DNA of 64,000 nt from Methanooceanicella nereidis (GTDB lineage: Archaea; Halobacteriota; Methanocellia; Methanocellales; Methanocellaceae), in the NCBI RefSeq assembly GCF_021023085.1, contig NZ_PGCK01000003.1, positions 1 through 64,000 on the forward strand, written 5' to 3'. Shown piece by piece: positions 1 through 64,000 of this stretch. The notes beneath the pieces were generated by a model. The model searched no databases, had not been told where the DNA came from, and was given only the letters and a program-made list of their open reading frames with translations. Both the position numbers and the translations under genes were made by a program. How positions within the stretch are numbered: position 1 is the stretch's first letter; every line of letters starts with the position of its first letter.

Positions 1-116
1 AAAAAGACCGTTTTCAGACAAAAAATCACAAAAAAACCAACAAACCCCACAACCATCCGCATACCAACCACCAAAAAACACGACCACTACCAACCAAACC
101 CAAAAAACACAAGCAC
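1..116. other. A/C-rich, G- and T-poor leader segment
   Basis: The first ~116 bases of the + strand consist almost only of A and C, with very few G or T, unlike the balanced sequence that follows. No open frame or recognisable repeat unit is visible. It lies downstream of the sulfatase gene that reads leftward, so it may be a 3' untranslated or degenerate intergenic stretch. Function unknown. Confidence 0.4.
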
Positions 117-270
117 GGGAACACTGGTTTCTGTGTTTCTGTGAGGTTACGTGTCTACCTGCCATCCGACAGGAACAACGGCAGAACATCGATCCCATAA
201 TGGATGTATACACATCTTACAGATCTTTACATAGGCCATCAAAAAGTTTCTTGGGAAAAAAGATGAGGCT

Positions 271-2568
271 CTATTGCCTCATCATCGCGACCTTTGTCTC
301 AGCTTCCGGACTAAGATGCTTTTTACCGCTTAGCTCTATCAGCACTTTTTTGATCGTACCCGTAAACTTGAACGGAGTGTTGTACTCTTCTGTTACGGGC
401 GATCCGAAGTCACATCCTATGTCAAAGCTCTCGCTTGCGGAGTAGATATGAGGCACCGTATGAGGTATTTTCGCCTCTCCTACTTTTTTATCGTTGATCG
501 TCAGGATGCCTTTGCCAGTATTTTCACCGGTCTTTTTGAACTCGAAGCCTATCTTCACTTCGCCCGATGGGACGTTAGTATCGGACCTGACATAATACCT
601 GGTGCCGACAAAGTTGTGGCAATAGACAAGCTTTTTGTCCTTGATGTAAAGGCTCCATCCCGCTGGAACTCCTCCGATGGCGCATATCACGCCTTCGGCC
701 CCGCTCTTCGGTATTTCTACATATGCCGTTATCGTATGCGAGCGGTTCTTTACGTTGGGAGCGCTGCCTTCAGGTATCCGCACGGCGCCGGGATAGAACG
801 TGAATTTAGTGCGCTCTTCAAGCTCTTCCCTGGCCTGTATGCGCTCGTGGAACCTGTCGTCCAGCGGCAGCACGTTATATTTACCTGCCTCCGCCCACCA
901 TAGCTCTACGAGTTCCCTTAATTTTTCAGGGTGTTTATCGGCCAGGTCATGGCACTCAGAAAAGTCATCTTCGACGTTATACAGTTCCCATTTATCCTCG
1001 TCGAAGGTCCACCTCGAGCCGCTTTCCCACGGAAGCCTGCCGTGATATGTGACCGCCTTCCAGCCATTATACCATATGGCCCTGTTACCCAGCATTTCAA
1101 AATACTGGATGGGTTTTTTTGTCGGCACTTTACCATCGTTGAACGAATAGAGCATGCTCACTCCTTCTATCCGCTTTTGCTGGTATCCGCCTATCTCCTC
1201 AGGTGGCTCGATACCTACTGCCTCAAGTATCGTCGGGACTATATCGATGGCATGGTGGAACTGGGACCTTATCTCGCCTCTGGCGCTTATGCCCATGGGC
1301 CAGTGTACGACCATCGGGTCTTTGATGCCTCCATAGTGTGTATACTGCTTATACCACTTGAACGGCGTGTTACCGGCCTGTGTCCATCCTACGGGGTAGT
1401 GGTTGTATGATCTCGGGCCGCCGATCTCATCTATCATATCCAGGCTTTCTTCAACCGTCTCAGGTATCGCGTTGGCCCATCTCATCTCATTGACGGACCC
1501 GGTGAGCCCGCCTTCGGCGCTTGCCCCATTATCGGATATGATGAAGATGAGGGTATTATCCAGGTCCCCAATTTCTTTCAGGAATTCGACAAGCTTTCCT
1601 ATCTGGTGATCCGTATGCGACAGGAATCCTGCGAAGACTTCCATAAATCTTGCGAACAGCTTCTTTTCATCGGCAGAAAGGTCTTTCCATGCCTGGACTC
1701 CCGGATTTGGCGGGGCCAGTTCCGTGTTTTTAGGCACGATACCCATTTTCTTCTGCCTGGCAAGCGTCTCTTCACGCGCTTTGTCCCAGCCCTTATCGAA
1801 TTTGCCCTTATATTTATCGCTCCATTCCTCAGGAACATGGTGCGGGGCATGGCAGGCGCCAAAGGCGAGGAACATGAACCATGGCTTGTCGGGCGCGACG
1901 GATTCATGGTTCGCTATGAATAATTTTGCCGTATCTGCAAGGTCTTCGCTCAGGTGGTAGCCTTCATGCATGAGCTTCGGGGGCTCTATCGGGTGGTTAT
2001 CCCAGTACAGCGAAGGAGCATACTGGTTGCATTCGCCGCCCAGGAAGCCGTAAAACCTGTCGAACCCCATCATCTCTCCCGTCGGCCACCTGTCATAAGG
2101 CCCTGCGGGGCCGGTCTCGTTATCCGGCGTATTATGCCACTTTCCGAGACAGAATGTATTATACCCGTTCTCTCTCAGCATAGCGGCTACGGTCGCCTTG
2201 TCCTTTGGCATGCGGCCGTTGTAGCCGGGGAACCCTGTAGCCAGTTCGGTGATGGAAGCCATTCCTACCGAGTGATGGTTACGGCCCGTCAACAGGCATG
2301 CTCTAGTAGGCGAGCAAAGCGCTGTCGTATGAAAGTTATTATATCGGAGGCCGTTTGCGGCCAGTTTATCCATATTGGGCGTCTCTACAGGCCCGCCATA
2401 GCACGACATCTGGCCAAAACCCACGTCGTCAAGCACTATTATCAAAATGTTAGGCGCTCCGGGCGGTGATCTTATCTGTTCCGGCCACCATGGCTCCGAC
2501 TCTGCGTAAGTGCGGCCAATGGTGCCTCTAAACTCATCAGTACTGTAAGTCCTTTTTCCGTTTACCAT
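271..2568 (-). CDS. arylsulfatase (cysteine-type, formylglycine-dependent)
   Basis: Predicted sulfate-ester hydrolase of the alkaline phosphatase superfamily, 765 aa from the chosen ATG. The N-terminal metal-binding segment is NILIIVLDDVGFGQ, followed by the sulfatase signature LCSPTRACLLTGR. Its Cys (about residue 85) is the one normally oxidised to formylglycine. The last ~150 residues form a beta-rich concanavalin-like region typical of this long arylsulfatase group. I chose the ATG at 2568 rather than the upstream one at 2619, because the longer start adds a hydrophobic stretch lying in the promoter and GGATGG precedes 2568. A TATA-like catatataat lies near 2626-2636. No signal peptide is seen, so it is probably cytoplasmic. 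No maturase gene of the anSME or FGE type is recognised nearby. Substrate unknown; sulfatases are uncommon in methanogens, so transfer is possible. Confidence 0.9.
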   Translation of the reverse strand: MVNGKRTYSTDEFRGTIGRTYAESEPWWPEQIRSPPGAPNILIIVLDDVGFGQMSCYGGPVETPNMDKLAANGLRYNNFHTTALCSPTRACLLTGRNHHSVGMASITELATGFPGYNGRMPKDKATVAAMLRENGYNTFCLGKWHNTPDNETGPAGPYDRWPTGEMMGFDRFYGFLGGECNQYAPSLYWDNHPIEPPKLMHEGYHLSEDLADTAKLFIANHESVAPDKPWFMFLAFGACHAPHHVPEEWSDKYKGKFDKGWDKAREETLARQKKMGIVPKNTELAPPNPGVQAWKDLSADEKKLFARFMEVFAGFLSHTDHQIGKLVEFLKEIGDLDNTLIFIISDNGASAEGGLTGSVNEMRWANAIPETVEESLDMIDEIGGPRSYNHYPVGWTQAGNTPFKWYKQYTHYGGIKDPMVVHWPMGISARGEIRSQFHHAIDIVPTILEAVGIEPPEEIGGYQQKRIEGVSMLYSFNDGKVPTKKPIQYFEMLGNRAIWYNGWKAVTYHGRLPWESGSRWTFDEDKWELYNVEDDFSECHDLADKHPEKLRELVELWWAEAGKYNVLPLDDRFHERIQAREELEERTKFTFYPGAVRIPEGSAPNVKNRSHTITAYVEIPKSGAEGVICAIGGVPAGWSLYIKDKKLVYCHNFVGTRYYVRSDTNVPSGEVKIGFEFKKTGENTGKGILTINDKKVGEAKIPHTVPHIYSASESFDIGCDFGSPVTEEYNTPFKFTGTIKKVLIELSGKKHLSPEAETKVAMMRQ

Positions 2569-2748
2569 TACGATCCATCCATATAGTAAAAACGTTAATT
2601 CAATACACACCACTACCAAGAAATTATTATATATGATACAAAATAAAATTGAAAAATAAGCCTGACCGGCGATTTTTGTTAGGAAATGAAAAATTGATGT
2701 CGGTGAATAGCAAGTTATAGAGTTGAGATAAATAGAGTATAAATTATC

Positions 2749-2776
2749 CCCTGGCGTGCGTATCTAAACGCCAGGG
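2749..2776 (-). terminator. hairpin downstream of the UspA gene
   Basis: An 8-bp perfect stem (CCCTGGCG at 2749-2756, CGCCAGGG at 2769-2776) with a 12-nt loop and AT-rich flanks lies just past the UspA stop codon. It probably marks the 3' end of the exchanger-UspA transcript. Confidence 0.5.
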
Positions 2777-2795
2777 TTTAAAAATGAAAAATTAA

Positions 2796-3233
2796 TTATC
2801 TTTTTCTTACAAGCATCACGGGGCACTTAGCATGCCTGAGCACCTTCTCGGAAACACTTCCGATCAGCACTCTTTCTATGGCGGACATACCTATTGAGCC
2901 AATGACGATACAATTAACGCAAAGCTGCTCCGCGACCTTGATTATGGTATCTGCAGGCGCTCCTTTCATTATGATCTCTTCGCACTCAACATTATTTTCC
3001 CTGCATATGTCCCTGATCTTACTCGTCGCCTCATTACCGGATCGTTCCAGTGCCTGTAAACCTTCCGAATAGTGGATCCCCGTACGGAATGCCATATCGG
3101 TGTTGACCACATTTAGAATGTATACTTTCGAGCCCAGCTCTTTTGCAAGGTATACGGCATGTTCCCCGGCAAAATATGAATAGTCCGAACCGTCGGTCGG
3201 CACCAGTATTTTTGAGTATTTTATATCCTGCAT
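2796..3233 (-). CDS. universal stress protein, UspA family
   Basis: Small cytoplasmic nucleotide-binding protein of 145 aa. The N-terminal beta strand is KILVPTDGSDYS, and the C-terminal ATP-binding signature G-x2-G-x9-G-S is intact (GSIGMSAIERVLIGS). That signature places it with ATP-binding rather than non-binding Usp proteins. The ATG at 3233 is preferred over an in-frame GTG at 3257, because GAAAGG sits a correct distance upstream and the extra residues match nothing in the family. It lies 42 bp downstream of the cation exchanger on the same strand, so the two are likely co-transcribed. A role in sensing energy or ionic stress is inference from that pairing. Confidence 0.9.
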   Translation of the reverse strand: MQDIKYSKILVPTDGSDYSYFAGEHAVYLAKELGSKVYILNVVNTDMAFRTGIHYSEGLQALERSGNEATSKIRDICRENNVECEEIIMKGAPADTIIKVAEQLCVNCIVIGSIGMSAIERVLIGSVSEKVLRHAKCPVMLVRKR

Positions 3234-3275
3234 GATCGTCCCTTTCCTTTCAGTCACTTTCTTTACTCTCGCAGA

Positions 3276-4373
3276 TCATATGGTCATCAATACGAGCGCG
3301 ATGAACCCCAGATATAGCAATCCGCCTATCATCAATCCTGACATTTTTATCTCCTTATGGCTGGATTCGATGTAGAGTATCACGGCCGATAATAATGCGA
3401 TACCGATGGCCGATCCCTGTAAGAATCCGATCTTGTCGGTGATGTCGAGGTGCCATCCTGTCAGGAGGATACCTATCGTTACAGGTATGCAGCTCTGGAA
3501 TACCATTGCACCGGTTATGTTGCCTATCGCGAAAGTGTCTTTCCTCTCGCGTATCCAGAGCAGGCTGTTAAACTTCTCAGGCAGCTCAGTAGCTATCGGC
3601 GCCACTATCAAAGCCAGAATGAGCGGGGCGATTCCCAGTACTACGGCGATTTCCTCTATCTGGCCTACAAAGAGGTTGGCACCTAGAATGATCACTCCAA
3701 GGGACAATATCACCTGGAGGATTATCAACGCAGTAGCCGGCTCTCTTAATAGTTTTTTAGGCCTTAAAGCGCTGCCTCCGTCCACCGGGCATTCAACAGG
3801 CTCCCCGGACCTTCCCGTACATTTCCTGATGATGCCGTCCATGTAGAGATCCTTGAGCTCTTCCCCGTCTCCGCAAGCCTGTTCTCCGGTCTTTAGCGTA
3901 TATATCGTGTATACTATATAAAGCGGGATGAGTAAGAATCCCAGGGCGGTCTTGAACAAGTCGTACTCCGGCGGCACGAATGCAGCTATAGCCGCACAGC
4001 CGTATGCCAGTAAGAAGAACTTAAGGTCACGCCTTATTAGCAGACCGTTGATGTGAAGCGTTTTTGTGCCGCGCCTGCGTGCGAACATGAACACGGAAAG
4101 CCCGCAAACAAAGAGCGCGAGAGTCGCAAGCATGAACGGGGCGCCAAGTATCGCTCCCACACCTATTTCATGTCCGGCATCACCGCCGATGGTCAATATG
4201 GCGATCAACGGCACTATTGTCTCCGGCAGGGCAGTGCCCACCGCAGCCAGTATACTGCCTACGGCGCCTTCGGATAGCTTAAAACGTCTGCCGGTCCATT
4301 CTACGCCGTTCGTGAACAGCTCACACCCGAACAATATTACAACGAAGCTCAGGAAAAATATTACTAGATCCAT
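3276..4373 (-). CDS. sodium/calcium exchanger family membrane protein (CaCA)
   Basis: Integral membrane cation/proton or cation/sodium antiporter of 365 aa. The two alpha repeats are visible as EGAVGSILAAVGTALPETIVPL near residue 35 and LALIVAPIATELPEKFNSLLW near residue 255. Both carry the acidic residue after the small-residue/Pro motif that binds the ion in this superfamily. About ten hydrophobic helices are split by a hydrophilic loop (about residues 165-215) containing three cysteines, which is longer than in minimal YrbG-type proteins. The ion cannot be told from sequence. The UspA gene follows 42 bp downstream. Confidence 0.85.
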   Translation of the reverse strand: MDLVIFFLSFVVILFGCELFTNGVEWTGRRFKLSEGAVGSILAAVGTALPETIVPLIAILTIGGDAGHEIGVGAILGAPFMLATLALFVCGLSVFMFARRRGTKTLHINGLLIRRDLKFFLLAYGCAAIAAFVPPEYDLFKTALGFLLIPLYIVYTIYTLKTGEQACGDGEELKDLYMDGIIRKCTGRSGEPVECPVDGGSALRPKKLLREPATALIILQVILSLGVIILGANLFVGQIEEIAVVLGIAPLILALIVAPIATELPEKFNSLLWIRERKDTFAIGNITGAMVFQSCIPVTIGILLTGWHLDITDKIGFLQGSAIGIALLSAVILYIESSHKEIKMSGLMIGGLLYLGFIALVLMTI

Positions 4374-4555
4374 TTACCCATCTCCATTTTTAAAATGTAT
4401 CTTTCCACACTGCGATTTTGATCTTATGAAACTCAATTTGCGCTATTTCCGCCCATGTGTAATGAGTATCTATTGGGTTTCGATAACCCGAATTTACGGT
4501 GTATTTCATATTAACGCCCCTTTGTGAGGGATTATATCAACATGGCACTTATTCT

Positions 4556-5128
4556 CTATTCGTCCTTGTAGGTTATTTCATTGTCAGGAACGTCTATTCC
4601 TTCGTTAGCGTATACCGATCTTGCGAAAGTCTGAAGCCTCTGGCGGCAGCTGTCGAAAGCGCTGGCTGCATCCTGCGATTTCTTATTATTGAAATAATCC
4701 CTGGCGCGGATCTTTCTCAGCCAGCTTGTAAGCTTATGCAGCTCTTCCTCATTCTCGTCGAGCTCTGCGAAAGTGAATTTCTTTTGCTCGATCTCAGTCT
4801 CAAGCTCTTTCAAAAAATCGTCGCATTTGTCTATGAACTCGACATAGTCCTGATCGATGTTCTTGATGAACGTATCGATGAGGCCGGCCTCGATCTCTGA
4901 GCCAAAAGCTTTTGCGATAAATATGGACGCGTTCCCTTCGTGATCATTCACATACGAGCGAAGCTCGTTCATGAATTGCTCGCTCTTAGATGAATGTGGC
5001 AACACCCATACTCCGTTATGTATGCTTATAGCTCCGACGGCACGCATGCGCCGCCATACCATCACTCGCAGGCTGGATGGCGATGATGGCAATTGTGATA
5101 AGAATAGCATCCATTCAACATCAGACAT
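4556..5128 (-). CDS. ChrB N-terminal-domain-like protein
   Basis: A 190-aa soluble protein. The first ~90 residues match the pattern of the ChrB N-terminal domain: WMLFLSQLPSSPSSLRVMVWRRMRAVGA, then NGVWVLP. This family is linked to chromate resistance regulation in bacteria but is broader than that. The second half is a charged helical region with coiled-coil character (EELEKxx-like heptads around residues 105-130). The C-terminal ChrB domain is absent, and no chrA transporter is nearby. A perfect palindrome covers the start codon, suggesting tight control. Function is not established; regulator or stress protein are both possible. Confidence 0.65.
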   Translation of the reverse strand: MSDVEWMLFLSQLPSSPSSLRVMVWRRMRAVGAISIHNGVWVLPHSSKSEQFMNELRSYVNDHEGNASIFIAKAFGSEIEAGLIDTFIKNIDQDYVEFIDKCDDFLKELETEIEQKKFTFAELDENEEELHKLTSWLRKIRARDYFNNKKSQDAASAFDSCRQRLQTFARSVYANEGIDVPDNEITYKDE

Positions 5129-5149
5129 GTTACATGTAACAAATGTTAC
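5128..5149. promoter_or_regulatory. palindromic operator over the ChrB-like start codon
   Basis: TGTTACATGTAACA (5128-5141) is a perfect 14-bp palindrome overlapping the start codon of the leftward ChrB-like gene. It is followed two bases later by another half site, TGTTAC (5144-5149). A further GTAACA lies at about 5216, next to the rightward broken ORF. Such a dyad at a start codon suggests repressor binding, perhaps autoregulation; the binding protein is not identified. Confidence 0.5.
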
Positions 5150-5220
5150 TTTTGATATATAACACTATCTAAAATAGATGGGCAACATTATAATTTAAAT
5201 TGATATGATGGTGTGGTAAC

Positions 5221-5508
5221 ATGGATTTTTTTGGGATCAATTGGGGATCAAGAATGGGCGGCATCTCTCTAGGTTAATGTAATACCGGTCAAGAACTTGA
5301 GTGCCCGGGACGGGCCATGATCCATCCGTATGTCCATGAGCCCGACTTCCTTAAACCATATTATGTTTTCAATAACACTAACGATAGCATAGAGATCACG
5401 TTCGATGTTATTATGGTGAGATCGAAGGAAGATAAACTGATACCGGAAATCGGCCCGTTAAATGGTAATTTTTTATCTATCGAATCAACTAGAACTGTAA
5501 TATTTTAA
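5221..5508 (+). pseudogene. small hypothetical ORF interrupted by a stop codon
   Basis: An ATG at 5221, preceded by GGTG, opens a frame of 18 residues ending in TAA at 5275-5277. The same frame then continues without a stop to 5508, with an internal ATG at 5317 that gives a 63-aa product. Read through, it would be about 95 residues. I do not recognise the protein. The rest of 5509-5838 has only short open frames in different phases, one containing YDGLYCENIIPYDHEAIF, so the stretch looks like decayed coding sequence. It could instead be two unrelated tiny ORFs. Confidence 0.35.
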
Positions 5509-5838
5509 CAGTAGGCTTTATAATGACCTTATCTTCACTGGCTGATAATAGGCCTGTACCAGAAGCGGTTTTGGATCGAGGTCAAAAGACGTTTATGACG
5601 GGCTTTATTGTGAGAACATCATTCCCTATGATCATGAAGCGATATTTCTTAAGTATGGCGGCAGACGATGAAGCAAAAAAGAAAATCCACGACAGGCCTT
5701 ATGATGGTAGGGCTCTGGGGTAAGGAAAACCGGACATAATTTATTTTCCATTTAACATAGGCTTATTGAATACGGGTTACATATATTACCTGAAGTTATT
5801 TTAATAAAGTTTATTTATTATATATGATTAGATAACAA

Positions 5839-6552
5839 ATGGTCAGGATGTCGATAAAAGAATTAAAAGAAAGGGAAAAAGAGCAGAGGCGTAACTATAT
5901 TGTCGATGTCGCGGAGAGATTGTTCTTCTCCCGGGGCTATGATAACGTCTCGATGGAGGATATCGCGAAAGAGGTCGGGTTTAACAAGGCCACGCTTTAT
6001 CTTTACTTCAAGAGCAAAGATGCATTATTTTTTGCCATTGTCCTGCGCGGTGCCCGGATCATGGACGCTGCGTACGCGGAAGGCGCGAAGAAAGGTACCG
6101 ACGGCCTGAGTAAATTATGGGCAATGCGCCTGGAGTTCTATGAATTCTCCCGGTTATACCCCGACTATTTCCGTGCGTTATGCTACTCTGGCGGGGAAAG
6201 GTTCCATAAAGCCGATGACGAGGCCGCAAAAGAGGTTCTGGGCATCCTTGTAAAAAACACGAAGATCATTACTGATACAGTCACCGAAGGTATTGAGGAC
6301 GGCTCTATCAGGAATGATATCGATCCGCTGGAATTGACGATCTACCTCGGCGTATCGAACCTTGGCGTATTGAACGTCGATCCAGGCTATCAAAAAATAT
6401 TGGAGGCCAAAGGTATCAGTTTTGATAAATTCGTGAAGGACTTCCATCGTTTTATTATCCCTGCGATCGCGAACCGCCCTGTAGATGACCTGGCCTACGC
6501 CAAAGGCAGCGACACGGGAAAGCGAAAACGATCCCGCACTAAAAAACAATGA
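5839..6552 (+). CDS. TetR/AcrR family transcriptional regulator
   Basis: DNA-binding repressor of 237 aa. The N-terminal helix-turn-helix spans roughly residues 20-65 (AERLFFSRGYDNVSMEDIAKEVGFNKATLYLYFKSKDAL), the classic TetR signature. The C-terminal ligand-binding part is variable and gives no hint of the inducer, and the protein ends in a basic KRKRSRTKK tail. A second ATG at 5848 is an alternative start. The methyltransferase-ABC exporter genes begin 200 bp downstream, behind a promoter region rich in GTTA/TAAC dyads, so this is probably their regulator. A small hairpin follows the gene. Confidence 0.88.
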   Translation: MVRMSIKELKEREKEQRRNYIVDVAERLFFSRGYDNVSMEDIAKEVGFNKATLYLYFKSKDALFFAIVLRGARIMDAAYAEGAKKGTDGLSKLWAMRLEFYEFSRLYPDYFRALCYSGGERFHKADDEAAKEVLGILVKNTKIITDTVTEGIEDGSIRNDIDPLELTIYLGVSNLGVLNVDPGYQKILEAKGISFDKFVKDFHRFIIPAIANRPVDDLAYAKGSDTGKRKRSRTKKQ

Positions 6553-6593
6553 TCAGGCTAACATCCTGCGATATATACTTTTTACCCCGATCC

Positions 6594-6620
6594 GCCGGCA
6601 AGAAAAATGCCGGTATCTTT
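6594..6620 (+). terminator. hairpin after the TetR gene
   Basis: GCCGGCA and TGCCGGT (6594-6600 and 6608-6614) pair around a 7-base A-rich loop, followed by a T-rich run. This is consistent with transcription ending between the TetR gene and the methyltransferase promoter. Confidence 0.4.
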
Positions 6621-6672
6621 TCCATTTATAGCTGCACCAGCCTGTTATCTCTCAATACCATACTTTTATATA

Positions 6673-6713
6673 GTTATATAACCACAAGTTATTATTGTAA
6701 CTAATAGTTATAT
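6673..6713. promoter_or_regulatory. GTTA/TAAC dyads in the methyltransferase-exporter promoter
   Basis: GTTATATAAC (6673-6682) is a perfect palindrome, and AGTTA-N6-TAACT (6687-6702) is a second perfect dyad. Both overlap or adjoin the TATA-like TTTATATAG. They lie between the TetR gene and the methyltransferase start, where an operator would be expected. Assignment to this TetR protein is inference. Confidence 0.4.
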
Positions 6714-6758
6714 TAATTATAGATCTCGATAAACGCAAGTTAACGGGTAGTGATTAAC

Positions 6759-7712
6759 ATGTCTATCAAGGAAAACAAGGGGCATGAGCCAGTGCAGAAA
6801 CCTGCATGTGATACAGGTCCGGATAAAAATAATATGACGAGGAACGGGCCCAGCCACATGGCCGAGGGTATCGCTTTCAACCGTTTTAGCGAATCTTTAA
6901 AGCCTGAGGGCGAACGGATATGTTATGACCCGTACGCTGTCCGTTTCATTAGTCAGGATACACTGGATTTTAGTCGTCGGAACCCGGACGAGGCAAGGAA
7001 GAGGTGGGAGCGGCTAAATTCCTCTCTGCCCGGGGTTTATAATTCGATCGTGGCCAGGGTCAGGTTTTTTGATGATATCGTAAGTTCTTCTGTCGACGAA
7101 GGGATCGATCAGATAGTCATCCTGGGTGCAGGATACGATACCAGGGCATACCGTATCGAAGGAATAAAAAAAGGCATGAAGGTCTTTGAAGTCGACCATC
7201 CTGTCACCCAGAGCGTTAAAACTGAAAAGGTCATGGAGATCTTCGGCTCACCCCCGGACCATGTAGTATACGTGCCTGTCGACCTTGAAGCTGAAGAGCC
7301 AGGCCTACGACTTACGGAAATGGGGTATGACAGGGCATGCAGGACTCTTTTCATCATGGAGGGGCTTGTCATGTACATTTCGCCGCATGCCGTGGAAAGG
7401 ATATTGTCCTTCATGGCAAAAAATTCGGGCGCAGGAAGTGCCGTAATTCTCGATTATTTCCCTCAGTCCTTAGTTGACGGGACCTGCGATCTGGAAGTCG
7501 GTAAGAACCTGCGGAAGTATGTGGAACAGCAGGGAGAGCCCATAAAATTCGGCATAGATGACGGGTCTATAGAAAATTTCCTCTCTCAAAGGGGTTTCTC
7601 TCAAGTAAGGAATGTGACATGCGATGATTATAAAAGAGCGTATTTCCACGGTAAAAATGAAAACAGAGAGGTATGCAGCCTGTTTTCATTTGTCTATGCT
7701 ATGATAGGATAA
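6759..7712 (+). CDS. class I SAM-dependent methyltransferase, LCM/Ppm1 type
   Basis: Methyltransferase of about 317 aa in the leucine carboxyl methyltransferase-like (TIGR00027/Ppm1) family. These are often O-methyltransferases for small molecules in bacteria. Visible parts are MAEGIAFNRFSES near the N-terminus, the SAM-binding glycine motif IVILGAGYDTRAYRI at about residue 125, FEVDHP (the acidic residue that binds the ribose) and LFIMEGLVMYI. The ATG at 6759 is preferred over GTG at 6750. The gene abuts the ABC transporter operon with 2 bases between stop and next start, so it probably belongs to the same transcript. The exporter may handle its methylated product; the substrate is unknown. 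Confidence 0.8.
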   Translation: MSIKENKGHEPVQKPACDTGPDKNNMTRNGPSHMAEGIAFNRFSESLKPEGERICYDPYAVRFISQDTLDFSRRNPDEARKRWERLNSSLPGVYNSIVARVRFFDDIVSSSVDEGIDQIVILGAGYDTRAYRIEGIKKGMKVFEVDHPVTQSVKTEKVMEIFGSPPDHVVYVPVDLEAEEPGLRLTEMGYDRACRTLFIMEGLVMYISPHAVERILSFMAKNSGAGSAVILDYFPQSLVDGTCDLEVGKNLRKYVEQQGEPIKFGIDDGSIENFLSQRGFSQVRNVTCDDYKRAYFHGKNENREVCSLFSFVYAMIG

Positions 7713-7714
7713 GA

Positions 7715-8737
7715 ATGGCTGATATCATGTCAGAGAATGATCTTAATGCAGGGTCCCTGCTGTTGAACAAAGATAATTTTAACGTAATAGAGATAAGATA
7801 TCTCACGAAGAACTATGGTAAATTTTCAGCCGTTTGCAATATGTCGCTAAGCGTAAAGCAGGGCGAAATATTTGCCATGCTGGGCCCAAATGGCGCGGGC
7901 AAGACCACCACCGTGGAGATTCTTGAGTGTATAAAGACTCCTACAGCCGGTTTTATAAGTATTCTCGGCGAAAACATACTTTATGCCCCTGCCGGCAATA
8001 TTTTCATGGTCCAGGATGCAAATTTTAATGGCATTAAGGAAAAGATCGGCGTGCTTCCGCAGGATTTTAGCGCATTCGACCTTTTAACCGTCTATGAGAA
8101 TATTGACTATTTTGCGAACATATATCGTAAACACGAAAGCGTGGATGGCCTGATCGATTTTCTGGGGCTTAAGGACAAGAGAAATGTTTTGTTCAAGAAC
8201 CTTTCGGGAGGACTGAAAAGGCGTGTAGGGATTGCCATTGCCCTTGTCAATAATCCCGAGATCGTATTTTTGGATGAGCCGACCACGGGACTGGACCCGA
8301 AGGCCAGAAGGGACGTATGGGAGGCGATAAAGTCTCTTAAGGCAAGGGGCAAGACGGTTTTTTTGACGACGCATTACATGGACGAAGCGTATTACCTCGC
8401 CGACAGGGTATGCATTGTTAATAAAGGCAGCATCATCGCCGAGGGATCCCCGGAAGATCTTATCAATGAGTATGGCGGCGGCAACACACTCGTAATAAGG
8501 GAATGCGGCTCAGATGCTATATGCCGGTTGGTCGAAGAGATCCCCGAATCTAATGTCGTTGGTAGAGATGTGCAGGTAAAGTTGCCTAAAGATGGTGGCA
8601 TGGCCATCATAGCAAAGGCAGTATCGATCATTAACTCAGGGAATTTTTCATGCAAAGAGCTCTATGTTAAAAAATCAACGCTTGAGGACGTATTTTTAAA
8701 TCTGACTGGCGAAAAGCTCACCGAAAGAGGGCAGTGA
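7715..8737 (+). CDS. ABC exporter ATP-binding protein (DrrA-like)
   Basis: ATPase subunit of about 340 aa for an ABC-2 type exporter. Walker A is GPNGAGKTT, the Q-loop is VLPQDFSAFD, the signature is LSGGLKRR, and Walker B runs EIVFLDEPTTGLDP with the H-loop TTHYMDEA. The C-terminal extension of about 90 residues matches the DrrA/CcmA-like drug-export group. Translation is expected from ATG 7715; the longer frame from 7673 overlaps the methyltransferase. The stop codon TGA overlaps the ATG of the first permease (TGAATG), indicating translational coupling. Confidence 0.9.
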   Translation: MADIMSENDLNAGSLLLNKDNFNVIEIRYLTKNYGKFSAVCNMSLSVKQGEIFAMLGPNGAGKTTTVEILECIKTPTAGFISILGENILYAPAGNIFMVQDANFNGIKEKIGVLPQDFSAFDLLTVYENIDYFANIYRKHESVDGLIDFLGLKDKRNVLFKNLSGGLKRRVGIAIALVNNPEIVFLDEPTTGLDPKARRDVWEAIKSLKARGKTVFLTTHYMDEAYYLADRVCIVNKGSIIAEGSPEDLINEYGGGNTLVIRECGSDAICRLVEEIPESNVVGRDVQVKLPKDGGMAIIAKAVSIINSGNFSCKELYVKKSTLEDVFLNLTGEKLTERGQ

Positions 8738-9844
8738 ATGTCACGTATCGCCAACGAGATAAAGTACAGCCTGATACAATTCTTCAGGAGCAGGCAATCG
8801 ATATTTTTGGCATTCATATTACCAATTATTTTACTGATAGTACTTGGATACCTATTGGGCGGGCAATCCGATTCCATAACGCTATATTATGCAGACAGGG
8901 ACGTTTCGCAGGCTTCGAAAGCATTCATAGGGACTCTGGAAGGCACCGGATCTTTCATCATGGAAGACGGGTCGGGAAAGGACCTGGCACAATTACTCAA
9001 TGACGGCGAGTTATCTGTATATATAGAGATACCTCAAGGGTTCGAGAAAAATGTAACGAACGCTAAGTCTACCGGAGCCGCATCCGGCGCTGTGATCGAT
9101 GTCTTTTATGACCCATCCAAGATATCCTTATACGATCTTATCTTCATTATGCGACAGGCGATAGATGATTTCAGCATGGGGATGACCGGTACAAGGGAGA
9201 TCATTGCATTAAATTCGCAGGATGTGGTAACATCAGGTATCAGTTACATCGAATTCCTTGTCCCGGGTATCATTGGCATGTGTATGATGTTTTCCGCCGT
9301 GAACCTTACTGCGGGTACTATGGTCCGGTATCAGGTTACCGGCATTTCACGAAAGCTTGAGACGACCCCGATGTCCACTATAGAATGGAACGCTTACCGG
9401 ATCATAACGGGCACGATCATTGTGTTTTTATCCGTGGCAGTAACGCTATTTGCCGCATGGGCCATTTTCGGAGTAGTGCCGGGCATTAATGTCTTATCGA
9501 TATTGATGCTTATCACGGGGTCGGTCATGTTCACGGGTCTCGGGATGACCGTAGCATTCCTCTCCGAAGATAACGAGTCGGCAAATGCGGCTGCGTTCGC
9601 GATCACAATACCTTTGATGCTGATCTCGGGGTCATTCTACCCGATAGACCAGCTTCCCTGTATGTTATTCTTTATTGCGGCTTTTTCCCCGCTGACATAC
9701 ATGAATGACGGGCTCAGGAGCGCGATGTTCAGCTATGATACCGGTGACGCCATAGCAAACTTGCTCATCTGCGTCGCGCTTTGTGTCATTATCTTTTGCG
9801 TCGGCGTGGCGATCCTGAGCGGAAAGGAGGGACAGTCATTATAG
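8738..9844 (+). CDS. ABC-2 type permease, first copy
   Basis: Membrane subunit of 368 aa. One N-terminal helix (SIFLAFILPIILLIVLGYLLGG) is followed by a large extracytoplasmic domain of about 140 residues. Five helices follow, including the PGIIGMCMMFSAVNLTAGTMV and GMTVAFLSEDNESANAAAFAITIPLMLISG segments characteristic of ABC-2 permeases. It begins directly at the stop of the ATPase gene. The next gene is a clear paralogue in the same order, so the exporter is probably a heterodimer. Confidence 0.88.
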   Translation: MSRIANEIKYSLIQFFRSRQSIFLAFILPIILLIVLGYLLGGQSDSITLYYADRDVSQASKAFIGTLEGTGSFIMEDGSGKDLAQLLNDGELSVYIEIPQGFEKNVTNAKSTGAASGAVIDVFYDPSKISLYDLIFIMRQAIDDFSMGMTGTREIIALNSQDVVTSGISYIEFLVPGIIGMCMMFSAVNLTAGTMVRYQVTGISRKLETTPMSTIEWNAYRIITGTIIVFLSVAVTLFAAWAIFGVVPGINVLSILMLITGSVMFTGLGMTVAFLSEDNESANAAAFAITIPLMLISGSFYPIDQLPCMLFFIAAFSPLTYMNDGLRSAMFSYDTGDAIANLLICVALCVIIFCVGVAILSGKEGQSL

Positions 9845-9896
9845 TGAAAAAGGCATGTCATCGCCTTCTTCCAGCATATTGTGGAGGAATGAGCAT

Positions 9897-10994
9897 ATGT
9901 CAAAGATCATAACCGAGATCAAGTATTGCATGATCCAGTTCTTTAGAAATAAGGGGGCTGTCTTCTTTGTTTTCGTCATGCCTGTCATTTTCCTGGTCCT
10001 GATCGGGTACCTTTTTGGCGGGCAGGCAGTTTCCCGGACATTATATTACAATGACTGTGATGTCTCCATGACTTCGGGCTCCATTATCAATGCATTGAAC
10101 GCGACAGGAGCTTTCGAACTTTATGACGGTTCAGGTATGGACCTTGCGCAGTTACTTAAAGACGGTAAAATATCCGCATATATCGAGATACCATATGGCT
10201 TCGAAAAAAATATGGCTGCTGTGAAGTCATCAGAAAATTCAGACAATGTTATTATGAATCTATATTATGACGGGTCGAAGCAAACCTCTATGCCTGTAGT
10301 GTCGGTCGTGCGGCAGTCCATCGACCAGGCCAATATGGATATGGCAGGAACAAGTGAGCTCGCAGCCATAAGCGTACATGAGGCTGGCGGATCCTCGAAT
10401 AGCTATATGGGGTTCCTTGTCACCGGGATAATCGGCATGTGCATAATGTCGGGGGCCATAAACCTGGCAGCAGGGACGATATCCGGATACAGGGCGACCG
10501 GTGTGTTCCGAAAGCTAGCTACAACGCCATTGTCGCGGATCGAGTGGAACATATCAAGGACCATTGCATGGTCCTTCATCATACTTCTCTCCGTGGCGAT
10601 CTCCCTGCTAATAGCGCTGATCTTATACCGGGTACTTCCCGCGTTCAATATCCTGTCCATGTTGCTTATGATCTCAGGATCGATCATGTTCACGGAGCTC
10701 GGGATGATCATGGCATATGTTTTCAAGGAGGGGGGATCTGCGCAGACGATAGCCTTTACCATAACTCTGCCTTTGATGTTCATTTCCGGGTCACTTTTCC
10801 CGATAGGGAACTTACCGGGATTCCTTCAATTAGTGGCTGCAGTATCCCCTTTGACATACCTGAATAATGGCCTTAGAAGCTCTATGATAACGGGCAACTT
10901 CGGGGATGCTTTCACCGATCTGGTCATAGTCGGAGCGCTCGGTATAGTATTCTTCTGTATCGGGGTCGTGTTACTTAAATGGAAAGAGGACTGA
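9897..10994 (+). CDS. ABC-2 type permease, second copy
   Basis: Membrane subunit of about 365 aa, paralogous to the gene before it along its whole length (shared KYCMIQFFRNKGAVFFVFVMPVIF-type start, GYLFGGQAVSRTLYYND, and the same helix order). ATG 9897 is chosen because GGAGGAATG lies just upstream; the longer frame from 9855 has no such site. The tandem duplication within one operon suggests a two-permease exporter served by one ATPase. The cargo is unknown; a small hydrophobic or methylated molecule is a guess from the neighbouring methyltransferase. Confidence 0.87.
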   Translation: MSKIITEIKYCMIQFFRNKGAVFFVFVMPVIFLVLIGYLFGGQAVSRTLYYNDCDVSMTSGSIINALNATGAFELYDGSGMDLAQLLKDGKISAYIEIPYGFEKNMAAVKSSENSDNVIMNLYYDGSKQTSMPVVSVVRQSIDQANMDMAGTSELAAISVHEAGGSSNSYMGFLVTGIIGMCIMSGAINLAAGTISGYRATGVFRKLATTPLSRIEWNISRTIAWSFIILLSVAISLLIALILYRVLPAFNILSMLLMISGSIMFTELGMIMAYVFKEGGSAQTIAFTITLPLMFISGSLFPIGNLPGFLQLVAAVSPLTYLNNGLRSSMITGNFGDAFTDLVIVGALGIVFFCIGVVLLKWKED

Positions 10995-11123
10995 CCTTCC
11001 GGCTATACTTAGTATTATTTCCGCAAGCCAGCGAGCATAAATGCCGGAAACACTTATCAACACCTTTGAATAAATTGCGTATGGCCAATGAGGCAATGAC
11101 ATTATATCCGGGAAAGTGTGCTC

Positions 11124-12272
11124 ATGTTATCAAAGAAAGCCGGTAAGATACCTCCCTTCCACGTCATGGAAGTGCTGGAAAGAGCCCAGGAGCTTGAGCG
11201 CTCGGGCAGGTCTATAATCCATCTGGAGGTCGGCGAGCCTGACTTCCCTACGCCTCCACACATAGTCGAGGCCGCGAACAAGGCTCTTCAGGCAGGCGAA
11301 ACAAAGTATACTCACAGCCTGGGATTACTGCAGTTGCGGGAAGCGGTAGCAGAGTCATATAAACGGAAATTTGATGTCGATTTTTGCGCCGATCAGGTCA
11401 TCGTCACATCGGGAACAAGCCCGGCCATGCTGCTGCTATTCATGGGTCTTCTGGAGCGGGGAGACGAAGTCATAATGTCGAATCCCCATTATGCGTGCTA
11501 TCCTAACTTTGTGGAGTATGTCGATGGTAAGCCCGTATTCGTATATACCCGGGAGGAGAATGGTTTCAGCTTAGGGCCTGAGTCTGTCGCGGACGCGATC
11601 ACTTCCAGAACAAAAGCTATATTGATCAACTCTCCGTGCAATCCTACCGGACATGTGATGAGCTCTAAGGATTATCGCGGCATTTGTGAGGTCGCCGGGG
11701 ATGTCCCTGTTATTTCCGATGAGATATACCAGGGCCTTGTGTATAAGGGGAAAGATCACTCAGTCCTGGAATATACGGATAACGCGTTCGTATTGAACGG
11801 CTTTTCCAAGCTGTATGCTATGACGGGATGGAGGCTGGGATACCTGATAGCGCCGAAAGACTGTATCAGGCCTCTGCAAAAGCTCCAGCAAAACTTCTTT
11901 ATCAGCGCCAATAATTTTGTGCAGCATGCAGGGGTAGCAGCCCTTCTCGGGCCTCAGGATCACATCAAGGAAATGGTCGCCGAGTATGACCGCCGCAGGA
12001 AATATATTTTAAAGCGGCTCAACGGCATGGGCTTAATCGTAAAAAGCGAACCTTCAGGGGCTTATTACGTCCTCGCTAACGCAAAAGAGTTTAGCTCGAA
12101 CTCACTTGAGCTTAGCAGGAACATTCTCGAGGAAGCGGGAGTGGCAGTGACACCGGGAATAGATTTCGGGAAAGGGGCTGAAGGATATCTGCGTTTCTCA
12201 TATTCGAATAGTTTCGAAAATATCAAAGAAGGCATGGATAGGGTGGAGAAATATCTTCAATGTCATAGTTAA
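11124..12272 (+). CDS. class I/II pyridoxal phosphate aminotransferase
   Basis: PLP enzyme of about 382 aa, aspartate aminotransferase fold type I. Features seen are EVGEPDFPTPPHI near the N-terminus, NSPCNPTGHV (Asn that contacts PLP), the Asp/Tyr pair in VISDEIYQGLVY, the Schiff-base lysine in NGFSKLYAMTGWRLGY (about residue 229), and the substrate-carboxylate Arg in YLRFSYSNS. ATG 11124 follows GGAAAGTG; GTG 11118 is possible. Likely aspartate, aromatic or branched amino acid transamination, which sequence alone cannot separate. A second, more distant homologue lies at 60484. Confidence 0.88.
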   Translation: MLSKKAGKIPPFHVMEVLERAQELERSGRSIIHLEVGEPDFPTPPHIVEAANKALQAGETKYTHSLGLLQLREAVAESYKRKFDVDFCADQVIVTSGTSPAMLLLFMGLLERGDEVIMSNPHYACYPNFVEYVDGKPVFVYTREENGFSLGPESVADAITSRTKAILINSPCNPTGHVMSSKDYRGICEVAGDVPVISDEIYQGLVYKGKDHSVLEYTDNAFVLNGFSKLYAMTGWRLGYLIAPKDCIRPLQKLQQNFFISANNFVQHAGVAALLGPQDHIKEMVAEYDRRRKYILKRLNGMGLIVKSEPSGAYYVLANAKEFSSNSLELSRNILEEAGVAVTPGIDFGKGAEGYLRFSYSNSFENIKEGMDRVEKYLQCHS

Positions 12273-12424
12273 CACTCTCTTTTTGGCAGTCTAACTATAT
12301 CCCATTTAAAATAGCCTGTCTTTAGCAAATCATGTATTTTAGTTATAACCCGGACATTTCCGGATGTGCCGGCTATACAGCTTATATTTATATCATGATC
12401 ACACAAGAGCCATAGATATGATAA

Positions 12425-13144
12425 ATGCAGGTGATCGAAATAGCTAATGATCGTATCTACGACAGGATCGAGGATCTAAAGGCGGAACTTAGCGAACTTA
12501 TTGATTACCCGGAAGAGCGGTTTATCGAGATAATCAAGGACGTAGGGTTCGAGTGTGACCTTTGCGGCAAATGCTGTACAAGAGAGTTTAACGACCATGC
12601 CTTTCTGCTCGATGCTGATGTAGACCGGATAAAAATGATCGATCCGGATGCACTGGTGCCTGCACCATACTATGAATATTGCGACCAGCACGGAAGGTTC
12701 TACGTGTCCGGATATGCGCTTCGCTTTAAGGCTGACGGCTCTTGCTATTTCCTGGAAAACGGAAGATGCAGGATCTATGATGAGCGGCCTGCTATCTGCC
12801 GTATCTACCCTTACATGCTACACAGGGAGGAAGGCGAGGACGGCAAGGTAGACTGGCGCCAGATAAGCGGCCTTAACGAGCATGGGTTCTATAATGCGGA
12901 TATCGAAGACGAAGTCTGCCGGAAAATGGCCGTCGAGACAAAAGAGTACGAGGCGGCATTCCTGAATCAGGAGATACGGTTCAGCGAGCTGATACAGGAA
13001 CATTTCGAGAAAAACGGCCTGAAACATGTTAAAGGAGTATATGACCGCCGTATCAGGCAATTTAAAGGCGGCGCTGAGATCGAGGTTTTCGTGTTCCATA
13101 ATGGCGCTCTTGAAAAGAACACGGTCACAAAGACGGATCATTAG
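12425..13144 (+). CDS. YkgJ-type cysteine cluster protein
   Basis: Soluble protein of 239 aa in the zinc- or iron-binding YkgJ family (DUF/UPF0153). The motif CDLCGKCCTREF near residue 40 and the later CYFLENGRCRIYDERPAICRIYPYM give the eight-cysteine pattern expected to hold an Fe-S cluster or zinc. The C-terminal ~90 residues are charged and unassigned. Biochemical function of the family is largely unknown. It stands alone between an aminotransferase and a DUF389 gene, with a TATA-like element (TTATATTTATATC) 40 bp upstream. Confidence 0.8.
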   Translation: MQVIEIANDRIYDRIEDLKAELSELIDYPEERFIEIIKDVGFECDLCGKCCTREFNDHAFLLDADVDRIKMIDPDALVPAPYYEYCDQHGRFYVSGYALRFKADGSCYFLENGRCRIYDERPAICRIYPYMLHREEGEDGKVDWRQISGLNEHGFYNADIEDEVCRKMAVETKEYEAAFLNQEIRFSELIQEHFEKNGLKHVKGVYDRRIRQFKGGAEIEVFVFHNGALEKNTVTKTDH

Positions 13145-13260
13145 ATCATTCAATTCGTGCTCCAATATCATTCTCTTTTTTATCTGGATAAAGGCAATGT
13201 AAATTGAGATTATACACGTCAAGCTTTAAATTTTCATTTTCCGACCTATTTTTACCCGTT

Positions 13261-14040
13261 ATGAACGATAAAAAGCATGACGTAGAGGAAAAGGTCGAGC
13301 GCGAGGCGGAGCCTATAGAAGTCAGTGAAGTAGGTGGCGATGTCGAGCTTATAGAAAAGCTCCTTAAATCCGAGCCCAGGACGGATAAGCTTGACGCTCA
13401 GCTTATATCTCTTACCATAATGTCCGGCATAGTCGCCTTGATAGGGCTGTTCCTGAACAACGCGGCCATCGTTATAGGCGCCATGGTCATATCGCCTTTA
13501 CTCGCCCCGGTATACGCCCTGAGTATCTATGCGGTCATGGGCAGGTATCGGGAAGCGCTTGAAAACCTCCGGGTGCTGATCATACTTATCATCCTCATAA
13601 TGGTCTTTTCGGCTATCATGACCTTTGTATTTTCATTTTTCTGGTCGCTGCAGATCACTCCCGAGATACTATCAAGGACGAAAGGGCATGAAATATTGAT
13701 CATGATGGCAGTGATCCTCGGCATGGCTGTCGTCATCGCCCATACGAGGGGGTTTCCGGATACGATTATAGGCATCGGCATTGCTATCGCGCTCATACCT
13801 CCCGCGGTAGTCACCGGCCTGAGCTTTGTGATATACAGAGAAGGGTTCTTACCTGCCCTGATACTCACCATAAATAACATACTCGGGCTCATCATCGGCA
13901 GTTTCCTGGCGTTGATATCCCTGGGAGTAGGGCCGAAGTGGTATTTTAAAAAAGAGGAATCAAAAAAGATATTGATAAGGATCCTTGTACTGCTGGTCGT
14001 AATACTGGTCATTCTGACGATCCTGATGAACCTCCTGTGA
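13261..14040 (+). CDS. DUF389 / TIGR00341 family membrane protein
   Basis: Membrane protein of about 259 aa. A charged cytoplasmic N-terminus of ~45 residues is followed by six hydrophobic segments containing the family hallmarks NNAAIVIGAMVISPLLAP and IGIGIAIALIPPAVVTG. The family occurs in archaea and bacteria without an agreed function. ATG 13261 is chosen over 13204 because a TATA-like TTTAAAT lies about 30 bp before it and the longer frame would start upstream of the expected transcript start. Confidence 0.82.
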   Translation: MNDKKHDVEEKVEREAEPIEVSEVGGDVELIEKLLKSEPRTDKLDAQLISLTIMSGIVALIGLFLNNAAIVIGAMVISPLLAPVYALSIYAVMGRYREALENLRVLIILIILIMVFSAIMTFVFSFFWSLQITPEILSRTKGHEILIMMAVILGMAVVIAHTRGFPDTIIGIGIAIALIPPAVVTGLSFVIYREGFLPALILTINNILGLIIGSFLALISLGVGPKWYFKKEESKKILIRILVLLVVILVILTILMNLL

Positions 14041-14112
14041 TGATGTTATTGTTCCTTTTTCTGTAAGCGGGGGCAACTGTATTATATGGGGGAAGTCTAT
14101 TTTTTTGCATTT

Positions 14113-14192
14113 TAGCGACCGACCGGTCGGTAGTTTTATATACTTAGAGGATATCATTACTCTTTGTGAGCGACCGACCGGTCGGTAGTAAG
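14113..14192. promoter_or_regulatory. paired TetR-type operators flanking a TATA box
   Basis: The perfect 14-bp palindrome ACCGACCGGTCGGT occurs twice, at 14118-14131 and 14173-14186, with identical flanks (GCG before, AGT after). The centres are 55 bp apart. Between them lies the TATA-like TTTATATAC. The downstream gene at 14251 is a TetR protein, so this is very likely its autoregulatory operator pair, blocking TBP/TFB access or allowing looping. Promoter and operator positions are seen; protein binding is inferred. Confidence 0.8.
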
Positions 14193-14250
14193 ATGCGATG
14201 AATAAATTATCACTCCGACAATGGCCGGTCCTATATAGTCTATACTGGAT

Positions 14251-14916
14251 ATGGTCAAGATGGCTGACAAAAAACAACAGATAACCGAAGTAAAGATCAA
14301 GGCGGCATCCGTGGCGTCCACGAAGGACAGGATACTCGATGCAGCGCTGGAACTTTTCGCCAGGAAAGGCTTTGACGCCGTTTCCATGCGTGAGATAGCG
14401 GAGGAAGTGGGAATTCAAAAAAGCTCACTATACAGCCATTTCAAGAGCAAGGACGAGATACTGGACGGTATTATGGAATTTCCAGCGACGGAGTTGACGT
14501 TGGTGGGTCCCAAGGAAGAACTTGATACGCTTATTGATAATCTGGGGCTTGAAGGCTTCATGATGATGTCAAACGGCGTGTTCCGGGACTGGATGAAGAG
14601 CCAGAAGATGGAAAAAGTATGGAGGGTGCTATGTATCGAGATGTACCACAATGAGAAGATACAGGCGTTCTTTTCAAATTTTATCGATGGTGCGATCTCT
14701 TTCTGGACTCTGGTATTCAGCAAAATGGCCGCGAAAGGTATGATAAAGCCATTGGACCCGGCAGTCCTGGCAAACGAATACTTCGGCCAATACATTTACC
14801 TGTTCATCGAGTACTTCCTGATAAAATATGATAATACACCCGGCTCGTTTAAAAGAATGGCTGAAAAGTCCATCGAAGGCCATATGATATTCTTTGTCGA
14901 GGCATTAAAAAAGTAG
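14251..14916 (+). CDS. TetR/AcrR family transcriptional regulator
   Basis: Repressor-type regulator of 221 aa. The helix-turn-helix lies at about residues 25-70 (ILDAALELFARKGFDAVSMREIAEEVGIQKSSLYSHFKSKDEIL). The ligand domain contains DWMKSQKMEKVWRVLCIEMY and is unassigned. ATG 14260 is an alternative start. It heads a three-gene operon: the radical SAM gene begins 10 bp after its stop. Two perfect palindromes flank its TATA box, so it most likely represses itself and the two iron-sulfur enzymes until an inducer binds. Confidence 0.9.
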   Translation: MVKMADKKQQITEVKIKAASVASTKDRILDAALELFARKGFDAVSMREIAEEVGIQKSSLYSHFKSKDEILDGIMEFPATELTLVGPKEELDTLIDNLGLEGFMMMSNGVFRDWMKSQKMEKVWRVLCIEMYHNEKIQAFFSNFIDGAISFWTLVFSKMAAKGMIKPLDPAVLANEYFGQYIYLFIEYFLIKYDNTPGSFKRMAEKSIEGHMIFFVEALKK

Positions 14917-14926
14917 AGGGGAAAAC

Positions 14927-16012
14927 ATGGATAATAACGGTAACGGTAACTACATTGATCTGATCAACGATCTTATAAAAGGCATATTTAACGATGCTAT
15001 AAGGGCGTCTTTTAAAGACCCCGGCATGGCGGCATTCTTCCTTAAGACAATGTTGTGGCAGAAGAAGGCGGCATCTGTAAGGCAGGAGAACGAGGAGAGC
15101 GGGATGCATGTACCGCCAGTAATGATTTTAAGCGTGACCGACCGGTGCAACCTTCACTGCGCGGGATGCTACGCACAGAACCTGCCCAGGGCGAAAGAGC
15201 CCGAGATGAGCGAGGAAAAGCTCAGGAGCATGCTTAAGGAGGCAAAAGAGATGGGGATATCCATAGTCGTTCTGGCAGGCGGCGAGCCGCTGGTCCGCCC
15301 CGAGATATTCAACGTGACGAAGGATTTCCCGGACATCATCTTCACGATGTTCACGAACGGCACGCTGATCGACGATAAAGTCCTTCTGCAGTTCAAGTCG
15401 CAAAAGAATGTGATCCCTGTCCTCAGTATCGAAGGCTACGAGGAGACCACTGATCTCAGGAGGGGCAAAGGCGTATACGAGCACCTTCAGAGAATGATGG
15501 CGAAGCTGAACGAAAAAGGCATATTTTTCGGAGTATCCATGACCGTCACCCGGTCGAACTACGTCACTGTCGCAGGAGAAGAGTTCATCCATAAGCTAAG
15601 GGGCCAGGGGTGCAAGGCTTTCTTCTTCATCGAGTATAGCCCAGTAAGGCCGGAGACTGAGCACTGGGTATTGACCGAAGAGCAGAGAGCAGGATTGTTA
15701 AAGGCTATGGCGTCTTATCGTGAGAGGCTGCCCGGCGTCTATGTCGCGTTCCCCGGAGACGAGAAGGCTTTCGGAGGATGCCTGTCTGCCGGAAGAGGCT
15801 TTATACACGTGAGCGCGTCAGGTAACCTTGAGCCATGCCCGTTCGCTCCGTTCTCCAATACCAGCGTGAAGAACATGTCACTCAAAGAGGCTTTACAGTC
15901 CGACTTTCTCAGGACGATACGCGAGAACCATGAAGAGCTTATGGAATCCGATGGCGGCTGCGCCATATGGAAGAAGCGCGAATGGGTAAGCTCGCTGCTG
16001 GAGCAGGCATAG
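14927..16012 (+). CDS. radical SAM protein
   Basis: Iron-sulfur enzyme of 361 aa. The radical SAM cluster motif is CNLHCAGC (Cys 74, 78, 81), followed by AGGEPLVRPEI (the GGEP SAM-binding motif) and FTNGTLID. A C-terminal region holds GCLSAGRGFIHVSASGNLEPCPF, reminiscent of SPASM-type auxiliary cluster sites although not a full set, and a late Cys in GGCAIWKKR. The first ~60 residues are a helical extension without cysteines. It has AGAGGGG as ribosome site and lies in an operon with a TetR regulator and a 4Fe-4S protein. The substrate is unknown. Peptide or cofactor modification are both open. Confidence 0.88.
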   Translation: MDNNGNGNYIDLINDLIKGIFNDAIRASFKDPGMAAFFLKTMLWQKKAASVRQENEESGMHVPPVMILSVTDRCNLHCAGCYAQNLPRAKEPEMSEEKLRSMLKEAKEMGISIVVLAGGEPLVRPEIFNVTKDFPDIIFTMFTNGTLIDDKVLLQFKSQKNVIPVLSIEGYEETTDLRRGKGVYEHLQRMMAKLNEKGIFFGVSMTVTRSNYVTVAGEEFIHKLRGQGCKAFFFIEYSPVRPETEHWVLTEEQRAGLLKAMASYRERLPGVYVAFPGDEKAFGGCLSAGRGFIHVSASGNLEPCPFAPFSNTSVKNMSLKEALQSDFLRTIRENHEELMESDGGCAIWKKREWVSSLLEQA

Positions 16013-16038
16013 GTCCGGAGTAACAGGTCGCTGATCAT

Positions 16039-16983
16039 ATGGGTATCATTGAGGGTGCAAAATCAAGATATGTGGCATACAGGTTAAACCGTATAAAAAA
16101 CATGGAGCTATCGTTAAATAAGGGCAAAGGCCGTATCCCGGCCGCAGCCACTTCACCCGACAGGCTTCTGCCGAACAGGCTTGAGATAACGCTGAAGACT
16201 CTTCCGAAGCAGCTTTCCATCGCGAAGGGGATGGAGCTTGCGTCTCTGTCTATACACAAAAATCCGGATACTCCGAAAGAGGAAGCTGACGAGAGCTTTT
16301 TAAGCGGGTTTGAGGAATACGCCCATATGCTGGGCATAGCAAAGATAGGCTATACAGAAGTGCCGCCGGAATATATCTTCAAGGACCGCTCGATCGCGTA
16401 TACGCATGCAATAGTCCTTATTTATGAGATGGACAAAAGGGCGATAGACAGCGCTCCAGGCCCCGAGACACAGGCGATGGGCATAACTACCTATGATGAA
16501 CTCGGGCAGAAGACCAACGAGCTTACAGATTATCTCAGAAAGAACGGGTTCGCGGCAGAGGCAGGGCATCCTGCAGGAGGTCCAGTAATGCATCCGAGGC
16601 TGGCTCATAAGGCCGGGCTGGGACATCACGGACGGAACGGCCTCCTCATAACCCCCGAATTTGGTCCGAGGCAGAGGATCTCGGCGATATTTACAAGCAT
16701 AAAGAACCTGCCTGTTACAGATAATGACATGCATTCCTGGGTTCCCGGGTTCTGTGCGTCATGCGGTAACTGCATCAGGGTATGCGCGGGCAATGCGCTC
16801 TATTGCTCGCCTGTTACGCATGCGGACGGCAGGCTCACTTTCATGGACAGCGTTAAATGTACGGGCTGCACGCTCTGTATGAAGGAGTGCTCTTTCAATA
16901 AAGGGAAATACGAGGGTATTAAGAAGGCTTATATGAAGAAGGCTGAAAGGAAGATCGCGCCAACAATAATGAGCCAAAGGTAG
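16039..16983 (+). CDS. 4Fe-4S protein related to epoxyqueuosine reductase / dehalogenase-type reductases
   Basis: Protein of 314 aa. The central part (about residues 90-235) resembles the QueG/reductive dehalogenase accessory fold, with HPRLAHKAGLGHHGRNGLLITPEFGPR. Two ferredoxin-like clusters follow: CASCGNCIRVCAGNALYC and CTGCTLCMKECSF. The first cluster is the regular CxxCxxCxxxC; the second reads CxxCxxCxxxC as well. No QueG-typical cobalamin-binding region is certain. It follows the radical SAM gene by 26 bp on the same strand and probably supplies electrons to, or acts with, that enzyme under TetR control. Confidence 0.75.
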   Translation: MGIIEGAKSRYVAYRLNRIKNMELSLNKGKGRIPAAATSPDRLLPNRLEITLKTLPKQLSIAKGMELASLSIHKNPDTPKEEADESFLSGFEEYAHMLGIAKIGYTEVPPEYIFKDRSIAYTHAIVLIYEMDKRAIDSAPGPETQAMGITTYDELGQKTNELTDYLRKNGFAAEAGHPAGGPVMHPRLAHKAGLGHHGRNGLLITPEFGPRQRISAIFTSIKNLPVTDNDMHSWVPGFCASCGNCIRVCAGNALYCSPVTHADGRLTFMDSVKCTGCTLCMKECSFNKGKYEGIKKAYMKKAERKIAPTIMSQR

Positions 16984-17213
16984 ATGAAGAGGTATGGCGG
17001 ATGGCAGGTATGCCACGATCGTCATACTGGCCGGGCTGGCATGACGGCGGCAGAACTGATGCCCGGAACAAACGGGTCGTGTCTAAAACGGGGCTTGTTG
17101 GCAGCATTAAGAATGTTCTCTACCTTTGTCAGAAATCTGGCCATTTATTTTTATTAATACATTTTAATAAAATTTAAATACCTGTCCTCTTTTCAATTAT
17201 CTAGGTGGATCGA

Positions 17214-17768
17214 ATGGGGAAAGTGTCCAGAGAAATAGTTGAAAATGCAGGCATAGACGTAAATAAGCTTTTGGATATGCTCGTCAGGGCGGCTGCGGCG
17301 GAACTCACGACATATTATTACTATACCATATTAAGAGCCCACACTACCGGGATGGACGGAGAATCGATAAAGGAGATAGTAGAGGACGCCAGGCTTGAGG
17401 ACAGGCTTCACTTTGAAACGCTATGTCCCAGGATCTATGAACTTGGCGGAGATATTCCGCGAGATATCAAGGAATTTGCCGGTATGGCCGCATGCAAAGA
17501 TGCCTACTTGCCCGAAGATAAAAGCATTAAGAGCATACTTAATGTTCTGCTTGAGGCGGAAAGATGCGCAATACGGATATATCAGGGGATCTGTAGCTAC
17601 ACTCACGGAAAGGACTTCAGGACATATGACATATCGCTGGCTATCCTGCATGAGGAGATAGAGCACGAAGCATGGTTCGAGGAATTACTGACCGGTAAAC
17701 CTTCCGGGCACTTTAGACGGCGCGCGCCGGGAGAAGGGCCTTACACACAAAAATTCAGGCACATTTAG
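17214..17768 (+). CDS. Dps-like ferritin family protein (DPSL type)
   Basis: Four-helix ferritin-like protein of about 184 aa. The diiron ligands appear as [18 protein letters not shown] (E and H in helix two), [10 protein letters not shown] and [15 protein letters not shown]. The pair of cysteines in [19 protein letters not shown] recalls the thioferritin/DPSL group of archaea and some bacteria, which detoxify hydrogen peroxide while storing iron and often have such a disulfide near the active site. ATG 17214 is chosen because AGGTGG lies 5-10 bases upstream; GTG 17205 is inside that site. A strong TATA-like TTTAAATA lies near 17173. It is expressed alone. Confidence 0.82.
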
Positions 17769-17793
17769 CTCTTTTAAGGCTCTTCAATATTTT

Positions 17794-18621
17794 TTAACTA
17801 AAAGCCACATCCAGGAGCATCATCACGGCAAAGCCGATCATGAAGCCTATAGTAGGTATCTTTGAATCTGACATTTTTTTAGACTCGGGAATGATCTCTT
17901 CCACTACTATGTATACCATCGCACCCGCTGCAAATCCCAGCACGTAAGGCAATAAAGATAACGAGATAAATATGGTCGCGGCCCCTACCAGGCCTGCCAG
18001 CACCTCTACGAAACCTGTGATCTGACCGTACCAGAAACTTCTCAAACGGGACATACCTTCCCCGTACAGCGGCATAGACACGGCTATCCCCTCGGGAAGG
18101 TCCTGTATGCCGATGCCGATGGTCAAAAGGATAGCGCCTGCCAGCGAGGCCGGGTGTATTCCGGCCGCAGCCGACGCGAACGCGACCCCGATGGCGAGGC
18201 CTTCAGGTATATTATGTAACGTGATGCCTATGAAAAGCATGTTTATGCTATGTTTTGCATCCCCATTTTTCAGGGACTTGAAAGGGTAGCCGTTCTCAAA
18301 CCTGATGAGCGCTTTATCGATACCCCATAAAAAAACGGCTCCTGTCGAAAACCCTATCAAAACAGGCATCCAGACAGGCACATCATTGATCCGTGACACC
18401 TCGATCGCGGGCAGTAATAACGACCAGAAGCTTGCTGCCAGCATGACACCGCCGGCGAAGCCAAGCAGGCCGCCGAGCATCTTCCTGTCTATCTTTTTTG
18501 GCAAAAATACTGTAGCGGCTCCTGCAGCGGTCATGATCCACAGGTATGTCGTCCCGATCAACGTTTGTGTAATGGGGCTGCATGTTTCCATGAACTTCAG
18601 GATGTCTAACATACGTCGCAT
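17794..18621 (-). CDS. ZIP family divalent metal transporter
   Basis: Membrane transporter of 275 aa with eight predicted helices. The metal-binding helices IV and V carry HNIPEGLAIGVAFA and DLPEGIAVSMPLYGEG, the pattern of ZupT/ZIP proteins. A hydrophilic loop after helix three is short and has no histidine cluster. The ATG at 18621 follows a TATA-like element (tatatttttata) by about 25 bp, so the mRNA is probably leaderless. Zinc, iron or manganese uptake cannot be told apart. Confidence 0.88.
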   Translation of the reverse strand: MRRMLDILKFMETCSPITQTLIGTTYLWIMTAAGAATVFLPKKIDRKMLGGLLGFAGGVMLAASFWSLLLPAIEVSRINDVPVWMPVLIGFSTGAVFLWGIDKALIRFENGYPFKSLKNGDAKHSINMLFIGITLHNIPEGLAIGVAFASAAAGIHPASLAGAILLTIGIGIQDLPEGIAVSMPLYGEGMSRLRSFWYGQITGFVEVLAGLVGAATIFISLSLLPYVLGFAAGAMVYIVVEEIIPESKKMSDSKIPTIGFMIGFAVMMLLDVAFS

Positions 18622-18722
18622 TATAAATTAAAATATAAAAATATAAATTAAATTCGAGTTTAATCAAAAACCATGCATAATGTTCTTTAACCTTATAGTA
18701 GAACTTATCAGCGGTCATATCT

Positions 18723-18917
18723 ATGGATGAAAGGATGAAGAAACGGCTCGTGGCGGTCATAGGCATAATCATCGCTTTTTGGGGCCTCACTGCCCTTATC
18801 GGCGGGATACTTTACAGGAACGGCACACTACAGTTCATCGGGTTTATATCGATATTAATAGCCTATGGATTTACTTATCTATTAAAAAAGATGAAAAAAC
18901 AGGAAGGGAGCCAATAA
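18723..18917 (+). CDS. small two-helix membrane protein
   Basis: A 64-aa protein, with two hydrophobic helices (VAVIGIIIAFWGLTALIGGIL and LQFIGFISILIAYGFTYLL) between a basic N-terminus and a basic C-terminal tail. No family recognised. It lies divergently from the ZIP gene and converges on rfcL with a single base between stop codons. Codon composition is like its neighbours, which supports it as a real gene. Confidence 0.65.
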   Translation: MDERMKKRLVAVIGIIIAFWGLTALIGGILYRNGTLQFIGFISILIAYGFTYLLKKMKKQEGSQ

Positions 18918-18918
18918 C

Positions 18919-20487
18919 CTAAAAGTCAAAGAGCGTCCTCTGCTTTTTTGGCCTGTCTTCCTCTAATGCTTCTTCCTTTTTCTCTTCAGCATTGGCAAGG
19001 ATCTCTGTTTCCTGCGGTGCCGGGTCTATGGTCACTTCTTCAGTCATTGCGGCATCTTCATCCAGCTCGCCGCCGTCCCTTGACCTAGCCTTCGCGGGCT
19101 TCTTTCTTCCGGCCTTCTTTTTCTCCTTTTCCTCTGGCTCAGCCTCTTCCGGCTCTACCTCAAGTTTCTTTTCAGGCCTGGAGAAATGCCCGAACACGTC
19201 TATCTCGTGCTCTATCTCTTCCTCGATCATCTCGCGGGACTTCCTGTATATCTCGCTTACCTTCTTGGCCGCCTTTTTCGCGTCCAGAAGGTACGCTATC
19301 TCGTCCTCGTCCAGCTTAAGCTGCGCGGATAGCCTCACTGCATAATCATTCTTATCGAAAATGAACTTAAGGAACGGTATGTACGTCGATCTTGCCTCAG
19401 CCTTCGACGTATGGCATTGCGAACCTATCTTTTTGGCAAGCGAGTCCCTGACAGTTCGGGCTGATTTAGCCCTCCCCAGCTTCTGCCAGTAAGTAGGCGG
19501 GCTGTATTTAACGAAACCGCCATACTTGCGCTTACGCGCGTTGTTCACCCCGCACGTCATCATGAAACTGGCATAGCGCCACATGCCGTAGTCCTGGCGC
19601 TTCATGACGCGGCCCAGGTACATGTCGGCCTTCGAGATCGCGTCATATCCTGCTTCCAGATCGTCGTCCTCATAGCTGCGCGGCAGGTTCTCGTCAACCC
19701 ACCCTATGACGTCGTCCGGCCTCTCGTCAAGCTTCCTCATCGCATCAAGCGACTTCGTCATATCGTGCCCGCGGAATATCATGCCCATGACCTTGAACAC
19801 GGTCTCAGGCACGTCCCTGTCCGCCGTGGACACGTCCTCGACGGTCACTCTTTTGCTGCCCATGGCCGCCGCCTGAAGGTCGTTGATGGCTGAGCGAAGG
19901 TCTTTAGTCCTTTCAGCTATCTTCATCAGGGCTTCCGGATCGCAGGATATTTCCTGGTCCGCACATATTTTTTTCAGCACCTTTACGATAGAAGTGGTCA
20001 GTATCGACCTGAACGGGATCATAAGGGCGGCTTCTCTCAGCGGTTTTGACATCTCATAAGGGTCGTTCGCGATCATTATGATGGGCTGGTTCGCATTCTT
20101 GATGACGTTCAATATCGCCGCCTCTCCGCCTCTATCCGAGGTACCGTGAATGTTATCCGCCTCGTCCAGGATTATAAGCTTCCTGCCGCCCGCGCCCTCG
20201 AAAGTGCCCGCCTTCGACGCCGCGCCCGCTATTTTATTTATCGCGTCCTTAGTCCTGGTATCGGAAGCGTTCAGCTCTATATAGTCCCATCCAAGGTCAT
20301 TTGCAAGGGCTATGGCTGCCGATGTCTTCCCTATGCCCGGCCCGCCGTGCAGGATAACGGCCTTCTTTCCGGTACTGAATGTCTCGGCCCACTGGCGTAA
20401 AGCCTTGACTGCGGCATCATTTCCTACGACGTCCTTAAGGGATGTCGGCCTATACTTCTCAGCCCAATCCAGATAGTCCCCGCTCAT
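18919..20487 (-). CDS. rfcL: replication factor C large subunit
   Basis: Clamp loader large subunit, 522 aa, opens and loads PCNA with the small RFC subunits during DNA replication. Walker A is HGGPGIGKTSAA, Walker B LIILDEADNIHG, and the AAA+ lid and collar regions follow. The final ~90 residues are a low-complexity acidic/lysine-rich segment (EEAEPEEKEKKKAGRKK) ending in the PCNA-interacting motif KKQRTLFDF at the extreme C-terminus. The length fits archaeal RfcL. No small subunit gene is in the window. Confidence 0.96.
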   Translation of the reverse strand: MSGDYLDWAEKYRPTSLKDVVGNDAAVKALRQWAETFSTGKKAVILHGGPGIGKTSAAIALANDLGWDYIELNASDTRTKDAINKIAGAASKAGTFEGAGGRKLIILDEADNIHGTSDRGGEAAILNVIKNANQPIIMIANDPYEMSKPLREAALMIPFRSILTTSIVKVLKKICADQEISCDPEALMKIAERTKDLRSAINDLQAAAMGSKRVTVEDVSTADRDVPETVFKVMGMIFRGHDMTKSLDAMRKLDERPDDVIGWVDENLPRSYEDDDLEAGYDAISKADMYLGRVMKRQDYGMWRYASFMMTCGVNNARKRKYGGFVKYSPPTYWQKLGRAKSARTVRDSLAKKIGSQCHTSKAEARSTYIPFLKFIFDKNDYAVRLSAQLKLDEDEIAYLLDAKKAAKKVSEIYRKSREMIEEEIEHEIDVFGHFSRPEKKLEVEPEEAEPEEKEKKKAGRKKPAKARSRDGGELDEDAAMTEEVTIDPAPQETEILANAEEKKEEALEEDRPKKQRTLFDF

Positions 20488-20541
20488 CGAACCCTATTTC
20501 TACCCATAAGTAGATTAATATTTGGATGGTATATTACGCAT

Positions 20542-21525
20542 ATGAATCTTGAGAGACTCGCGGAGTCTTTACGGGAATACCTGGGCGCGACCCGTAAGCA
20601 CTCCATTAAAAACATCGTCAGTGTTTTTGACGAGAAGGGCTCCAACCCGTCGTTCGGGGAGGACGCGGCCATCATTGACCGCGGGGAGGAAGCCCTGTTA
20701 CTCGCCGCGGACGGTATTTGGGACAAGCTCATGAGAGCCGATCCGGAGTGGTCAGGATACTGTTCCATACTAGTTAACGTTCATGACATTGCCGCCATGG
20801 GAGGGCGCCCGCTGGGCATGGTGGACGTGTTTTCATCTAATTCACAGGAAATTAGCGAGAAAGTGCTTAGAGGCATGAAAACAGGCGTGGAAAAGTTCGG
20901 AGTGCCCGTAGTGGGCGGCCATGTACATCCCGACACCCCTTATGCGGCTCTGGATGTCGCCATTTTAGGCGTGGTGAGGAAAGACAGTATCATTTATAGC
21001 AGCACAGCGCGCCCGGGTGACGATGTCGTGCTCGCGATAGACATGGACGGCCGTGTCCATCCGTCGTGCGACCTTAACTGGGACACCACCTACCTGAAAG
21101 AGCCCGCGATCGTGAGGGACCAGCTTAGCGCGATGGTCGAACTGGGCGAGAGCAAGCTTTTGACCGCAGGCAAGGATGTGAGCAACCCCGGCATCATAGG
21201 CACGCTCGGGATGCTTCTGGAGGTGTCGGGCGTAGGCGCCGACGTGGATATTAACCTCATTCCGAAGCCGCCAGAGCTCGACCACATGCACTGGCTCAGG
21301 ATGTATCCGGGAATGGGATTCATCGTGACCTGTACGCCGGAAAACACGGAGAAGGTCATCGAGGTGTTCGCTAACCACAAACTTAATGCATGTAAGATAG
21401 GAAAGATAGTGTCCACCCGGAAGCTGGACATCATGAACAGCGAGGGTGAGCGGGCCACGGTATTCGATTTCACCATGCACGACATCACCGGGCTCAGACC
21501 AGTAAAAAGCAGGTGTAATGTATAA
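20542..21525 (+). CDS. methanogenesis marker protein 2 (AIR synthase-related)
   Basis: Protein of 327 aa with the PurM-like ATP-binding fold. Visible are SFGEDAAIIDRG (metal/ATP-binding Asp), LAADGIWDKL and VNVHDIAAMGGRPLGMVDVF, the pattern of TIGR03267, found in nearly all methanogens and absent elsewhere. Its reaction is not known to me; ATP-dependent activation chemistry is expected from the fold. A TATA-like element lies about 26 bp before ATG 20542, indicating a leaderless mRNA. The stop codon is immediately followed by the ATG of the dehydrogenase gene, so the two are translationally coupled. Confidence 0.9.
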   Translation: MNLERLAESLREYLGATRKHSIKNIVSVFDEKGSNPSFGEDAAIIDRGEEALLLAADGIWDKLMRADPEWSGYCSILVNVHDIAAMGGRPLGMVDVFSSNSQEISEKVLRGMKTGVEKFGVPVVGGHVHPDTPYAALDVAILGVVRKDSIIYSSTARPGDDVVLAIDMDGRVHPSCDLNWDTTYLKEPAIVRDQLSAMVELGESKLLTAGKDVSNPGIIGTLGMLLEVSGVGADVDINLIPKPPELDHMHWLRMYPGMGFIVTCTPENTEKVIEVFANHKLNACKIGKIVSTRKLDIMNSEGERATVFDFTMHDITGLRPVKSRCNV

Positions 21526-22539
21526 ATGTCTAAAAAAGTAGCAATTATCAAAGGTGACGGCGTAGGGCCGGAATTGGCAGAGTCGGCGATGAAGGTCGTG
21601 AAAGCATCGGGCGCGAGCATTGAGTTCCTTCCCTGTGAAGGCGGTGCCGAATGGTGGGAGAAGAACGGCGGCAGCACCTTGATACCGGAAGCTTCATGGA
21701 AGCTGATGGATGAGTCCGACGCCGTGTTCAAGGGCCCGACCACGACGCCCGGAGGAGCAGGATCTCCCAGAAGCGTCGCCGTGTCCATAAGGCAGAGGTA
21801 TGATCTTTACGCTAACGTCAGGCCTATAAAGACATATGCAGGCACTCCGGCGCCGCTGGGCGCAGTCGATTTCGTCTGCGTAAGGGAAGGCACTGAAGGG
21901 CTGTACTTCGGAGAAGAAGTAAAGCTCACTGACGATGTCTACATCGCGATCAGGAAGATAACCCGCCCCGCATGCAAGCGCATAGCGAAGTACGCGTTCG
22001 AGGAAGCGACCAGGAGAGGATGGAAGTCCGTTGTCGCCATCCATAAGAGCAACATTTTAAAGAAGACCTGCGGCACTTTCCTGGAGGAATGCGAGTCCGT
22101 CAGCAAGGATTACCCTAACGTCGAGCTTGAGGAGTATCACATTGACAACATCGCACAGCAGCTTGTCAAGAACCCGACCATATTCAACAATAAGGTCCTG
22201 ATGTCGACCAACCTGTTCATGGACGTCATCAGCGAGGAATGCTCTGCCCTGGTAGGCAGCATCGGCCTCATATACTCGGCAAACATAGGCGACGACTACG
22301 CTATGTTCGAGCCTGCTCACGGAAGCGCGCCAAAGTATAAGGGAATGGATAAGGTCAACCCGGTAGCCACAGTACTTGCGGCAGCATGGATGCTTGACTA
22401 CCTTGGAGACAAGAAGCGCTCGCAGGCAATATTCTCGGCGACCGAGAAGGTCATCGCGGAAGGCAAGAAGGTCACCTACGACATGGGCGGCGCCGCGAAG
22501 TCCAGCGAAATGGTCGAAGAGATCATAAAGAACCTATAA
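21526..22539 (+). CDS. isocitrate/isopropylmalate/homoisocitrate dehydrogenase family protein
   Basis: NAD(P)-dependent beta-decarboxylating dehydrogenase of 337 aa. The N-terminal IKGDGVGPELAESA is standard; the substrate region has SPRSVAVSIRQRYDLYANVRP; the metal-binding aspartates are in NIGDDYAMFEPAHGSAP. The Ser in SPRSVAVSIRQ suits isocitrate-type enzymes, but isopropylmalate or homoisocitrate (AksF) activity cannot be excluded. It starts immediately after methanogenesis marker 2, and the next gene, 630 bp away on the other strand, is a citrate/homocitrate synthase-type enzyme. The pair fits either the oxidative route to 2-oxoglutarate or the 2-oxosuberate branch of coenzyme B synthesis. 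Confidence 0.85.
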   Translation: MSKKVAIIKGDGVGPELAESAMKVVKASGASIEFLPCEGGAEWWEKNGGSTLIPEASWKLMDESDAVFKGPTTTPGGAGSPRSVAVSIRQRYDLYANVRPIKTYAGTPAPLGAVDFVCVREGTEGLYFGEEVKLTDDVYIAIRKITRPACKRIAKYAFEEATRRGWKSVVAIHKSNILKKTCGTFLEECESVSKDYPNVELEEYHIDNIAQQLVKNPTIFNNKVLMSTNLFMDVISEECSALVGSIGLIYSANIGDDYAMFEPAHGSAPKYKGMDKVNPVATVLAAAWMLDYLGDKKRSQAIFSATEKVIAEGKKVTYDMGGAAKSSEMVEEIIKNL

Positions 22540-22591
22540 GAAGGAAAGCTCTAAGCTTTCCATACTCTTTTTATACTGCAGTGCACTAGTG

Positions 22592-23075
22592 TGATGCATT
22601 TTCATCTCAAAGACTCAAAGATGAGTGAAAGGTCTCAAAGATTTTTTTATGCATGAAGATGAAAAAGATAGCGTAAGTTAACCACGAAGGGCTCCAAGGT
22701 CCACTAGACTGTTAACCACGAAGCGCACGAAGGGCTCCAAGGTCCACTAGACTGTTAACCACGAAGCGCACGAAGGCGAGTAAGGTTCACTATACTGTTA
22801 ACCACGAAGCGCACGAAGGCGAGTAAGGTACACAAAAATTTTTTTAGTATATGATAATCTTCTTAAAAAGGTCCTTTGTGTTCCTTGTTCGCCTTTGTGC
22901 GCTTTGTGGTGAAAGCTAGTGGTCAATATTCGCTTCTATAGTAAGTATGATCAATGATACGCTAATATTCTTCGAAAAAGGTGATCACGTGTGCAAAAAA
23001 TTTAGTCGATATGTATAAAGAGAAACGTTGAATCTTTGAGTTGTCCTTCGAGTCTTTGAGATGAACATGCATCAT
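22592..23075. repeat. nested inverted repeat, outer arms
   Basis: The left arm (22592-22640) starts TGATGCAT and includes TCATCTCAAAGACTC. The right arm (23030-23075) carries the reverse complement, GAGTCTTTGAGATGA then ATGCATCA, with one or two differences over the first ~27 bases. Both contain further CTCAAAG modules. The arms enclose the CACGAAG-type element described separately, giving a large two-tier palindrome in the 633-bp gap between convergent genes. No coding region is seen inside. Confidence 0.7.
22677..22914. repeat. CACGAAG-type inverted repeat element, locus 1
   Basis: Four direct units starting GTTAACCACGAAG lie at 22677, 22711, 22754 and 22797. The last three are spaced 43 bp; the first is 9 bp shorter, lacking the internal CGCACGAAG module. 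An AT-rich centre (22833-22870) leads to a right arm at 22871-22914 in reverse orientation (TTCCTTGTTCGCC, then CTTTGTGGTGAA). The same design recurs at 49.4-50.2 kb and 58.8 kb. Confidence 0.85.
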
Positions 23076-23172
23076 TCTCAGGTACAACATTAACGATAAC
23101 CATCTTATCCGATTACGATCACATAAACTAAAAAGAAAATAATATGCGGCATATTAAGGCCGCATCGGCATC

Positions 23173-24576
23173 TTATTTCTTCTTTGACGCCACTTTCTTC
23201 ACGGGCGCGACCTTTTCTGCCTTTGAAGAGACATTCTTCTTTACCGGCACTTCGTCAAGAGGCACGCGTTCGGGGTTCATTATGTGAGTGTTTTTTTCGA
23301 CGACAGGCGTGTATTCTTCCTGCAATACCTCTTCCTCGTCGTCAACCTGGAACACGTAATATTTGCGGACGAAATCCTTAAGCTCTTCGTCGGACACGCA
23401 TGAACGCCTGTCCTCGACGTCGTACATCTTCTGGATGTCCTTATGGATGGCCTTTATGCGTATATCTCCTTTCTCTATCTGGGCCTTAATGCCAAGAAGC
23501 TCTGAAAGCGTCTCCTCTGCCTTGATCCTTATTACCTCTGTTCCGGAAGTGTCGCCTATCATAAGGTTCCTCTTACCGCCGACAAGCTCCGGCGGGAACG
23601 GCTCGTAAGTGAACGGGTTCTTGATGATACCTGCCGTGTGAATGCCCGACTCATGCGAGAATATGTTCCTGCCTACGACAGACTTGTTACGGGGCACACG
23701 GAGGCCTATCTCTCTTTCCATGTACTCTGCGAACTCGGTGACCTTCTTAAGGCTGTACCTGTCCTCGAAGCCTTCCACTCTCGTGATCAGGAACGCCACT
23801 ATCTTTTCAAGCTCAGTATTGCCCGCCCTCTCGCCTATGCCGAGGAAGGTCAGGCTTGCCCAGTCTGCGCCATACCATAATCCTGCGAGCGTGTTGCCCA
23901 TGGATATGCCGAAGTCATCGTGCACGTGCATCTCTATATGCTTGACGCCCATCTCCTTAAGTTTCTTGACGACTATGGGTATGCCGTACGGCTCGACAGC
24001 GTCCGGGAACGGGACCCCGTATCCCAGGGTGTCGCATATCCTTATGATGGTGTTCGGGTCTATCTCTATAAGTTTCTCTATGAACGGATAAACAAAATCG
24101 TAGTTAGCCCTCGAGGAGTCCTCGATGTGGCATCTGGTCTTCAGGCCGTGGTCCACCGCATACTGCAGCGCGTTAAGATATTTGGTCTCAGCCTCTTCGT
24201 AGCTTTTTAATCCCATCTTGTCGAAGACGTGAGAGTCCGATACGGACATCAGGATGCCGGTCTCACGGATCCCGTCCACTTTGAGCACTTCGTCTATGTC
24301 TGCAGGGTTTGCCCTGGCCCAGCCGGTGACCTCGGGGAACTCATAGCCGTAATCCATCATGGCGCGGCATGCGTCCTTATCTCGCTCGTTGTATACGAAC
24401 GTTTCGAGCTTTTCTATCCTCATGTCGTGAAGGTACTCAAATATCTTGAGCTTGTGGTTCTTTTTCATCACGATGCCGGGCATCTGGCAGCCGTCACGGA
24501 TGGTCGTGTCGCTGATCTTGATGTCCTTTGCATGGGGTAGTTTTATTTTAGGCATATCTTCGTAAGTTCGCATCAT
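23173..24576 (-). CDS. homocitrate synthase-family enzyme, candidate Re-citrate synthase
   Basis: DRE-TIM metallolyase of 467 aa that condenses acetyl-CoA with a 2-oxo acid. Motifs are ISDTTIRDGCQMPGI (catalytic Arg and metal Asp), HVHDDFGISMGNTLAG (metal His-x-His region), GIGERAGNTELEKIV and NIFSHESGIHTAGI. The length and absence of a leucine-binding regulatory domain argue against 2-isopropylmalate synthase. Re-citrate synthases of clostridia belong to this family, and the neighbouring dehydrogenase supports citrate or homocitrate formation. The start follows GGTGACC. Unusual is the C-terminal ~25-residue Lys/Val/Ala-rich tail (VPVKKNVSSKAEKV... ending KKVASKKK), not part of the fold. Confidence 0.75.
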   Translation of the reverse strand: MMRTYEDMPKIKLPHAKDIKISDTTIRDGCQMPGIVMKKNHKLKIFEYLHDMRIEKLETFVYNERDKDACRAMMDYGYEFPEVTGWARANPADIDEVLKVDGIRETGILMSVSDSHVFDKMGLKSYEEAETKYLNALQYAVDHGLKTRCHIEDSSRANYDFVYPFIEKLIEIDPNTIIRICDTLGYGVPFPDAVEPYGIPIVVKKLKEMGVKHIEMHVHDDFGISMGNTLAGLWYGADWASLTFLGIGERAGNTELEKIVAFLITRVEGFEDRYSLKKVTEFAEYMEREIGLRVPRNKSVVGRNIFSHESGIHTAGIIKNPFTYEPFPPELVGGKRNLMIGDTSGTEVIRIKAEETLSELLGIKAQIEKGDIRIKAIHKDIQKMYDVEDRRSCVSDEELKDFVRKYYVFQVDDEEEVLQEEYTPVVEKNTHIMNPERVPLDEVPVKKNVSSKAEKVAPVKKVASKKK

Positions 24577-24986
24577 TTGCTAGGTCACCTACCGTAAATC
24601 CACGGATTTATTGTATGTTTTAGTTTAAAACATTTATGTTGCAAATAAACACAGCATATTGGATATAATTGTGTTAAAGCTTACTAATACGTTTTTTGGC
24701 TTGTGATTAATGATATTTTCAATCTAAATTATTTTTTAAGGATTATTCAACTATATTTTTCCTGTTAGGGACATATGCGGCTGGATATTTGTTTAATTCT
24801 GGATTATAATCAATTGATCAATGATACAATATCTTTCTATCCTGACCGTTCAATAAGTTTGTGATAATTGATATGAAGGGAGAATCGGTCCCGTTTTTCG
24901 TGTTCATGAAAAGCATAATGCCGGCGATATTAGCGTATGTTAAACACACGAGCTTATTAGACTCGACACGGTCATAAGTTTTTAGG
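24577..24986. other. AT-rich intergenic region without recognised genes
   Basis: 410 bases between the citrate/homocitrate synthase-type gene and the 3' end of the TrmB gene, both reading leftward. It must hold the promoter of the synthase gene: its ribosome site GGTGACC is at the left edge and several TATA-like stretches are present. No conserved hairpin, repeat or open frame of note. Confidence 0.5.
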
Positions 24987-25790
24987 TCACTGTATCTTTT
25001 CAGGATAAGGGACCGTGTTCTTCCACGTGTTATCGAACATGGTCTTCATCATGCGGGCCAGGTCTTCCTGGTTTATCCAGATGCCCATCTCCTTGCCGGT
25101 AGACTTGAAGTCATCCTCGGGATATTCCGCAAAAAGGACCTCTATGTCGTCCACAAGCACGAACCGGATATATGGCAGCGTATCAATGCACCTGAGATCC
25201 ACCAGGCGGGACAGCTTCAGGGCAATGTCGTTGACCTCGGGCGTGACCGGAGCAATAAAGCGGACTTTTACGTCCCTGTTCCTGAACTCGGACGCCTTGT
25301 CGCTAAAATATTTATAAAACCGTACAATACCGTTCGCCGTGGTCATTATGTCGCAGCCGTTATCGCACCTCGAGAACATCTCGTCGACCAGCTTATAGAT
25401 ATTTTGCCTGCCATAGTACAGGAGAACGCTTGCCTGATCGTTCGAGGGTATCGCCTCTTTTGGCCTGATATCGGAAAGAAGCCTCTCCCTGGCCATGTGG
25501 AGGTTGCTCATCTCCTTTTCCCTCTCCTCTATCAGGATATCCAGGCCTTCGTCGAGCGGCACCGCCCTGTACCTGTTGATAGCCTCCGGTATTATCGTCA
25601 CGAGCCCTCTGTTCTGGAGCCCTTTCAGGACAGAATACGTGTGTGGGCGCGGCAGGCCTGATATGTTCGAGACCTTGCTGGCCTCCATCGCACCCCTGGT
25701 GACAAGGGTGAGAAAGACCTTTGCCTCATATTCCGTAAGCCCGAACATCGTTAATGTCGATATTGTCTTTTCGTCGAACTGCTGGTTCAT
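24987..25790 (-). CDS. TrmB family transcriptional regulator
   Basis: Archaeal-type regulator of about 267 aa. The N-terminal winged helix (FGLTEYEAKVFLTLVTRGAMEASKVSNISGLPRPHTYSVLKGLQNRGLV) is the TrmB pattern. A coiled-coil linker follows (about residues 85-110), then a C-terminal effector domain of PLD-like/TrmB_C type. ATG 25790 is preferred to 25808, because the TATA-like ATCTATATATAG centred at about 25824 places the transcript start near 25800. It is divergent from the symporter operon with about 90 bp between, so it probably controls uptake by that transporter and itself. Confidence 0.85.
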   Translation of the reverse strand: MNQQFDEKTISTLTMFGLTEYEAKVFLTLVTRGAMEASKVSNISGLPRPHTYSVLKGLQNRGLVTIIPEAINRYRAVPLDEGLDILIEEREKEMSNLHMARERLLSDIRPKEAIPSNDQASVLLYYGRQNIYKLVDEMFSRCDNGCDIMTTANGIVRFYKYFSDKASEFRNRDVKVRFIAPVTPEVNDIALKLSRLVDLRCIDTLPYIRFVLVDDIEVLFAEYPEDDFKSTGKEMGIWINQEDLARMMKTMFDNTWKNTVPYPEKIQ

Positions 25791-25877
25791 ATGGCTACGT
25801 ACAAACATGTTATACGTCTATATATAGATTTATTCCAACCTTTCGATTGGAATTATATACCAACTGGAGGGTAGAAG

Positions 25878-26000
25878 ATGCTGGGTATTAATGACACCTG
25901 GATATTAATGGGTTACATACTTACGATCGGTTTTACGCTGGCCTGCATCCTGTACGGTCTGCTTAACTGGAATAAAGGCGGGGATGAGCATGGCAGTTGA
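25878..26000 (+). CDS. symporter small accessory protein
   Basis: A 40-aa single-helix membrane peptide beginning MLGINDTWILMGYILTIGFT and ending in NWNKGGDEHGS. ATG 25878 is preceded by GGAGGG at a good distance and a TATA-like TTATATA about 22 bp earlier. It overlaps the symporter gene by 17 bases in another frame, implying coupled translation. Tiny one-helix partners of this kind precede many prokaryotic sodium:solute symporters. Very likely real. Confidence 0.82.
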   Translation: MLGINDTWILMGYILTIGFTLACILYGLLNWNKGGDEHGS

Positions 26001-27573
26001 TACGCTCACGTTCACAGCCGTTACCATAATTTACCTCATAGCTTTAATGGCCCTGGCATACATGGGCTATAAGAAGACTAAGGAAGCCGAAGATTTCATG
26101 CTCGCCGGCAGAAAGGTACACCCTGCACTTATTGCCTTGTCCTACGGGGCGACGTTCATAAGCACGTCGGCTATCGTCGGGTTCGGCGGTACGGCAGCGT
26201 ATTTCGGCATGGGCCTGATATGGCTTACGGTGCTTAATATCGGCATAGGTATATTGCTCGCTTTCGTCGTGTTCGGGAAGAAGACACGTGAGATCGGCAG
26301 TAAATTAAAAGCAGTGACTTTCCCCGACCTTATGGGAAAGATATTCAAGTCCAGGTTCATGCAATATGCAAGCGGACTGATAATCGTCGTCGGAATGCCG
26401 CTTTACGCCTCAGCCGTACTTATCGGCGGCGCAAGGTTCATAGAGACGACCTTTAACATATCCTACACTACGGCATTACTGGGTTTTGCCATTATCACCG
26501 CAGTGTACGTCATTACCGGCGGACTGCTCGCTGTCATCTATACCGATACCTTACAGGGCATCATCATGCTCGTCGGCATGACGATCCTGATCGCTTTCCT
26601 GTATGTCAACCTCGGGGGCATCACACAGGCTAACGAAGCCCTTACGGAAATGGCCGGGCTCGTACCTTCAAGCCTTGCCGCCACCGGTCATACCGGGTGG
26701 ACATCGATGCCATCCGCAGGCTCGCCGATATGGTATACTCTGGTCACGACCATCATACTCGGGGTCGGAATAGGCGTCCTGGCCCAGCCTCAGCTTGTAG
26801 TGCGCTTCATGACGGCCAAAGATGACCGGTCGCTCAACAGGGCAGTGCCCATAGGCGGCGTCTTCATACTCATGATGACCGGAGTGGTGTTCACTGTCGG
26901 AGCGCTGACGAACGTATACTTCTACCAAAAGACCGGGATGCTGGCATTTGATGCCGCAGGGAAGAACCTCGACTCTATCATTCCCGCATATATCAACGCC
27001 GCGATGCCGGACTGGTTCGTCATCCTGTTCATGCTCACGCTCCTTGCGGCGGCAATGTCCACGCTCAGCGCGTTATTCCATACTATGGGCACGGCGCTCG
27101 GCAACGATCTTCTGAGCCGCGCGAAAAATTACAGGCTTACGTTATGGAAGAACAGGGCCGGCGTCACGTTCATGATCATCGTCAGCATCATACTGGCTTT
27201 CATTATGCCCGGAAGCATCATCGCCAGGGCCACTGCAATGTTCATGGGACTATGCGCCTCTGCTTTCCTCCCTGCTTTCACACACGGCCTGTTCAGTAAA
27301 AACCCGTCCAAGAGGGCAGCCATCACCAGCCTGGTCGTCGGTTCCGGTGCCTGGTCCCTGTGGACAGCATTCGTACACATAAAAGAATCAGAAGCTCTCG
27401 GGCTATGTCAGATACTCTTCGGAAAGGCCGCGCTGCTCGGTTCTCCCTGGACTGTTGTAGACCCGCTGATAATAGCGCTGCCACTCGCAGCTATGTCACT
27501 TGCCGTAGTATGGGCGCTTGATAGCTACGTTTGGACGAAAAAAGAAAGCGGCTCCAAAGAGCCTGCCATATAA
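25984..27573 (+). CDS. sodium:solute symporter family protein
   Basis: Membrane transporter of 529 aa with about 13 helices, LeuT-like fold. The first helices contain EDFMLAGRKVHPALIALSYGATFISTSAIVGFGGTAAYFGMG, where the Na-binding unwound helix 1 is expected, and helix 8 LLAAAMSTLSALFHTMGTAL holds the SxxST-like sodium site. Substrate is unknown: a short organic acid, amino acid or pantothenate is plausible. ATG 25990 is an alternative start. It is preceded by the accessory peptide and opposed by the TrmB gene; a strong hairpin terminator follows. Confidence 0.92.
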   Translation: MSMAVDTLTFTAVTIIYLIALMALAYMGYKKTKEAEDFMLAGRKVHPALIALSYGATFISTSAIVGFGGTAAYFGMGLIWLTVLNIGIGILLAFVVFGKKTREIGSKLKAVTFPDLMGKIFKSRFMQYASGLIIVVGMPLYASAVLIGGARFIETTFNISYTTALLGFAIITAVYVITGGLLAVIYTDTLQGIIMLVGMTILIAFLYVNLGGITQANEALTEMAGLVPSSLAATGHTGWTSMPSAGSPIWYTLVTTIILGVGIGVLAQPQLVVRFMTAKDDRSLNRAVPIGGVFILMMTGVVFTVGALTNVYFYQKTGMLAFDAAGKNLDSIIPAYINAAMPDWFVILFMLTLLAAAMSTLSALFHTMGTALGNDLLSRAKNYRLTLWKNRAGVTFMIIVSIILAFIMPGSIIARATAMFMGLCASAFLPAFTHGLFSKNPSKRAAITSLVVGSGAWSLWTAFVHIKESEALGLCQILFGKAALLGSPWTVVDPLIIALPLAAMSLAVVWALDSYVWTKKESGSKEPAI

Positions 27574-27598
27574 GAAGATAACCTGTCTTCATCCCGGG

Positions 27599-27640
27599 GC
27601 ATGCCTGATCATGGGCATGCTCCTGCTTTTATTTTTTTAA
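27599..27640. terminator. bidirectional hairpin terminator
   Basis: GCATGCC (27599-27605) and GGCATGC (27614-27620) form a 7-bp perfect stem with an 8-base loop, followed by a T-rich run at 27627-27639. It lies between the convergent symporter and isochorismatase-like genes and could serve both. Confidence 0.6.
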
Positions 27641-28258
27641 TACGGCCTCTGCATACTGTATGCCCACGCCGTAAGCTCCGGCATGCTCTTTTGCCACCTT
27701 CAGGACTTCGTCATAAGTCTCCTGTCGCGCCCAATCCCTCTGTAGTTCCAGCAGCACCTGCAGCCAGGTCACCGGCACCGCACCTGCCTGTATCATCCGA
27801 TGCATCGCCATGTCATGTGCCACTTCGCTTACGTCTCCGCATGCGTCCGCTACCACATACACCTCGTACCCGGCCTCAAGCGCATTGATGGCGGGCAGGG
27901 CGACGCATATCTCGGTCCATAGTCCCGCTATGAGCAACTTTTTTCTGCCCGACATTTTAATGGAATCCACGACATCTTCGTCTTCCATAAAATTCATGTT
28001 CGTACGGTCTATGGGTTTCACGTCCGGGAAAACCTCCTGCAACTGTGAGAACATCGGGCCGCTGAAGCTTTTTTCTGCTACTGTCGTCAGGATCGTGGGT
28101 ATCCTGAATATTTTGGCGGACCTGGCGAGCCCGACTGCGTTGTTGATCAATAGCTGGTCGTCTATCGAGTTTACCGCGAATGCCATCTGGGGCTGAAAAT
28201 CGACAAGGATAAGCATGCAATTATCAGGGGTCAGCAGCCCGTGTATCTTTCCTTTCAT
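27629..28258 (-). CDS. isochorismatase-like cysteine hydrolase
   Basis: Alpha/beta hydrolase of 209 aa in the isochorismatase-like family, YcaC type. The catalytic triad is recognisable: Asp in LILVDFQPQMAF, Lys in VAEKSFSGP, Cys in AGLWTEICVALPA with the usual preceding non-proline cis peptide. YcaC-type proteins have unsettled substrates; a nicotinamidase or isochorismatase role is less likely by length and motif. ATG 28258 is strongly supported by GAGGAGGATG just upstream; the longer frame from 28285 is not. Expressed alone. Confidence 0.88.
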   Translation of the reverse strand: MKGKIHGLLTPDNCMLILVDFQPQMAFAVNSIDDQLLINNAVGLARSAKIFRIPTILTTVAEKSFSGPMFSQLQEVFPDVKPIDRTNMNFMEDEDVVDSIKMSGRKKLLIAGLWTEICVALPAINALEAGYEVYVVADACGDVSEVAHDMAMHRMIQAGAVPVTWLQVLLELQRDWARQETYDEVLKVAKEHAGAYGVGIQYAEAVLKK

Positions 28259-28347
28259 AACATCCTCCTCTATATGGGCTACCATCTATGTTTTTAAATT
28301 TCTTTACAATATATGTTACAGAAAAAAATACCTATGAATTAAAAAGT

Positions 28348-28977
28348 TCACAGGACCCGGTAAATCGTCACGTTTTCATTACAGTAGAGCTTTTCAAAAT
28401 AGCCTGTATCATCGAACTTTGTGAAGTTTATTTCACTGCAAGGAACACGCCATCCAGTATAAAGCGCCCGCGAAGGGACAAATATATAGTTCGCGTTCTC
28501 CGATCTGGCCAGCATGTTAGCCCGCCCGGCGCTATCTGTCTTATATATCTCCGTAGTGTTTGCCATTTTTCCTACGGGGTCCGGCGCATTGGCCCAATCT
28601 CCACCGACCGATGAGGCTCTCGTCGTCATACCCATTATCAGCTCGGCGCTAAATATGTCCGCGATAAATTTTTCCGACCTGTCAGTGTTGTTCAGTATCC
28701 ATTCAGTTGACCTGAACTCGCCCTCTGAAACGATCCGGTTATAATGCAGGTCGGCCTGGTACTTTATCTCCGGCAGCGGCAGGCCCATATTATCCCTGCT
28801 TTCTTCCGGCAGCCTGGACAGTATCCGCCCGACCTCGTCATCGATAATGTCGGGCAGGTATTTTCTGGCCTCGTCAAGGCTTGTTTGTAGACTTAAAAAG
28901 TATCCGAAGTATATCATGACAAGGAACATCGCCAGCACTGCTGCTGTCCTTACGCGGTCCTTTCCGGCCTTATCCAT
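28348..28977 (-). CDS. single-helix membrane-anchored hypothetical protein
   Basis: Protein of 209 aa with one N-terminal helix (VRTAAVLAMFLVMIYFGYFL) and an outside domain. The outer part, with STEWILNNTDRSEKFIADIF, ELIMGMTTRASSVGGDW, IYKTDSAGRANMLARSENANYIFVPSRAL, resembles the soluble C-terminal domain found on GT-C-type membrane glycosyltransferases and related proteins. The catalytic membrane part is absent, so it may be an orphan domain or a split gene product. No partner gene of that kind is nearby. Function unknown. Confidence 0.65.
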   Translation of the reverse strand: MDKAGKDRVRTAAVLAMFLVMIYFGYFLSLQTSLDEARKYLPDIIDDEVGRILSRLPEESRDNMGLPLPEIKYQADLHYNRIVSEGEFRSTEWILNNTDRSEKFIADIFSAELIMGMTTRASSVGGDWANAPDPVGKMANTTEIYKTDSAGRANMLARSENANYIFVPSRALYTGWRVPCSEINFTKFDDTGYFEKLYCNENVTIYRVL

Positions 28978-29276
28978 ATCAGAGCGGCTTATGTTTACAC
29001 TATACTTAAATCTTGCCTGTCAGGCAGGGTCCTGAAATAACGGTCCATAAATTATTTGTCTATACTGTTTGATGCTCAAGCCTGAGGTGTGCATACCCTT
29101 GAAAACATATATTATATTTGAGCGATACTTATGGCATTGAGGTCACAGGATGCCCGCTAAAAAAGATGCCTTCCATAAATGTATCCGGAATGGTATCGAC
29201 TTACTGGACCTTCAATTCATTATCGGAGAAAATTAAATAATATAATCTGGCCGTATATTTTATGGGATGTATAGTT

Positions 29277-30494
29277 ATGGAGCGCGACTATTACACGATG
29301 GACGATTTTTCTTTTGATGGAAAGACTGTGCTGCTTAGAGTGGAGTTTAATTCACCAATGGGCCCTAAAGGCGAGATACTCGACGATAAGAGGATCAGGG
29401 AAAGTCTGCCGACCATAAAGGGACTGGAAGACTCGAAGCTGGTGCTTCTTGCCCACCAGAGCAGGCCCGGGAAAAAGGATTTCACCACCATGGAAGAGCA
29501 CGCCAGGCGCCTCCAGAAGTACGTAAAACAAAACGTAAGGTACGTGGACGACATTTTTGGCTGGAACGCCAGGTCTCATATCATGAACATGGAAAAGGGC
29601 GACGTCCTGATGCTTGAGAACGTCAGGTTTTATTCCGAAGAGACGCTGGAGCAAAGCCCTGAAGCCCACTCAAAGACACATCTCGTTAAAAAACTTGCAC
29701 CTGTCGCGCAGATCTTCCTGAACGATGCCTTTGGCGCTTCCCACCGGTCCCAGTGTTCGCTGGTCGGCTTCACTCCCGTGCTGCCGTCAGGCGCCGGCAG
29801 GCTGATGGAAAAGGAGATAGATTCCCTCAACGAAGCGCTGACGGGAGGAGGGGAGACGATATACGTCCTCGGCGGCGCCAAGGTGGACGACAGCATAAGC
29901 GTCACAAAGAACGTGCTCGAGAAAAAGATCGCGAGCAAGGTCCTGGTCACAGGGGTCGTAGCGAACGTGTTCATGGCCGCGAGCGGCATAAGGATAGGAA
30001 AGCCTAACATGGACTTCCTGGAGAAAAACGATTATATCGGCCAGATCGACCTGGCAAAGACCATTCTTAAGGCTTTTGACGGCAAGGTCGTATTGCCGTC
30101 GGATGTAGCGATAAACAAGGACGGAAAGCGCGAGGAGATAAACGTCATGGATCTGCCGACGGACTATCTTATATCCGACATAGGGCAGGCGACAATACTG
30201 AGCTTCTCCGACATGATAAGGCATGCGGATAAGGTCATCATCAACGGCCCCTCCGGCATATTCGAGAACCCGGAGTTCAGCGCCGGCACGAACGACATAC
30301 TGATGGCCGCCACCAGGGCGAAATTCTCCGTGATAGGCGGAGGCCACAGCTCTGCGGCAGTGGAGCAGCTTGGCATCGAGGACCGGATCTCGCATGTTTC
30401 TACGGGCGGCGGGGCCTGCATAGACTTCCTGTCGGGCAAGAACATGCCGGCGATAGAGGCATTAAAGGCTGCAAAGGCAAGGATACAAAAATAA
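29277..30494 (+). CDS. pgk: phosphoglycerate kinase
   Basis: Glycolytic/gluconeogenic enzyme of about 405 aa transferring phosphate between 1,3-bisphosphoglycerate and ADP. In methanogens it serves mostly gluconeogenesis. Visible are TVLLRVEFNSP near the start (usually RVDxN, here Glu for Asp), LAHQSRPG, MLENVRFYSEE, FLNDAFGASHRSQCSLVGF, GGAKVDDSISV, NGPSGIFENPEF and GGGHSSAAVEQLG (usually GGG(D/H)). TATA-like TTAAATAATATA at 29233-29245 places the transcript start near 29262-29268, so ATG 29262 or 29277 are both possible. A short GGCC hairpin with a T run follows near 30505. Confidence 0.95.
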   Translation: MERDYYTMDDFSFDGKTVLLRVEFNSPMGPKGEILDDKRIRESLPTIKGLEDSKLVLLAHQSRPGKKDFTTMEEHARRLQKYVKQNVRYVDDIFGWNARSHIMNMEKGDVLMLENVRFYSEETLEQSPEAHSKTHLVKKLAPVAQIFLNDAFGASHRSQCSLVGFTPVLPSGAGRLMEKEIDSLNEALTGGGETIYVLGGAKVDDSISVTKNVLEKKIASKVLVTGVVANVFMAASGIRIGKPNMDFLEKNDYIGQIDLAKTILKAFDGKVVLPSDVAINKDGKREEINVMDLPTDYLISDIGQATILSFSDMIRHADKVIINGPSGIFENPEFSAGTNDILMAATRAKFSVIGGGHSSAAVEQLGIEDRISHVSTGGGACIDFLSGKNMPAIEALKAAKARIQK

Positions 30495-30728
30495 GCGTGT
30501 TAACCGGCCGTAAGGCCTTAATTTTTCTATTTGCTGGCTTATCGATCTTTGAAGTATCTTTGTAATATCAGGATAACGTATTTTCATTATTTATAAAAAG
30601 TGTATTTCGTCCCGAATGCCAGGCTTTTTACCATTATTATGCAATGGTATGCCGGCAGAATTTGCCGGTCAAAAAAGAAAAGCCTAATAAGCGTTCGCGT
30701 CTTGTTAATATACATTTGAGATGATAAC

Positions 30729-31835
30729 ATGACCAGCGATGTGTTTTTCGCGAGCTTCAGGGCAAGGTCGCCGGGAGAGAACAAGCTAAGCAAGATAAAA
30801 AAGCTATTTTCGGAGTCGGGTTTCAACGAGCTGATCGATGAGGATGATCTCACGGCCATCAAGGTCCATTTTGGCGAGGCCGGTAACGATACATTTGTAA
30901 GCCCCATCTTTATCAGGCCGGTAGTAGACAGGGTGAAGAGAAACATGGGAAAGCCGTTCGTGACCGATACGGCCACTCTCTATAACGGATACAGGCGGAA
31001 CGCGGTCGACCATGTCACCACGGCAATAACTCACGGGTTCGGCTTTTCGGTGCTGGACGCGCCGGTGATAATCGCGGACGGTCTCACCGGCAATGACCAT
31101 GTGGAAGTGGAGATAGAAAAAGGGCACTTTAAGACTGTCAGGATCGCCAGTGGTATCCATGAGGCAGATAGCATGATCGTCATGTCCCACTTTAAAGGGC
31201 ACTGTATGGCAGGGTTCGGAGGCGCCATTAAGAACCTGGCCATGGGATGCGCTCCACCCGCAGGAAAACTTGAGCAGCATTGCGCGAAGGCCATGGTCGA
31301 TACGGACAAGTGCATAGGGTGCGGGAAGTGCTCGAAGGCATGCGAATACTACGCCATACACATCGTAGACAAAAAGTCAAGGGTCGATGAAGAAAAATGC
31401 ATATCCTGCGGGGAGTGTGCCGCAGCATGCCCCGAGTACGCCATAGACTTCGACTGGGAGAAGGATGTGCCCGTATTCATCGAAAAAATGGTGGAATACG
31501 CTTATGGGGCGGTAAAGGATAAAAAGGGAAAAGCAGGCTATATCAACTTCCTGATGAACATTACGCCTGACTGTGACTGCGCCCCGTTCAGTGATACGCC
31601 CATTGTTCCGGACATAGGCATACTTGCATCAAAGGACCCTGTGGCGATAGACAAAGCCAGCGTTGACCTTGTTAATAAGCAGATAGGCATTCAGGCATCG
31701 ATGCTTGCCTGTAACCTTGAGGAAGGAAAGGACAAGTTCAGGGGACTGTGGGATAACGTGGATGGCAACAGACAGCTTGTGTACGGGGAAAAGATCGGTC
31801 TCGGCAGCACAGATTACCGACTGATAGAGATCTAA
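30729..31835 (+). CDS. DUF362 domain protein with two 4Fe-4S clusters
   Basis: Iron-sulfur protein of 368 aa. The DUF362 region fills residues 1-185 and resumes after the ferredoxin insert. Two clusters are given by CIGCGKCSKACEYYAI and CISCGECAAACPEYAI, each CxxCxxCxxxC. The conserved HFKGHCMAGFGGAIKNLAMGCAPPAGK stretch is typical of the family, which is common in methanogens and anaerobes but of unknown function; redox or metal-related roles are usually assumed. It is monocistronic and converges with the DUF1284 gene. Confidence 0.85.
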   Translation: MTSDVFFASFRARSPGENKLSKIKKLFSESGFNELIDEDDLTAIKVHFGEAGNDTFVSPIFIRPVVDRVKRNMGKPFVTDTATLYNGYRRNAVDHVTTAITHGFGFSVLDAPVIIADGLTGNDHVEVEIEKGHFKTVRIASGIHEADSMIVMSHFKGHCMAGFGGAIKNLAMGCAPPAGKLEQHCAKAMVDTDKCIGCGKCSKACEYYAIHIVDKKSRVDEEKCISCGECAAACPEYAIDFDWEKDVPVFIEKMVEYAYGAVKDKKGKAGYINFLMNITPDCDCAPFSDTPIVPDIGILASKDPVAIDKASVDLVNKQIGIQASMLACNLEEGKDKFRGLWDNVDGNRQLVYGEKIGLGSTDYRLIEI

Positions 31836-31864
31836 AAAACGCATATTTTTTAGGATTAAGCCCT

Positions 31865-32314
31865 TTATTGCTCGGGAGCGAGTTTTTCAAGGCCTCTCGG
31901 GCAGAACCCCAGCGCGAGCCATTCGCATCCGCGGCAGATGTCCTTGAAATCTTCGGGTCTTATCTTTTCTTTGATCAACGTGTACAGGTCTTTGGCTTTG
32001 AACCTGTCTCCCGGTTTTATGCCAAGCTTGTTCATGACCCTGCGGTCCATCTCTTTCACCGTAGAGTCAAGCTTAAGGCCGCCTTTGAAGCAATCCTCTC
32101 CCTGGGCGTTAGGGCATGCAAGGCAAATAACGTCGCAGCTATCAACTACTTCGATCTCCATGTCCGGGTTCTGGTCTATCATGCGTTTTACCTTATAAAA
32201 GTTTTTTATGAACTCCGCGGTGTAACCTACGCCCTGAAAGCCCAGCATACATAAAAGATGATGGGCGCGAAGCGGTATACCTTTGAAATCCCCGGCATTT
32301 GCCTTTTTTACCAT
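31865..32314 (-). CDS. DUF1284 domain protein
   Basis: A 149-aa cytoplasmic protein with the DUF1284 pattern LRAHHLLCMLGFQGVGYTAEFIKNF and eight cysteines, including CDVICLACPNAQGEDCFKGG and CRGCEWLALGFCPRG. A metal or Fe-S site is likely; the family's role is unknown. It lies between a DUF362 ferredoxin (convergent) and the acetyl-CoA synthetase genes (divergent, with a 135-bp shared upstream region). Confidence 0.82.
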   Translation of the reverse strand: MVKKANAGDFKGIPLRAHHLLCMLGFQGVGYTAEFIKNFYKVKRMIDQNPDMEIEVVDSCDVICLACPNAQGEDCFKGGLKLDSTVKEMDRRVMNKLGIKPGDRFKAKDLYTLIKEKIRPEDFKDICRGCEWLALGFCPRGLEKLAPEQ

Positions 32315-32449
32315 GTCCTGTTAAATATATATTAATACGTTATAAACATTTTGAATTCAAACTACTTTGAACTTCTTTTTATCAATTTCCAAGCAGATAA
32401 CTTTTTTATTATAATGCGGATAACAAACTTATATTGACATATAATTGAG

Positions 32450-33844
32450 GTGATCTTTTTTACATCCGACCTGACACCACTGCTCAAGCCCCGCACTATC
32501 GCGGTGATAGGCGCCTCCGGGAACGAGTCCAAATGGGGATATAAGGTTTTCCACAATATCATCAGTAACAGGTATAAAGGCAAAGCATACCCCGTAAACC
32601 CTTCGGCTGACGAAATTTTAGGAAATAAGTGCTATCGGTCGATAGGCGACGTGCCTGACGAGATCGACCTTGCTGTCATCATAGTGCCCGCCCCGGTAGC
32701 CCTGAAAGTCGTCGATGAGTGCGGAGAAAAAGGCGTAAAGACATTATGTGTCATAACGGCAGGATTTAGCGAAGTGGGACCTGAAGGCGCAAAACTGGAA
32801 AAGATACTTAAAGAGAAAGTGAAGGGCTACGGCATGAGGATGCTCGGCCCCAATACGATGGGTTTTGTAAACCGGAGCATAGGGCTGAACGCAAGCATCG
32901 TTCCGCGGATGCCGTACAGGGGAGAGATCTCTTTTATAAGCCAGAGCGGGGCTCTCGGGCTCGCTCTTGCAGACTGGGCTCTCGGGTCTCAGCTGGGGCT
33001 TAACTGCATCATAAGCACGGGAAACAAGGCCGACATATCCGAGGCCGACCTGCTTGAGTTTTTCGAGGAAGATGCCGATACATGGACCATAGCGATGTAC
33101 ATCGAAGGGCTAAAGGACGGCAGAAAGTTCATGAATTCCGCGCTAAAGGTCAAAAAGCCAATGCTCGCCATAAAGTCGGGCGTCAGCCAGGCCGGAGCAC
33201 GGGCGGCAGCATCGCATACCGGCAGCCTGGCCGGTTCGGACTCGGTATATGACGCGGCATTCAGGCAAAGCGGCGTCATACGCGTGGAAGGCGTGGAAGG
33301 TATGTTCGATGCCGCAATGGCGCTGTCGACGCAGCCCCGCCCGAAAGGCAACAGGGTGGCCATACTGTCTAATGGAGGGGGAGCCGCAATAATGGCAAGC
33401 GACGCCTGTGAGCGAAGGGGCATGAAAGTCCCGCCGCTCAATAAATATACAAGCGCGGGCATCGCGAGACTGCTTCCGGCTTTCGCTTCGGTCAAAAACC
33501 CTGTCGATACTGTAGCAATGTCTGATTATGAGCTCTACAGGGAATCTCTGAAGATCCTGATAAACGATGACGACATAGACTGTGTCATGGTCATTTATGC
33601 GCACGGCGGATTTACCGACGCCATGGAGCCTGCAAATGCGGTAGTGGACGCGCTGAAGGAGAAATATCCTAAACCTCTCGTCGCCTGCTGGATGGGCGGG
33701 GAAGATATAGAGAGCGTTGCCAGGATGTTCAGGAAAAACCGCGTGCCTTATTATCCCGTTCCTGAAAGGGCCGCCGAGTCGCTCCGGTGCCTTATCGACT
33801 ATAATAATTTCTTAACCGCGAGGTCTAAAAATGATGCTGGATGA
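32450..33844 (+). CDS. ADP-forming acetate-CoA ligase, alpha subunit
   Basis: Alpha subunit (464 aa) of the NDP-forming acyl-CoA synthetase that makes ATP and acetate from acetyl-CoA, or runs in reverse. The CoA-binding domain begins with RTIAVIGASGNESKWGYKVFHNI, followed by SQSGALGLALADWA and the phosphohistidine loop ARAAASHTGSLAGSD. In many organisms alpha and beta are fused; here the ATP-grasp subunit is a separate gene overlapping by 14 bases. The start is a GTG at 32450 directly in a GAGGTGATC sequence, with a TATA-like element about 20 bp before, suggesting a leaderless mRNA. Confidence 0.9.
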   Translation: MIFFTSDLTPLLKPRTIAVIGASGNESKWGYKVFHNIISNRYKGKAYPVNPSADEILGNKCYRSIGDVPDEIDLAVIIVPAPVALKVVDECGEKGVKTLCVITAGFSEVGPEGAKLEKILKEKVKGYGMRMLGPNTMGFVNRSIGLNASIVPRMPYRGEISFISQSGALGLALADWALGSQLGLNCIISTGNKADISEADLLEFFEEDADTWTIAMYIEGLKDGRKFMNSALKVKKPMLAIKSGVSQAGARAAASHTGSLAGSDSVYDAAFRQSGVIRVEGVEGMFDAAMALSTQPRPKGNRVAILSNGGGAAIMASDACERRGMKVPPLNKYTSAGIARLLPAFASVKNPVDTVAMSDYELYRESLKILINDDDIDCVMVIYAHGGFTDAMEPANAVVDALKEKYPKPLVACWMGGEDIESVARMFRKNRVPYYPVPERAAESLRCLIDYNNFLTARSKNDAG

Positions 33845-34472
33845 ACTTAAAGCAAAGTCGCTGCTAGGGGATTTTGATATTCCCGTGAACGATGGCCGTG
33901 AAGTGCTTGACGTGGACGATGCGGTGAAGGCAGCCGGCAGCATCGGGTTCCCGGTGGCGATGAAAGTGTTATCCCAAAAGATCTCGCATAAGAGCGACCT
34001 GGGCCTTGTCAGGCTGGACATAAGCTCCTCGGAAGGCGTCAGGGATGCCTACGAACATATCCTATCAAAGGCAAAAAGTATCGATCCCGGGGCAAGGGTA
34101 GTCGTAGAGACCATGGCGCCTGACGGTACTGAGGTCATCGTCGGCGCAAAAAGAGACCCTCAGTTCGGCCCTGTCATACTTTTCGGGCTCGGAGGCATCT
34201 TTGTGGAAGTATTCAAGGATGTTTCCCTGAGAGTAGCACCTGTGAACAAAAAAATGGCAATGAACATGATCGGCGGGATCAAAGGATACGTCATACTTAA
34301 AGGATACAGGGGAAAAAACGGCGTAGACATTGACGCCCTGGCTGACATAATAGTCAAAGTGTCCGATCTCATGATGTCAAGGAAAGATGTCCAGGAACTG
34401 GACGCTAATCCGGTCATCGCATATGAAAAGGGTGCTGTCGCGGTCGATGCTCGCGTCCTTTTAAAAGATTAG
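33831..34472 (+). CDS. ADP-forming acetate-CoA ligase, beta subunit
   Basis: ATP-grasp beta subunit of 213 aa, transferring phosphate between the alpha-subunit histidine and ADP. Visible are SIGFPVAMKVLSQKISHKSDLG (nucleotide-binding lysine), VVVETMAPDGTEVIVGAKRDPQFGPVILFGLGGIFVEVFKDVSLRVAP and ELDANPVIAYEKG at the C-terminus. The gene overlaps the alpha subunit by 14 bases. The pair may conserve energy from acetyl-CoA or assimilate acetate. Confidence 0.92.
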   Translation: MMLDELKAKSLLGDFDIPVNDGREVLDVDDAVKAAGSIGFPVAMKVLSQKISHKSDLGLVRLDISSSEGVRDAYEHILSKAKSIDPGARVVVETMAPDGTEVIVGAKRDPQFGPVILFGLGGIFVEVFKDVSLRVAPVNKKMAMNMIGGIKGYVILKGYRGKNGVDIDALADIIVKVSDLMMSRKDVQELDANPVIAYEKGAVAVDARVLLKD

Positions 34473-34480
34473 CTATGATG

Positions 34481-35191
34481 TCAGCGGCGGTACACCGGGG
34501 CCGGCGCATCAAACGGCGCCCCTGCGGCCTTTTCATACTGTCGGGGATCTTTTATACCGTAGCAGCGCGACTCCATCGCTATAGCTACCCTGTCAGCCCT
34601 GTTAGATAACGCATATAATAATGGGACCGTTATCGATAATATTCCCTTTAACGCATTGACCGGTCCTTTAAAGCTCACGCCCCTGGATTCCTGGGCCATC
34701 CTTATCGATTGATACTCGGAGTATATCACCGGCAGAAATGTGATCGCCAGCATCATCATCGTCGCTATGTCCCTGCCTATCTCTGTCTTAGTGACCCTGC
34801 TCAGCGGCCTTAACGATCTCTCGACGGTATCTGCGAACTCTGTCTCCGACGTTGTTATGGTGACCACGGATCCTGCCAGGTACAGCAGTATCATCCTCGC
34901 CGCCGAGGCCGCGGCAAGCTCCGCGCCTGTCGAAGTTATATCGACGATCCAAAAAGACGCAAGGACATCGCCGCCTTCTACAAGCACTGCCTGTGCTATC
35001 GATATGACGGCTATCACCGGTATCGCGGGTAAAAACAGCCTTAGCAAACTGTTGATATTCACCCTGAGCGCGAGCATCGATATGATGGTCACGGCGAACA
35101 GTATGGCGAATTCATACGCCCCTGAGAGCATGACTGTCAGTATGCCGAAAATAGCCAGAGCGAATATCTTCGTACCCGCGGATATCTTCAT
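34481..35191 (-). CDS. ecfT: energy-coupling factor transporter transmembrane protein EcfT
   Basis: Membrane scaffold (236 aa) of an ECF-type vitamin transporter, with an N-terminal group of helices and two coupling helices containing Ala-Arg-Gly-like motifs (AQESRGVSF near residue 160 and AIAMESRCYG near 205), which contact the ATPases. It is the last gene of bioY-ecfA-ecfA-ecfT and overlaps the ATPase gene by four bases. The context indicates biotin uptake, although EcfT can also serve other S components. Confidence 0.9.
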   Translation of the reverse strand: MKISAGTKIFALAIFGILTVMLSGAYEFAILFAVTIISMLALRVNINSLLRLFLPAIPVIAVISIAQAVLVEGGDVLASFWIVDITSTGAELAAASAARMILLYLAGSVVTITTSETEFADTVERSLRPLSRVTKTEIGRDIATMMMLAITFLPVIYSEYQSIRMAQESRGVSFKGPVNALKGILSITVPLLYALSNRADRVAIAMESRCYGIKDPRQYEKAAGAPFDAPAPVYRR

Positions 35192-36018
35192 TTTCCCGCC
35201 CTCCCAGTTATCTGTGCGAAAATATTGTCGGCCAATTTTTCAGGAGTAAAGGCATTTCCGGGTTCGAGCCCCATTTTTTCAAGTTTTCGGGACAGAAGGA
35301 CTGTATCAGGCAGCGGTAAGCCCATAGATTCAAGGCTATCATATCTCACAAGGCTATCGGGCATATCATCTGCGATAATGCTTCCGGAGTCCATTACTAT
35401 GGCACGGCTGCAAGCCCCGAGCATATGGGCAAGGCCGTGGGACGCGACAACTATGGTCATACCTTTATCGTTGAGGCTCATTAAAGTCCTCAACACCTGC
35501 TTCTTTCCCTTAAGGTCAAGCCCTGCAGTAGGCTCATCGAGAAACAGGTATTCGGGCTCCGTGGCTATAACGCATGCGATGGCGGCAAGTCTTTTCTGGC
35601 CGTGGCTAAGCTCCTTCGGTGATATGTCCAGCGATCTTTCATCAAGTCCCACTGAAGCTATAGACCTCAAGACCTTTTCGCCAATCAGACTTTTATCGAC
35701 TCCCATGTTCTTGATGCCGAAAGCCACGTCATCGTACAATGTCCTTTCGAAGAGCGCCCGCTCCGGGAACTGGACTGCGAAAGCTACCTTGCGGCGGCAT
35801 CTTTCGGGAGATACCCCGTTGATCGTCACCGACCCTTTTTTAGGCTTTAAAAATCCTGCCATGCATTTTAATAGGGTGGTTTTTCCCGAGCCGTTACGGC
35901 CTGCGACCATTACGAACTCGCCATTGCCTATCTTAAGCGTCACGTTGTTCAGGGCGCGGGCTTCGCCGGGCTCGCCGGGGCTATACATATGTGTTACACC
36001 CTTTAGCTCCAGTGGCAA
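35188..36018 (-). CDS. ECF transporter ATPase, second copy
   Basis: ABC ATPase of 276 aa. Walker A is GRNGSGKTTLL, Q-loop VAFAVQFPERALF, signature LSHGQKRLAA (His in place of the usual Gly-Gly, LSxGQ), Walker B YLFLDEPTAGLD, and H-loop VASHGLAHM. A C-terminal helix typical of EcfA follows. It overlaps the partner ATPase gene by 16 bases and EcfT by 4, so the three are made in a coupled way as the energising module of the biotin transporter. Confidence 0.92.
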   Translation of the reverse strand: MPLELKGVTHMYSPGEPGEARALNNVTLKIGNGEFVMVAGRNGSGKTTLLKCMAGFLKPKKGSVTINGVSPERCRRKVAFAVQFPERALFERTLYDDVAFGIKNMGVDKSLIGEKVLRSIASVGLDERSLDISPKELSHGQKRLAAIACVIATEPEYLFLDEPTAGLDLKGKKQVLRTLMSLNDKGMTIVVASHGLAHMLGACSRAIVMDSGSIIADDMPDSLVRYDSLESMGLPLPDTVLLSRKLEKMGLEPGNAFTPEKLADNIFAQITGRAGK

Positions 36019-36806
36019 ATCTCTCTCACCGCCCCTTCAACGCTCCAAAGGTCGCCTGTGTCCGCTCCGAGCTTTTTCAGCCTTTTGGAGAACCTTAACA
36101 TCTGGGGCACGTCTACGCCTATACTTTCAAGTTCTTCATGCCGGGAAAATATCTCCTCCGGAGTTCCCCGCATGGCTATTTTACCGTTATCCACGACGAA
36201 GATCTCATCGGCCAGCAAAGCCTCTGCAGGGTCGTGCGTTACAAGAACGATCCCTCTGTATCCGCTCTTTAATTTCCCGATGATTTCCCTTACCAGCCCG
36301 GTCCCTTCGCCGTCAAGGAGCGATGTGGGCTCGTCCATGGCTATATATGAGGGGTTCATTGCAAGGACTCCTGCGATCGATAAAAGCTGCTTTTGCCCGC
36401 CGGAAAGGTCATGAACGCTCTTATCGGCCATTTTCTCAAGCCCTACAAGACTGAGAGATTCTATTGCCACGGCAAGGGATTCAAATGATGAAAACCCGAG
36501 GTTCTTTGGACCGAACGCCACGTCGTCCAGGACTTTTCTGGATACCAGCTGGTCCTCGGGATCCTGAAATACCATCCCAACTTGACGCCTCGCATAATAC
36601 ATATCGTCCCTGGTATTGATGCCGTCCACAAGGCAATCCCCGGAGCCCGGCAATAAAAGGCCGTTCATCAGCCTTATCATCGTGCTTTTTCCCGAGGCGT
36701 TAGGTCCCATGATCGCGATGACCTTCCCCTTCTTTATTTCAAGAGAAACGTCCTTCAGGACCTCTTTGCTCCCGTAAGAAACTGAAACATTTTTAAGCTC
36801 TATCAA
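36003..36806 (-). CDS. ECF transporter ATPase, first copy
   Basis: ABC ATPase of 267 aa. Walker A is GPNASGKSTMI, Q-loop VGMVFQDPEDQLV (the EcfA-typical QxPExQ), signature LSGGQKQLLS, Walker B YIAMDEPTSLLD, H-loop VTHDPAEAL. It pairs with the second ATPase to form the heterodimer usual for group II ECF transporters. It starts 13 bp after the bioY stop codon within the same operon. Confidence 0.93.
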   Translation of the reverse strand: MIELKNVSVSYGSKEVLKDVSLEIKKGKVIAIMGPNASGKSTMIRLMNGLLLPGSGDCLVDGINTRDDMYYARRQVGMVFQDPEDQLVSRKVLDDVAFGPKNLGFSSFESLAVAIESLSLVGLEKMADKSVHDLSGGQKQLLSIAGVLAMNPSYIAMDEPTSLLDGEGTGLVREIIGKLKSGYRGIVLVTHDPAEALLADEIFVVDNGKIAMRGTPEEIFSRHEELESIGVDVPQMLRFSKRLKKLGADTGDLWSVEGAVREICHWS

Positions 36807-36819
36807 ATCCGGACCTCTT

Positions 36820-37356
36820 TTAATCGCTAAGTCTGAACCTGGTGGCGATATATGCTGCCACTAACACCTTGATAATGTCTCCCGGTATGAAGGGCAACAC
36901 TCCGACCAGCAGCGCTGTGTCAGGGGCCATATGCGCGACCAGCATGAGCTGTGCGGCTCCGCATATGTATATCATCAGCGTCCCGAGAGACATGGCAATT
37001 AAGTACTGCATGTAGCCGGGTTTTTGATATTTTTTAATGATCATCCCGATCAATATGGCGCATAAAACGAACCCTATGAGGTAACCGCCGGTAGGCCCGA
37101 TAAGGACTCCAAGGCCCGACTGTCCTCTTGAAAAGACCGGGAGGCCGACAAGTCCCAGCAATATGTATACTATCATGGACAGCCCGCCGAAATACGATCC
37201 GAGCACGCCTCCTGCAAGTATGACGAAAAAAGTCTGCAATGTCAGCGGAATGATGCCCAGCGGTATGGTTATCCACGCACCAACGGCCGTAAGCGCGGCG
37301 AACAGAGATGCATAGACCATTTTATTGACATAGCTTCTTTCAGGGACGCCCTGCAT
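36820..37356 (-). CDS. bioY: biotin transporter BioY (ECF S component)
   Basis: Substrate-binding membrane protein of 178 aa with six helices. Family traits are MVYASLFAALTAVGAWITIPLGIIPLTLQTFFVILAGGVLG and the GPTGGYLIGF segment that lines the biotin site. It is first in an operon with two EcfA ATPases and EcfT. Just upstream lies a BirA-type operator next to a TATA-like element, and birA itself is 1.5 kb away. Biotin is needed for pyruvate or acetyl-CoA carboxylases. Confidence 0.95.
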   Translation of the reverse strand: MQGVPERSYVNKMVYASLFAALTAVGAWITIPLGIIPLTLQTFFVILAGGVLGSYFGGLSMIVYILLGLVGLPVFSRGQSGLGVLIGPTGGYLIGFVLCAILIGMIIKKYQKPGYMQYLIAMSLGTLMIYICGAAQLMLVAHMAPDTALLVGVLPFIPGDIIKVLVAAYIATRFRLSD

Positions 37357-37359
37357 AAA

Positions 37360-37400
37360 TTGTAAACCTCAAAAAATAGAAGGTTTACAAATATTTAAAA
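37360..37400 (-). promoter_or_regulatory. bioY promoter with BirA-type operator
   Basis: TTGTAAACC (37360-37368) and GGTTTACAA (37382-37390) form a perfect 9-bp inverted repeat with a 13-base spacer. This matches the known BirA operator half sites (TTGTAAACC, spacer 14-15 in the published consensus). On the leftward strand a TATA-like TTTTAAATA overlaps its outer end at about 37391-37400, so bound BirA would cover the promoter. The nearby birA has the DNA-binding domain needed. Confidence 0.88.
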
Positions 37401-37464
37401 CTTGCCAGAGTATCAACACGTTGACTATGCCTGTATCACTCCGGTATCTTGCCTGATGACAAAT

Positions 37465-38823
37465 TCATATCTTAGATCTCAGCAGGAAATAAGCCACTAT
37501 GGCGAGCATGAATATCGAAGAGCCTACTAGTATGATGATACCGTTCATGTTATCATTGTCAGGCGGGGGTGTAGGCGTAACCGTTGGCGATGGTGTCGGT
37601 GTCGCTGTCGGTGTAGGCACTATTGTCGGCGTGGGCAATGGCACGGCATTCGCAGGGCTTATCTTAGAGAGCACTGGAGTATACTTATCCTCCCTTCCGG
37701 AATCGCCCAGCTGTCCGTACTGGTTATTTCCCCATGCGAGCACGGAACCATCATCTCTCAGCGCCAGGCAGTGCGAGGGCCCTGCTGATATCATTTTGAC
37801 ATTATAGAGGCCGTATATCATCGATGGAGCGCTTACCGGGACATTACTTAGCTCTCCGTTCCCGAGCTGCCCGTATTCATTATTACCCCATGCCCATACC
37901 GATCCGTCTCTCTTCACGGCTACAGAATATGAGCCGCCCGAGGCTATCAGCTTCACGTTATCCAGCCCGCTGATCTTTACTGGCGTTAAACTACGCTCTG
38001 TGCTGTCATTGCCAGGCTGTACCTGAGCGTTACTTCCCCATGCCCATACCTGGCCGTTCTTATCGAGCGCGAGGGAGCAGGTGTAACCGGCTGATAACGA
38101 ATCCGCCGCCAGCAGATCAGTAACGCTTACCGGGTCAATGCTGTTCAGTGTCGTGCCATCGCCAAGCTGGCCTTCCTTGTTTTGACCGAGGGCGTATACC
38201 CCCCTCATTTTGTTAGCCGCCAGTAAATGATGGCTTCCTGCAGCGATACTGTTTATCAGGTCCAGGTCCTCTATCATGACCGGGCCCTTAAGGCTTTCAT
38301 TCTTCGCGTCGACAGCCTTTCCTAAAAAGTTATAGCCCCATGTCCATACAGTCCCGTCATATTTTAGGGCTATGACGCTCTCGTTCATGACCACTATATC
38401 CCTGACGGACGTCAAACCGGCTACCTGTACAGGAACATCGCTTTCAACGCACGTCCCGTCGCCAAGCTGGCCATAACGGTTATTTCCCCAGCCCCATACG
38501 GTGCCGTCGTTCTTGATGACCATCGTAAAAGAATTACCTGCCGCTACAGCCCTTATGTCCGTTAAAAAAGAGACCTTGTTCATATAGTCATAATAGGATA
38601 CCTGCACCGGAGCGTACCTGTCTATCCTTGTCCCATCCCCGAGCTGGCCATACCCGTTGCTGCCCCAGCACCAGACAGTCCCGTCATCTTTCAACGCCAC
38701 TGAATGCCCATGCCCTGCAGCCACAGCGATCACTTCAGGTTCCATTGCCATACAGCTTACAGCCGACATCAATAAAAAGCACATAATGCAAAACGGTAGT
38801 GAGAATGTGATCGCGTATCTCAT
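37465..38823 (-). CDS. secreted RCC1-repeat beta-propeller protein, membrane-anchored
   Basis: Protein of 452 aa. A signal peptide ([22 protein letters not shown]) is followed by about seven RCC1 repeats of ~50 residues, each with AAG.sHs.alk.dGtVwaWGsN.yGQLGDGT. A Pro/Thr-rich linker ([14 protein letters not shown]) and a C-terminal helix ([21 protein letters not shown]) follow. It should be displayed outside the cell on a glycosylation-prone stalk. RCC1 propellers bind proteins or ligands; the target is unknown. Internal repeats imply expansion by duplication. Confidence 0.88.
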
Positions 38824-38917
38824 TATAACACCGTATCCCCGGCAATTGCCTTTGATACAATTTAATAAAAAACCTTTTAATGTTATATATTTTGGCCATC
38901 AGGGCGATCTTAAGACC

Positions 38918-39880
38918 TTATTTCTCCTTGATGTTCTTCAGGTGCCTGCAGTCGCCAGATACTATCTTTTTGACCGTTCCGTCTGTGAGCTTGACAATGA
39001 GCGAACCATCCTCGTCCACGTCCTGCGCCACTCCCCTGATCTTCTCGTCCTGGCATGACACTTCGACCGGCCTTCCAAGCGTGTCCGAAAACCTTCTCCA
39101 GTTCCACAGGATGGGCGTGAACCCTTTTTCCTTAAAGGTCAAGTAATCCTCTTCAAGCTCTTCGAGCAGCGCCTGAATGAACCGGACCCGGCTGACCTCT
39201 TTTCCGAGCTCCGCCTTCATTGTGGTGGCAGTTTCCAGCGGGATATCATTGTTCACGTTCACACCGATACCGAGTATGATGAAGTTCACTATGTCCGTCT
39301 CCGCGCTCATCTCTGTCAGGATGCCGCAGATCTTCTTCCCGTTGACAAAGACGTCGTTCGGCCATTTTATCACCGCTTCAAGTCCCATTCCCCTTAACGC
39401 CTTGGTCACCGATACCGCGGCCATCAGGGTGATGCTGGATGCATGCATCGGGTCAATGTTCGGCTTTAAAATAACGGACATCCATACGCCGCCGCCCTTC
39501 GTTATGAACTTACGGCCGAGCCTTCCTTTGCCTCTTGTCTGAGTCTCGGCGACGATCACGGTGCCCTCTTCGACGCCTTCCTCGGCCATCTGCCTTGCGA
39601 CTATGTTCGTGGACGTGGTGACATTAAAATGAACGACTCTTTTTCCCAGCAGCTTTGTCTGAAGACCGTACTTTACCTCGGAGGCATAAAGCCTGTCAGG
39701 GACTCCCACAAGCCTGTATCCTTTGTTCTGCTGTGAGTCGATGACATACCCTTCTTTGATCAATGTGTGTATCTGTTTCCATATGGCCGTCCGTGTGACG
39801 CCAAGCGACTCGGCCAGATACTCGCCGGACACATAATCATTCTTCTCTCTCAATACCTGCAGTATCTCTTCTTTTGTCAT
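38918..39880 (-). CDS. birA: biotin protein ligase and biotin operon repressor BirA
   Basis: Bifunctional protein of 320 aa. The N-terminal winged helix (EEILQVLREKNDYVSGEYLAESLGVTRTAIWKQIHTL) makes it the DNA-binding class. The ligase domain has TQTRGKGRLGRKFITKGGG (the GRGRxG-like biotinyl-AMP loop), KWPNDVFVNGKKICGILTEM, and a C-terminal SH3-like cap. It attaches biotin to carboxylase carrier domains and represses transport genes when biotin is plentiful. The matching operator lies before bioY; none is seen before birA itself. Confidence 0.95.
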   Translation of the reverse strand: MTKEEILQVLREKNDYVSGEYLAESLGVTRTAIWKQIHTLIKEGYVIDSQQNKGYRLVGVPDRLYASEVKYGLQTKLLGKRVVHFNVTTSTNIVARQMAEEGVEEGTVIVAETQTRGKGRLGRKFITKGGGVWMSVILKPNIDPMHASSITLMAAVSVTKALRGMGLEAVIKWPNDVFVNGKKICGILTEMSAETDIVNFIILGIGVNVNNDIPLETATTMKAELGKEVSRVRFIQALLEELEEDYLTFKEKGFTPILWNWRRFSDTLGRPVEVSCQDEKIRGVAQDVDEDGSLIVKLTDGTVKKIVSGDCRHLKNIKEK

Positions 39881-40127
39881 TTCATAAAAGAGAGGTCTTT
39901 AAATCTGATAAATATAGCGGAATCGATGAAAAAAGAATGTATCTATCTAAAAAGCATTTGCAGGGGTATGCAGCAGTATCATACCCCTTACATATAATGC
40001 TTTACTGTTCCGATCACTAGCTTTTGTGGACAGTCAGAGGTATACACGAAGTGTTGAATAGGCGCGGCATAGTATTCTATCCCGCCCCTATCTTGAAGTA
40101 TGCCCACCAGATGTTGCCCGGTCTCTA

Positions 40128-40715
40128 TCAGCAGTCGCAATTGTCGTAAAATGGACAACCGCAGTCGCAGCTGATGTCAAAGCAGGTTAATTTTGCAGTG
40201 ACTTCCGGCAGTGTGACCGTTGCCTTGGGTGCGATGTTGACTATCGGGAATACCGGATTGATGTCAGGAGATACCAGATTGACAGGCTCTGTCTCTGTCA
40301 GTACTGTCGGGCATCCGAGATTGAATATCGGACCCTGTATATCCTTTACCTTGAACTCGCAGTCACAGTCGGGGCATTCCTCACAGTCACAACCCGCACA
40401 GATCGTGCCGCAATCAAAGTCTGTCACAGAATCGATGCCTATGCCTTCCATGGCAGCGATGTCACCTGCATTGAGGCCTATTCCGTCCATACTATCAACA
40501 GAGTCTATGCCGATGCAGTCTTCAAGACCAAGAATAGGGAATCCCGATAGAGTCGGAGCCTTCAGGCTATTACCGACCCTGTTATTGTCTGATAGCGCAT
40601 AGACAAGCCCATCGTCCGCGACAGCATCGACATAGGTGTCTGCTGCAAAAGCGTTACCCGCACTCATTAGGACAAGGCTGGCAATGGCCAACACTAAAAG
40701 TATTTTCACCCTCAT
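40128..40715 (-). CDS. secreted cysteine-rich hypothetical protein
   Basis: A 195-aa exported protein: signal peptide (KILLVLAIASLVLMSAGNAFAADTY), then an acidic Gly/Asp/Ile-rich part with two similar short repeats (GIDSVDSMDGIGLNAGD and GIGIDSVTDFD). Two cysteine clusters follow: CGTICAGCDCEECPDCDCEF at mid-length and CFDISCDCGCPFYDNCDC at the C-terminus. Between them is a Pro/Val-rich segment. Around 16 cysteines and almost no lysine suggest a metal or Fe-S site or a disulfide-braced surface protein. No family recognised. ATG 40715 follows GGAGGG; an inverted repeat brackets the TATA box. Confidence 0.75.
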   Translation of the reverse strand: MRVKILLVLAIASLVLMSAGNAFAADTYVDAVADDGLVYALSDNNRVGNSLKAPTLSGFPILGLEDCIGIDSVDSMDGIGLNAGDIAAMEGIGIDSVTDFDCGTICAGCDCEECPDCDCEFKVKDIQGPIFNLGCPTVLTETEPVNLVSPDINPVFPIVNIAPKATVTLPEVTAKLTCFDISCDCGCPFYDNCDC

Positions 40716-40744
40716 TTTCAATACCCTCCTATACTAAAAAAAGT

Positions 40745-40779
40745 TCATCCTATCAGAATAAATATATTATACAGGATGA
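40745..40779 (-). promoter_or_regulatory. inverted repeat around the TATA box of the cysteine-rich gene
   Basis: TCATCCT (40745-40751) and AGGATGA (40773-40779) are a perfect 7-bp inverted pair on either side of the TATA-like AATATATTATA (40760-40770). It lies 30-65 bp upstream of the start codon and could bind a dimeric regulator. No regulator is adjacent. Confidence 0.4.
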
Positions 40780-40945
40780 TTGCACTTTTTTAAGGATTAA
40801 ACCTTTAATATAGCATAAATATGGCTTAAATTAGAAGAAGATACGGGGAATTAGCTATAGCATGTAATATTCAGCCAGTACTTAATACCCGAAACTGTCC
40901 TATGACCGCCATATCGATAAAAAGATGCCGGAATATGCCGGCCTG

Positions 40946-42187
40946 TCATTCTGGCTTTGTCAGCACCATGCCGCCATGTGGCGATACGAGCACTGTCGCA
41001 TCGGGGCCGTGCTTTTTAAACGCGGCTTCAAGAGCATCCTCAGGCGTCTTTGCCGGGATCAGGAACATTTTTCTTACGGTCTCATCCGGGATCGCTGACA
41101 CCAGATATATGTCACACTTCATCGCCGTCCTGGCTATCACGGATGCTTTGTGTCCGCCCAGCTCGAATTTCTCGTCCATCCTCCGCGCTTGAGCCTCTAT
41201 GGTCGTCGCCTCGTCGACCCAGCATGCGAAAACGTCATTACCCAGACATTCCACGCACTGCGCGACCATGATCATAGTTCCGCCGTCCTTTACGACATGC
41301 TTGGCATTGTCCATGGCCTTTTGCGCCTGGTACATGTTAATATCCTTGGGGTACCCCCCGGCGCAGGTGATCACGATGTCCGCCTTCGGGACCGTGACGC
41401 CATACATATTATCCACGAACTTGATGCCTTCCCTGTGGGCCTTCATCGGGTCTCCGGCTACGACGGCTACGATCTCCTTTTTACTGTTCAGGATAACGTC
41501 CAGCAGGAAATCCACCTTCATCATTCCAGGGACCTGGTCTATCTCTTCCCTTATCGGGCTGTCGAGCCTGCCCGTTTCAGCCCTCGGGTCTCTCATCATC
41601 TCATGGTTGTTCTGTATCGTGTCATGGCTGGCGCATCCCGGAAGGATGGCCTTGACACCGCCTGAGTAGCCTGCAAAATAGTGATACTCGATATTACCCG
41701 TGCATACTACCACGTCCGCATCGAGCAATTCCCCGAATATCTCGATCCGGTGCCCAAAGGTCGAAGTGCCGATGTACCTGCAGTCATTCTTATCGTGGTC
41801 TATGCATCTCACCCGGCCGTATGCGTCTCCCATCAACGCCTTATGCTCTTCGGGGGTACATTTTCTATGGCTCCCGAGCGCTACAATGACCGTGATATCT
41901 TTATCCTGTACGCCCCCCGCATTGATCTCGTCCAGCACTGCGGGCAAGAATTTATATGAAGGGCAAGGCCTGGTGACATCGCTGATGATGACCGCGACTT
42001 TCATGCCGGGCTTTAACTTCTCCCTCAGTCTCGAAGACCCTATGGGGTTTTCCAGGGCATTTTTTATTTCCGCAAGCTCATTCTTGACGCCGCCCAGCTC
42101 TTCAGGCGTGATCACTTTTACGAGGTTTTTATCAGGCACTTCAACATGAAAGTGCCCTTTGCCATATTTCAATTCGATGATAGCCAT
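40946..42187 (-). CDS. larA: LarA-family nickel-pincer racemase/epimerase (lactate racemase-like)
   Basis: Protein of 413 aa in the LarA (DUF2088) family. LarA proteins use a nickel-pincer nucleotide to racemise or epimerise 2-hydroxyacids. Relevant residues are in SDVTRPCPSYKFLP, GSHRKCTPEEHKAL and EYHYFAGYSGGVKAILPGCASHDTIQNNHEMM, where the catalytic histidines and the cofactor-bound lysine are expected. Members vary in substrate, so lactate is a likely but not proven substrate. Genes for cofactor synthesis (larB, larC, larE) are not in the window. Its neighbours are a FAD- and Fe-S lactate/glycolate oxidase pair, which supports the lactate assignment. Confidence 0.82.
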   Translation of the reverse strand: MAIIELKYGKGHFHVEVPDKNLVKVITPEELGGVKNELAEIKNALENPIGSSRLREKLKPGMKVAVIISDVTRPCPSYKFLPAVLDEINAGGVQDKDITVIVALGSHRKCTPEEHKALMGDAYGRVRCIDHDKNDCRYIGTSTFGHRIEIFGELLDADVVVCTGNIEYHYFAGYSGGVKAILPGCASHDTIQNNHEMMRDPRAETGRLDSPIREEIDQVPGMMKVDFLLDVILNSKKEIVAVVAGDPMKAHREGIKFVDNMYGVTVPKADIVITCAGGYPKDINMYQAQKAMDNAKHVVKDGGTMIMVAQCVECLGNDVFACWVDEATTIEAQARRMDEKFELGGHKASVIARTAMKCDIYLVSAIPDETVRKMFLIPAKTPEDALEAAFKKHGPDATVLVSPHGGMVLTKPE

Positions 42188-42319
42188 TAGTTTTTCCCTT
42201 CTTGCCTTGATGTAAGACCATAAAGGACGTTAACCTGACAGTCAACTCAACATTATATGAAAAAAGGCCAATATAGATATATTTTTCTTACAGGCAAATG
42301 CGAGTAAAAAAATTAAAAG

Positions 42320-42454
42320 TTAATCGTCAGAGCCTCCGGAATCACCCGAATCGTCCGAATACTCCACTACTTCCGTATCGTTGTTCTCATCAAAATAGTC
42401 CGTGTCATTATTTGACCTTCTTCTCTTTGGCTTTAAAAAGCTGAATAAGCCCAT
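42320..42454 (-). CDS. small acidic protein
   Basis: A 44-aa ORF starting at ATG 42454 with AGGTGATC upstream at ideal distance. The N-terminus MGLFSFLKPKRRRS is basic and amphipathic, then the chain is Asp/Asn/Glu/Ser-rich to the end. It lies between glcF and larA on the same strand. No family recognised; it could be a membrane-associated peptide. Supported mainly by its ribosome site and coherent composition. Confidence 0.6.
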   Translation of the reverse strand: MGLFSFLKPKRRRSNNDTDYFDENNDTEVVEYSDDSGDSGGSDD

Positions 42455-42551
42455 GATAGATCACCTGTTAAGACACGTAAGTCACTTATGTGATATAGGT
42501 TTTTGCCATTATTAAAAAAAGACCGTATGGCATATATCGTTGCGCCATACT

Positions 42552-43598
42552 TCATATGAGTGAAATGAGCAACAGCTCGGAGATGTCGATGACCTTTCCG
42601 CCGGCGTCCTCAAGGTTCGTGTTGCACATCGGGCACGCGGTCACTATATATTCCACTCCCTCCGGAGTGTCCTGGAGACGTTTCTTGGCTACTCTGTCCG
42701 ACAGGTCCCTGTACCCGCGGCGCACGCCACCTCCGCCACCGCAACATCTCGCGTCTTTCCCGGATGTTTTCATCTCGACGAGGTCTGCGACCCTGTTGAT
42801 GACTATCCTGGGCTCCTCATAGACTTTCATGCACCTTCCCAGGTGGCACGGGTCATGGTATGAGACCTTGAACGGGAGCCTGTTAAGCTCAAGCTTATCG
42901 AGGTTCCTGGCGAGGAACTGGGATATGTGAAGCACTTCCACATCAAGGTCATAGCTCTCCTTTAATGTCTTATAGCATCCGGCACAGCCTGTGACTATCG
43001 TTTTCGCGCCGCTCTTCTCTATCTGGCGTTTATTATGCTCCATCGTCACGGCCTTTCCGCCCAGCCTCAACAACGGGGAGCCGCAGCACCTCTCGTCTTC
43101 CAGCACTTTCGCGCCGAAGCGGCTCAATATCCTCAGGTTGGCTATCGCAGAGCTTCTTTTTCTATAGGATGACAGGCAGCCGGACCAGAATATAATATCC
43201 GATCTTCCAGTAGCCTTAAGGTCTTCCGGTATCCATGCATTCCTGGGGCTCTCGTCATTAAGCGGGTTACCGTAAGACTCAACGCTTTTCAGGACTGCAT
43301 GATAATATTCAGGAACGTAATTCTTGCTTACAAGCTCCGCCCTGGCGGCCTCGACCACATCGTCAGGCTTCGCGCCCGACGGGCATGTCGCGGAGCATAT
43401 AGAACAGGTGAGGCAGGTATAGAACGAATCCTTCATCGCTGCCGACGGCTCTACATTCTCCGATAAAGCCCTCGCGAGCAGCATCCTCCCCCTAGAGTTC
43501 GTGGACTCCCACCTGAGCTCATCGTTGACGGGGCAGAGCACGCGGCATCTTCCGCACCTGGTACACTTCAATATGTCTTCAATATGGTCCTGGATCAT
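42552..43598 (-). CDS. GlcF-type iron-sulfur subunit (lactate/glycolate oxidation)
   Basis: Electron-carrier subunit of 348 aa. Two 4Fe-4S motifs (CTRCGRCRVLCPV and CLTCSICSATCPSG) lead a heterodisulfide-reductase-like portion with two CCG domains (DERCCGSPL and DARCCGGGGG). It follows the FAD subunit with two bases between genes, so they form one complex oxidising D-lactate or a similar 2-hydroxyacid and passing electrons on. The electron acceptor in this organism is unknown; HdrD-like or menaquinone-like partners are possible. Confidence 0.85.
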   Translation of the reverse strand: MIQDHIEDILKCTRCGRCRVLCPVNDELRWESTNSRGRMLLARALSENVEPSAAMKDSFYTCLTCSICSATCPSGAKPDDVVEAARAELVSKNYVPEYYHAVLKSVESYGNPLNDESPRNAWIPEDLKATGRSDIIFWSGCLSSYRKRSSAIANLRILSRFGAKVLEDERCCGSPLLRLGGKAVTMEHNKRQIEKSGAKTIVTGCAGCYKTLKESYDLDVEVLHISQFLARNLDKLELNRLPFKVSYHDPCHLGRCMKVYEEPRIVINRVADLVEMKTSGKDARCCGGGGGVRRGYRDLSDRVAKKRLQDTPEGVEYIVTACPMCNTNLEDAGGKVIDISELLLISLI

Positions 43599-43600
43599 TT

Positions 43601-44968
43601 TTACATCCCCATCTTTCCGGGGTTCATGATGTTTTCCGGGTCTATGGCACGCTTAATGGTCTTCATGACCTCATAGCTTTTCCCGTGCGCCCTGGTCATA
43701 TAGCTTCCCCTGATGACACCGGTGCCGTGCTCGCCCGGCAGCGTGCCTCCAAGCGTCAGGACAATGTCATAAATGTCATCCTTAATTGCGTGGACCTTTT
43801 TCCACTCTTCCTCGTTGCGCTGGTCTATCGCTATGCCAGTATGAAGGTTACCGTCACCTATGTGCCCGTATGTCACAAGCGGCATCCCGTGCTTTTTACC
43901 GATCTCCTGGATCTTCTTGAGCATGAACGGGACGTCCTTTATGGGCACGCCTATATCCTCTGCCTCATACACCCTGACCTTTCCGGGGTTAAGCTTGGTG
44001 ATGGCAACACCTACAAGACGTCTCGCGGACCATAGCTTTTCTTCCTCTTTCTTGTTCTTCGCCACGGTGGTCCTGCCATTGCACTTTTCGCACGCGCTGC
44101 AGACCATTTCGACCTGCCTTGCCACAGACTCTTTATACCCGTCCACTTCGAACAGCAGCATCGCCTCTACGTCCGGAATATCAAGGGTGGGGTCGATCTG
44201 CTTGACCGCGCTGATGGCGCTTCCGTCCATGATCTCCATGGCCGCGGGTATGACGCCGGATGACAGCGTCGCTACCGCAGCTCTGCCTGCGTCCTCGATC
44301 CTGTCAAAATTTGCCATGACGATAGATTTAGTCTCCGGAAGGGGATAGATCTTAAGCCTTGCCTTTGTTATTATTCCCAGCGTGCCTTCGCTTCCGACGA
44401 ACAGTCGCGTCAGATCATATCCTGAAGACGTCTTGGGCGCCTTACAGCCCGTATTGATAATATCGCCATTAGGGAGCACGACCTCAAGGTCAAGGACATA
44501 ATCCTTTACAGTGCCATATTTTACGGAATGCATGCCGCTCCCGCCGTTCGCGATCAGCCCGCCTACGGTGCACATGTCACTGCTGCCGGGGTCGGGAGGG
44601 AAGAAGAAGCCATGCCTGATAAGCTCATTGTTTAAGTCCCTGTGAATGACTCCGGGCTCTATGACCGCCTGGAGATTCTCTATCTCTATCTCAAGTATGC
44701 GGTTCATATTGGCCATATCGAACACGATGCCGCCTTTTACGGGCACCGAGCCGCCCGTCAATCCGCTGGCAGATCCTCTCGGAACTATGGGGACCTTTTT
44801 TCTTGCCGCAAGCTTCACGATCTCGGCTATCTCTTCGGTGTTCTTCGGCCTGACGACGTAATCGGCTTGCCCTCTGATGTACGATGAGTCAAACGAATAG
44901 CAATATAGCTCGGCCGGATCCGCGGTGACCCTATCCCGGCCTACGATACTTTGTAGCTCTTCCAACAT
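43601..44968 (-). CDS. FAD-dependent 2-hydroxyacid dehydrogenase, GlcD type
   Basis: Flavoprotein of 455 aa of the vanillyl alcohol oxidase/GlcD family. The FAD-binding domain includes VPRGSASGLTGGSVPVKGGIVFDM and DPGSSDMCTVGGLIANGGSGMHSVKYG; the C-terminal substrate domain has VTYGHIGDGNLHTGI and GTLPGEHGTG with metal or substrate histidines. D-lactate is the most common substrate with a separate CCG-domain subunit, glycolate is the alternative. It is the first of the lactate-type genes; a TATA-like TATTTATA lies near 45006. Confidence 0.88.
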   Translation of the reverse strand: MLEELQSIVGRDRVTADPAELYCYSFDSSYIRGQADYVVRPKNTEEIAEIVKLAARKKVPIVPRGSASGLTGGSVPVKGGIVFDMANMNRILEIEIENLQAVIEPGVIHRDLNNELIRHGFFFPPDPGSSDMCTVGGLIANGGSGMHSVKYGTVKDYVLDLEVVLPNGDIINTGCKAPKTSSGYDLTRLFVGSEGTLGIITKARLKIYPLPETKSIVMANFDRIEDAGRAAVATLSSGVIPAAMEIMDGSAISAVKQIDPTLDIPDVEAMLLFEVDGYKESVARQVEMVCSACEKCNGRTTVAKNKKEEEKLWSARRLVGVAITKLNPGKVRVYEAEDIGVPIKDVPFMLKKIQEIGKKHGMPLVTYGHIGDGNLHTGIAIDQRNEEEWKKVHAIKDDIYDIVLTLGGTLPGEHGTGVIRGSYMTRAHGKSYEVMKTIKRAIDPENIMNPGKMGM

Positions 44969-45121
44969 ACCCGTTCAGGTAAAAGACTTCCTCATAAGGG
45001 GTATAAATACGTTACTTATGTCGTTCAGTAATTTTTACAAAAAGGAATCTAATGTTCACAGCTTTTTATGCCCCGGGCCAGACATTGTCCCGGGCCGATA
45101 CAGGCGGCGAGGCCTGTTAGA

Positions 45122-45160
45122 ACGGTGATCGTAACGCTATATTTTAATGGCGATCACCGT
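45122..45160. terminator. inverted repeat at the 3' end of a membrane-anchored gene
   Basis: ACGGTGATCG (45122-45131) and CGATCACCGT (45151-45160) are a perfect 10-bp inverted pair with a 19-base AT-rich loop. The inner arm overlaps the stop codon of the leftward gene at 45154. It may end that transcript; a regulatory role before glcD is less likely. Confidence 0.45.
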
Positions 45161-45582
45161 ATGCCGGTATCTATGTTCACGTCTATGACGGTCGTCCTGC
45201 CTTCGACGATCTCGAACGCAGCCGGCAATCCATCCGCCCTGTCTACACCCAGGGGCTTGATATCCAGGACATATGTTCCCGGCTTCAGTGAAGCCTGATA
45301 TGTACCGTAATGCCCTGCCGGCACGATGTCGATCTCGCATATCGCTGTCGTTCCATCCTTATCGTATACGACGAGCTTTCTGCTCAAAAACACGTCGGGG
45401 TTTACAGAGGGGGTGACGCCCGGCCTCTCCACCGGCATTATAGGCCCTATGGTGACATTGCCCGAGACGGTCCCCGTGCCTTCCTCGACGGGCCCGGGGA
45501 AACCTTCGCCCAACAGTATGATCGCGGAGATCACGATGATAATAACGGCCGAAGCGGCCAGTAAAACGATCTTACTTCTCAT
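45154..45582 (-). CDS. membrane-anchored protein with carboxypeptidase-regulatory-like domain
   Basis: A 142-aa protein with an N-terminal helix (VLLAASAVIIIVISAIILL). An outside beta-sandwich follows, with TVSGNVTIGP, YQASLKPGTYVLDIKP and FEIVEGRTTVIDVNI, the pattern of carboxypeptidase regulatory-like/PEGA-type domains. It probably sits on the cell surface as a small adhesion or envelope protein. No partner is obvious; the lactate genes upstream in orientation are separate. Confidence 0.65.
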   Translation of the reverse strand: MRSKIVLLAASAVIIIVISAIILLGEGFPGPVEEGTGTVSGNVTIGPIMPVERPGVTPSVNPDVFLSRKLVVYDKDGTTAICEIDIVPAGHYGTYQASLKPGTYVLDIKPLGVDRADGLPAAFEIVEGRTTVIDVNIDTGIR

Positions 45583-45789
45583 GCCTGTCCATCCTTTGGT
45601 ATCAAGTATAAGATATGAGCTTAAGGATATAATAGATATGTAAAACGATTAATACCAGGCATTTATTCTTTATTGTCCTCATCTTGATTCATGCAAAAAT
45701 ATTCTTTTAAATCTATAGTTATCTTTTTTGCGCAGGTATAGTAACCTTTTTAATCAATAATTTGGATAGAATAGATGGAGATAATATTA

Positions 45790-46803
45790 ATGGTCACAAC
45801 GATAGTTGTAGGCGGATTTTTTGGTGATGAGGGAAAGGGCAAAATAGTGGCCCACATAGCTAACACCGATAATCCGACGATCATTGCCCGCGGCGGCGTG
45901 GGGCCGAACGCAGGACACACTGTTCTTAAGAATGGAGTTAAACACGGGGTCCGTATGGTCCCATCCGGGTTCGTATATGATAACGCCAGACTGCTCATAG
46001 GCGCGGGGGTCCTTGTAGACCCCGTCGTCCTTGACAGGGAAGTATCTATCCTCGGGGTCGGGGACAGGCTCGGCGTCGATTACAGGTGCAGCATTATAGA
46101 GGAAAAGCACATTATCGAGGACAAGGGCACGGAGATGCTCGCAAAGAAGATCGGTACCACAGGCACAGGATGCGGGCCTGCCAATAAAGAGCGTGTCATG
46201 AGGAGCGCGCTCCAGGCGAAGGACTTCCCGTCACTTAAAAAATATCTTACCGATGTCTCTCAGGAGTGCAATGACGCCATATCCCGCGGAGAGAACATTA
46301 TCATCGAAGGCTCTCAAGGCTTTGGTATCTCTTTATACTACGGCACATACCCGTTCGTCACTTCAAAAGACACTTCCGCTTCGCAACTGGCAGCAGATGT
46401 GGGTGTGGGCCCGACAAGGATCGATGAAGTGGTAGTGGTGTTCAAGGCGTTCCCGACAAGGGTCGGGGAAGGCCCGTTCCCGACCGAGATGTCCCCGAAT
46501 GAGGCAAAGGGATACGGTATCGAGGAGTTCGGCACCGTTACGGGCAGGGCGCGCCGCATAGGGTACTGGGACGGAAAAATGGCACGATACTCTGCCATGA
46601 TTAACGGCGCCACTCAGGCGGCGATCACGGGACTGGACCGCATCGATCCCGCATGTAAAGGAGTCACCGATTACGATAATCTGAGCGATAAGGTCAAGCA
46701 ATTCCTGGACCAGGCCGAAAAGGATGCGGGAGTGCCTTTCACGATACTGTCCACCGGGCCTGAAGAGCATGAGATCATTGACCTGCGTAAGATCAAGAAG
46801 TGA
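45790..46803 (+). CDS. purA: adenylosuccinate synthetase, archaeal short form
   Basis: Purine enzyme of about 337 aa, making adenylosuccinate from IMP, aspartate and GTP. The P-loop [11 protein letters not shown] starts at residue 10; [24 protein letters not shown] and [24 protein letters not shown] follow, and [15 protein letters not shown] is near the C-terminus. It lacks the longer insertions of bacterial PurA. ATG 45790 has GGAG ten bases before it and gives the usual MVTTIVVGG start; ATG 45775 is the alternative. Confidence 0.95.
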
Positions 46804-46812
46804 GGAACTCTC

Positions 46813-46992
46813 ATGAAAAAAGACCTTATGGAGATACTGTGCTGCCCTGTTTGCAAGGGCGATCTGGAACTCGAGGTCGTCAGGGAGAACGACGTCGAAG
46901 TTCTTGACGGGGCTCTATACTGTAAGAAATGTAACGAAAGATATCCCATAGAGGATGGGATACCGAACCTGCTTCCGCCGGAGCTAAGATAA
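46813..46992 (+). CDS. Trm112-like zinc-ribbon protein
   Basis: A 59-aa protein starting MKKDLMEILCCPVCKGDLEL, with a second pair of cysteines in ALYCKKCNERYPIEDGIPNLLP. This is the Trm112 family pattern; Trm112 activates several SAM-dependent methyltransferases for tRNA, rRNA and release factor. It begins 9 bp after purA and is followed by a small membrane protein gene, so the three form one operon leading towards pyrG. Confidence 0.85.
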   Translation: MKKDLMEILCCPVCKGDLELEVVRENDVEVLDGALYCKKCNERYPIEDGIPNLLPPELR

Positions 46993-47017
46993 GGCCGGCA
47001 AAAAACGAGGCGTGAGT

Positions 47018-47401
47018 ATGGACCGCATGGAAGAGATAACCGGTTACGACGAGGTAGATGAGTCTACGGTCTTTGACGACGGGTACGTCGGTTTCGGGAA
47101 GAGCGATCGGCCGTCACCGGGCAGGAGGCGGGGAAAGAAGAACCTTTCAGGAACAAAGACCGCTTACAGGAGCAAGCCAGGGCGCTCGCGGGTCGGGCCG
47201 TTCCGGTTTGACGTAAGGGGCCTTATGAGGAGCGTGAATTCCATGCTGGGAGTGGCCATACTCGGCGTCATCGCCTGTGCCGCCATATTATTCGTCACGT
47301 TCGGGCAGGGACTTCTACCTTATTTTTATGGTTCGCTCATCGCTTCGATAGTCGTCATTTTTGTGATGTCTTACATGGCTGCGGCATTGTTTGGCCGTTA
47401 A
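47018..47401 (+). CDS. small membrane protein with charged N-terminus
   Basis: A protein of 127 aa. The first ~70 residues are acidic then strongly basic (PGRRRGKKNLSGTKTAYRSKPGRSR), with two C-terminal helices (LGVAILGVIACAAILFVTFG and YGSLIASIVVIFVMSYMAAAL). ATG 47018 is preferred to GTG 47012. It follows the Trm112-like gene by 25 bp. No family recognised; probably a membrane anchor or envelope protein. Confidence 0.65.
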   Translation: MDRMEEITGYDEVDESTVFDDGYVGFGKSDRPSPGRRRGKKNLSGTKTAYRSKPGRSRVGPFRFDVRGLMRSVNSMLGVAILGVIACAAILFVTFGQGLLPYFYGSLIASIVVIFVMSYMAAALFGR

Positions 47402-47694
47402 GGGACTGATCAAAAATTAGCGACATTTTTTTATCTAAAATTTTTGCAATCCCGCACCCGTCTCGAAAAAAATTTTCATTCCTTCTCCCTGAAATCATTA
47501 TGTAAATGTAAAATAGGCGCGTATATATATTCCAGGGTGCAATGCCTTGTTATACGGGCCGGCTCTTCCGCCGCACTGCATTAGTATATTGCTGTTTTCT
47601 TTTCGTGGATCTAATTCTTGCATGCCCCGATAAGTTTATCATTAAGTATAAGACTTAAGTGAACAATCACTTTTAAGAACCGGGGTGAATCTGA

Positions 47695-49272
47695 GTGAAA
47701 TATGTAGTAGTGACCGGAGGTGTGATGAGCGGCCTTGGAAAAGGCATCACAGCAGCATCGACAGGCAGGATATTGAAGAACAAGGGCTATAACGTGACAG
47801 CGATAAAGATAGACCCTTACATTAACATAGACGCGGGCACAATGAGCCCATTCCAGCACGGGGAAGTCTATGTCCTGAAGGATGGCGGTGAAGCGGATAT
47901 CGATCTCGGGCACTATGAAAGGTTCATGGACATCAATCTCACTTCGGACCATAACATCACCACAGGCAAGATATACAAGACCGTCATCGAGAAAGAGCGC
48001 AGAGGCGACTATCTCGGCAAGACGGTGCAGATCATCCCTCACGTCACAAATGAGATAAAAGAGAGGATAAGGCGCATCGCGCGCGAGAGCGGCGCCGACA
48101 TATGCCTTGTCGAGGTCGGCGGCACTGTAGGCGACATAGAGAGCATGCCTTTCCTTGAGGCCGTAAGGCAGATGAACGCGGAAGAAAAGGAAGAGGATTT
48201 CACTCTTATCCATGTGACTCTCGTGCCCATCGACACGATGGACGAGCAAAAGACCAAGCCGACGCAGCACTCAGTAAAGGAGCTCCGCGAGCTTGGTATC
48301 CAGCCGGATATAATTGTCGGAAGGTGCAAGAAGCCTCTGCAAAAGTCCACAAAATCAAAGATATCACTGTTCTGCGATGTCCCGGAAGCGGCAGTCATCA
48401 GCGCCCACGATTCGGAAGACATCTATAAGGTCCCCATACAGCTTGAGCAGGAGGGCATGGCCGACTACCTGATGAAGCGCATGGGACTGGCCCCGCGCGA
48501 AGATTCGCAGTCATGGAACGCGATGGTCCAGAAGATGGACGACGCTGACCGAAACATTACCGTAGCTATCGTAAGCAAGTATGGTATAGAGGACGTATAT
48601 CTTAGCGTTAAGGAAGCGTTAAAGCATGCCGGCATCGCCACGGGCTGCACTGTAAAGGTACAGTGGGTAGAGTCCGAAGACCTGGAGAAGACAGAAGACC
48701 TGTCACCGTTCTTCAAGGGCGTCGACGGCATCCTGGTCCCGGGAGGCTTCGGGGTAAGGGGCATTGAAGGTAACATCAAGGCTATCAGGTACGCCCGTGA
48801 AAACAACCTGCCATACCTGGGCCTTTGCCTTGGCTTCCAGCTTGCGGTGATAGAGTTCACCAGGAACGTGTTAGGGTACGCGAACGCCACCAGCAGCGAA
48901 TTTTCGGCACAGGGCACTCATGTCATAGACCTGCTTCCGGAGCAAAAGGATGTCACTCACATGGGCGGCACGATGAGGCTCGGAGAGCACCCGGCATGGG
49001 TAAAGGAAAACACGCTGGCTCACAAGCTTTACGGCGTGACCAAGATATGCGAGAGGCACAGGCACCGCTATGAGGTTAACCCGGACATGATCGACGAGAT
49101 CGAGGCGCACGGGTTGGTATTCTCCTCTAAGAACGATAACCGTATGGAGATCGCCGAGCTTCCTGCTCATAAATTCTTCATGGCGACACAGTTCCATCCG
49201 GAGTTCAAGTCGAGGCCGGAAAGGCCTTCGCCGCCGTTCTTAGGGTTCGTCAAGGCGATGCTGCAAAAATAA
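47695..49272 (+). CDS. pyrG: CTP synthase
   Basis: Pyrimidine enzyme of 525 aa converting UTP to CTP with glutamine. The synthetase domain begins [21 protein letters not shown] and includes [24 protein letters not shown] and [11 protein letters not shown]. The glutaminase domain has the nucleophile in [13 protein letters not shown] and the His-Glu pair in [11 protein letters not shown]. It starts with GTG at 47695, with GGGGTGA upstream. A separate promoter is likely, as TATA-like elements lie in the 290-bp gap after the previous operon. Downstream is the expanded repeat element. Confidence 0.97.
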
Positions 49273-49380
49273 GGCTATTGAAAATGGCCGGGGCGAAAAG
49301 CCCTTATGATTTTTTATACGGCTCTGTGCCGTATAATTTTAGTATATTTTTCATTAACAGATCAAAATATTTCTTTTTCA

Positions 49381-49592
49381 CCACAAAGTACACAAGGGCA
49401 ACCAGGGTACACGGTTTTTCACCACAAAGTACACAAGGGCAACCAGGGTACACGGTTTTTCACCACAAAGTACACAAGGGCAACCAGGGTACACGGTTTT
49501 TCACCACAAAGTACACAAGGGCAACCAGGGTACACGGTTTTTCACCACAAAGTACACAAGGGTTACTAAGTAACACAAATTTTTTTTTGAAT
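49381..49592 (+). repeat. tandem repeat array, left half of CACGAAG-type element locus 2
   Basis: Five direct copies of a 41-bp unit start at 49381, 49422, 49463, 49504 and 49545. Each begins CCACAAAGTACACAAGGGC and continues with CAACCAGGG, TACACGG and TTTTTCA. The fifth degenerates into ACACAAATTTTTTTTT. The copies are essentially identical, so the expansion is recent or maintained. It opens 108 bp after pyrG. Open frames read through it are an artefact of the period. Confidence 0.92.
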
Positions 49593-49812
49593 ATGCTATT
49601 CTTTTAAGATACCTTCGCAATTTTTATCAAGTGTTGTCCCGATTTTGCTGTAATTTGAGAATCTATGCATGTGCTATGAGGCTGTCATATAAGATTTACA
49701 TAAAAATATGGATACTACCTTTTATCAGATATTCATATGTTGGGACTTTTGAAAATTTTATGAATTTAAAATCCAAAAATCACTATGCACAATCACTTAT
49801 AAAAAATCCTTC
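49593..49812. other. AT-rich centre of repeat element locus 2
   Basis: About 220 AT-rich bases separate the two convergent arrays. The beginning GAATATGCTATTC is itself a near palindrome and resembles the centres of the other two elements (AGTATATGATAATC; AGAATATCCATT). No gene with a ribosome site is recognised. An ORF that runs from here into the right-hand array is judged spurious. Confidence 0.5.
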
Positions 49813-50172
49813 GTGCTCCTTGTTTGCCTTTGTGTCCTTTGTGGTTGAGCTTGTGTTCCTTGTTTGCCTTTGTGTCCTTTGTGGTTGAGCTTGTGTTCCT
49901 TGTTTGCCTTTGTGTCCTTTGTGGTTGAGCTTGTGTTCCTTGTTTGCCTTTGTGTCCTTTGTGGTTGAGCTTGTGTTCCTTGTTTGCCTTTGTGTCCTTT
50001 GTGGTTGAGCTTGTGTTCCTTGTTTGCCTTTGTGTCCTTTGTGGTTGAGCTTGTGTTCCTTGTTTGCCTTTGTGTCCTTTGTGGTTGAGCTTGTGTTCCT
50101 TGTTTGCCTTTGTGTCCTTTGTGGTTGAGCTTGTGTTCCTTATTTGCCTTTGCGTCCTTTGTGGTGAAAAAC
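49813..50172 (-). repeat. tandem repeat array, right half of CACGAAG-type element locus 2
   Basis: Nine direct copies of a 40-bp unit start at 49813 and recur every 40 bp to 50133. Each reads TGTTCCTTGTTTGCCTTTG then TGTCCTTTGTGGTTGAGC on the + strand. In reverse complement (CCACAAAGGACACAAAGG) it is the mate of the left array, so the two halves face each other. The first and last copies diverge. The whole 1-kb gap between pyrG and the TerB-like gene is this element. Confidence 0.92.
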
Positions 50173-50287
50173 CGTGGACCTTAGTAACCTTTTCTGGTCT
50201 TTGTGGTGGAGAGAACTATAGAATATTCTTCCGGGATTTTAATCTCTAAAGAAAAAAGTACCGGATCTTATCCGGCTATTAACTCTT

Positions 50288-50728
50288 TCATCCTCTGTTC
50301 TTGATGACCATGACCTCTGCTATCTTGAGCGCGAGGTCGTCAGGGACGCCTAATACTTTTTGAAGCTCGTCAAGGAACTTTTTCTCCTCGTCCTCGACGA
50401 CGCCGTCCGCAAGGATGAGGTCTGCCGCTACTGCGAAAGCCGACTCACGAAGCTCCTGGTTCAGGGTCTCTTTCGCCGCGATCATGATAGCCCCGGGGCC
50501 CTGCTTTTTAAGAGTATTGGCGGCCTTCTCTAACAAGTTCTTCATCTGAGGCTCATTGTATCCCCTGTACATCTTCATGCGGGACAGAGCCGATATGACG
50601 CCTACTCCCTCTTCCTGGGATATGGAACCATCGGATGCCACAGCCGCTAATACGACACCGGTGAATGCCTCCGGCGCGGTCAGTTTGGCCGGCTGGTTAC
50701 CGCCAAACACCTTGTCGAATAATCCCAT
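50288..50728 (-). CDS. TerB-like tellurite resistance family protein
   Basis: All-helical cytoplasmic protein of 146 aa. Family traits are VVLAAVASDGSISQEEGVGVISAL near residue 25 and the second repeat ADLILADGVVEDEEKKFLDELQKVLGV near residue 105. In these, acidic residues in each DG-x-x-x-x-E motif bind metal in TerB domains. Tellurite resistance is not implied; such proteins occur in membrane-stress and signalling contexts. No other ter gene is nearby. Confidence 0.75.
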   Translation of the reverse strand: MGLFDKVFGGNQPAKLTAPEAFTGVVLAAVASDGSISQEEGVGVISALSRMKMYRGYNEPQMKNLLEKAANTLKKQGPGAIMIAAKETLNQELRESAFAVAADLILADGVVEDEEKKFLDELQKVLGVPDDLALKIAEVMVIKNRG

Positions 50729-50880
50729 GTTATTCCTCCATTTTTAGAAGAAGCCATCGTTATTGCGATAGCTTTTATATGGCCCGTATCCGGCATGAAC
50801 ACATGCCGCCCGGGCGAGCAGGGATAAAGCAATTGTTTCATTTAATACTTGTCGGTATTTTTTCATCGATACGGTAAAAC

Positions 50881-50926
50881 TTCATAGGGTTTCATAAAAA
50901 TTCATAACAAAATAGTAAATTATAAA
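50881..50926 (+). promoter_or_regulatory. three TTCATA direct repeats upstream of the nrpR TATA box
   Basis: TTCATA occurs at 50881, 50891 and 50901, exactly 10 bp apart, so all three face the same side of the helix. A TATA-like AAATTATAAA follows at 50917-50926, about 45 bp before the nrpR start codon. The site is in an activator-like position. The binding protein is unknown; it does not look like the published NrpR operators. Confidence 0.45.
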
Positions 50927-50967
50927 GCGACATAAAGTAATCTTAGTCCTTAAAAAGGAGATATCAG

Positions 50968-51948
50968 ATGCCCGACCCGGATACACAGCGTAAGTTGATC
51001 GAGATATTAAGGATACTGAGCGAGTCGACAGAAGAGATGGGAGCCCGCAAGATCGCTGAAGAGCTTAACAGGCGCGGGTATAACCTGGGTGAAAGGGCTA
51101 CAAGATACCATCTCAGGATGCTCGACGAGAGGGGATTTACTAAGAAGCACGGGTATCTCGGCAGAGTATTGACCAAGATGGGCGAGGAAGAGCTGAAGCA
51201 TGCGCTCGTCACCGACCGCATGGGCTTCATATCGACGCGCATCGAGGACTTCGAGATCCGGACGACGTTTGACCCCGTCACTAATAGCGGGGACGTGGTC
51301 GTTAACATTTGCTACGTAAGCAAAAATGATTTTGATAAGGCGTTCGGCCTGATGAAGAGGGTAGTGGAATCTGGATATGCCATAAGCCCCAAGATACGTG
51401 TCGCGGACGAAGGCGAGGAGATACTGGAAAATGACGTGCCCGAGGGGCAGGTCGCCTTTGCCAGCGTTTGCAGCATCACCATAGACGGCGTGCTGATAAA
51501 GAACGGCATACCCGTCAACCTGAAATACGGTGGCATAATCAAGATCACCGATGGCGTCATACAGCGCTTCACGGATGTCATAGATTATAGCGGGACATCC
51601 ATCAACCCGATGAGCGTTTTCACGAGCCGTAAAATGACCTCGATCATTAACGTCCTTGATAAGGGCTCCGGCTACATGCTCGCGAACATCAGGGAGATAC
51701 CGATGACAGCCAGGGATTCTGCCCTAAAGCTGCTCGATGATCTCCATGCGGCAGATATTAACGGTATCTTTTCGGGATGCGAAAGTGTCAGGCCATTGCT
51801 AGGAGTGCCTATCGAACTAGGTAAGTGCGGCATAGCCAGCTATTCGGGAATAAACCCGTTCGCCGCGTTCGGGGAGGCAGGCATCAAGACAAGGATCTTA
51901 CCGCTCGCAGCGGTCATGAACGTCAGGGAACTAAAGAAGATGGAGTAG
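50968..51948 (+). CDS. nrpR: nitrogen regulator NrpR (HTH + DUF128)
   Basis: Regulator of 326 aa: an N-terminal winged helix (IEILRILSESTEEMGARKIAEELNRRGYNLGERATRYHLRML) and one DUF128/NRD domain from about residue 85 to the end. NrpR represses nitrogen-fixation and ammonium-assimilation genes in methanogens and lets go when 2-oxoglutarate rises. Having the HTH with a single NRD corresponds to the NrpRI form, whose NRD-only partner is not seen here. It has AAGGAGAT as ribosome site and is followed within 5 bp by the DUF2124 gene. Confidence 0.88.
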   Translation: MPDPDTQRKLIEILRILSESTEEMGARKIAEELNRRGYNLGERATRYHLRMLDERGFTKKHGYLGRVLTKMGEEELKHALVTDRMGFISTRIEDFEIRTTFDPVTNSGDVVVNICYVSKNDFDKAFGLMKRVVESGYAISPKIRVADEGEEILENDVPEGQVAFASVCSITIDGVLIKNGIPVNLKYGGIIKITDGVIQRFTDVIDYSGTSINPMSVFTSRKMTSIINVLDKGSGYMLANIREIPMTARDSALKLLDDLHAADINGIFSGCESVRPLLGVPIELGKCGIASYSGINPFAAFGEAGIKTRILPLAAVMNVRELKKME

Positions 51949-51953
51949 GTATA

Positions 51954-52469
51954 ATGGATAGCACACAAGAAAATCCACAAATTTTGGAAACATCGCACGG
52001 CCTTTCGGGAATGTTGAGGATGTTCAAGGCTACGATGACATCCCAGGGAATGAATCCCGGCGACAAGATAGTCTTTGTAGGAAGTGCGGGCACATGCGTG
52101 CCTTTTATTGAGCTTTTCGCTTACACTATAAGGGATTCAAAGGCAGAGATGGTACTTGTGCCTGACGGTGTCCTGGATGACTCCCGGGCTATCTGGTGGA
52201 TCCCGGAGATAGGGATGCAGATAGGGGGCGCTGTCGACCCTGCAAATGCCGATTTCGTGATACTGCTCGGCGGGCTTTCGATGCCGCAGAGCAAGATAGG
52301 TGCCGAAGGCACGAACGATGTCGTTAAAAAGATCTTGAAGCCGGGCGGAAAGGTATTCGGTATTTGCTTCATGGACATGTTCGCAAAAGCAGGATGGTAC
52401 GGCAAAGTGCCGTTCGACCTGGTCATGGACGCGACGATTGATCCTATCAGGCTTCAAAAATTAAACTGA
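51954..52469 (+). CDS. DUF2124 family protein
   Basis: Protein of about 171 aa with a Rossmann-like core: KIVFVGSAGTCVPFIELFAYTIRD, MVLVPDGVLDDSRAIWWIPEIGMQIGG, FVILLGGLSMPQSKIG and KVFGICFMDMFAKAGWYGKVPFDL. The family is confined mainly to methanogens and has no established role. ATG 51954 is chosen: it follows the nrpR stop with 5 bases between and the upstream frame overlaps nrpR. The link with a nitrogen regulator is suggestive. Confidence 0.82.
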   Translation: MDSTQENPQILETSHGLSGMLRMFKATMTSQGMNPGDKIVFVGSAGTCVPFIELFAYTIRDSKAEMVLVPDGVLDDSRAIWWIPEIGMQIGGAVDPANADFVILLGGLSMPQSKIGAEGTNDVVKKILKPGGKVFGICFMDMFAKAGWYGKVPFDLVMDATIDPIRLQKLN

Positions 52470-52674
52470 CCATTTTATTCAATTTCTTTTTCATTTTGAT
52501 TTTTTTTCAGATTTGCTTTACTGGAAAAAATAGTGTATTCCGCAGTATACGTTGCCGTTTATGGATATATTACGACATTGTATCTTAAATCTATGATTTA
52601 TTCAAATTTAGCCGGGAACTATTTTTAGATTATGATTAATATATATGATTATAATATCATATACGGTGGTTATT

Positions 52675-55161
52675 TTGAACCCCTCCAAAGAGTATGGGAC
52701 GACGATCGCAGCGGGAGATAGCCATAATATAGAGAATCCGGAATACATGGGTGCATTACTTGATGCTATCTCGATCGCAGCCGAAGCGGAAAAAGGCGAG
52801 TTCGTGATCCCGTTGCTGCTTCAGCGCATGTGTATTTCGGTATCTGCCACATCCTCTGTGTTATATGCACTGTCAGATGATGGAAGATCCCTTATACCGC
52901 GCGTCGGCTGGGGTAAATACGATCCGGACATCATAGGGAGGCCGTACCCTGTCCGCGAACGCGGGGAATGGGAAAGCCTATTGTCAGGCAAATCAGATAT
53001 GTTATCGGGATATTCGGAGTCGGATGAGACAAATTTTCTGGCGGTCCCTGTCAGGAGCGGCGGAAAAATATCCTGCATTCTAGAACTTAAGAGAGAAGAA
53101 CGATTTTTTAAGGACGAGAAAAACCTTGTCCATGGCTTCGCGAACATCATCGGAATGAATTATTATACTGCCGGGCTCGCAAAGAGCAAAGCCGTCATGG
53201 ATGAAGGCATTAAAAAAATACTGGATATGTCAAGCTTCGCGGCCATTACTGTGTCCGCGGACGGGACCGTAATGGAATTAAACCCGCAGGGAAGCGCATT
53301 CACAGGTTACGGTGAGCATGAGATCAAAGGGAGCAGTATCAAACGCTTATTAATGGTCACGCCTCAGGGTCACGTCATTTGCATTAAGAAAAACGGTGAA
53401 GAGGTGCCTGTCAGCATCACGTCCCTGCATTTCTCCAGGGGTGAAGGCGATGTTATCCTCCACCTGATCAAACCACCTCAGGATGAAGACAAAATAATGG
53501 AATATCGCGACACCTTAGAGGGAATAATAACCCGGTCTCCATTTGGTATCCTGGTCACTGACAGTAATGGTAATTGTGTCACTGTAAATGATGCCCTTGT
53601 AAAAATGCTTGACATTAAGCAAGAGCACATGGTCAATAAATATAATCTGCTGGAAGACCCTCTCCTGGAGAGCCACGGGCTGATGCCCAGGATAAAAAGA
53701 GTATATGATAGCGGAGATGCCGCGGAACTTATCATACCCTATGACATATCGCGGCTCCCGAAAAAAGTTGAAAAGCCTCATATCAAGATATTACGTATGA
53801 TACTTTTTCCGGTGATGGGCCCCGAGCATAAGATAAAGAACGTCATCGCGGTCATTGAGGACCTCACCGAGAGGAAAGCCATGGAAAAGGATGTCCTGGA
53901 ACGTACAAGGGAGCTTGCGATATTGAACGAGGTGAGCAGGCTCATCGTGTCTACCGCGACACTCGACGAGCTGATCGATGTTATGGTCAATAATTTTAAT
54001 AAGGTCATTAACGCCGACAATTGTTACATTACCCTGTACGACGAGGACGAAAGAAAGTACTATTTTGCAGCCGCGACCGCAGATGTAAACGCCATATTCT
54101 CAGGACAAAGATTCGATTACAGCGAGAACGATAAGAATAAGACGCTCAGCCAGGTCGTCATGGAGTCTAAAAAGCCGCTTGCCATCGAGGACATACGTGA
54201 TCATCCTTTATGCGAGTCGGATAGGAGGCTGGTGAAACTCTTAGGTATCAAGTCTCTTCTCGTGCTGCCGATGTTCGTGGGCAATAAGTTCATCGGGACC
54301 ATAAGCGTTGACTCCGTTAAACGTAAAAGAAAGTTCAAGAATGGCGAGATCGACCTTATGATGACCATTACCAACCAGGCATCGATCATGATAGAGCGAG
54401 CCAAACTGTTCGGCGAGCTGTTAAGCGCTAACAAGCAGATATTGAAATCCTATGAAAAGCTAAGGGATTTCGATAAGATGAAGACCGATTTTATCACTAT
54501 CACTTCACACGAGCTCAGGACTCCTTTGACCTCGATACACGGATATACCGAGCTTATGAAAGACGGCGCGTTCGGACCGCTTACCGGCGTACAAAAAGAT
54601 AAGCTCAGGGTCATAGACCGTAACGTGAACCGGATGATGACGGTCGTGGAAAACCTATCGGAGCTCTCGCAATCCGGGTCTATAAGCTTTGATGTCAAAA
54701 AAGAACGGGCTTCCATATATGACATAGTGGATGTGTCCGTTAGCGCGATACGTCCTGTGGCATCCTCAAAAAATATTGATCTTACAGTGAAGATGTCCCC
54801 TGGACTGCCTTCGGTATGCGTCGATAAGAGTAAGATCATCAGGGTCATAGATAACCTTCTTGACAACGCCGTTAAGTTTACGCCTCCGGGAGGCAGGATC
54901 TGTGTATATGTATCTGCGACCCCAAAGAACGTCCATGTGGAGGTAAAGGATACCGGTATCGGGATACCTGAAGAAGATCTTAAGAAAATATTTACGGGCT
55001 TTTACAGGGTCGGATATCGTCCGTCTTACCAGTACACGGGTGTAGGCATCGGGCTTGCGATAGCCAAAGGAATAGTGGAGGCACATGATGGCAGCATATG
55101 GGCAGAGAGTAAGGTCAACGCAGGTAGCACGTTCCATTTCACGATACCCAGATGCGATTAA
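52675..55161 (+). CDS. GAF/PAS sensor histidine kinase
   Basis: Cytoplasmic multi-sensor kinase of about 828 aa. Domains in order: an N-terminal GAF-like domain (residues ~30-180), PAS (~190-290) with SSFAAITVSADGTVMELNPQGSAF, a second PAS (~300-410), a GAF domain (~420-590) with DNCYITLYDEDERKYYF, HisKA with the phospho-acceptor in FITITSHELRTPLTSIHGY, and HATPase with NLLDNAVKFTPPGG, DTGIGIPEED and YTGVGIGLAIAKGI. No membrane helix. The TTG at 52675 has GGTGGT before it; the ATG at 52645 lies in the likely TATA region, but remains possible. No response regulator is nearby; two V4R-like genes follow. Confidence 0.9.
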   Translation: MNPSKEYGTTIAAGDSHNIENPEYMGALLDAISIAAEAEKGEFVIPLLLQRMCISVSATSSVLYALSDDGRSLIPRVGWGKYDPDIIGRPYPVRERGEWESLLSGKSDMLSGYSESDETNFLAVPVRSGGKISCILELKREERFFKDEKNLVHGFANIIGMNYYTAGLAKSKAVMDEGIKKILDMSSFAAITVSADGTVMELNPQGSAFTGYGEHEIKGSSIKRLLMVTPQGHVICIKKNGEEVPVSITSLHFSRGEGDVILHLIKPPQDEDKIMEYRDTLEGIITRSPFGILVTDSNGNCVTVNDALVKMLDIKQEHMVNKYNLLEDPLLESHGLMPRIKRVYDSGDAAELIIPYDISRLPKKVEKPHIKILRMILFPVMGPEHKIKNVIAVIEDLTERKAMEKDVLERTRELAILNEVSRLIVSTATLDELIDVMVNNFNKVINADNCYITLYDEDERKYYFAAATADVNAIFSGQRFDYSENDKNKTLSQVVMESKKPLAIEDIRDHPLCESDRRLVKLLGIKSLLVLPMFVGNKFIGTISVDSVKRKRKFKNGEIDLMMTITNQASIMIERAKLFGELLSANKQILKSYEKLRDFDKMKTDFITITSHELRTPLTSIHGYTELMKDGAFGPLTGVQKDKLRVIDRNVNRMMTVVENLSELSQSGSISFDVKKERASIYDIVDVSVSAIRPVASSKNIDLTVKMSPGLPSVCVDKSKIIRVIDNLLDNAVKFTPPGGRICVYVSATPKNVHVEVKDTGIGIPEEDLKKIFTGFYRVGYRPSYQYTGVGIGLAIAKGIVEAHDGSIWAESKVNAGSTFHFTIPRCD

Positions 55162-55205
55162 GACGATAAATATTATTATAATACTTAAAATAAATTTAAT
55201 ATTGT

Positions 55206-55730
55206 ATGGATTCACTTCGGCTGAACATTGATTACGATGATCGGACAAAGACATTATATCTTTACGGCTCCAGTATCACGATCCACTGTCATCATTACAT
55301 TTCAAACCTGCTTAAAATGATAGACTCATCCCCGTATGTGGATGGCGGAAGCATCATGTACGACGCGGCCGAAAAAGTCACGATCAAGCATATCGGGAGG
55401 GTTTTTGAAAAAAATAATATTACCGCGACCGATGAAAAATATGCCGCGGCCGAAGAGTTTTTTGGCAAGCTGGGTTTTGGAAGGCTAAAGTTCGACATCA
55501 TTAATGGCGAAGTAAAGGGAGCTTCTTCTTCCGTAGGGTTCATACCAAAAAGCTGGACATTAAAGTATGGCGAAAGACCGGATCATATCTGTTATTTTAC
55601 CGCCGGGTACATCGCCGGAGTGATCGAAGTGATAAATAATGCGCCGCAGAGCTCCTATGAAGTATCCGAGACAGCATGTATCGCCTCAGGCAGCCCGGAA
55701 TGCGTATTTGTTGTGAGGTCGCCTATATGA
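55206..55730 (+). CDS. V4R-like small-molecule-binding protein, first copy
   Basis: Soluble protein of 174 aa. The C-terminal half has the V4R (4-vinyl reductase) pattern, ending YEVSETACIASGSPECVFVV, where the Cys-x6-Cys pair may bind a ligand or metal. The N-terminal ~60 residues, with YGSSITIHCHHYISNLLKMID, contain a conserved-looking CHH. It follows the histidine kinase by 44 bp and overlaps the next, paralogous gene by four bases (ATGA), so the three are probably one signalling operon. Confidence 0.72.
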   Translation: MDSLRLNIDYDDRTKTLYLYGSSITIHCHHYISNLLKMIDSSPYVDGGSIMYDAAEKVTIKHIGRVFEKNNITATDEKYAAAEEFFGKLGFGRLKFDIINGEVKGASSSVGFIPKSWTLKYGERPDHICYFTAGYIAGVIEVINNAPQSSYEVSETACIASGSPECVFVVRSPI

Positions 55731-56338
55731 CGATAGACAAAAAGAAGATCGTTGATACCGTCAGGTCAATAAAGCTGGAAGAGGGTAAGGATGGTCTCAT
55801 CAAGATCTTCGGTGTATATCTAACGTTCATGTACACGGATTTTTACAATGATTTTTCTTATGAGTTCTTATTTTCGGCAGAAAAGGAGATAGGGGAATAT
55901 GCTATCGAATCGATCGAAGGCCTCTTAATACACGCAGCACAGGAGTGCGGCCTTGAAACGATGAACGCTGTCATGCAGTCACAAGAATGGAGATCGATCG
56001 TAGAGCCTTTAATATCTACGTCTAATGATAGGGTCGAGGCGATAGTCGAGATAGTCAACGCTTTCGGCTGGGGCAACGTACATGTCAAAAGCCTTGTCCC
56101 GGGTGAAGAGCTTACTCTCATAGCATATGACTCATACGAGGCAAACGGGTATCTGAAAGAATACGGAAGATCGGACAGGCCGCGATGTTATATGCTCAGG
56201 GGAGTTGCCGGATCCATAATGGATCTCGTATACGGTGACAGGCCTTTTCCGCTAAATCTGGAGACCTATCAGGCTGTACAGACGAAATGTATCACTATGG
56301 GGGACGAGTATTCGGAATTTTATGTCACAAAGGTGTGA
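55727..56338 (+). CDS. V4R-like small-molecule-binding protein, second copy
   Basis: Soluble protein of about 203 aa, distantly like the gene before it. Its end, VQTKCITMGDEYSEFYVTKV, matches the V4R end but has Ser in place of the second Cys. The centre has AFGWGNVHVKSLVPGEELTLIAYDSYEANGYL and RCYMLRGVAGSIMDLVYG, fitting a hydrophobic pocket. The overlap ATGA with the previous gene implies coupled translation. Probable sensor partners for the upstream kinase. Confidence 0.7.
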   Translation: MTIDKKKIVDTVRSIKLEEGKDGLIKIFGVYLTFMYTDFYNDFSYEFLFSAEKEIGEYAIESIEGLLIHAAQECGLETMNAVMQSQEWRSIVEPLISTSNDRVEAIVEIVNAFGWGNVHVKSLVPGEELTLIAYDSYEANGYLKEYGRSDRPRCYMLRGVAGSIMDLVYGDRPFPLNLETYQAVQTKCITMGDEYSEFYVTKV

Positions 56339-56375
56339 CATCAAATTTATGCTGCCGATCATAACAGGCATCTTT

Positions 56376-57956
56376 TTATGGAAATCGCTTCCTGCCGAAT
56401 TTTATCAGCGACGCCAGAAGCAGAGTGCCCGCAGTGGCGGCTGTAAGTATCACGCCTTCGAGCACGCCATGCTGTTTTGGAAGCTGTATTGGAAGGCAAT
56501 CCACACATGCAAAAAGCGTATCACAGCTTTCTTTATATTCGATATATATTTTCGCTGTGTGGTTACCTGTAGTGCCATTAGGGACGCTGGATTTCACGAT
56601 GAACTCCCCGGCCTTTCCAGGCTCTACGACTAAATGGCCTCGGGGTATGCCGTTAATGTAATACGGCCAGTTATCCCCTATCTCTGCGGAAATAACGAAC
56701 TCGATCGGGAATTCCCAGTTGTTATAGACCCTTACAGGTATTTCAAAGCTCTCGCCCTCTGTGGCGTTGATCACCGGGTATCCCTCCTCGTTTTTCTTAA
56801 GTTTGATCACGGCGTCGAACAAAGGGTCCCCCTCGACCGTGACCTTCAGGCAGAGCTTATTTGATTTTAGCCTCTCGCCTTTTAGGGTGACATTGATATA
56901 GTATTCACCCGGCACTGTATCTTCAGGGACATAAACATATAATCCCGTATCGGCTGTCACTTCGTCCGGTATGAAAAATTTCGTTCCGTTGAGCGTGGTC
57001 GCCGTCCAGCCTTCCGGCTTCTCTATCACGAAGTCCATGAACTTATTATCGGCATAATCGTTATTCAGCGATAATGTAAAAACGGTCGTAGATCCCGGCT
57101 TTACGACTCTCTCCGGCGAATAAGAGCCAAGGTCCACTTTCTCGAAAGGCAGGTCTTTAACGATCACCACTACGGGTATCTCTGCAAAATATGCGCCGCC
57201 GTTCACGACGATCTTTACTATATAAGTGCCTAGCTCATTTCCAGTATATTTTAGGGTGAAAGTATTAAAGTCAAAGCCTCCTGTCCGTACCAGTAATGCC
57301 TCGCCCTTCGGGAACCATGCCTGCCAATCCCTGCCGGGGGTGATCACAGTAAAGGTAACGGTCTGGTCTATGACCTGGAAGTTTTCCACAAGTATGGAAC
57401 ACTCTACTTCCCTTCCGGGGCTGGTCTCAAGGACCGGGTATCTGACATATGGCACGAACCCGTTGAACGGTATCGGGATAAGGCCGATGTTCAGGGTCTG
57501 GGTGGATTGGAGGTCCGCCTCAAAGATATTGTTCTGAAAAGATCTTGCAACAGCGACTACCGAATATTTTCCCGACGGCACGACCACAGAATAATAACCT
57601 ATTGGATTGGATATCGTCTGGGCGACTATCGTGTTGTTACGGATAAAATATATTATAGCGCCGGGGATGGGGATCAGTACGCCCGGCCTGTCCCGTATGT
57701 CTATCGATTCGCTCACATAGCCTTCTATCACTATTATCTGGCCTGCCTGAGCATTTCCATTGAGCGGATCCTTTGTGATGGAGCTGTCTATCTCGATCTC
57801 GTCTTCTCCTACCGTGACCGATGTATCGATATCCGCTCCGGCATGCATCGACGCCGCCGGAAGTAATATCGAAGAAATGATCATTGCGCATAATATGACA
57901 TTTGCCACCCTTGTCGATCCTTTTTCAGCTATGCTGTTCACCTCATGGAAGGGCAC
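56376..57956 (-). CDS. secreted multi-domain beta-sandwich surface protein
   Basis: Surface protein of 526 aa. A signal peptide (NVILCAMIISSILLPAASMHAGA) is followed by a carboxypeptidase-regulatory-like domain (residues ~68-150, IVIEGYVSES...GYYSVVVPSGKYSVVAVA). Several immunoglobulin-like domains of the NEW3/CARDB kind come next (VKPGSTTVFTLSLNNDYAD...PEGWTATTLNG; TVPGEYYINVTLKG). A C-terminal helix (LEGVILTAATAGTLLLASLI) and a basic end complete it. Several N-glycosylation sequons (NVT, NAT, NGT, NHT) are visible. Likely cell-envelope protein. Confidence 0.78.
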   Translation of the reverse strand: MPFHEVNSIAEKGSTRVANVILCAMIISSILLPAASMHAGADIDTSVTVGEDEIEIDSSITKDPLNGNAQAGQIIVIEGYVSESIDIRDRPGVLIPIPGAIIYFIRNNTIVAQTISNPIGYYSVVVPSGKYSVVAVARSFQNNIFEADLQSTQTLNIGLIPIPFNGFVPYVRYPVLETSPGREVECSILVENFQVIDQTVTFTVITPGRDWQAWFPKGEALLVRTGGFDFNTFTLKYTGNELGTYIVKIVVNGGAYFAEIPVVVIVKDLPFEKVDLGSYSPERVVKPGSTTVFTLSLNNDYADNKFMDFVIEKPEGWTATTLNGTKFFIPDEVTADTGLYVYVPEDTVPGEYYINVTLKGERLKSNKLCLKVTVEGDPLFDAVIKLKKNEEGYPVINATEGESFEIPVRVYNNWEFPIEFVISAEIGDNWPYYINGIPRGHLVVEPGKAGEFIVKSSVPNGTTGNHTAKIYIEYKESCDTLFACVDCLPIQLPKQHGVLEGVILTAATAGTLLLASLIKFGRKRFP

Positions 57957-58187
57957 TAATCGAATACATATTAATTAATTCAGTTACGAATGGTACCAAA
58001 TATATTATTAAATAGACTATTATATATAAATTTCTGATTATTATTTCCTTTTCTATTTTATCGCTTGTCATTTAAGCTATATCTCAAAAAATCTGGAATA
58101 TCCTTTTACTATATACGCAACGGCGATTGATTCGACTCGCGATACTATAGTTAACTATATATAATCCCATTCTCATTTTTGCTAATC

Positions 58188-58742
58188 ATGGAACTTCCTA
58201 CGCCGGAGAGCATTAAGAAAAGAAGGATGAAGCTCGGGCTCACCCAGAGCGCATTAGCGGAGAAGGCTAACGTAAGCCAGCCTCTGATAGCCCGGATAGA
58301 GTCCGGGGATGTCGATCCGCGTCTTTCTACGTTGAGAAGCATCATCAACGCTCTTGACGAGATGGAAAAATGCAAGGTCACGGCCAAAGACCTTATGACA
58401 TCGCAGATAATCTCGCTCTCTCCGGAGGATACTGTTGATAAGGCCGTCAAGCTAATGGAAAAATATGGGTTTTCACAATTACCGGTAATCGAAAAAGGGG
58501 TTCCAATCGGCAGCATATCCGAAAGCATCCTTGTACAGGCTATGGGCAGCGAGGACATCAGCAGGATAAGCACATCTAAAGTAAAACAGTATATGGACGA
58601 ATCGTTCCCTGCAGTCTCACCAAGGACGGACATGGGCACTGTATCCCACCTTCTGGAATCCTATCACGCCGTGCTGGTGATGGAACTCGGAAAGGTAGTG
58701 GGCGTCATAACAAAGTATGACATAATGCGGCTCCTAAAGTGA
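58188..58742 (+). CDS. XRE-type helix-turn-helix regulator with CBS domains
   Basis: Regulator of about 184 aa. The N-terminal HTH is KKRRMKLGLTQSALAEKANVSQPLIARIESGDVDPRLSTLRSII; two CBS motifs follow (residues ~65-120 with LMTSQIISLSPEDTVDKAVKLMEKYGFSQLPVIEKGVPIG, and ~125-184 with MGTVSHLLESYHAVLVMELGKVVGVITKYDIMRLL). CBS pairs usually sense adenosyl nucleotides. TATA-like ACTATATATAATC at about 58152-58163 lies some 26 bp before ATG 58188, so the mRNA is probably leaderless. Confidence 0.88.
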   Translation: MELPTPESIKKRRMKLGLTQSALAEKANVSQPLIARIESGDVDPRLSTLRSIINALDEMEKCKVTAKDLMTSQIISLSPEDTVDKAVKLMEKYGFSQLPVIEKGVPIGSISESILVQAMGSEDISRISTSKVKQYMDESFPAVSPRTDMGTVSHLLESYHAVLVMELGKVVGVITKYDIMRLLK

Positions 58743-58822
58743 ACCGTTCATTTATCTGTATGAATATAAAAAATACCGGACATTAGTTGTGTGTCCCTTT
58801 AATTCCTGGTTTTATAATTTCT

Positions 58823-58928
58823 TTTTCACCACTAAACGCACGAAGGCGAACAAGGAACACAAATTTTTTTAGAAATTTAGAATATCCATTAAAAAATTTG
58901 TGTTCCTTGTTCGCCTTCGTGGTGAAAA
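58823..58928. repeat. CACGAAG-type inverted repeat element, locus 3
   Basis: Left arm 58823-58870 and right arm 58891-58928 pair perfectly over about 28 bp (GAAGGCGAACAAGGAACACA, then AATTTTTT) around a ~20-base AT-rich loop. The left arm carries an extra ~9-base module (TAAACGCAC), the same kind of length difference as in locus 1. This is the simplest member of the family: one unit in each direction. Confidence 0.9.
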
Positions 58929-59095
58929 GGTGGCGTTCCTTTGTTGCCTTTGGGATGCACTTGAAGAAAGATAACTGACATATACGTTAAAGAAATTACC
59001 GGACACATCACAGGTAAAAGAAGATGGTCTTTTCTGTCCGATTAGTTTCTTGACGCTCGCAGGTTTGATTTATATCGCCTTTCTTCCATTTCATA

Positions 59096-59260
59096 ATGAT
59101 GACTTACAGGAATGATATAGTATCAAGGGAATGTGACCTGATAAAGTGTCCGTATTGTTTTCCGGGCCTGAACGTTTTCGGAAAACAGAAAGGATTCTGC
59201 GGAATGGTCAGATCTTTACTTGATGTCGGATGCCCTCTCTCGAACGACCATAAACATTAA
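59096..59260 (+). CDS. small cysteine-rich protein
   Basis: A 54-aa ORF starting MMTYRNDIVSRECDLIKCPY with cysteines at 13, 18, 21, 35 and 46, including CPYC, which suggests a zinc or Fe-S site. TATA-like ATTTATAT at about 59067-59074 lies 25 bp before the ATG, as expected for a leaderless archaeal gene. It stands alone between the XRE-CBS regulator and the histone. No family recognised. Confidence 0.55.
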   Translation: MMTYRNDIVSRECDLIKCPYCFPGLNVFGKQKGFCGMVRSLLDVGCPLSNDHKH

Positions 59261-59491
59261 AACATTATATGTCCATTGATGTTGAACTACGTACATTCAT
59301 GAGCCATAATATCCAATATTCAATATATTTTATGTTTATTGAAATGAAAATTTTTATAAAATCGTTTATTACACTTTTTTTCTTTCTATCACGGCCGTAA
59401 ATGCTTTATTGACTTTGATTTATAAGTAAAAATGAAAAATTTTATATTGCATATGAGCGCTAGTAATTTAACATAATCTAGAGGTTTAACT

Positions 59492-59707
59492 ATGTCAGAA
59501 ATTTCAAAAGCTCCGATAGCAAGACTTTTAAGCGAGGCCGGAGGAGAGAGGATCTCCGCAGAGGCCGTCGATGAAATGGTAAAGTACACAGAGGACTATA
59601 TACTGAAGATCGGCTCCGAGGCCAGCAAACTTTGCGCCCACGCCGGCAGGAAGACCATAAAGGCCGACGACATCAAGCTCGCTGTTGAGAGGCTTGGATC
59701 GTTTTAG
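59492..59707 (+). CDS. archaeal histone
   Basis: Chromatin protein of 71 aa with the single histone fold: APIARLLSEAGGERISAEAVDEMVKYTEDY, then LCAHAGRKTIKADDIKLAVERLG. The RKTIKADDIKLA segment carries the DNA-binding loop lysine and the Arg-Thr pair conserved in HMf-type histones. Monomers dimerise and stack on DNA. The start has GAGGTTT upstream, and an AT-rich promoter with TTTTATATT lies at about 59437. Expressed alone. Confidence 0.96.
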   Translation: MSEISKAPIARLLSEAGGERISAEAVDEMVKYTEDYILKIGSEASKLCAHAGRKTIKADDIKLAVERLGSF

Positions 59708-60007
59708 GCGATACGATCATAACTCATTTTACGCACCAGAAACGGTTATAGGTCAAAGACGATACGTTCGTTTTTGACTAAAACCACTTTGATAAGGCTC
59801 TTTGTTTTACCGGGCTTCAGGGATTTCCGCCTTCCAGCCCATAGTGTATTTGTGAATAGATCTGCAGAGCCTTCAGTCACTTAGGGCCATAATAACCTAT
59901 TTTTACCCCATAATAATCTCTTACACTTTATTCTTTCACTACTTCAGGACAGTTAAGCTTTTAAAGTTATACGATTTAAATTCATCTCCGATAACGGGGA
60001 ATTATCA
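59708..60007. other. intergenic region between histone and Lrp genes
   Basis: 300 bases without an open frame of note. The right end has the Lrp gene's promoter (TATA-like GATTTAAAT near 59970) and ribosome site GGGGA at 59996-60000. No clear hairpin or repeat beyond short A/T runs. Confidence 0.45.
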
Positions 60008-60487
60008 ATGAGAGAAGTACTCGAATTACTCGAAAAGGACGCACGTATGACTCCTGAGGAAATAGCGGAACAGACAGGTCTTCAGGTGAAGGCCGTCGCC
60101 GACTTCATAAAGGAGATGGAGATACGGGGCGTCATAAAGAGGTACAAGACAGTCATCGACTGGGAAAAGTTCGGCGACGAGTCCGTATACGCCATAATCG
60201 AGGTACAGATCAGCCTCGAGCGTAACATCGGATATGATGCCATAGCCGAACGCATAGCTAAATTCCCCGAAGTAGTCACCTGTATGCTAGTCTCGGGTGA
60301 CCACGACCTGCACCTGGTGGTCAAGGGGAAGACGATGAAGGACGTCGCCTTCTTCGTGGCCGAGAAGATATCTCCGCTGGGACAGGTACAGCACACTGCA
60401 ACTCATTTCATGCTGCGCTCGTATAAGAGCGAAGGCGAGATCATGTTCGAACGCGAAGAGGATACAAGGCTGGTCATACATCCATGA
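60008..60487 (+). CDS. Lrp/AsnC family transcriptional regulator
   Basis: Regulator of 159 aa. The N-terminal HTH (LELLEKDARMTPEEIAEQTGLQVKAVADFIKEMEIRGVIKRYKTVIDW) and the RAM/ACT-like ligand domain (ISLERNIGYDAIAERIAKFPEVVTCMLVSGDHDLHLVVKG) are both complete. It overlaps the aminotransferase gene by four bases (ATGA), so it probably controls amino acid metabolism through its co-translated partner and itself. Confidence 0.93.
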   Translation: MREVLELLEKDARMTPEEIAEQTGLQVKAVADFIKEMEIRGVIKRYKTVIDWEKFGDESVYAIIEVQISLERNIGYDAIAERIAKFPEVVTCMLVSGDHDLHLVVKGKTMKDVAFFVAEKISPLGQVQHTATHFMLRSYKSEGEIMFEREEDTRLVIHP

Positions 60488-61668
60488 AGATATCGCAGAA
60501 AGTCAAGGACCTGCCGCCTTCAGGCATCAGGAAATATTTTGACATCGCGTCGACCATCGACGATGTAATATCACTTGGCGTGGGCGAGCCGGATTTCGTC
60601 ACTCCGTGGAGAGTGCGCGAAGCGGCCATGTATGCGTTCGAAAAGGGCTATACTACTTACACGTCAAACTGGGGCGTACTCGAACTGAGGCAGCTCATAT
60701 CGAAATACGAGATGGAAGGTATTGGCGTCGATTACAACCCCAAGAACGAGATACTTGTCACGACGGGCGTAAGCGAGGCCATCGACCTTGCCATAAGGGC
60801 AATAACGGACCCGGGAGACGAGGTGCTGGTAGTTGAGCCATGCTATGTCTCATATAAGCCATGTATCATGATGGCAGACGGGGTTCCAGTATCCGTCTCA
60901 TCTAAGCCCGAAAATGATTTCCGCGTCACGAAAGAGGATCTCGAGGCTAAGATAACGTCAAAGACGAAGTCTATAATACTCAGCTATCCGAACAACCCGA
61001 CAGGTGCCATAATGACCAGGAAGGACCTGGAGGAAGTGGCGGACGTCGCGATAGAGCACGACCTTATGGTACTATCGGACGAGGTTTATGATAAGCTCAC
61101 CTATGAGGGCACTCATTCTTCCATAGCTTCGCTCAACGGCATGAGGGATAACACCATAGTCCTGAACGGCTTCAGCAAGGCGTTCGCGATGACCGGGTGG
61201 AGGCTTGGCTACGCATGCGGCAATCATGAAGTTATCGAGGCCATGATGAAGATCCACCAGTATACCATGCTCTGTGCGCCTATTACTGCGCAGATGGGCG
61301 CGATAGAGGCGCTGAAGAGCGGCCAGAGCGAGATGAAGGAGATGGTCAGCGAATACAACCGCCGCAGGCGTGTCATAGTACGCGGGTTCAACTCGATGGG
61401 CTTATCCTGCTTCGAGCCGAAAGGGGCGTTCTATGCTTTCCCGTCCGTGAAAAGCACCGGGCTGTCGTCGGAAGAGTTCGCCGAGAGGCTGCTTTATGAG
61501 TATCACGTCGTCGTGGTGCCGGGCAGCGTGTTCGGTGAATCTGGCGTCGGGCATTTAAGATGCTCTTACGCTACGTCAATGGACGGCATAAAAGAGGCGC
61601 TGGGAAGAATAGAGGCTTTCATCGACGAGATTAAAAAGCAGCATGCTCCGACGCTAAAACATAGGTAA
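60484..61668 (+). CDS. class I/II pyridoxal phosphate aminotransferase
   Basis: PLP enzyme of 394 aa. Motifs are ISLGVGEPDFVTPWRVREAA, SYPNNPTGAIM, LSDEVYDKLTY, the Schiff-base lysine in NGFSKAFAMTGWRLGY (Lys 232), and the Arg in VGHLRCSYATS. Homologues coupled to Lrp genes in methanogens are often aromatic or aspartate aminotransferases; the specificity is not visible. Overlap with the Lrp gene indicates translational coupling. Confidence 0.92.
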   Translation: MKISQKVKDLPPSGIRKYFDIASTIDDVISLGVGEPDFVTPWRVREAAMYAFEKGYTTYTSNWGVLELRQLISKYEMEGIGVDYNPKNEILVTTGVSEAIDLAIRAITDPGDEVLVVEPCYVSYKPCIMMADGVPVSVSSKPENDFRVTKEDLEAKITSKTKSIILSYPNNPTGAIMTRKDLEEVADVAIEHDLMVLSDEVYDKLTYEGTHSSIASLNGMRDNTIVLNGFSKAFAMTGWRLGYACGNHEVIEAMMKIHQYTMLCAPITAQMGAIEALKSGQSEMKEMVSEYNRRRRVIVRGFNSMGLSCFEPKGAFYAFPSVKSTGLSSEEFAERLLYEYHVVVVPGSVFGESGVGHLRCSYATSMDGIKEALGRIEAFIDEIKKQHAPTLKHR

Positions 61669-61788
61669 GATCATAGTTCAATGCACTAATGGCGCTAAGG
61701 CTCTACGAATCCGTGCACAAAGGCACGTTTTTTAAGACTTCCCGGGCCTTAGTATTTCCTTAATTTTTATGAGCCTTAAGTTATGGCC

Positions 61789-62301
61789 TTAAATAGTCTC
61801 GCCATACTCTGCCGGTATGGTTATCCAGAATTTAGAATCGAGGCAGCTTTCAGCCCATATTATCTTATCTTCCTCGCTCCATCCGTTGGCATCAGCCAGA
61901 AAAGCCGCCTGCTCGTAGATCGCCCTGCGTTCCGATATTTCATGCGAATATTCTTTGTCGAGGAAATACGTGTTGTCATCCCCGGTATGCTTCGCTTCAT
62001 GAATAAGCACGCCTGCGAGCCATACGTATGAGGCGCTTATATCCTCCTCGTCTACATAGCAGATGCCCAGGTTATTGATACATGTGTATTTTTCTGTTGG
62101 CCTGATCTCCGTTATCCAGTGATTTACGGAAGAATAGCTATCCGGATAATTATTTTTTAGATATTCAAGGGCAAAGTTGACATTGCTCTTAAAATCCTCA
62201 TCGCCGTATATTACGGGCGCGCCGCTAGAATGGAACACCGTGTCTGATTGATAGGCCATGCTAATGCCTGCGGCAGAGATTATCGCCCCCGATAAAGCCA
62301 A
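61789..62301 (-). CDS. membrane-anchored protein with HExxH-like motif
   Basis: A protein of 170 aa or slightly more. One N-terminal helix precedes an outside domain with WLAGVLIHEAKHTGDDNTYF and a later HEISERRAIYEQAAFL. HEAKH followed by a downstream Glu-rich helix resembles a zincin metallopeptidase active site, but HExxH with Lys and so short a protein is not typical. Two cysteines (CINNLGICY) may form a disulfide. The start is unclear: the only near-cognate codon is TTG at 62301, yet the hydrophobic stretch continues in frame upstream (AGYFHALLIGLALSG) without an ATG, GTG or TTG before a stop. A sequencing error or an unusual start is possible. Confidence 0.55.
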   Translation of the reverse strand: MALSGAIISAAGISMAYQSDTVFHSSGAPVIYGDEDFKSNVNFALEYLKNNYPDSYSSVNHWITEIRPTEKYTCINNLGICYVDEEDISASYVWLAGVLIHEAKHTGDDNTYFLDKEYSHEISERRAIYEQAAFLADANGWSEEDKIIWAESCLDSKFWITIPAEYGETI

Positions 62302-62746
62302 ACCGATAAGCAGCGCATGGAAATAGCCAGCGCTGCTTATCCGCTCCCTGACAAGAAGAGCTATCTATATACCCCCAATTACTTACATTATTGCAATTAG
62401 TATATAATAATTATGTTCATTAAATCAGAAAATATAAGAATAAAATAACGTCCCCCTTAAAGCCTGTGATAAAAAATACTTGGATGGCGTTATGGTGTTT
62501 TTATTCTATTGACTATATCTATGAGGTCTATTTTTTAACCATGATCTCCAATGACAATTACTTAAGCTCCAAAAAACATGTATCTTAATTTATGTCCTCG
62601 AAAAAATTGTCATTTATCAATAAAATGCCCGGACAGGCCTTATTAAGCCTAAATCTTATACCTTTCTTAATAATGTTCCCATATTAACCCAAACCTTTTT
62701 ATTCTTGACAACGATTAGCATAGTATCATACGAATTGGAGGATAAG
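62302..62746. other. AT-rich intergenic region upstream of glyA
   Basis: About 445 bases between divergent genes with no convincing gene. The left end still codes in frame for part of the metallopeptidase-like protein's helix. TATA-like CTTTTTATT at about 62694-62702 is the likely glyA promoter; GGAGG at 62737-62741 is its ribosome site. Nothing else recognised. Confidence 0.45.
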
Positions 62747-64000
62747 GTGTTGAACCCGGACGTCAAGACTATAATCGATGCCGTAGAGGGGAGCCAGGAG
62801 CTCTTTAAATATTCGCTGCCCATGATAGCCAGCGAAAATATCACCAGCCCGATAGCAAGACAGGTATTATGTTCCGATCTCGGCCACAGGTACGCGGAGG
62901 GCCAGGTAGGGCACAGGTTCTACCAGGGATGCGGTTTTGTGGACGTAATAGAAGGAAAAGCTGTCGAGCTCTCAAAAGAGATCTTCAATGCGCCCCATGC
63001 TAATGTACAGCCAATATCGGGCGTTAACTGTAACATAGCAGCGTTCTTCGCGCTCACAAATCCCGGAGATAACATAATGGCACTTGCCGTGCCCTGCGGA
63101 GGCCACATAAGCCACGCAAAATATTCGGCCGCCGGCATCTGCGGATTAAAGGTTCACACTCATCCATACGACTACGACACGATGAACATCAATGTTGATA
63201 AGATGATCAATGACATCAGGCGCATAAAGCCGAAAGTCGTCGTGTTCGGAGCAAGCTTATTCTTATTCCCGCATCCCGTCAAGGAGGCAAGGGAAGTGTG
63301 CGACGAGGTAGGAGCGTCAATAGTGTATGACGGCGCACACGTACTCGGGCTGATAGCGGGAGGGGAGTTCCAGGACCCGCTGAAAGAGGGCGCGGACGTA
63401 TTGACCGGCAGCACCCATAAGACCTTCCCGGGACCGCAGGGCGGCATGATATTATGTAAGGAAAAATACGCGGCCGAGATAGACGAGGCAGTATTCCCGG
63501 GCACAGTGAGCAACTTCCACTTACATCATAAGGCGGCTCTCGCGATCACGCTCGCGGAGATGAAACAGTTCGGAAAGGACTATGCGAGGCAGATAGTCAA
63601 GAACGCGCAGGCGCTGGGAGCGTACATGGATGACATGGGCTTCAACGTCCTCTGTAAGGACCTCGGATACACTAAGTCCCATCAGGTCGCAGTCGACGTA
63701 TCAAAGATCGGCGGCGGAAGCGTTATAGCGCAAGACCTTGAAAGAGCGAACATCATCGCCAACAAGAATTTATTCCCGTGGGACGATGTACATACCACGG
63801 ACAATCCGTCAGGATTACGTCTCGGCACGCAGGAACTGACCAGGCTCGGGATGAAGGAGCCTGAGATGAAAGAAGTGGCCAGGTTTATCAAGAGAGTAGC
63901 CATCGATAAAGAGGAACCCGAAAAGGTTAAAAAGGATGTAGTACTCTTTAAGTCTCAGTATCAAACAGTTAAATACTGTTTCGATGGCGAAGGTGCCTAT
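62747..64000 (+). CDS. glyA: serine hydroxymethyltransferase, archaeal type (3' end outside window)
   Basis: PLP enzyme interconverting serine and glycine with a C1 carrier (tetrahydromethanopterin-type in methanogens). 418 codons are open to the last base with no stop, so only a few residues are missing. Seen are [66 protein letters not shown], the Schiff-base lysine in [16 protein letters not shown], and [14 protein letters not shown]. Start is GTG 62747 or TTG 62750; GGAGG lies 5 or 8 bases before. It runs off the right edge. Confidence 0.93.

Follow-up and report, generated by a model that had tools for sequence, protein, structure and literature searches.

Of the 1015 bases that separate pyrG from a convergent TerB-like gene in Methanooceanicella nereidis, about 830 are taken up by a palindrome made of two tandem arrays that face each other. 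This raises the question of what such a structure is and whether it spreads. The data gathered here, starting from a window of 64,000 nucleotides (the whole stretch of DNA that was analysed), suggest that the palindrome probably belongs, as a gene-less and non-autonomous copy, to a family of mobile elements that are linked to GxxExxY genes and dispersed through the genome.

Organization of the palindrome downstream of pyrG

A sequence-only reading of this locus had described five rightward 41-bp units and nine leftward 40-bp units, opposed within positions 49381-50172. Using Tandem Repeats Finder, both arrays are recovered, the left one at 49374-49562 (41 bp x 4.6, 100% matches) and the right one at 49813-50165 (40 bp x 8.8, 99% matches). 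Unit-by-unit comparison upholds the two unit counts in this assembly and adds a degenerate tenth unit to the right arm, which had been overlooked; the limits of the palindrome are corrected to 49374-50207, and its centre measures ~230 bp. The element and its neighbours are laid out as follows:

47695..49272, plus strand: pyrG (CTP synthase; TIGR00337, E 7.7e-244), left neighbour, pointing at the element
49374..49578, plus strand: left arm, five 41-bp units TTTTTCACCACAAAGTACACAAGGGCAACCAGGGTACACGG (Tandem Repeats Finder, unit-by-unit comparison)
49579..49611, plus strand: remnant of the family core, a T-run followed by GAATATGCTATTCTTTTAAGA, with 6 mismatches when compared with the core of class A (see below)
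49631..49719, plus strand: 89-bp centre module, which recurs in the centres of other elements
49806..50165, minus strand: right arm, nine 40-bp units, reverse complement of ACCACAAAGGACACAAAGGCAAACAAGGAACACAAGCTCA (Tandem Repeats Finder, unit-by-unit comparison)
50166..50207, minus strand: tenth right-arm unit, outermost, degenerate (unit-by-unit comparison)
50288..50728, minus strand: TerB-like gene (PF05099), right neighbour, convergent, pointing at the element

Four of the five left-arm units are identical and the innermost one has diverged; in the right arm, the units at the inner and outer ends are slightly diverged. The complementarity of the two arms lies well above chance. The alignment of the left arm with the reverse-complemented right arm extends over ~213 columns with a score of 85, the best of 200 shuffles being 19.

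A family of elements in the host genome

The host genome (G000) comprises 3.19 Mb in 41 contigs, of which contig C3 (307 kb) was covered in full, elements on the other contigs being sampled via search matches. As the sequence-only reading had proposed, the genome was searched for the repeated units. The ACCACAAAGNNCACNAAGG pattern, with at most 2 mismatches, has 581 matches genome-wide, as against 3 for the reversed control, and contig C3 carries ~12 elements. Copies elsewhere keep the inverted arrangement, an outcome that favours the sequence-only reading: in 50 of the 53 sampled clusters that have units on both strands, every plus unit stands ahead of every minus unit, and the three exceptions resemble nested or neighbouring elements. 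Two further members of the family lie in the window itself:

22681..22910, no strand assigned: second element, class A, with plus units, core and a minus unit (unit and core matches, Tandem Repeats Finder)
58828..58956, no strand assigned: third element, minimal (unit matches)

Elements of class A have units of 43 bp and a core of ~30 bp, TTTTTTAGTATATGYTAATCTTCTAAAAAA. Those of class B, among them the window copy, have units of 40-41 bp and usually longer centres. The window copy contains no gene; it is placed by the similarity of its arms in the grouping proposed here, that of GxxExxY-linked palindromic elements. Class C is a second, longer inverted-repeat element, different from the other arms, whose centre contains either GxxExxY genes or the 89-bp module (loci L029 at C6:1-4000, L034 at C8:3500-9000, L118, L119 and L121). 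Gene-less class-C copies are nested within class-A elements at C3:158066-159000 and in L102. The 89-bp module of the window copy is also central in class-B L016, in class-C L029 and L034 and, more diverged, in class-B L026. Most elements open with a T-run followed by CACCAC and close with GTGGTG followed by an A-run, and the majority of the copies in this genome are gene-less.

The arms are near-identical inside one element and unlike between elements, which indicates that the arrays grow and homogenise locally. The expansion of both arms that had been read from the window copy is thereby supported as locus-specific growth. No match to the unit pattern of the host was found in the three same-family genomes searched, and when element flanks were read by eye, no consistent target-site duplication was seen. 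Contigs C1, C4, C10, C13, C14 and C17 have ends in or beside such elements, where the repeats probably broke the assembly.

A predicted nuclease gene between the arms of fuller copies

What had escaped the earlier description of the locus is that the palindrome belongs to a genome-wide family whose fuller members hold a gene of the GxxExxY nuclease family between their arms. In two full-length copies, at C2:41076 and C12:110742, this gene lies exactly between the arms. Compared side for side with these two elements, the window arms match at 76% (left-left) and 83-88% (right-right). A GxxExxY gene between inverted short-period arrays is found in these two relatives of the window copy within the same genome. 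The central genes match TIGR04256 with E values of 4.7e-36 to 7.7e-41 and scores of 124-139, the curated cut-off being 35 bits, and also match PF13366. Three other GxxExxY loci are central in a class-C inverted repeat (C5:178895; C2:45716, a shorter open reading frame; C5:171271, with an internal stop), and a sixth, C21:1708, has no significant flanking repeat of this kind. The host genome alone thus has GxxExxY genes in two or more classes of arm.

The GxxExxY family (TIGR04256, PF13366) is known only as a predicted nuclease. The family has invariant putative catalytic residues (E, D...ExK); the protein is predicted to be a PD-(D/E)XK nuclease. Sequence searches found no solved structure among its relatives, remote matches were weak and Cas4-like only, and an AlphaFold2 model built from two sequences reached a pLDDT of 41.5. 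A search of the open-access literature found no report linking GxxExxY to flanking palindromic repeats.

The same architecture in other genomes

Flanking inverted repeats scoring above all 100 local shuffles were found at 23 of 33 bacterial and 15 of 23 archaeal GxxExxY loci, as compared with 1 of 27 loci of the TerB-like gene used as control; the bacterial genomes of this comparison are a non-random set, reached via the TerB-like gene from records of cyanobacteria, Bacteroidota, planctomycetes and desulfobacteria, and only one gene family served as control. About one third of the GxxExxY loci have no significant flanking repeat. One style of arm predominates, with short-period CACRAAG-type repeats such as ACGCAAAGG, CACAGAGG, CACGAAACACACGAAA, CGCGGAGG and CACGGATT; many of the microbial genomes surveyed contain short-period repeats of the CACRAAG/CGCAAAG type. 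By inspection, the gene-in-palindrome layout is also present on three virus-labelled contigs; it was not found in three further viral-contig scans. In G002, a single-contig assembly from the family of the host, a GxxExxY gene stands between CACCACAATGGCACGGAGTTCACGAAGG and its inverted version. This genome keeps the layout without the unit pattern of the host, which shows that unit sequences change fast while the layout persists. In another archaeon, G280, a GxxExxY gene on contig C24 is flanked by ACCACAAAGNTCACAAAGG units, and the same units occur in a run, ~158 bp apart, at C25:4101-7549.

A second gene family shares this organization. In bacteria, 21 of 27 loci with a gene for PF05635, the protein family of 23S rRNA IVS, have short tandem arrays in inverted orientation on the two sides of the gene (among L165-L194). 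These loci are far from any rRNA context examined. A PF05635 profile search of the host genome gave no match.

Placement and orientation of the elements

With gene calls from a simple codon model, 10 of the 12 elements on C3 lie between convergent genes, which make up 26 of the 145 intergenes of at least 100 bp (P 3e-7), and the corresponding counts off C3 are 24 of 43 elements versus 8 of 62 (P 4e-6). Most convergent gene pairs have no element.

The elements are also consistently oriented within a contig. Cores on one contig tend to share an orientation (P 7.5e-4), and in 47 of 49 elements the polarity given by the asymmetry of the arms is that of most elements on the contig; this polarity agrees with core orientation in 22 of 25. 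The intergenic GC skew of C3 is -0.012; as local strand skew is close to zero, strand-biased mutation is ruled out as the source of this polarity. The simplest, tentative reading of the orientation bias would be an insertion step linked to replication or to single-stranded DNA. An Orc1/Cdc6 gene is located at C8:3801 and all four core matches on C8 are on the plus strand, but a single contig is insufficient to prove replication polarity. In the single-contig assemblies G002 and G266, all six and all five GxxExxY genes, respectively, are on one strand, a further hint of orientation bias.

Folding and selection at the RNA level

If transcribed, the palindrome had been expected to give a very large hairpin RNA. 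In a folding prediction, the plus strand of the window element forms one long hairpin of -307.7 kcal/mol (z = -9.8 versus 20 shuffles). In the host genome, it is usually the core-sense strand that folds the better and that carries the G.U pairs. Across 36 GxxExxY elements from several phyla, no preference for the coding strand was found (15 for, 16 against, 5 ties), and RNA-level selection on the hairpin is thus unsupported in general. The bias seen in the host is therefore read as an inherited asymmetry of the arms that serves as an orientation marker only. An Rfam search returned nothing at gathering score; one sRNA match, far below the cut-off, was taken as chance.

Proposed mechanism and alternative explanations

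Mobility is the reading that we favour for the palindrome, in view of the 581 unit matches against 3 for the control, the nested elements and the absence of the unit pattern from three same-family genomes. The data above establish the dispersal of the elements, their layout, placement and orientation, the local growth of the arms, the linkage to the gene and the recurrence of the layout in other genomes. A complete member consists of a T-run and ACCAC..., inward-facing short-period units (ACCACRAAGNNCACRAAGG...), a small GxxExxY gene and the units again in inverted form. We infer that the nuclease moves the element: it may act on palindromic ends folded as hairpin or cruciform, both those of its own copy and those of gene-less ones, and this action would spread both kinds. 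The orientation bias would reflect a replication-coupled or single-strand step. After insertion, the arms would lengthen and homogenise via slippage or unequal exchange. Copies would persist best between convergent gene ends, because no promoter is hit there.

The main rival account, which we hold to be unlikely while giving it some weight, is that replication or recombination by the host, or a different enzyme, spreads the arrays, in which the genes just ride along. Such a passenger role would fit with the housing of two unrelated gene families in like elements, with the gene-less majority of host copies and with the swapping of centres, e.g. the 89-bp module, between arm classes; PF05635 genes with like flanks also mean that either GxxExxY or PF05635 could be the passenger. 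It fits less well with the strong association of GxxExxY in distant phyla, with the invariance of its putative catalytic residues and with its occurrence in more than one class of arm within a single genome.

We consider it distinctly improbable that the element was multiplied for its usefulness to the host, as a two-way transcription terminator or a protector of mRNA 3' ends between convergent genes. Such a role is favoured by the strong enrichment between convergent genes (10/12 on C3, 24/43 elsewhere), by the very stable predicted hairpin and by the T-runs at element ends. That placement is, however, explained equally well by survival bias. Moreover, most convergent pairs do without an element, three same-family genomes lack the unit pattern, a symmetric terminator needs no chromosome-wide orientation bias, and the G.U preference of the coding strand is missing across phyla. 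Because the family appears young and orientation-biased, a terminator role is the less likely one.

Finally, identical tandem copies are hard to assemble and several contig ends lie within such elements, which would fit with an assembly artefact or a chance palindrome. This reading has a negligible probability and is already contradicted at the family level by the single layout found at dozens of separate sites, where the units are locus-specific and the flanking genes intact, and by the recurrence of the architecture in other genomes, the single-contig G002 included.

Comparison with known mobile and repeated elements

By comparison with described systems, the family behaves most like REP/BIME elements with their RAYT transposases, and is built like the intervening sequences (IVS) of 23S rRNA. 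REP units are palindromes of 20-40 bp with GTAG/CGTC tags (PMC3733652). Both REP/BIME (PMC3733652) and the present elements are multicopy extragenic palindromes with opposite-facing units, located mostly beside gene 3' ends, and in both a linked gene is the presumed mover of the gene-less copies. Unlike REP, the units of the window element are direct repeats without an internal 20-40-bp palindrome, only the arms being inverted, and the linked gene belongs to the PD-(D/E)XK family, not to the Y1 transposases (RAYT). In 23S rRNA, an IVS has a small open reading frame flanked by complementary ends, which pair into a long stem, and is regarded as selfish (PMC4990558). The complementary ends around a small gene are shared with the present family, and in the survey made here the IVS family PF05635 also occurs in inverted arrays outside rRNA. 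The window element, in contrast, lies outside rRNA, between pyrG and a TerB-like gene, in an archaeal host that has no PF05635 match, and the linked protein is of another family.

As in miniature inverted-repeat transposable elements (MITEs), short gene-less inverted-repeat copies exist beside gene-carrying copies with related ends, and the window element is indeed multicopy, gene-less and bounded by terminal inverted repeats. It differs from MITEs in that no classical transposase is linked and in that the arms are expandable tandem arrays. A CRISPR array, made of direct repeats and unique spacers, does not describe it: the units are contiguous and near-identical over their full period, and the arms are inverted.

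GxxExxY is a common family for which we found no role, and its linkage to the repeats gives the two a testable account, in which gene and repeats belong to a single mobile element. Should the nuclease move the repeats, bacteria and archaea would share a process that resembles transposition but has no classical transposase, and the many gene-less intergenic palindromes would be explained as well. The similar gene-in-palindrome arrangements of both domains suggest an overlooked kind of mobile DNA. A wider proposal, put forward tentatively, is that GxxExxY nucleases define a cross-domain class of mobile palindromic elements, in which a PD-(D/E)XK nuclease takes the place of a classical transposase in spreading inward-facing arrays and the gene-less copies derived from them, with insertion in a fixed orientation to replication, PF05635 elements being a parallel class of like architecture.

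The TerB-like neighbour

The TerB-like gene (50288-50728) that borders the element has no match in the same-family genomes searched, and the nearest relatives found are bacterial, with 50% identity to cyanobacterial proteins. It is therefore likely that this gene was horizontally transferred.
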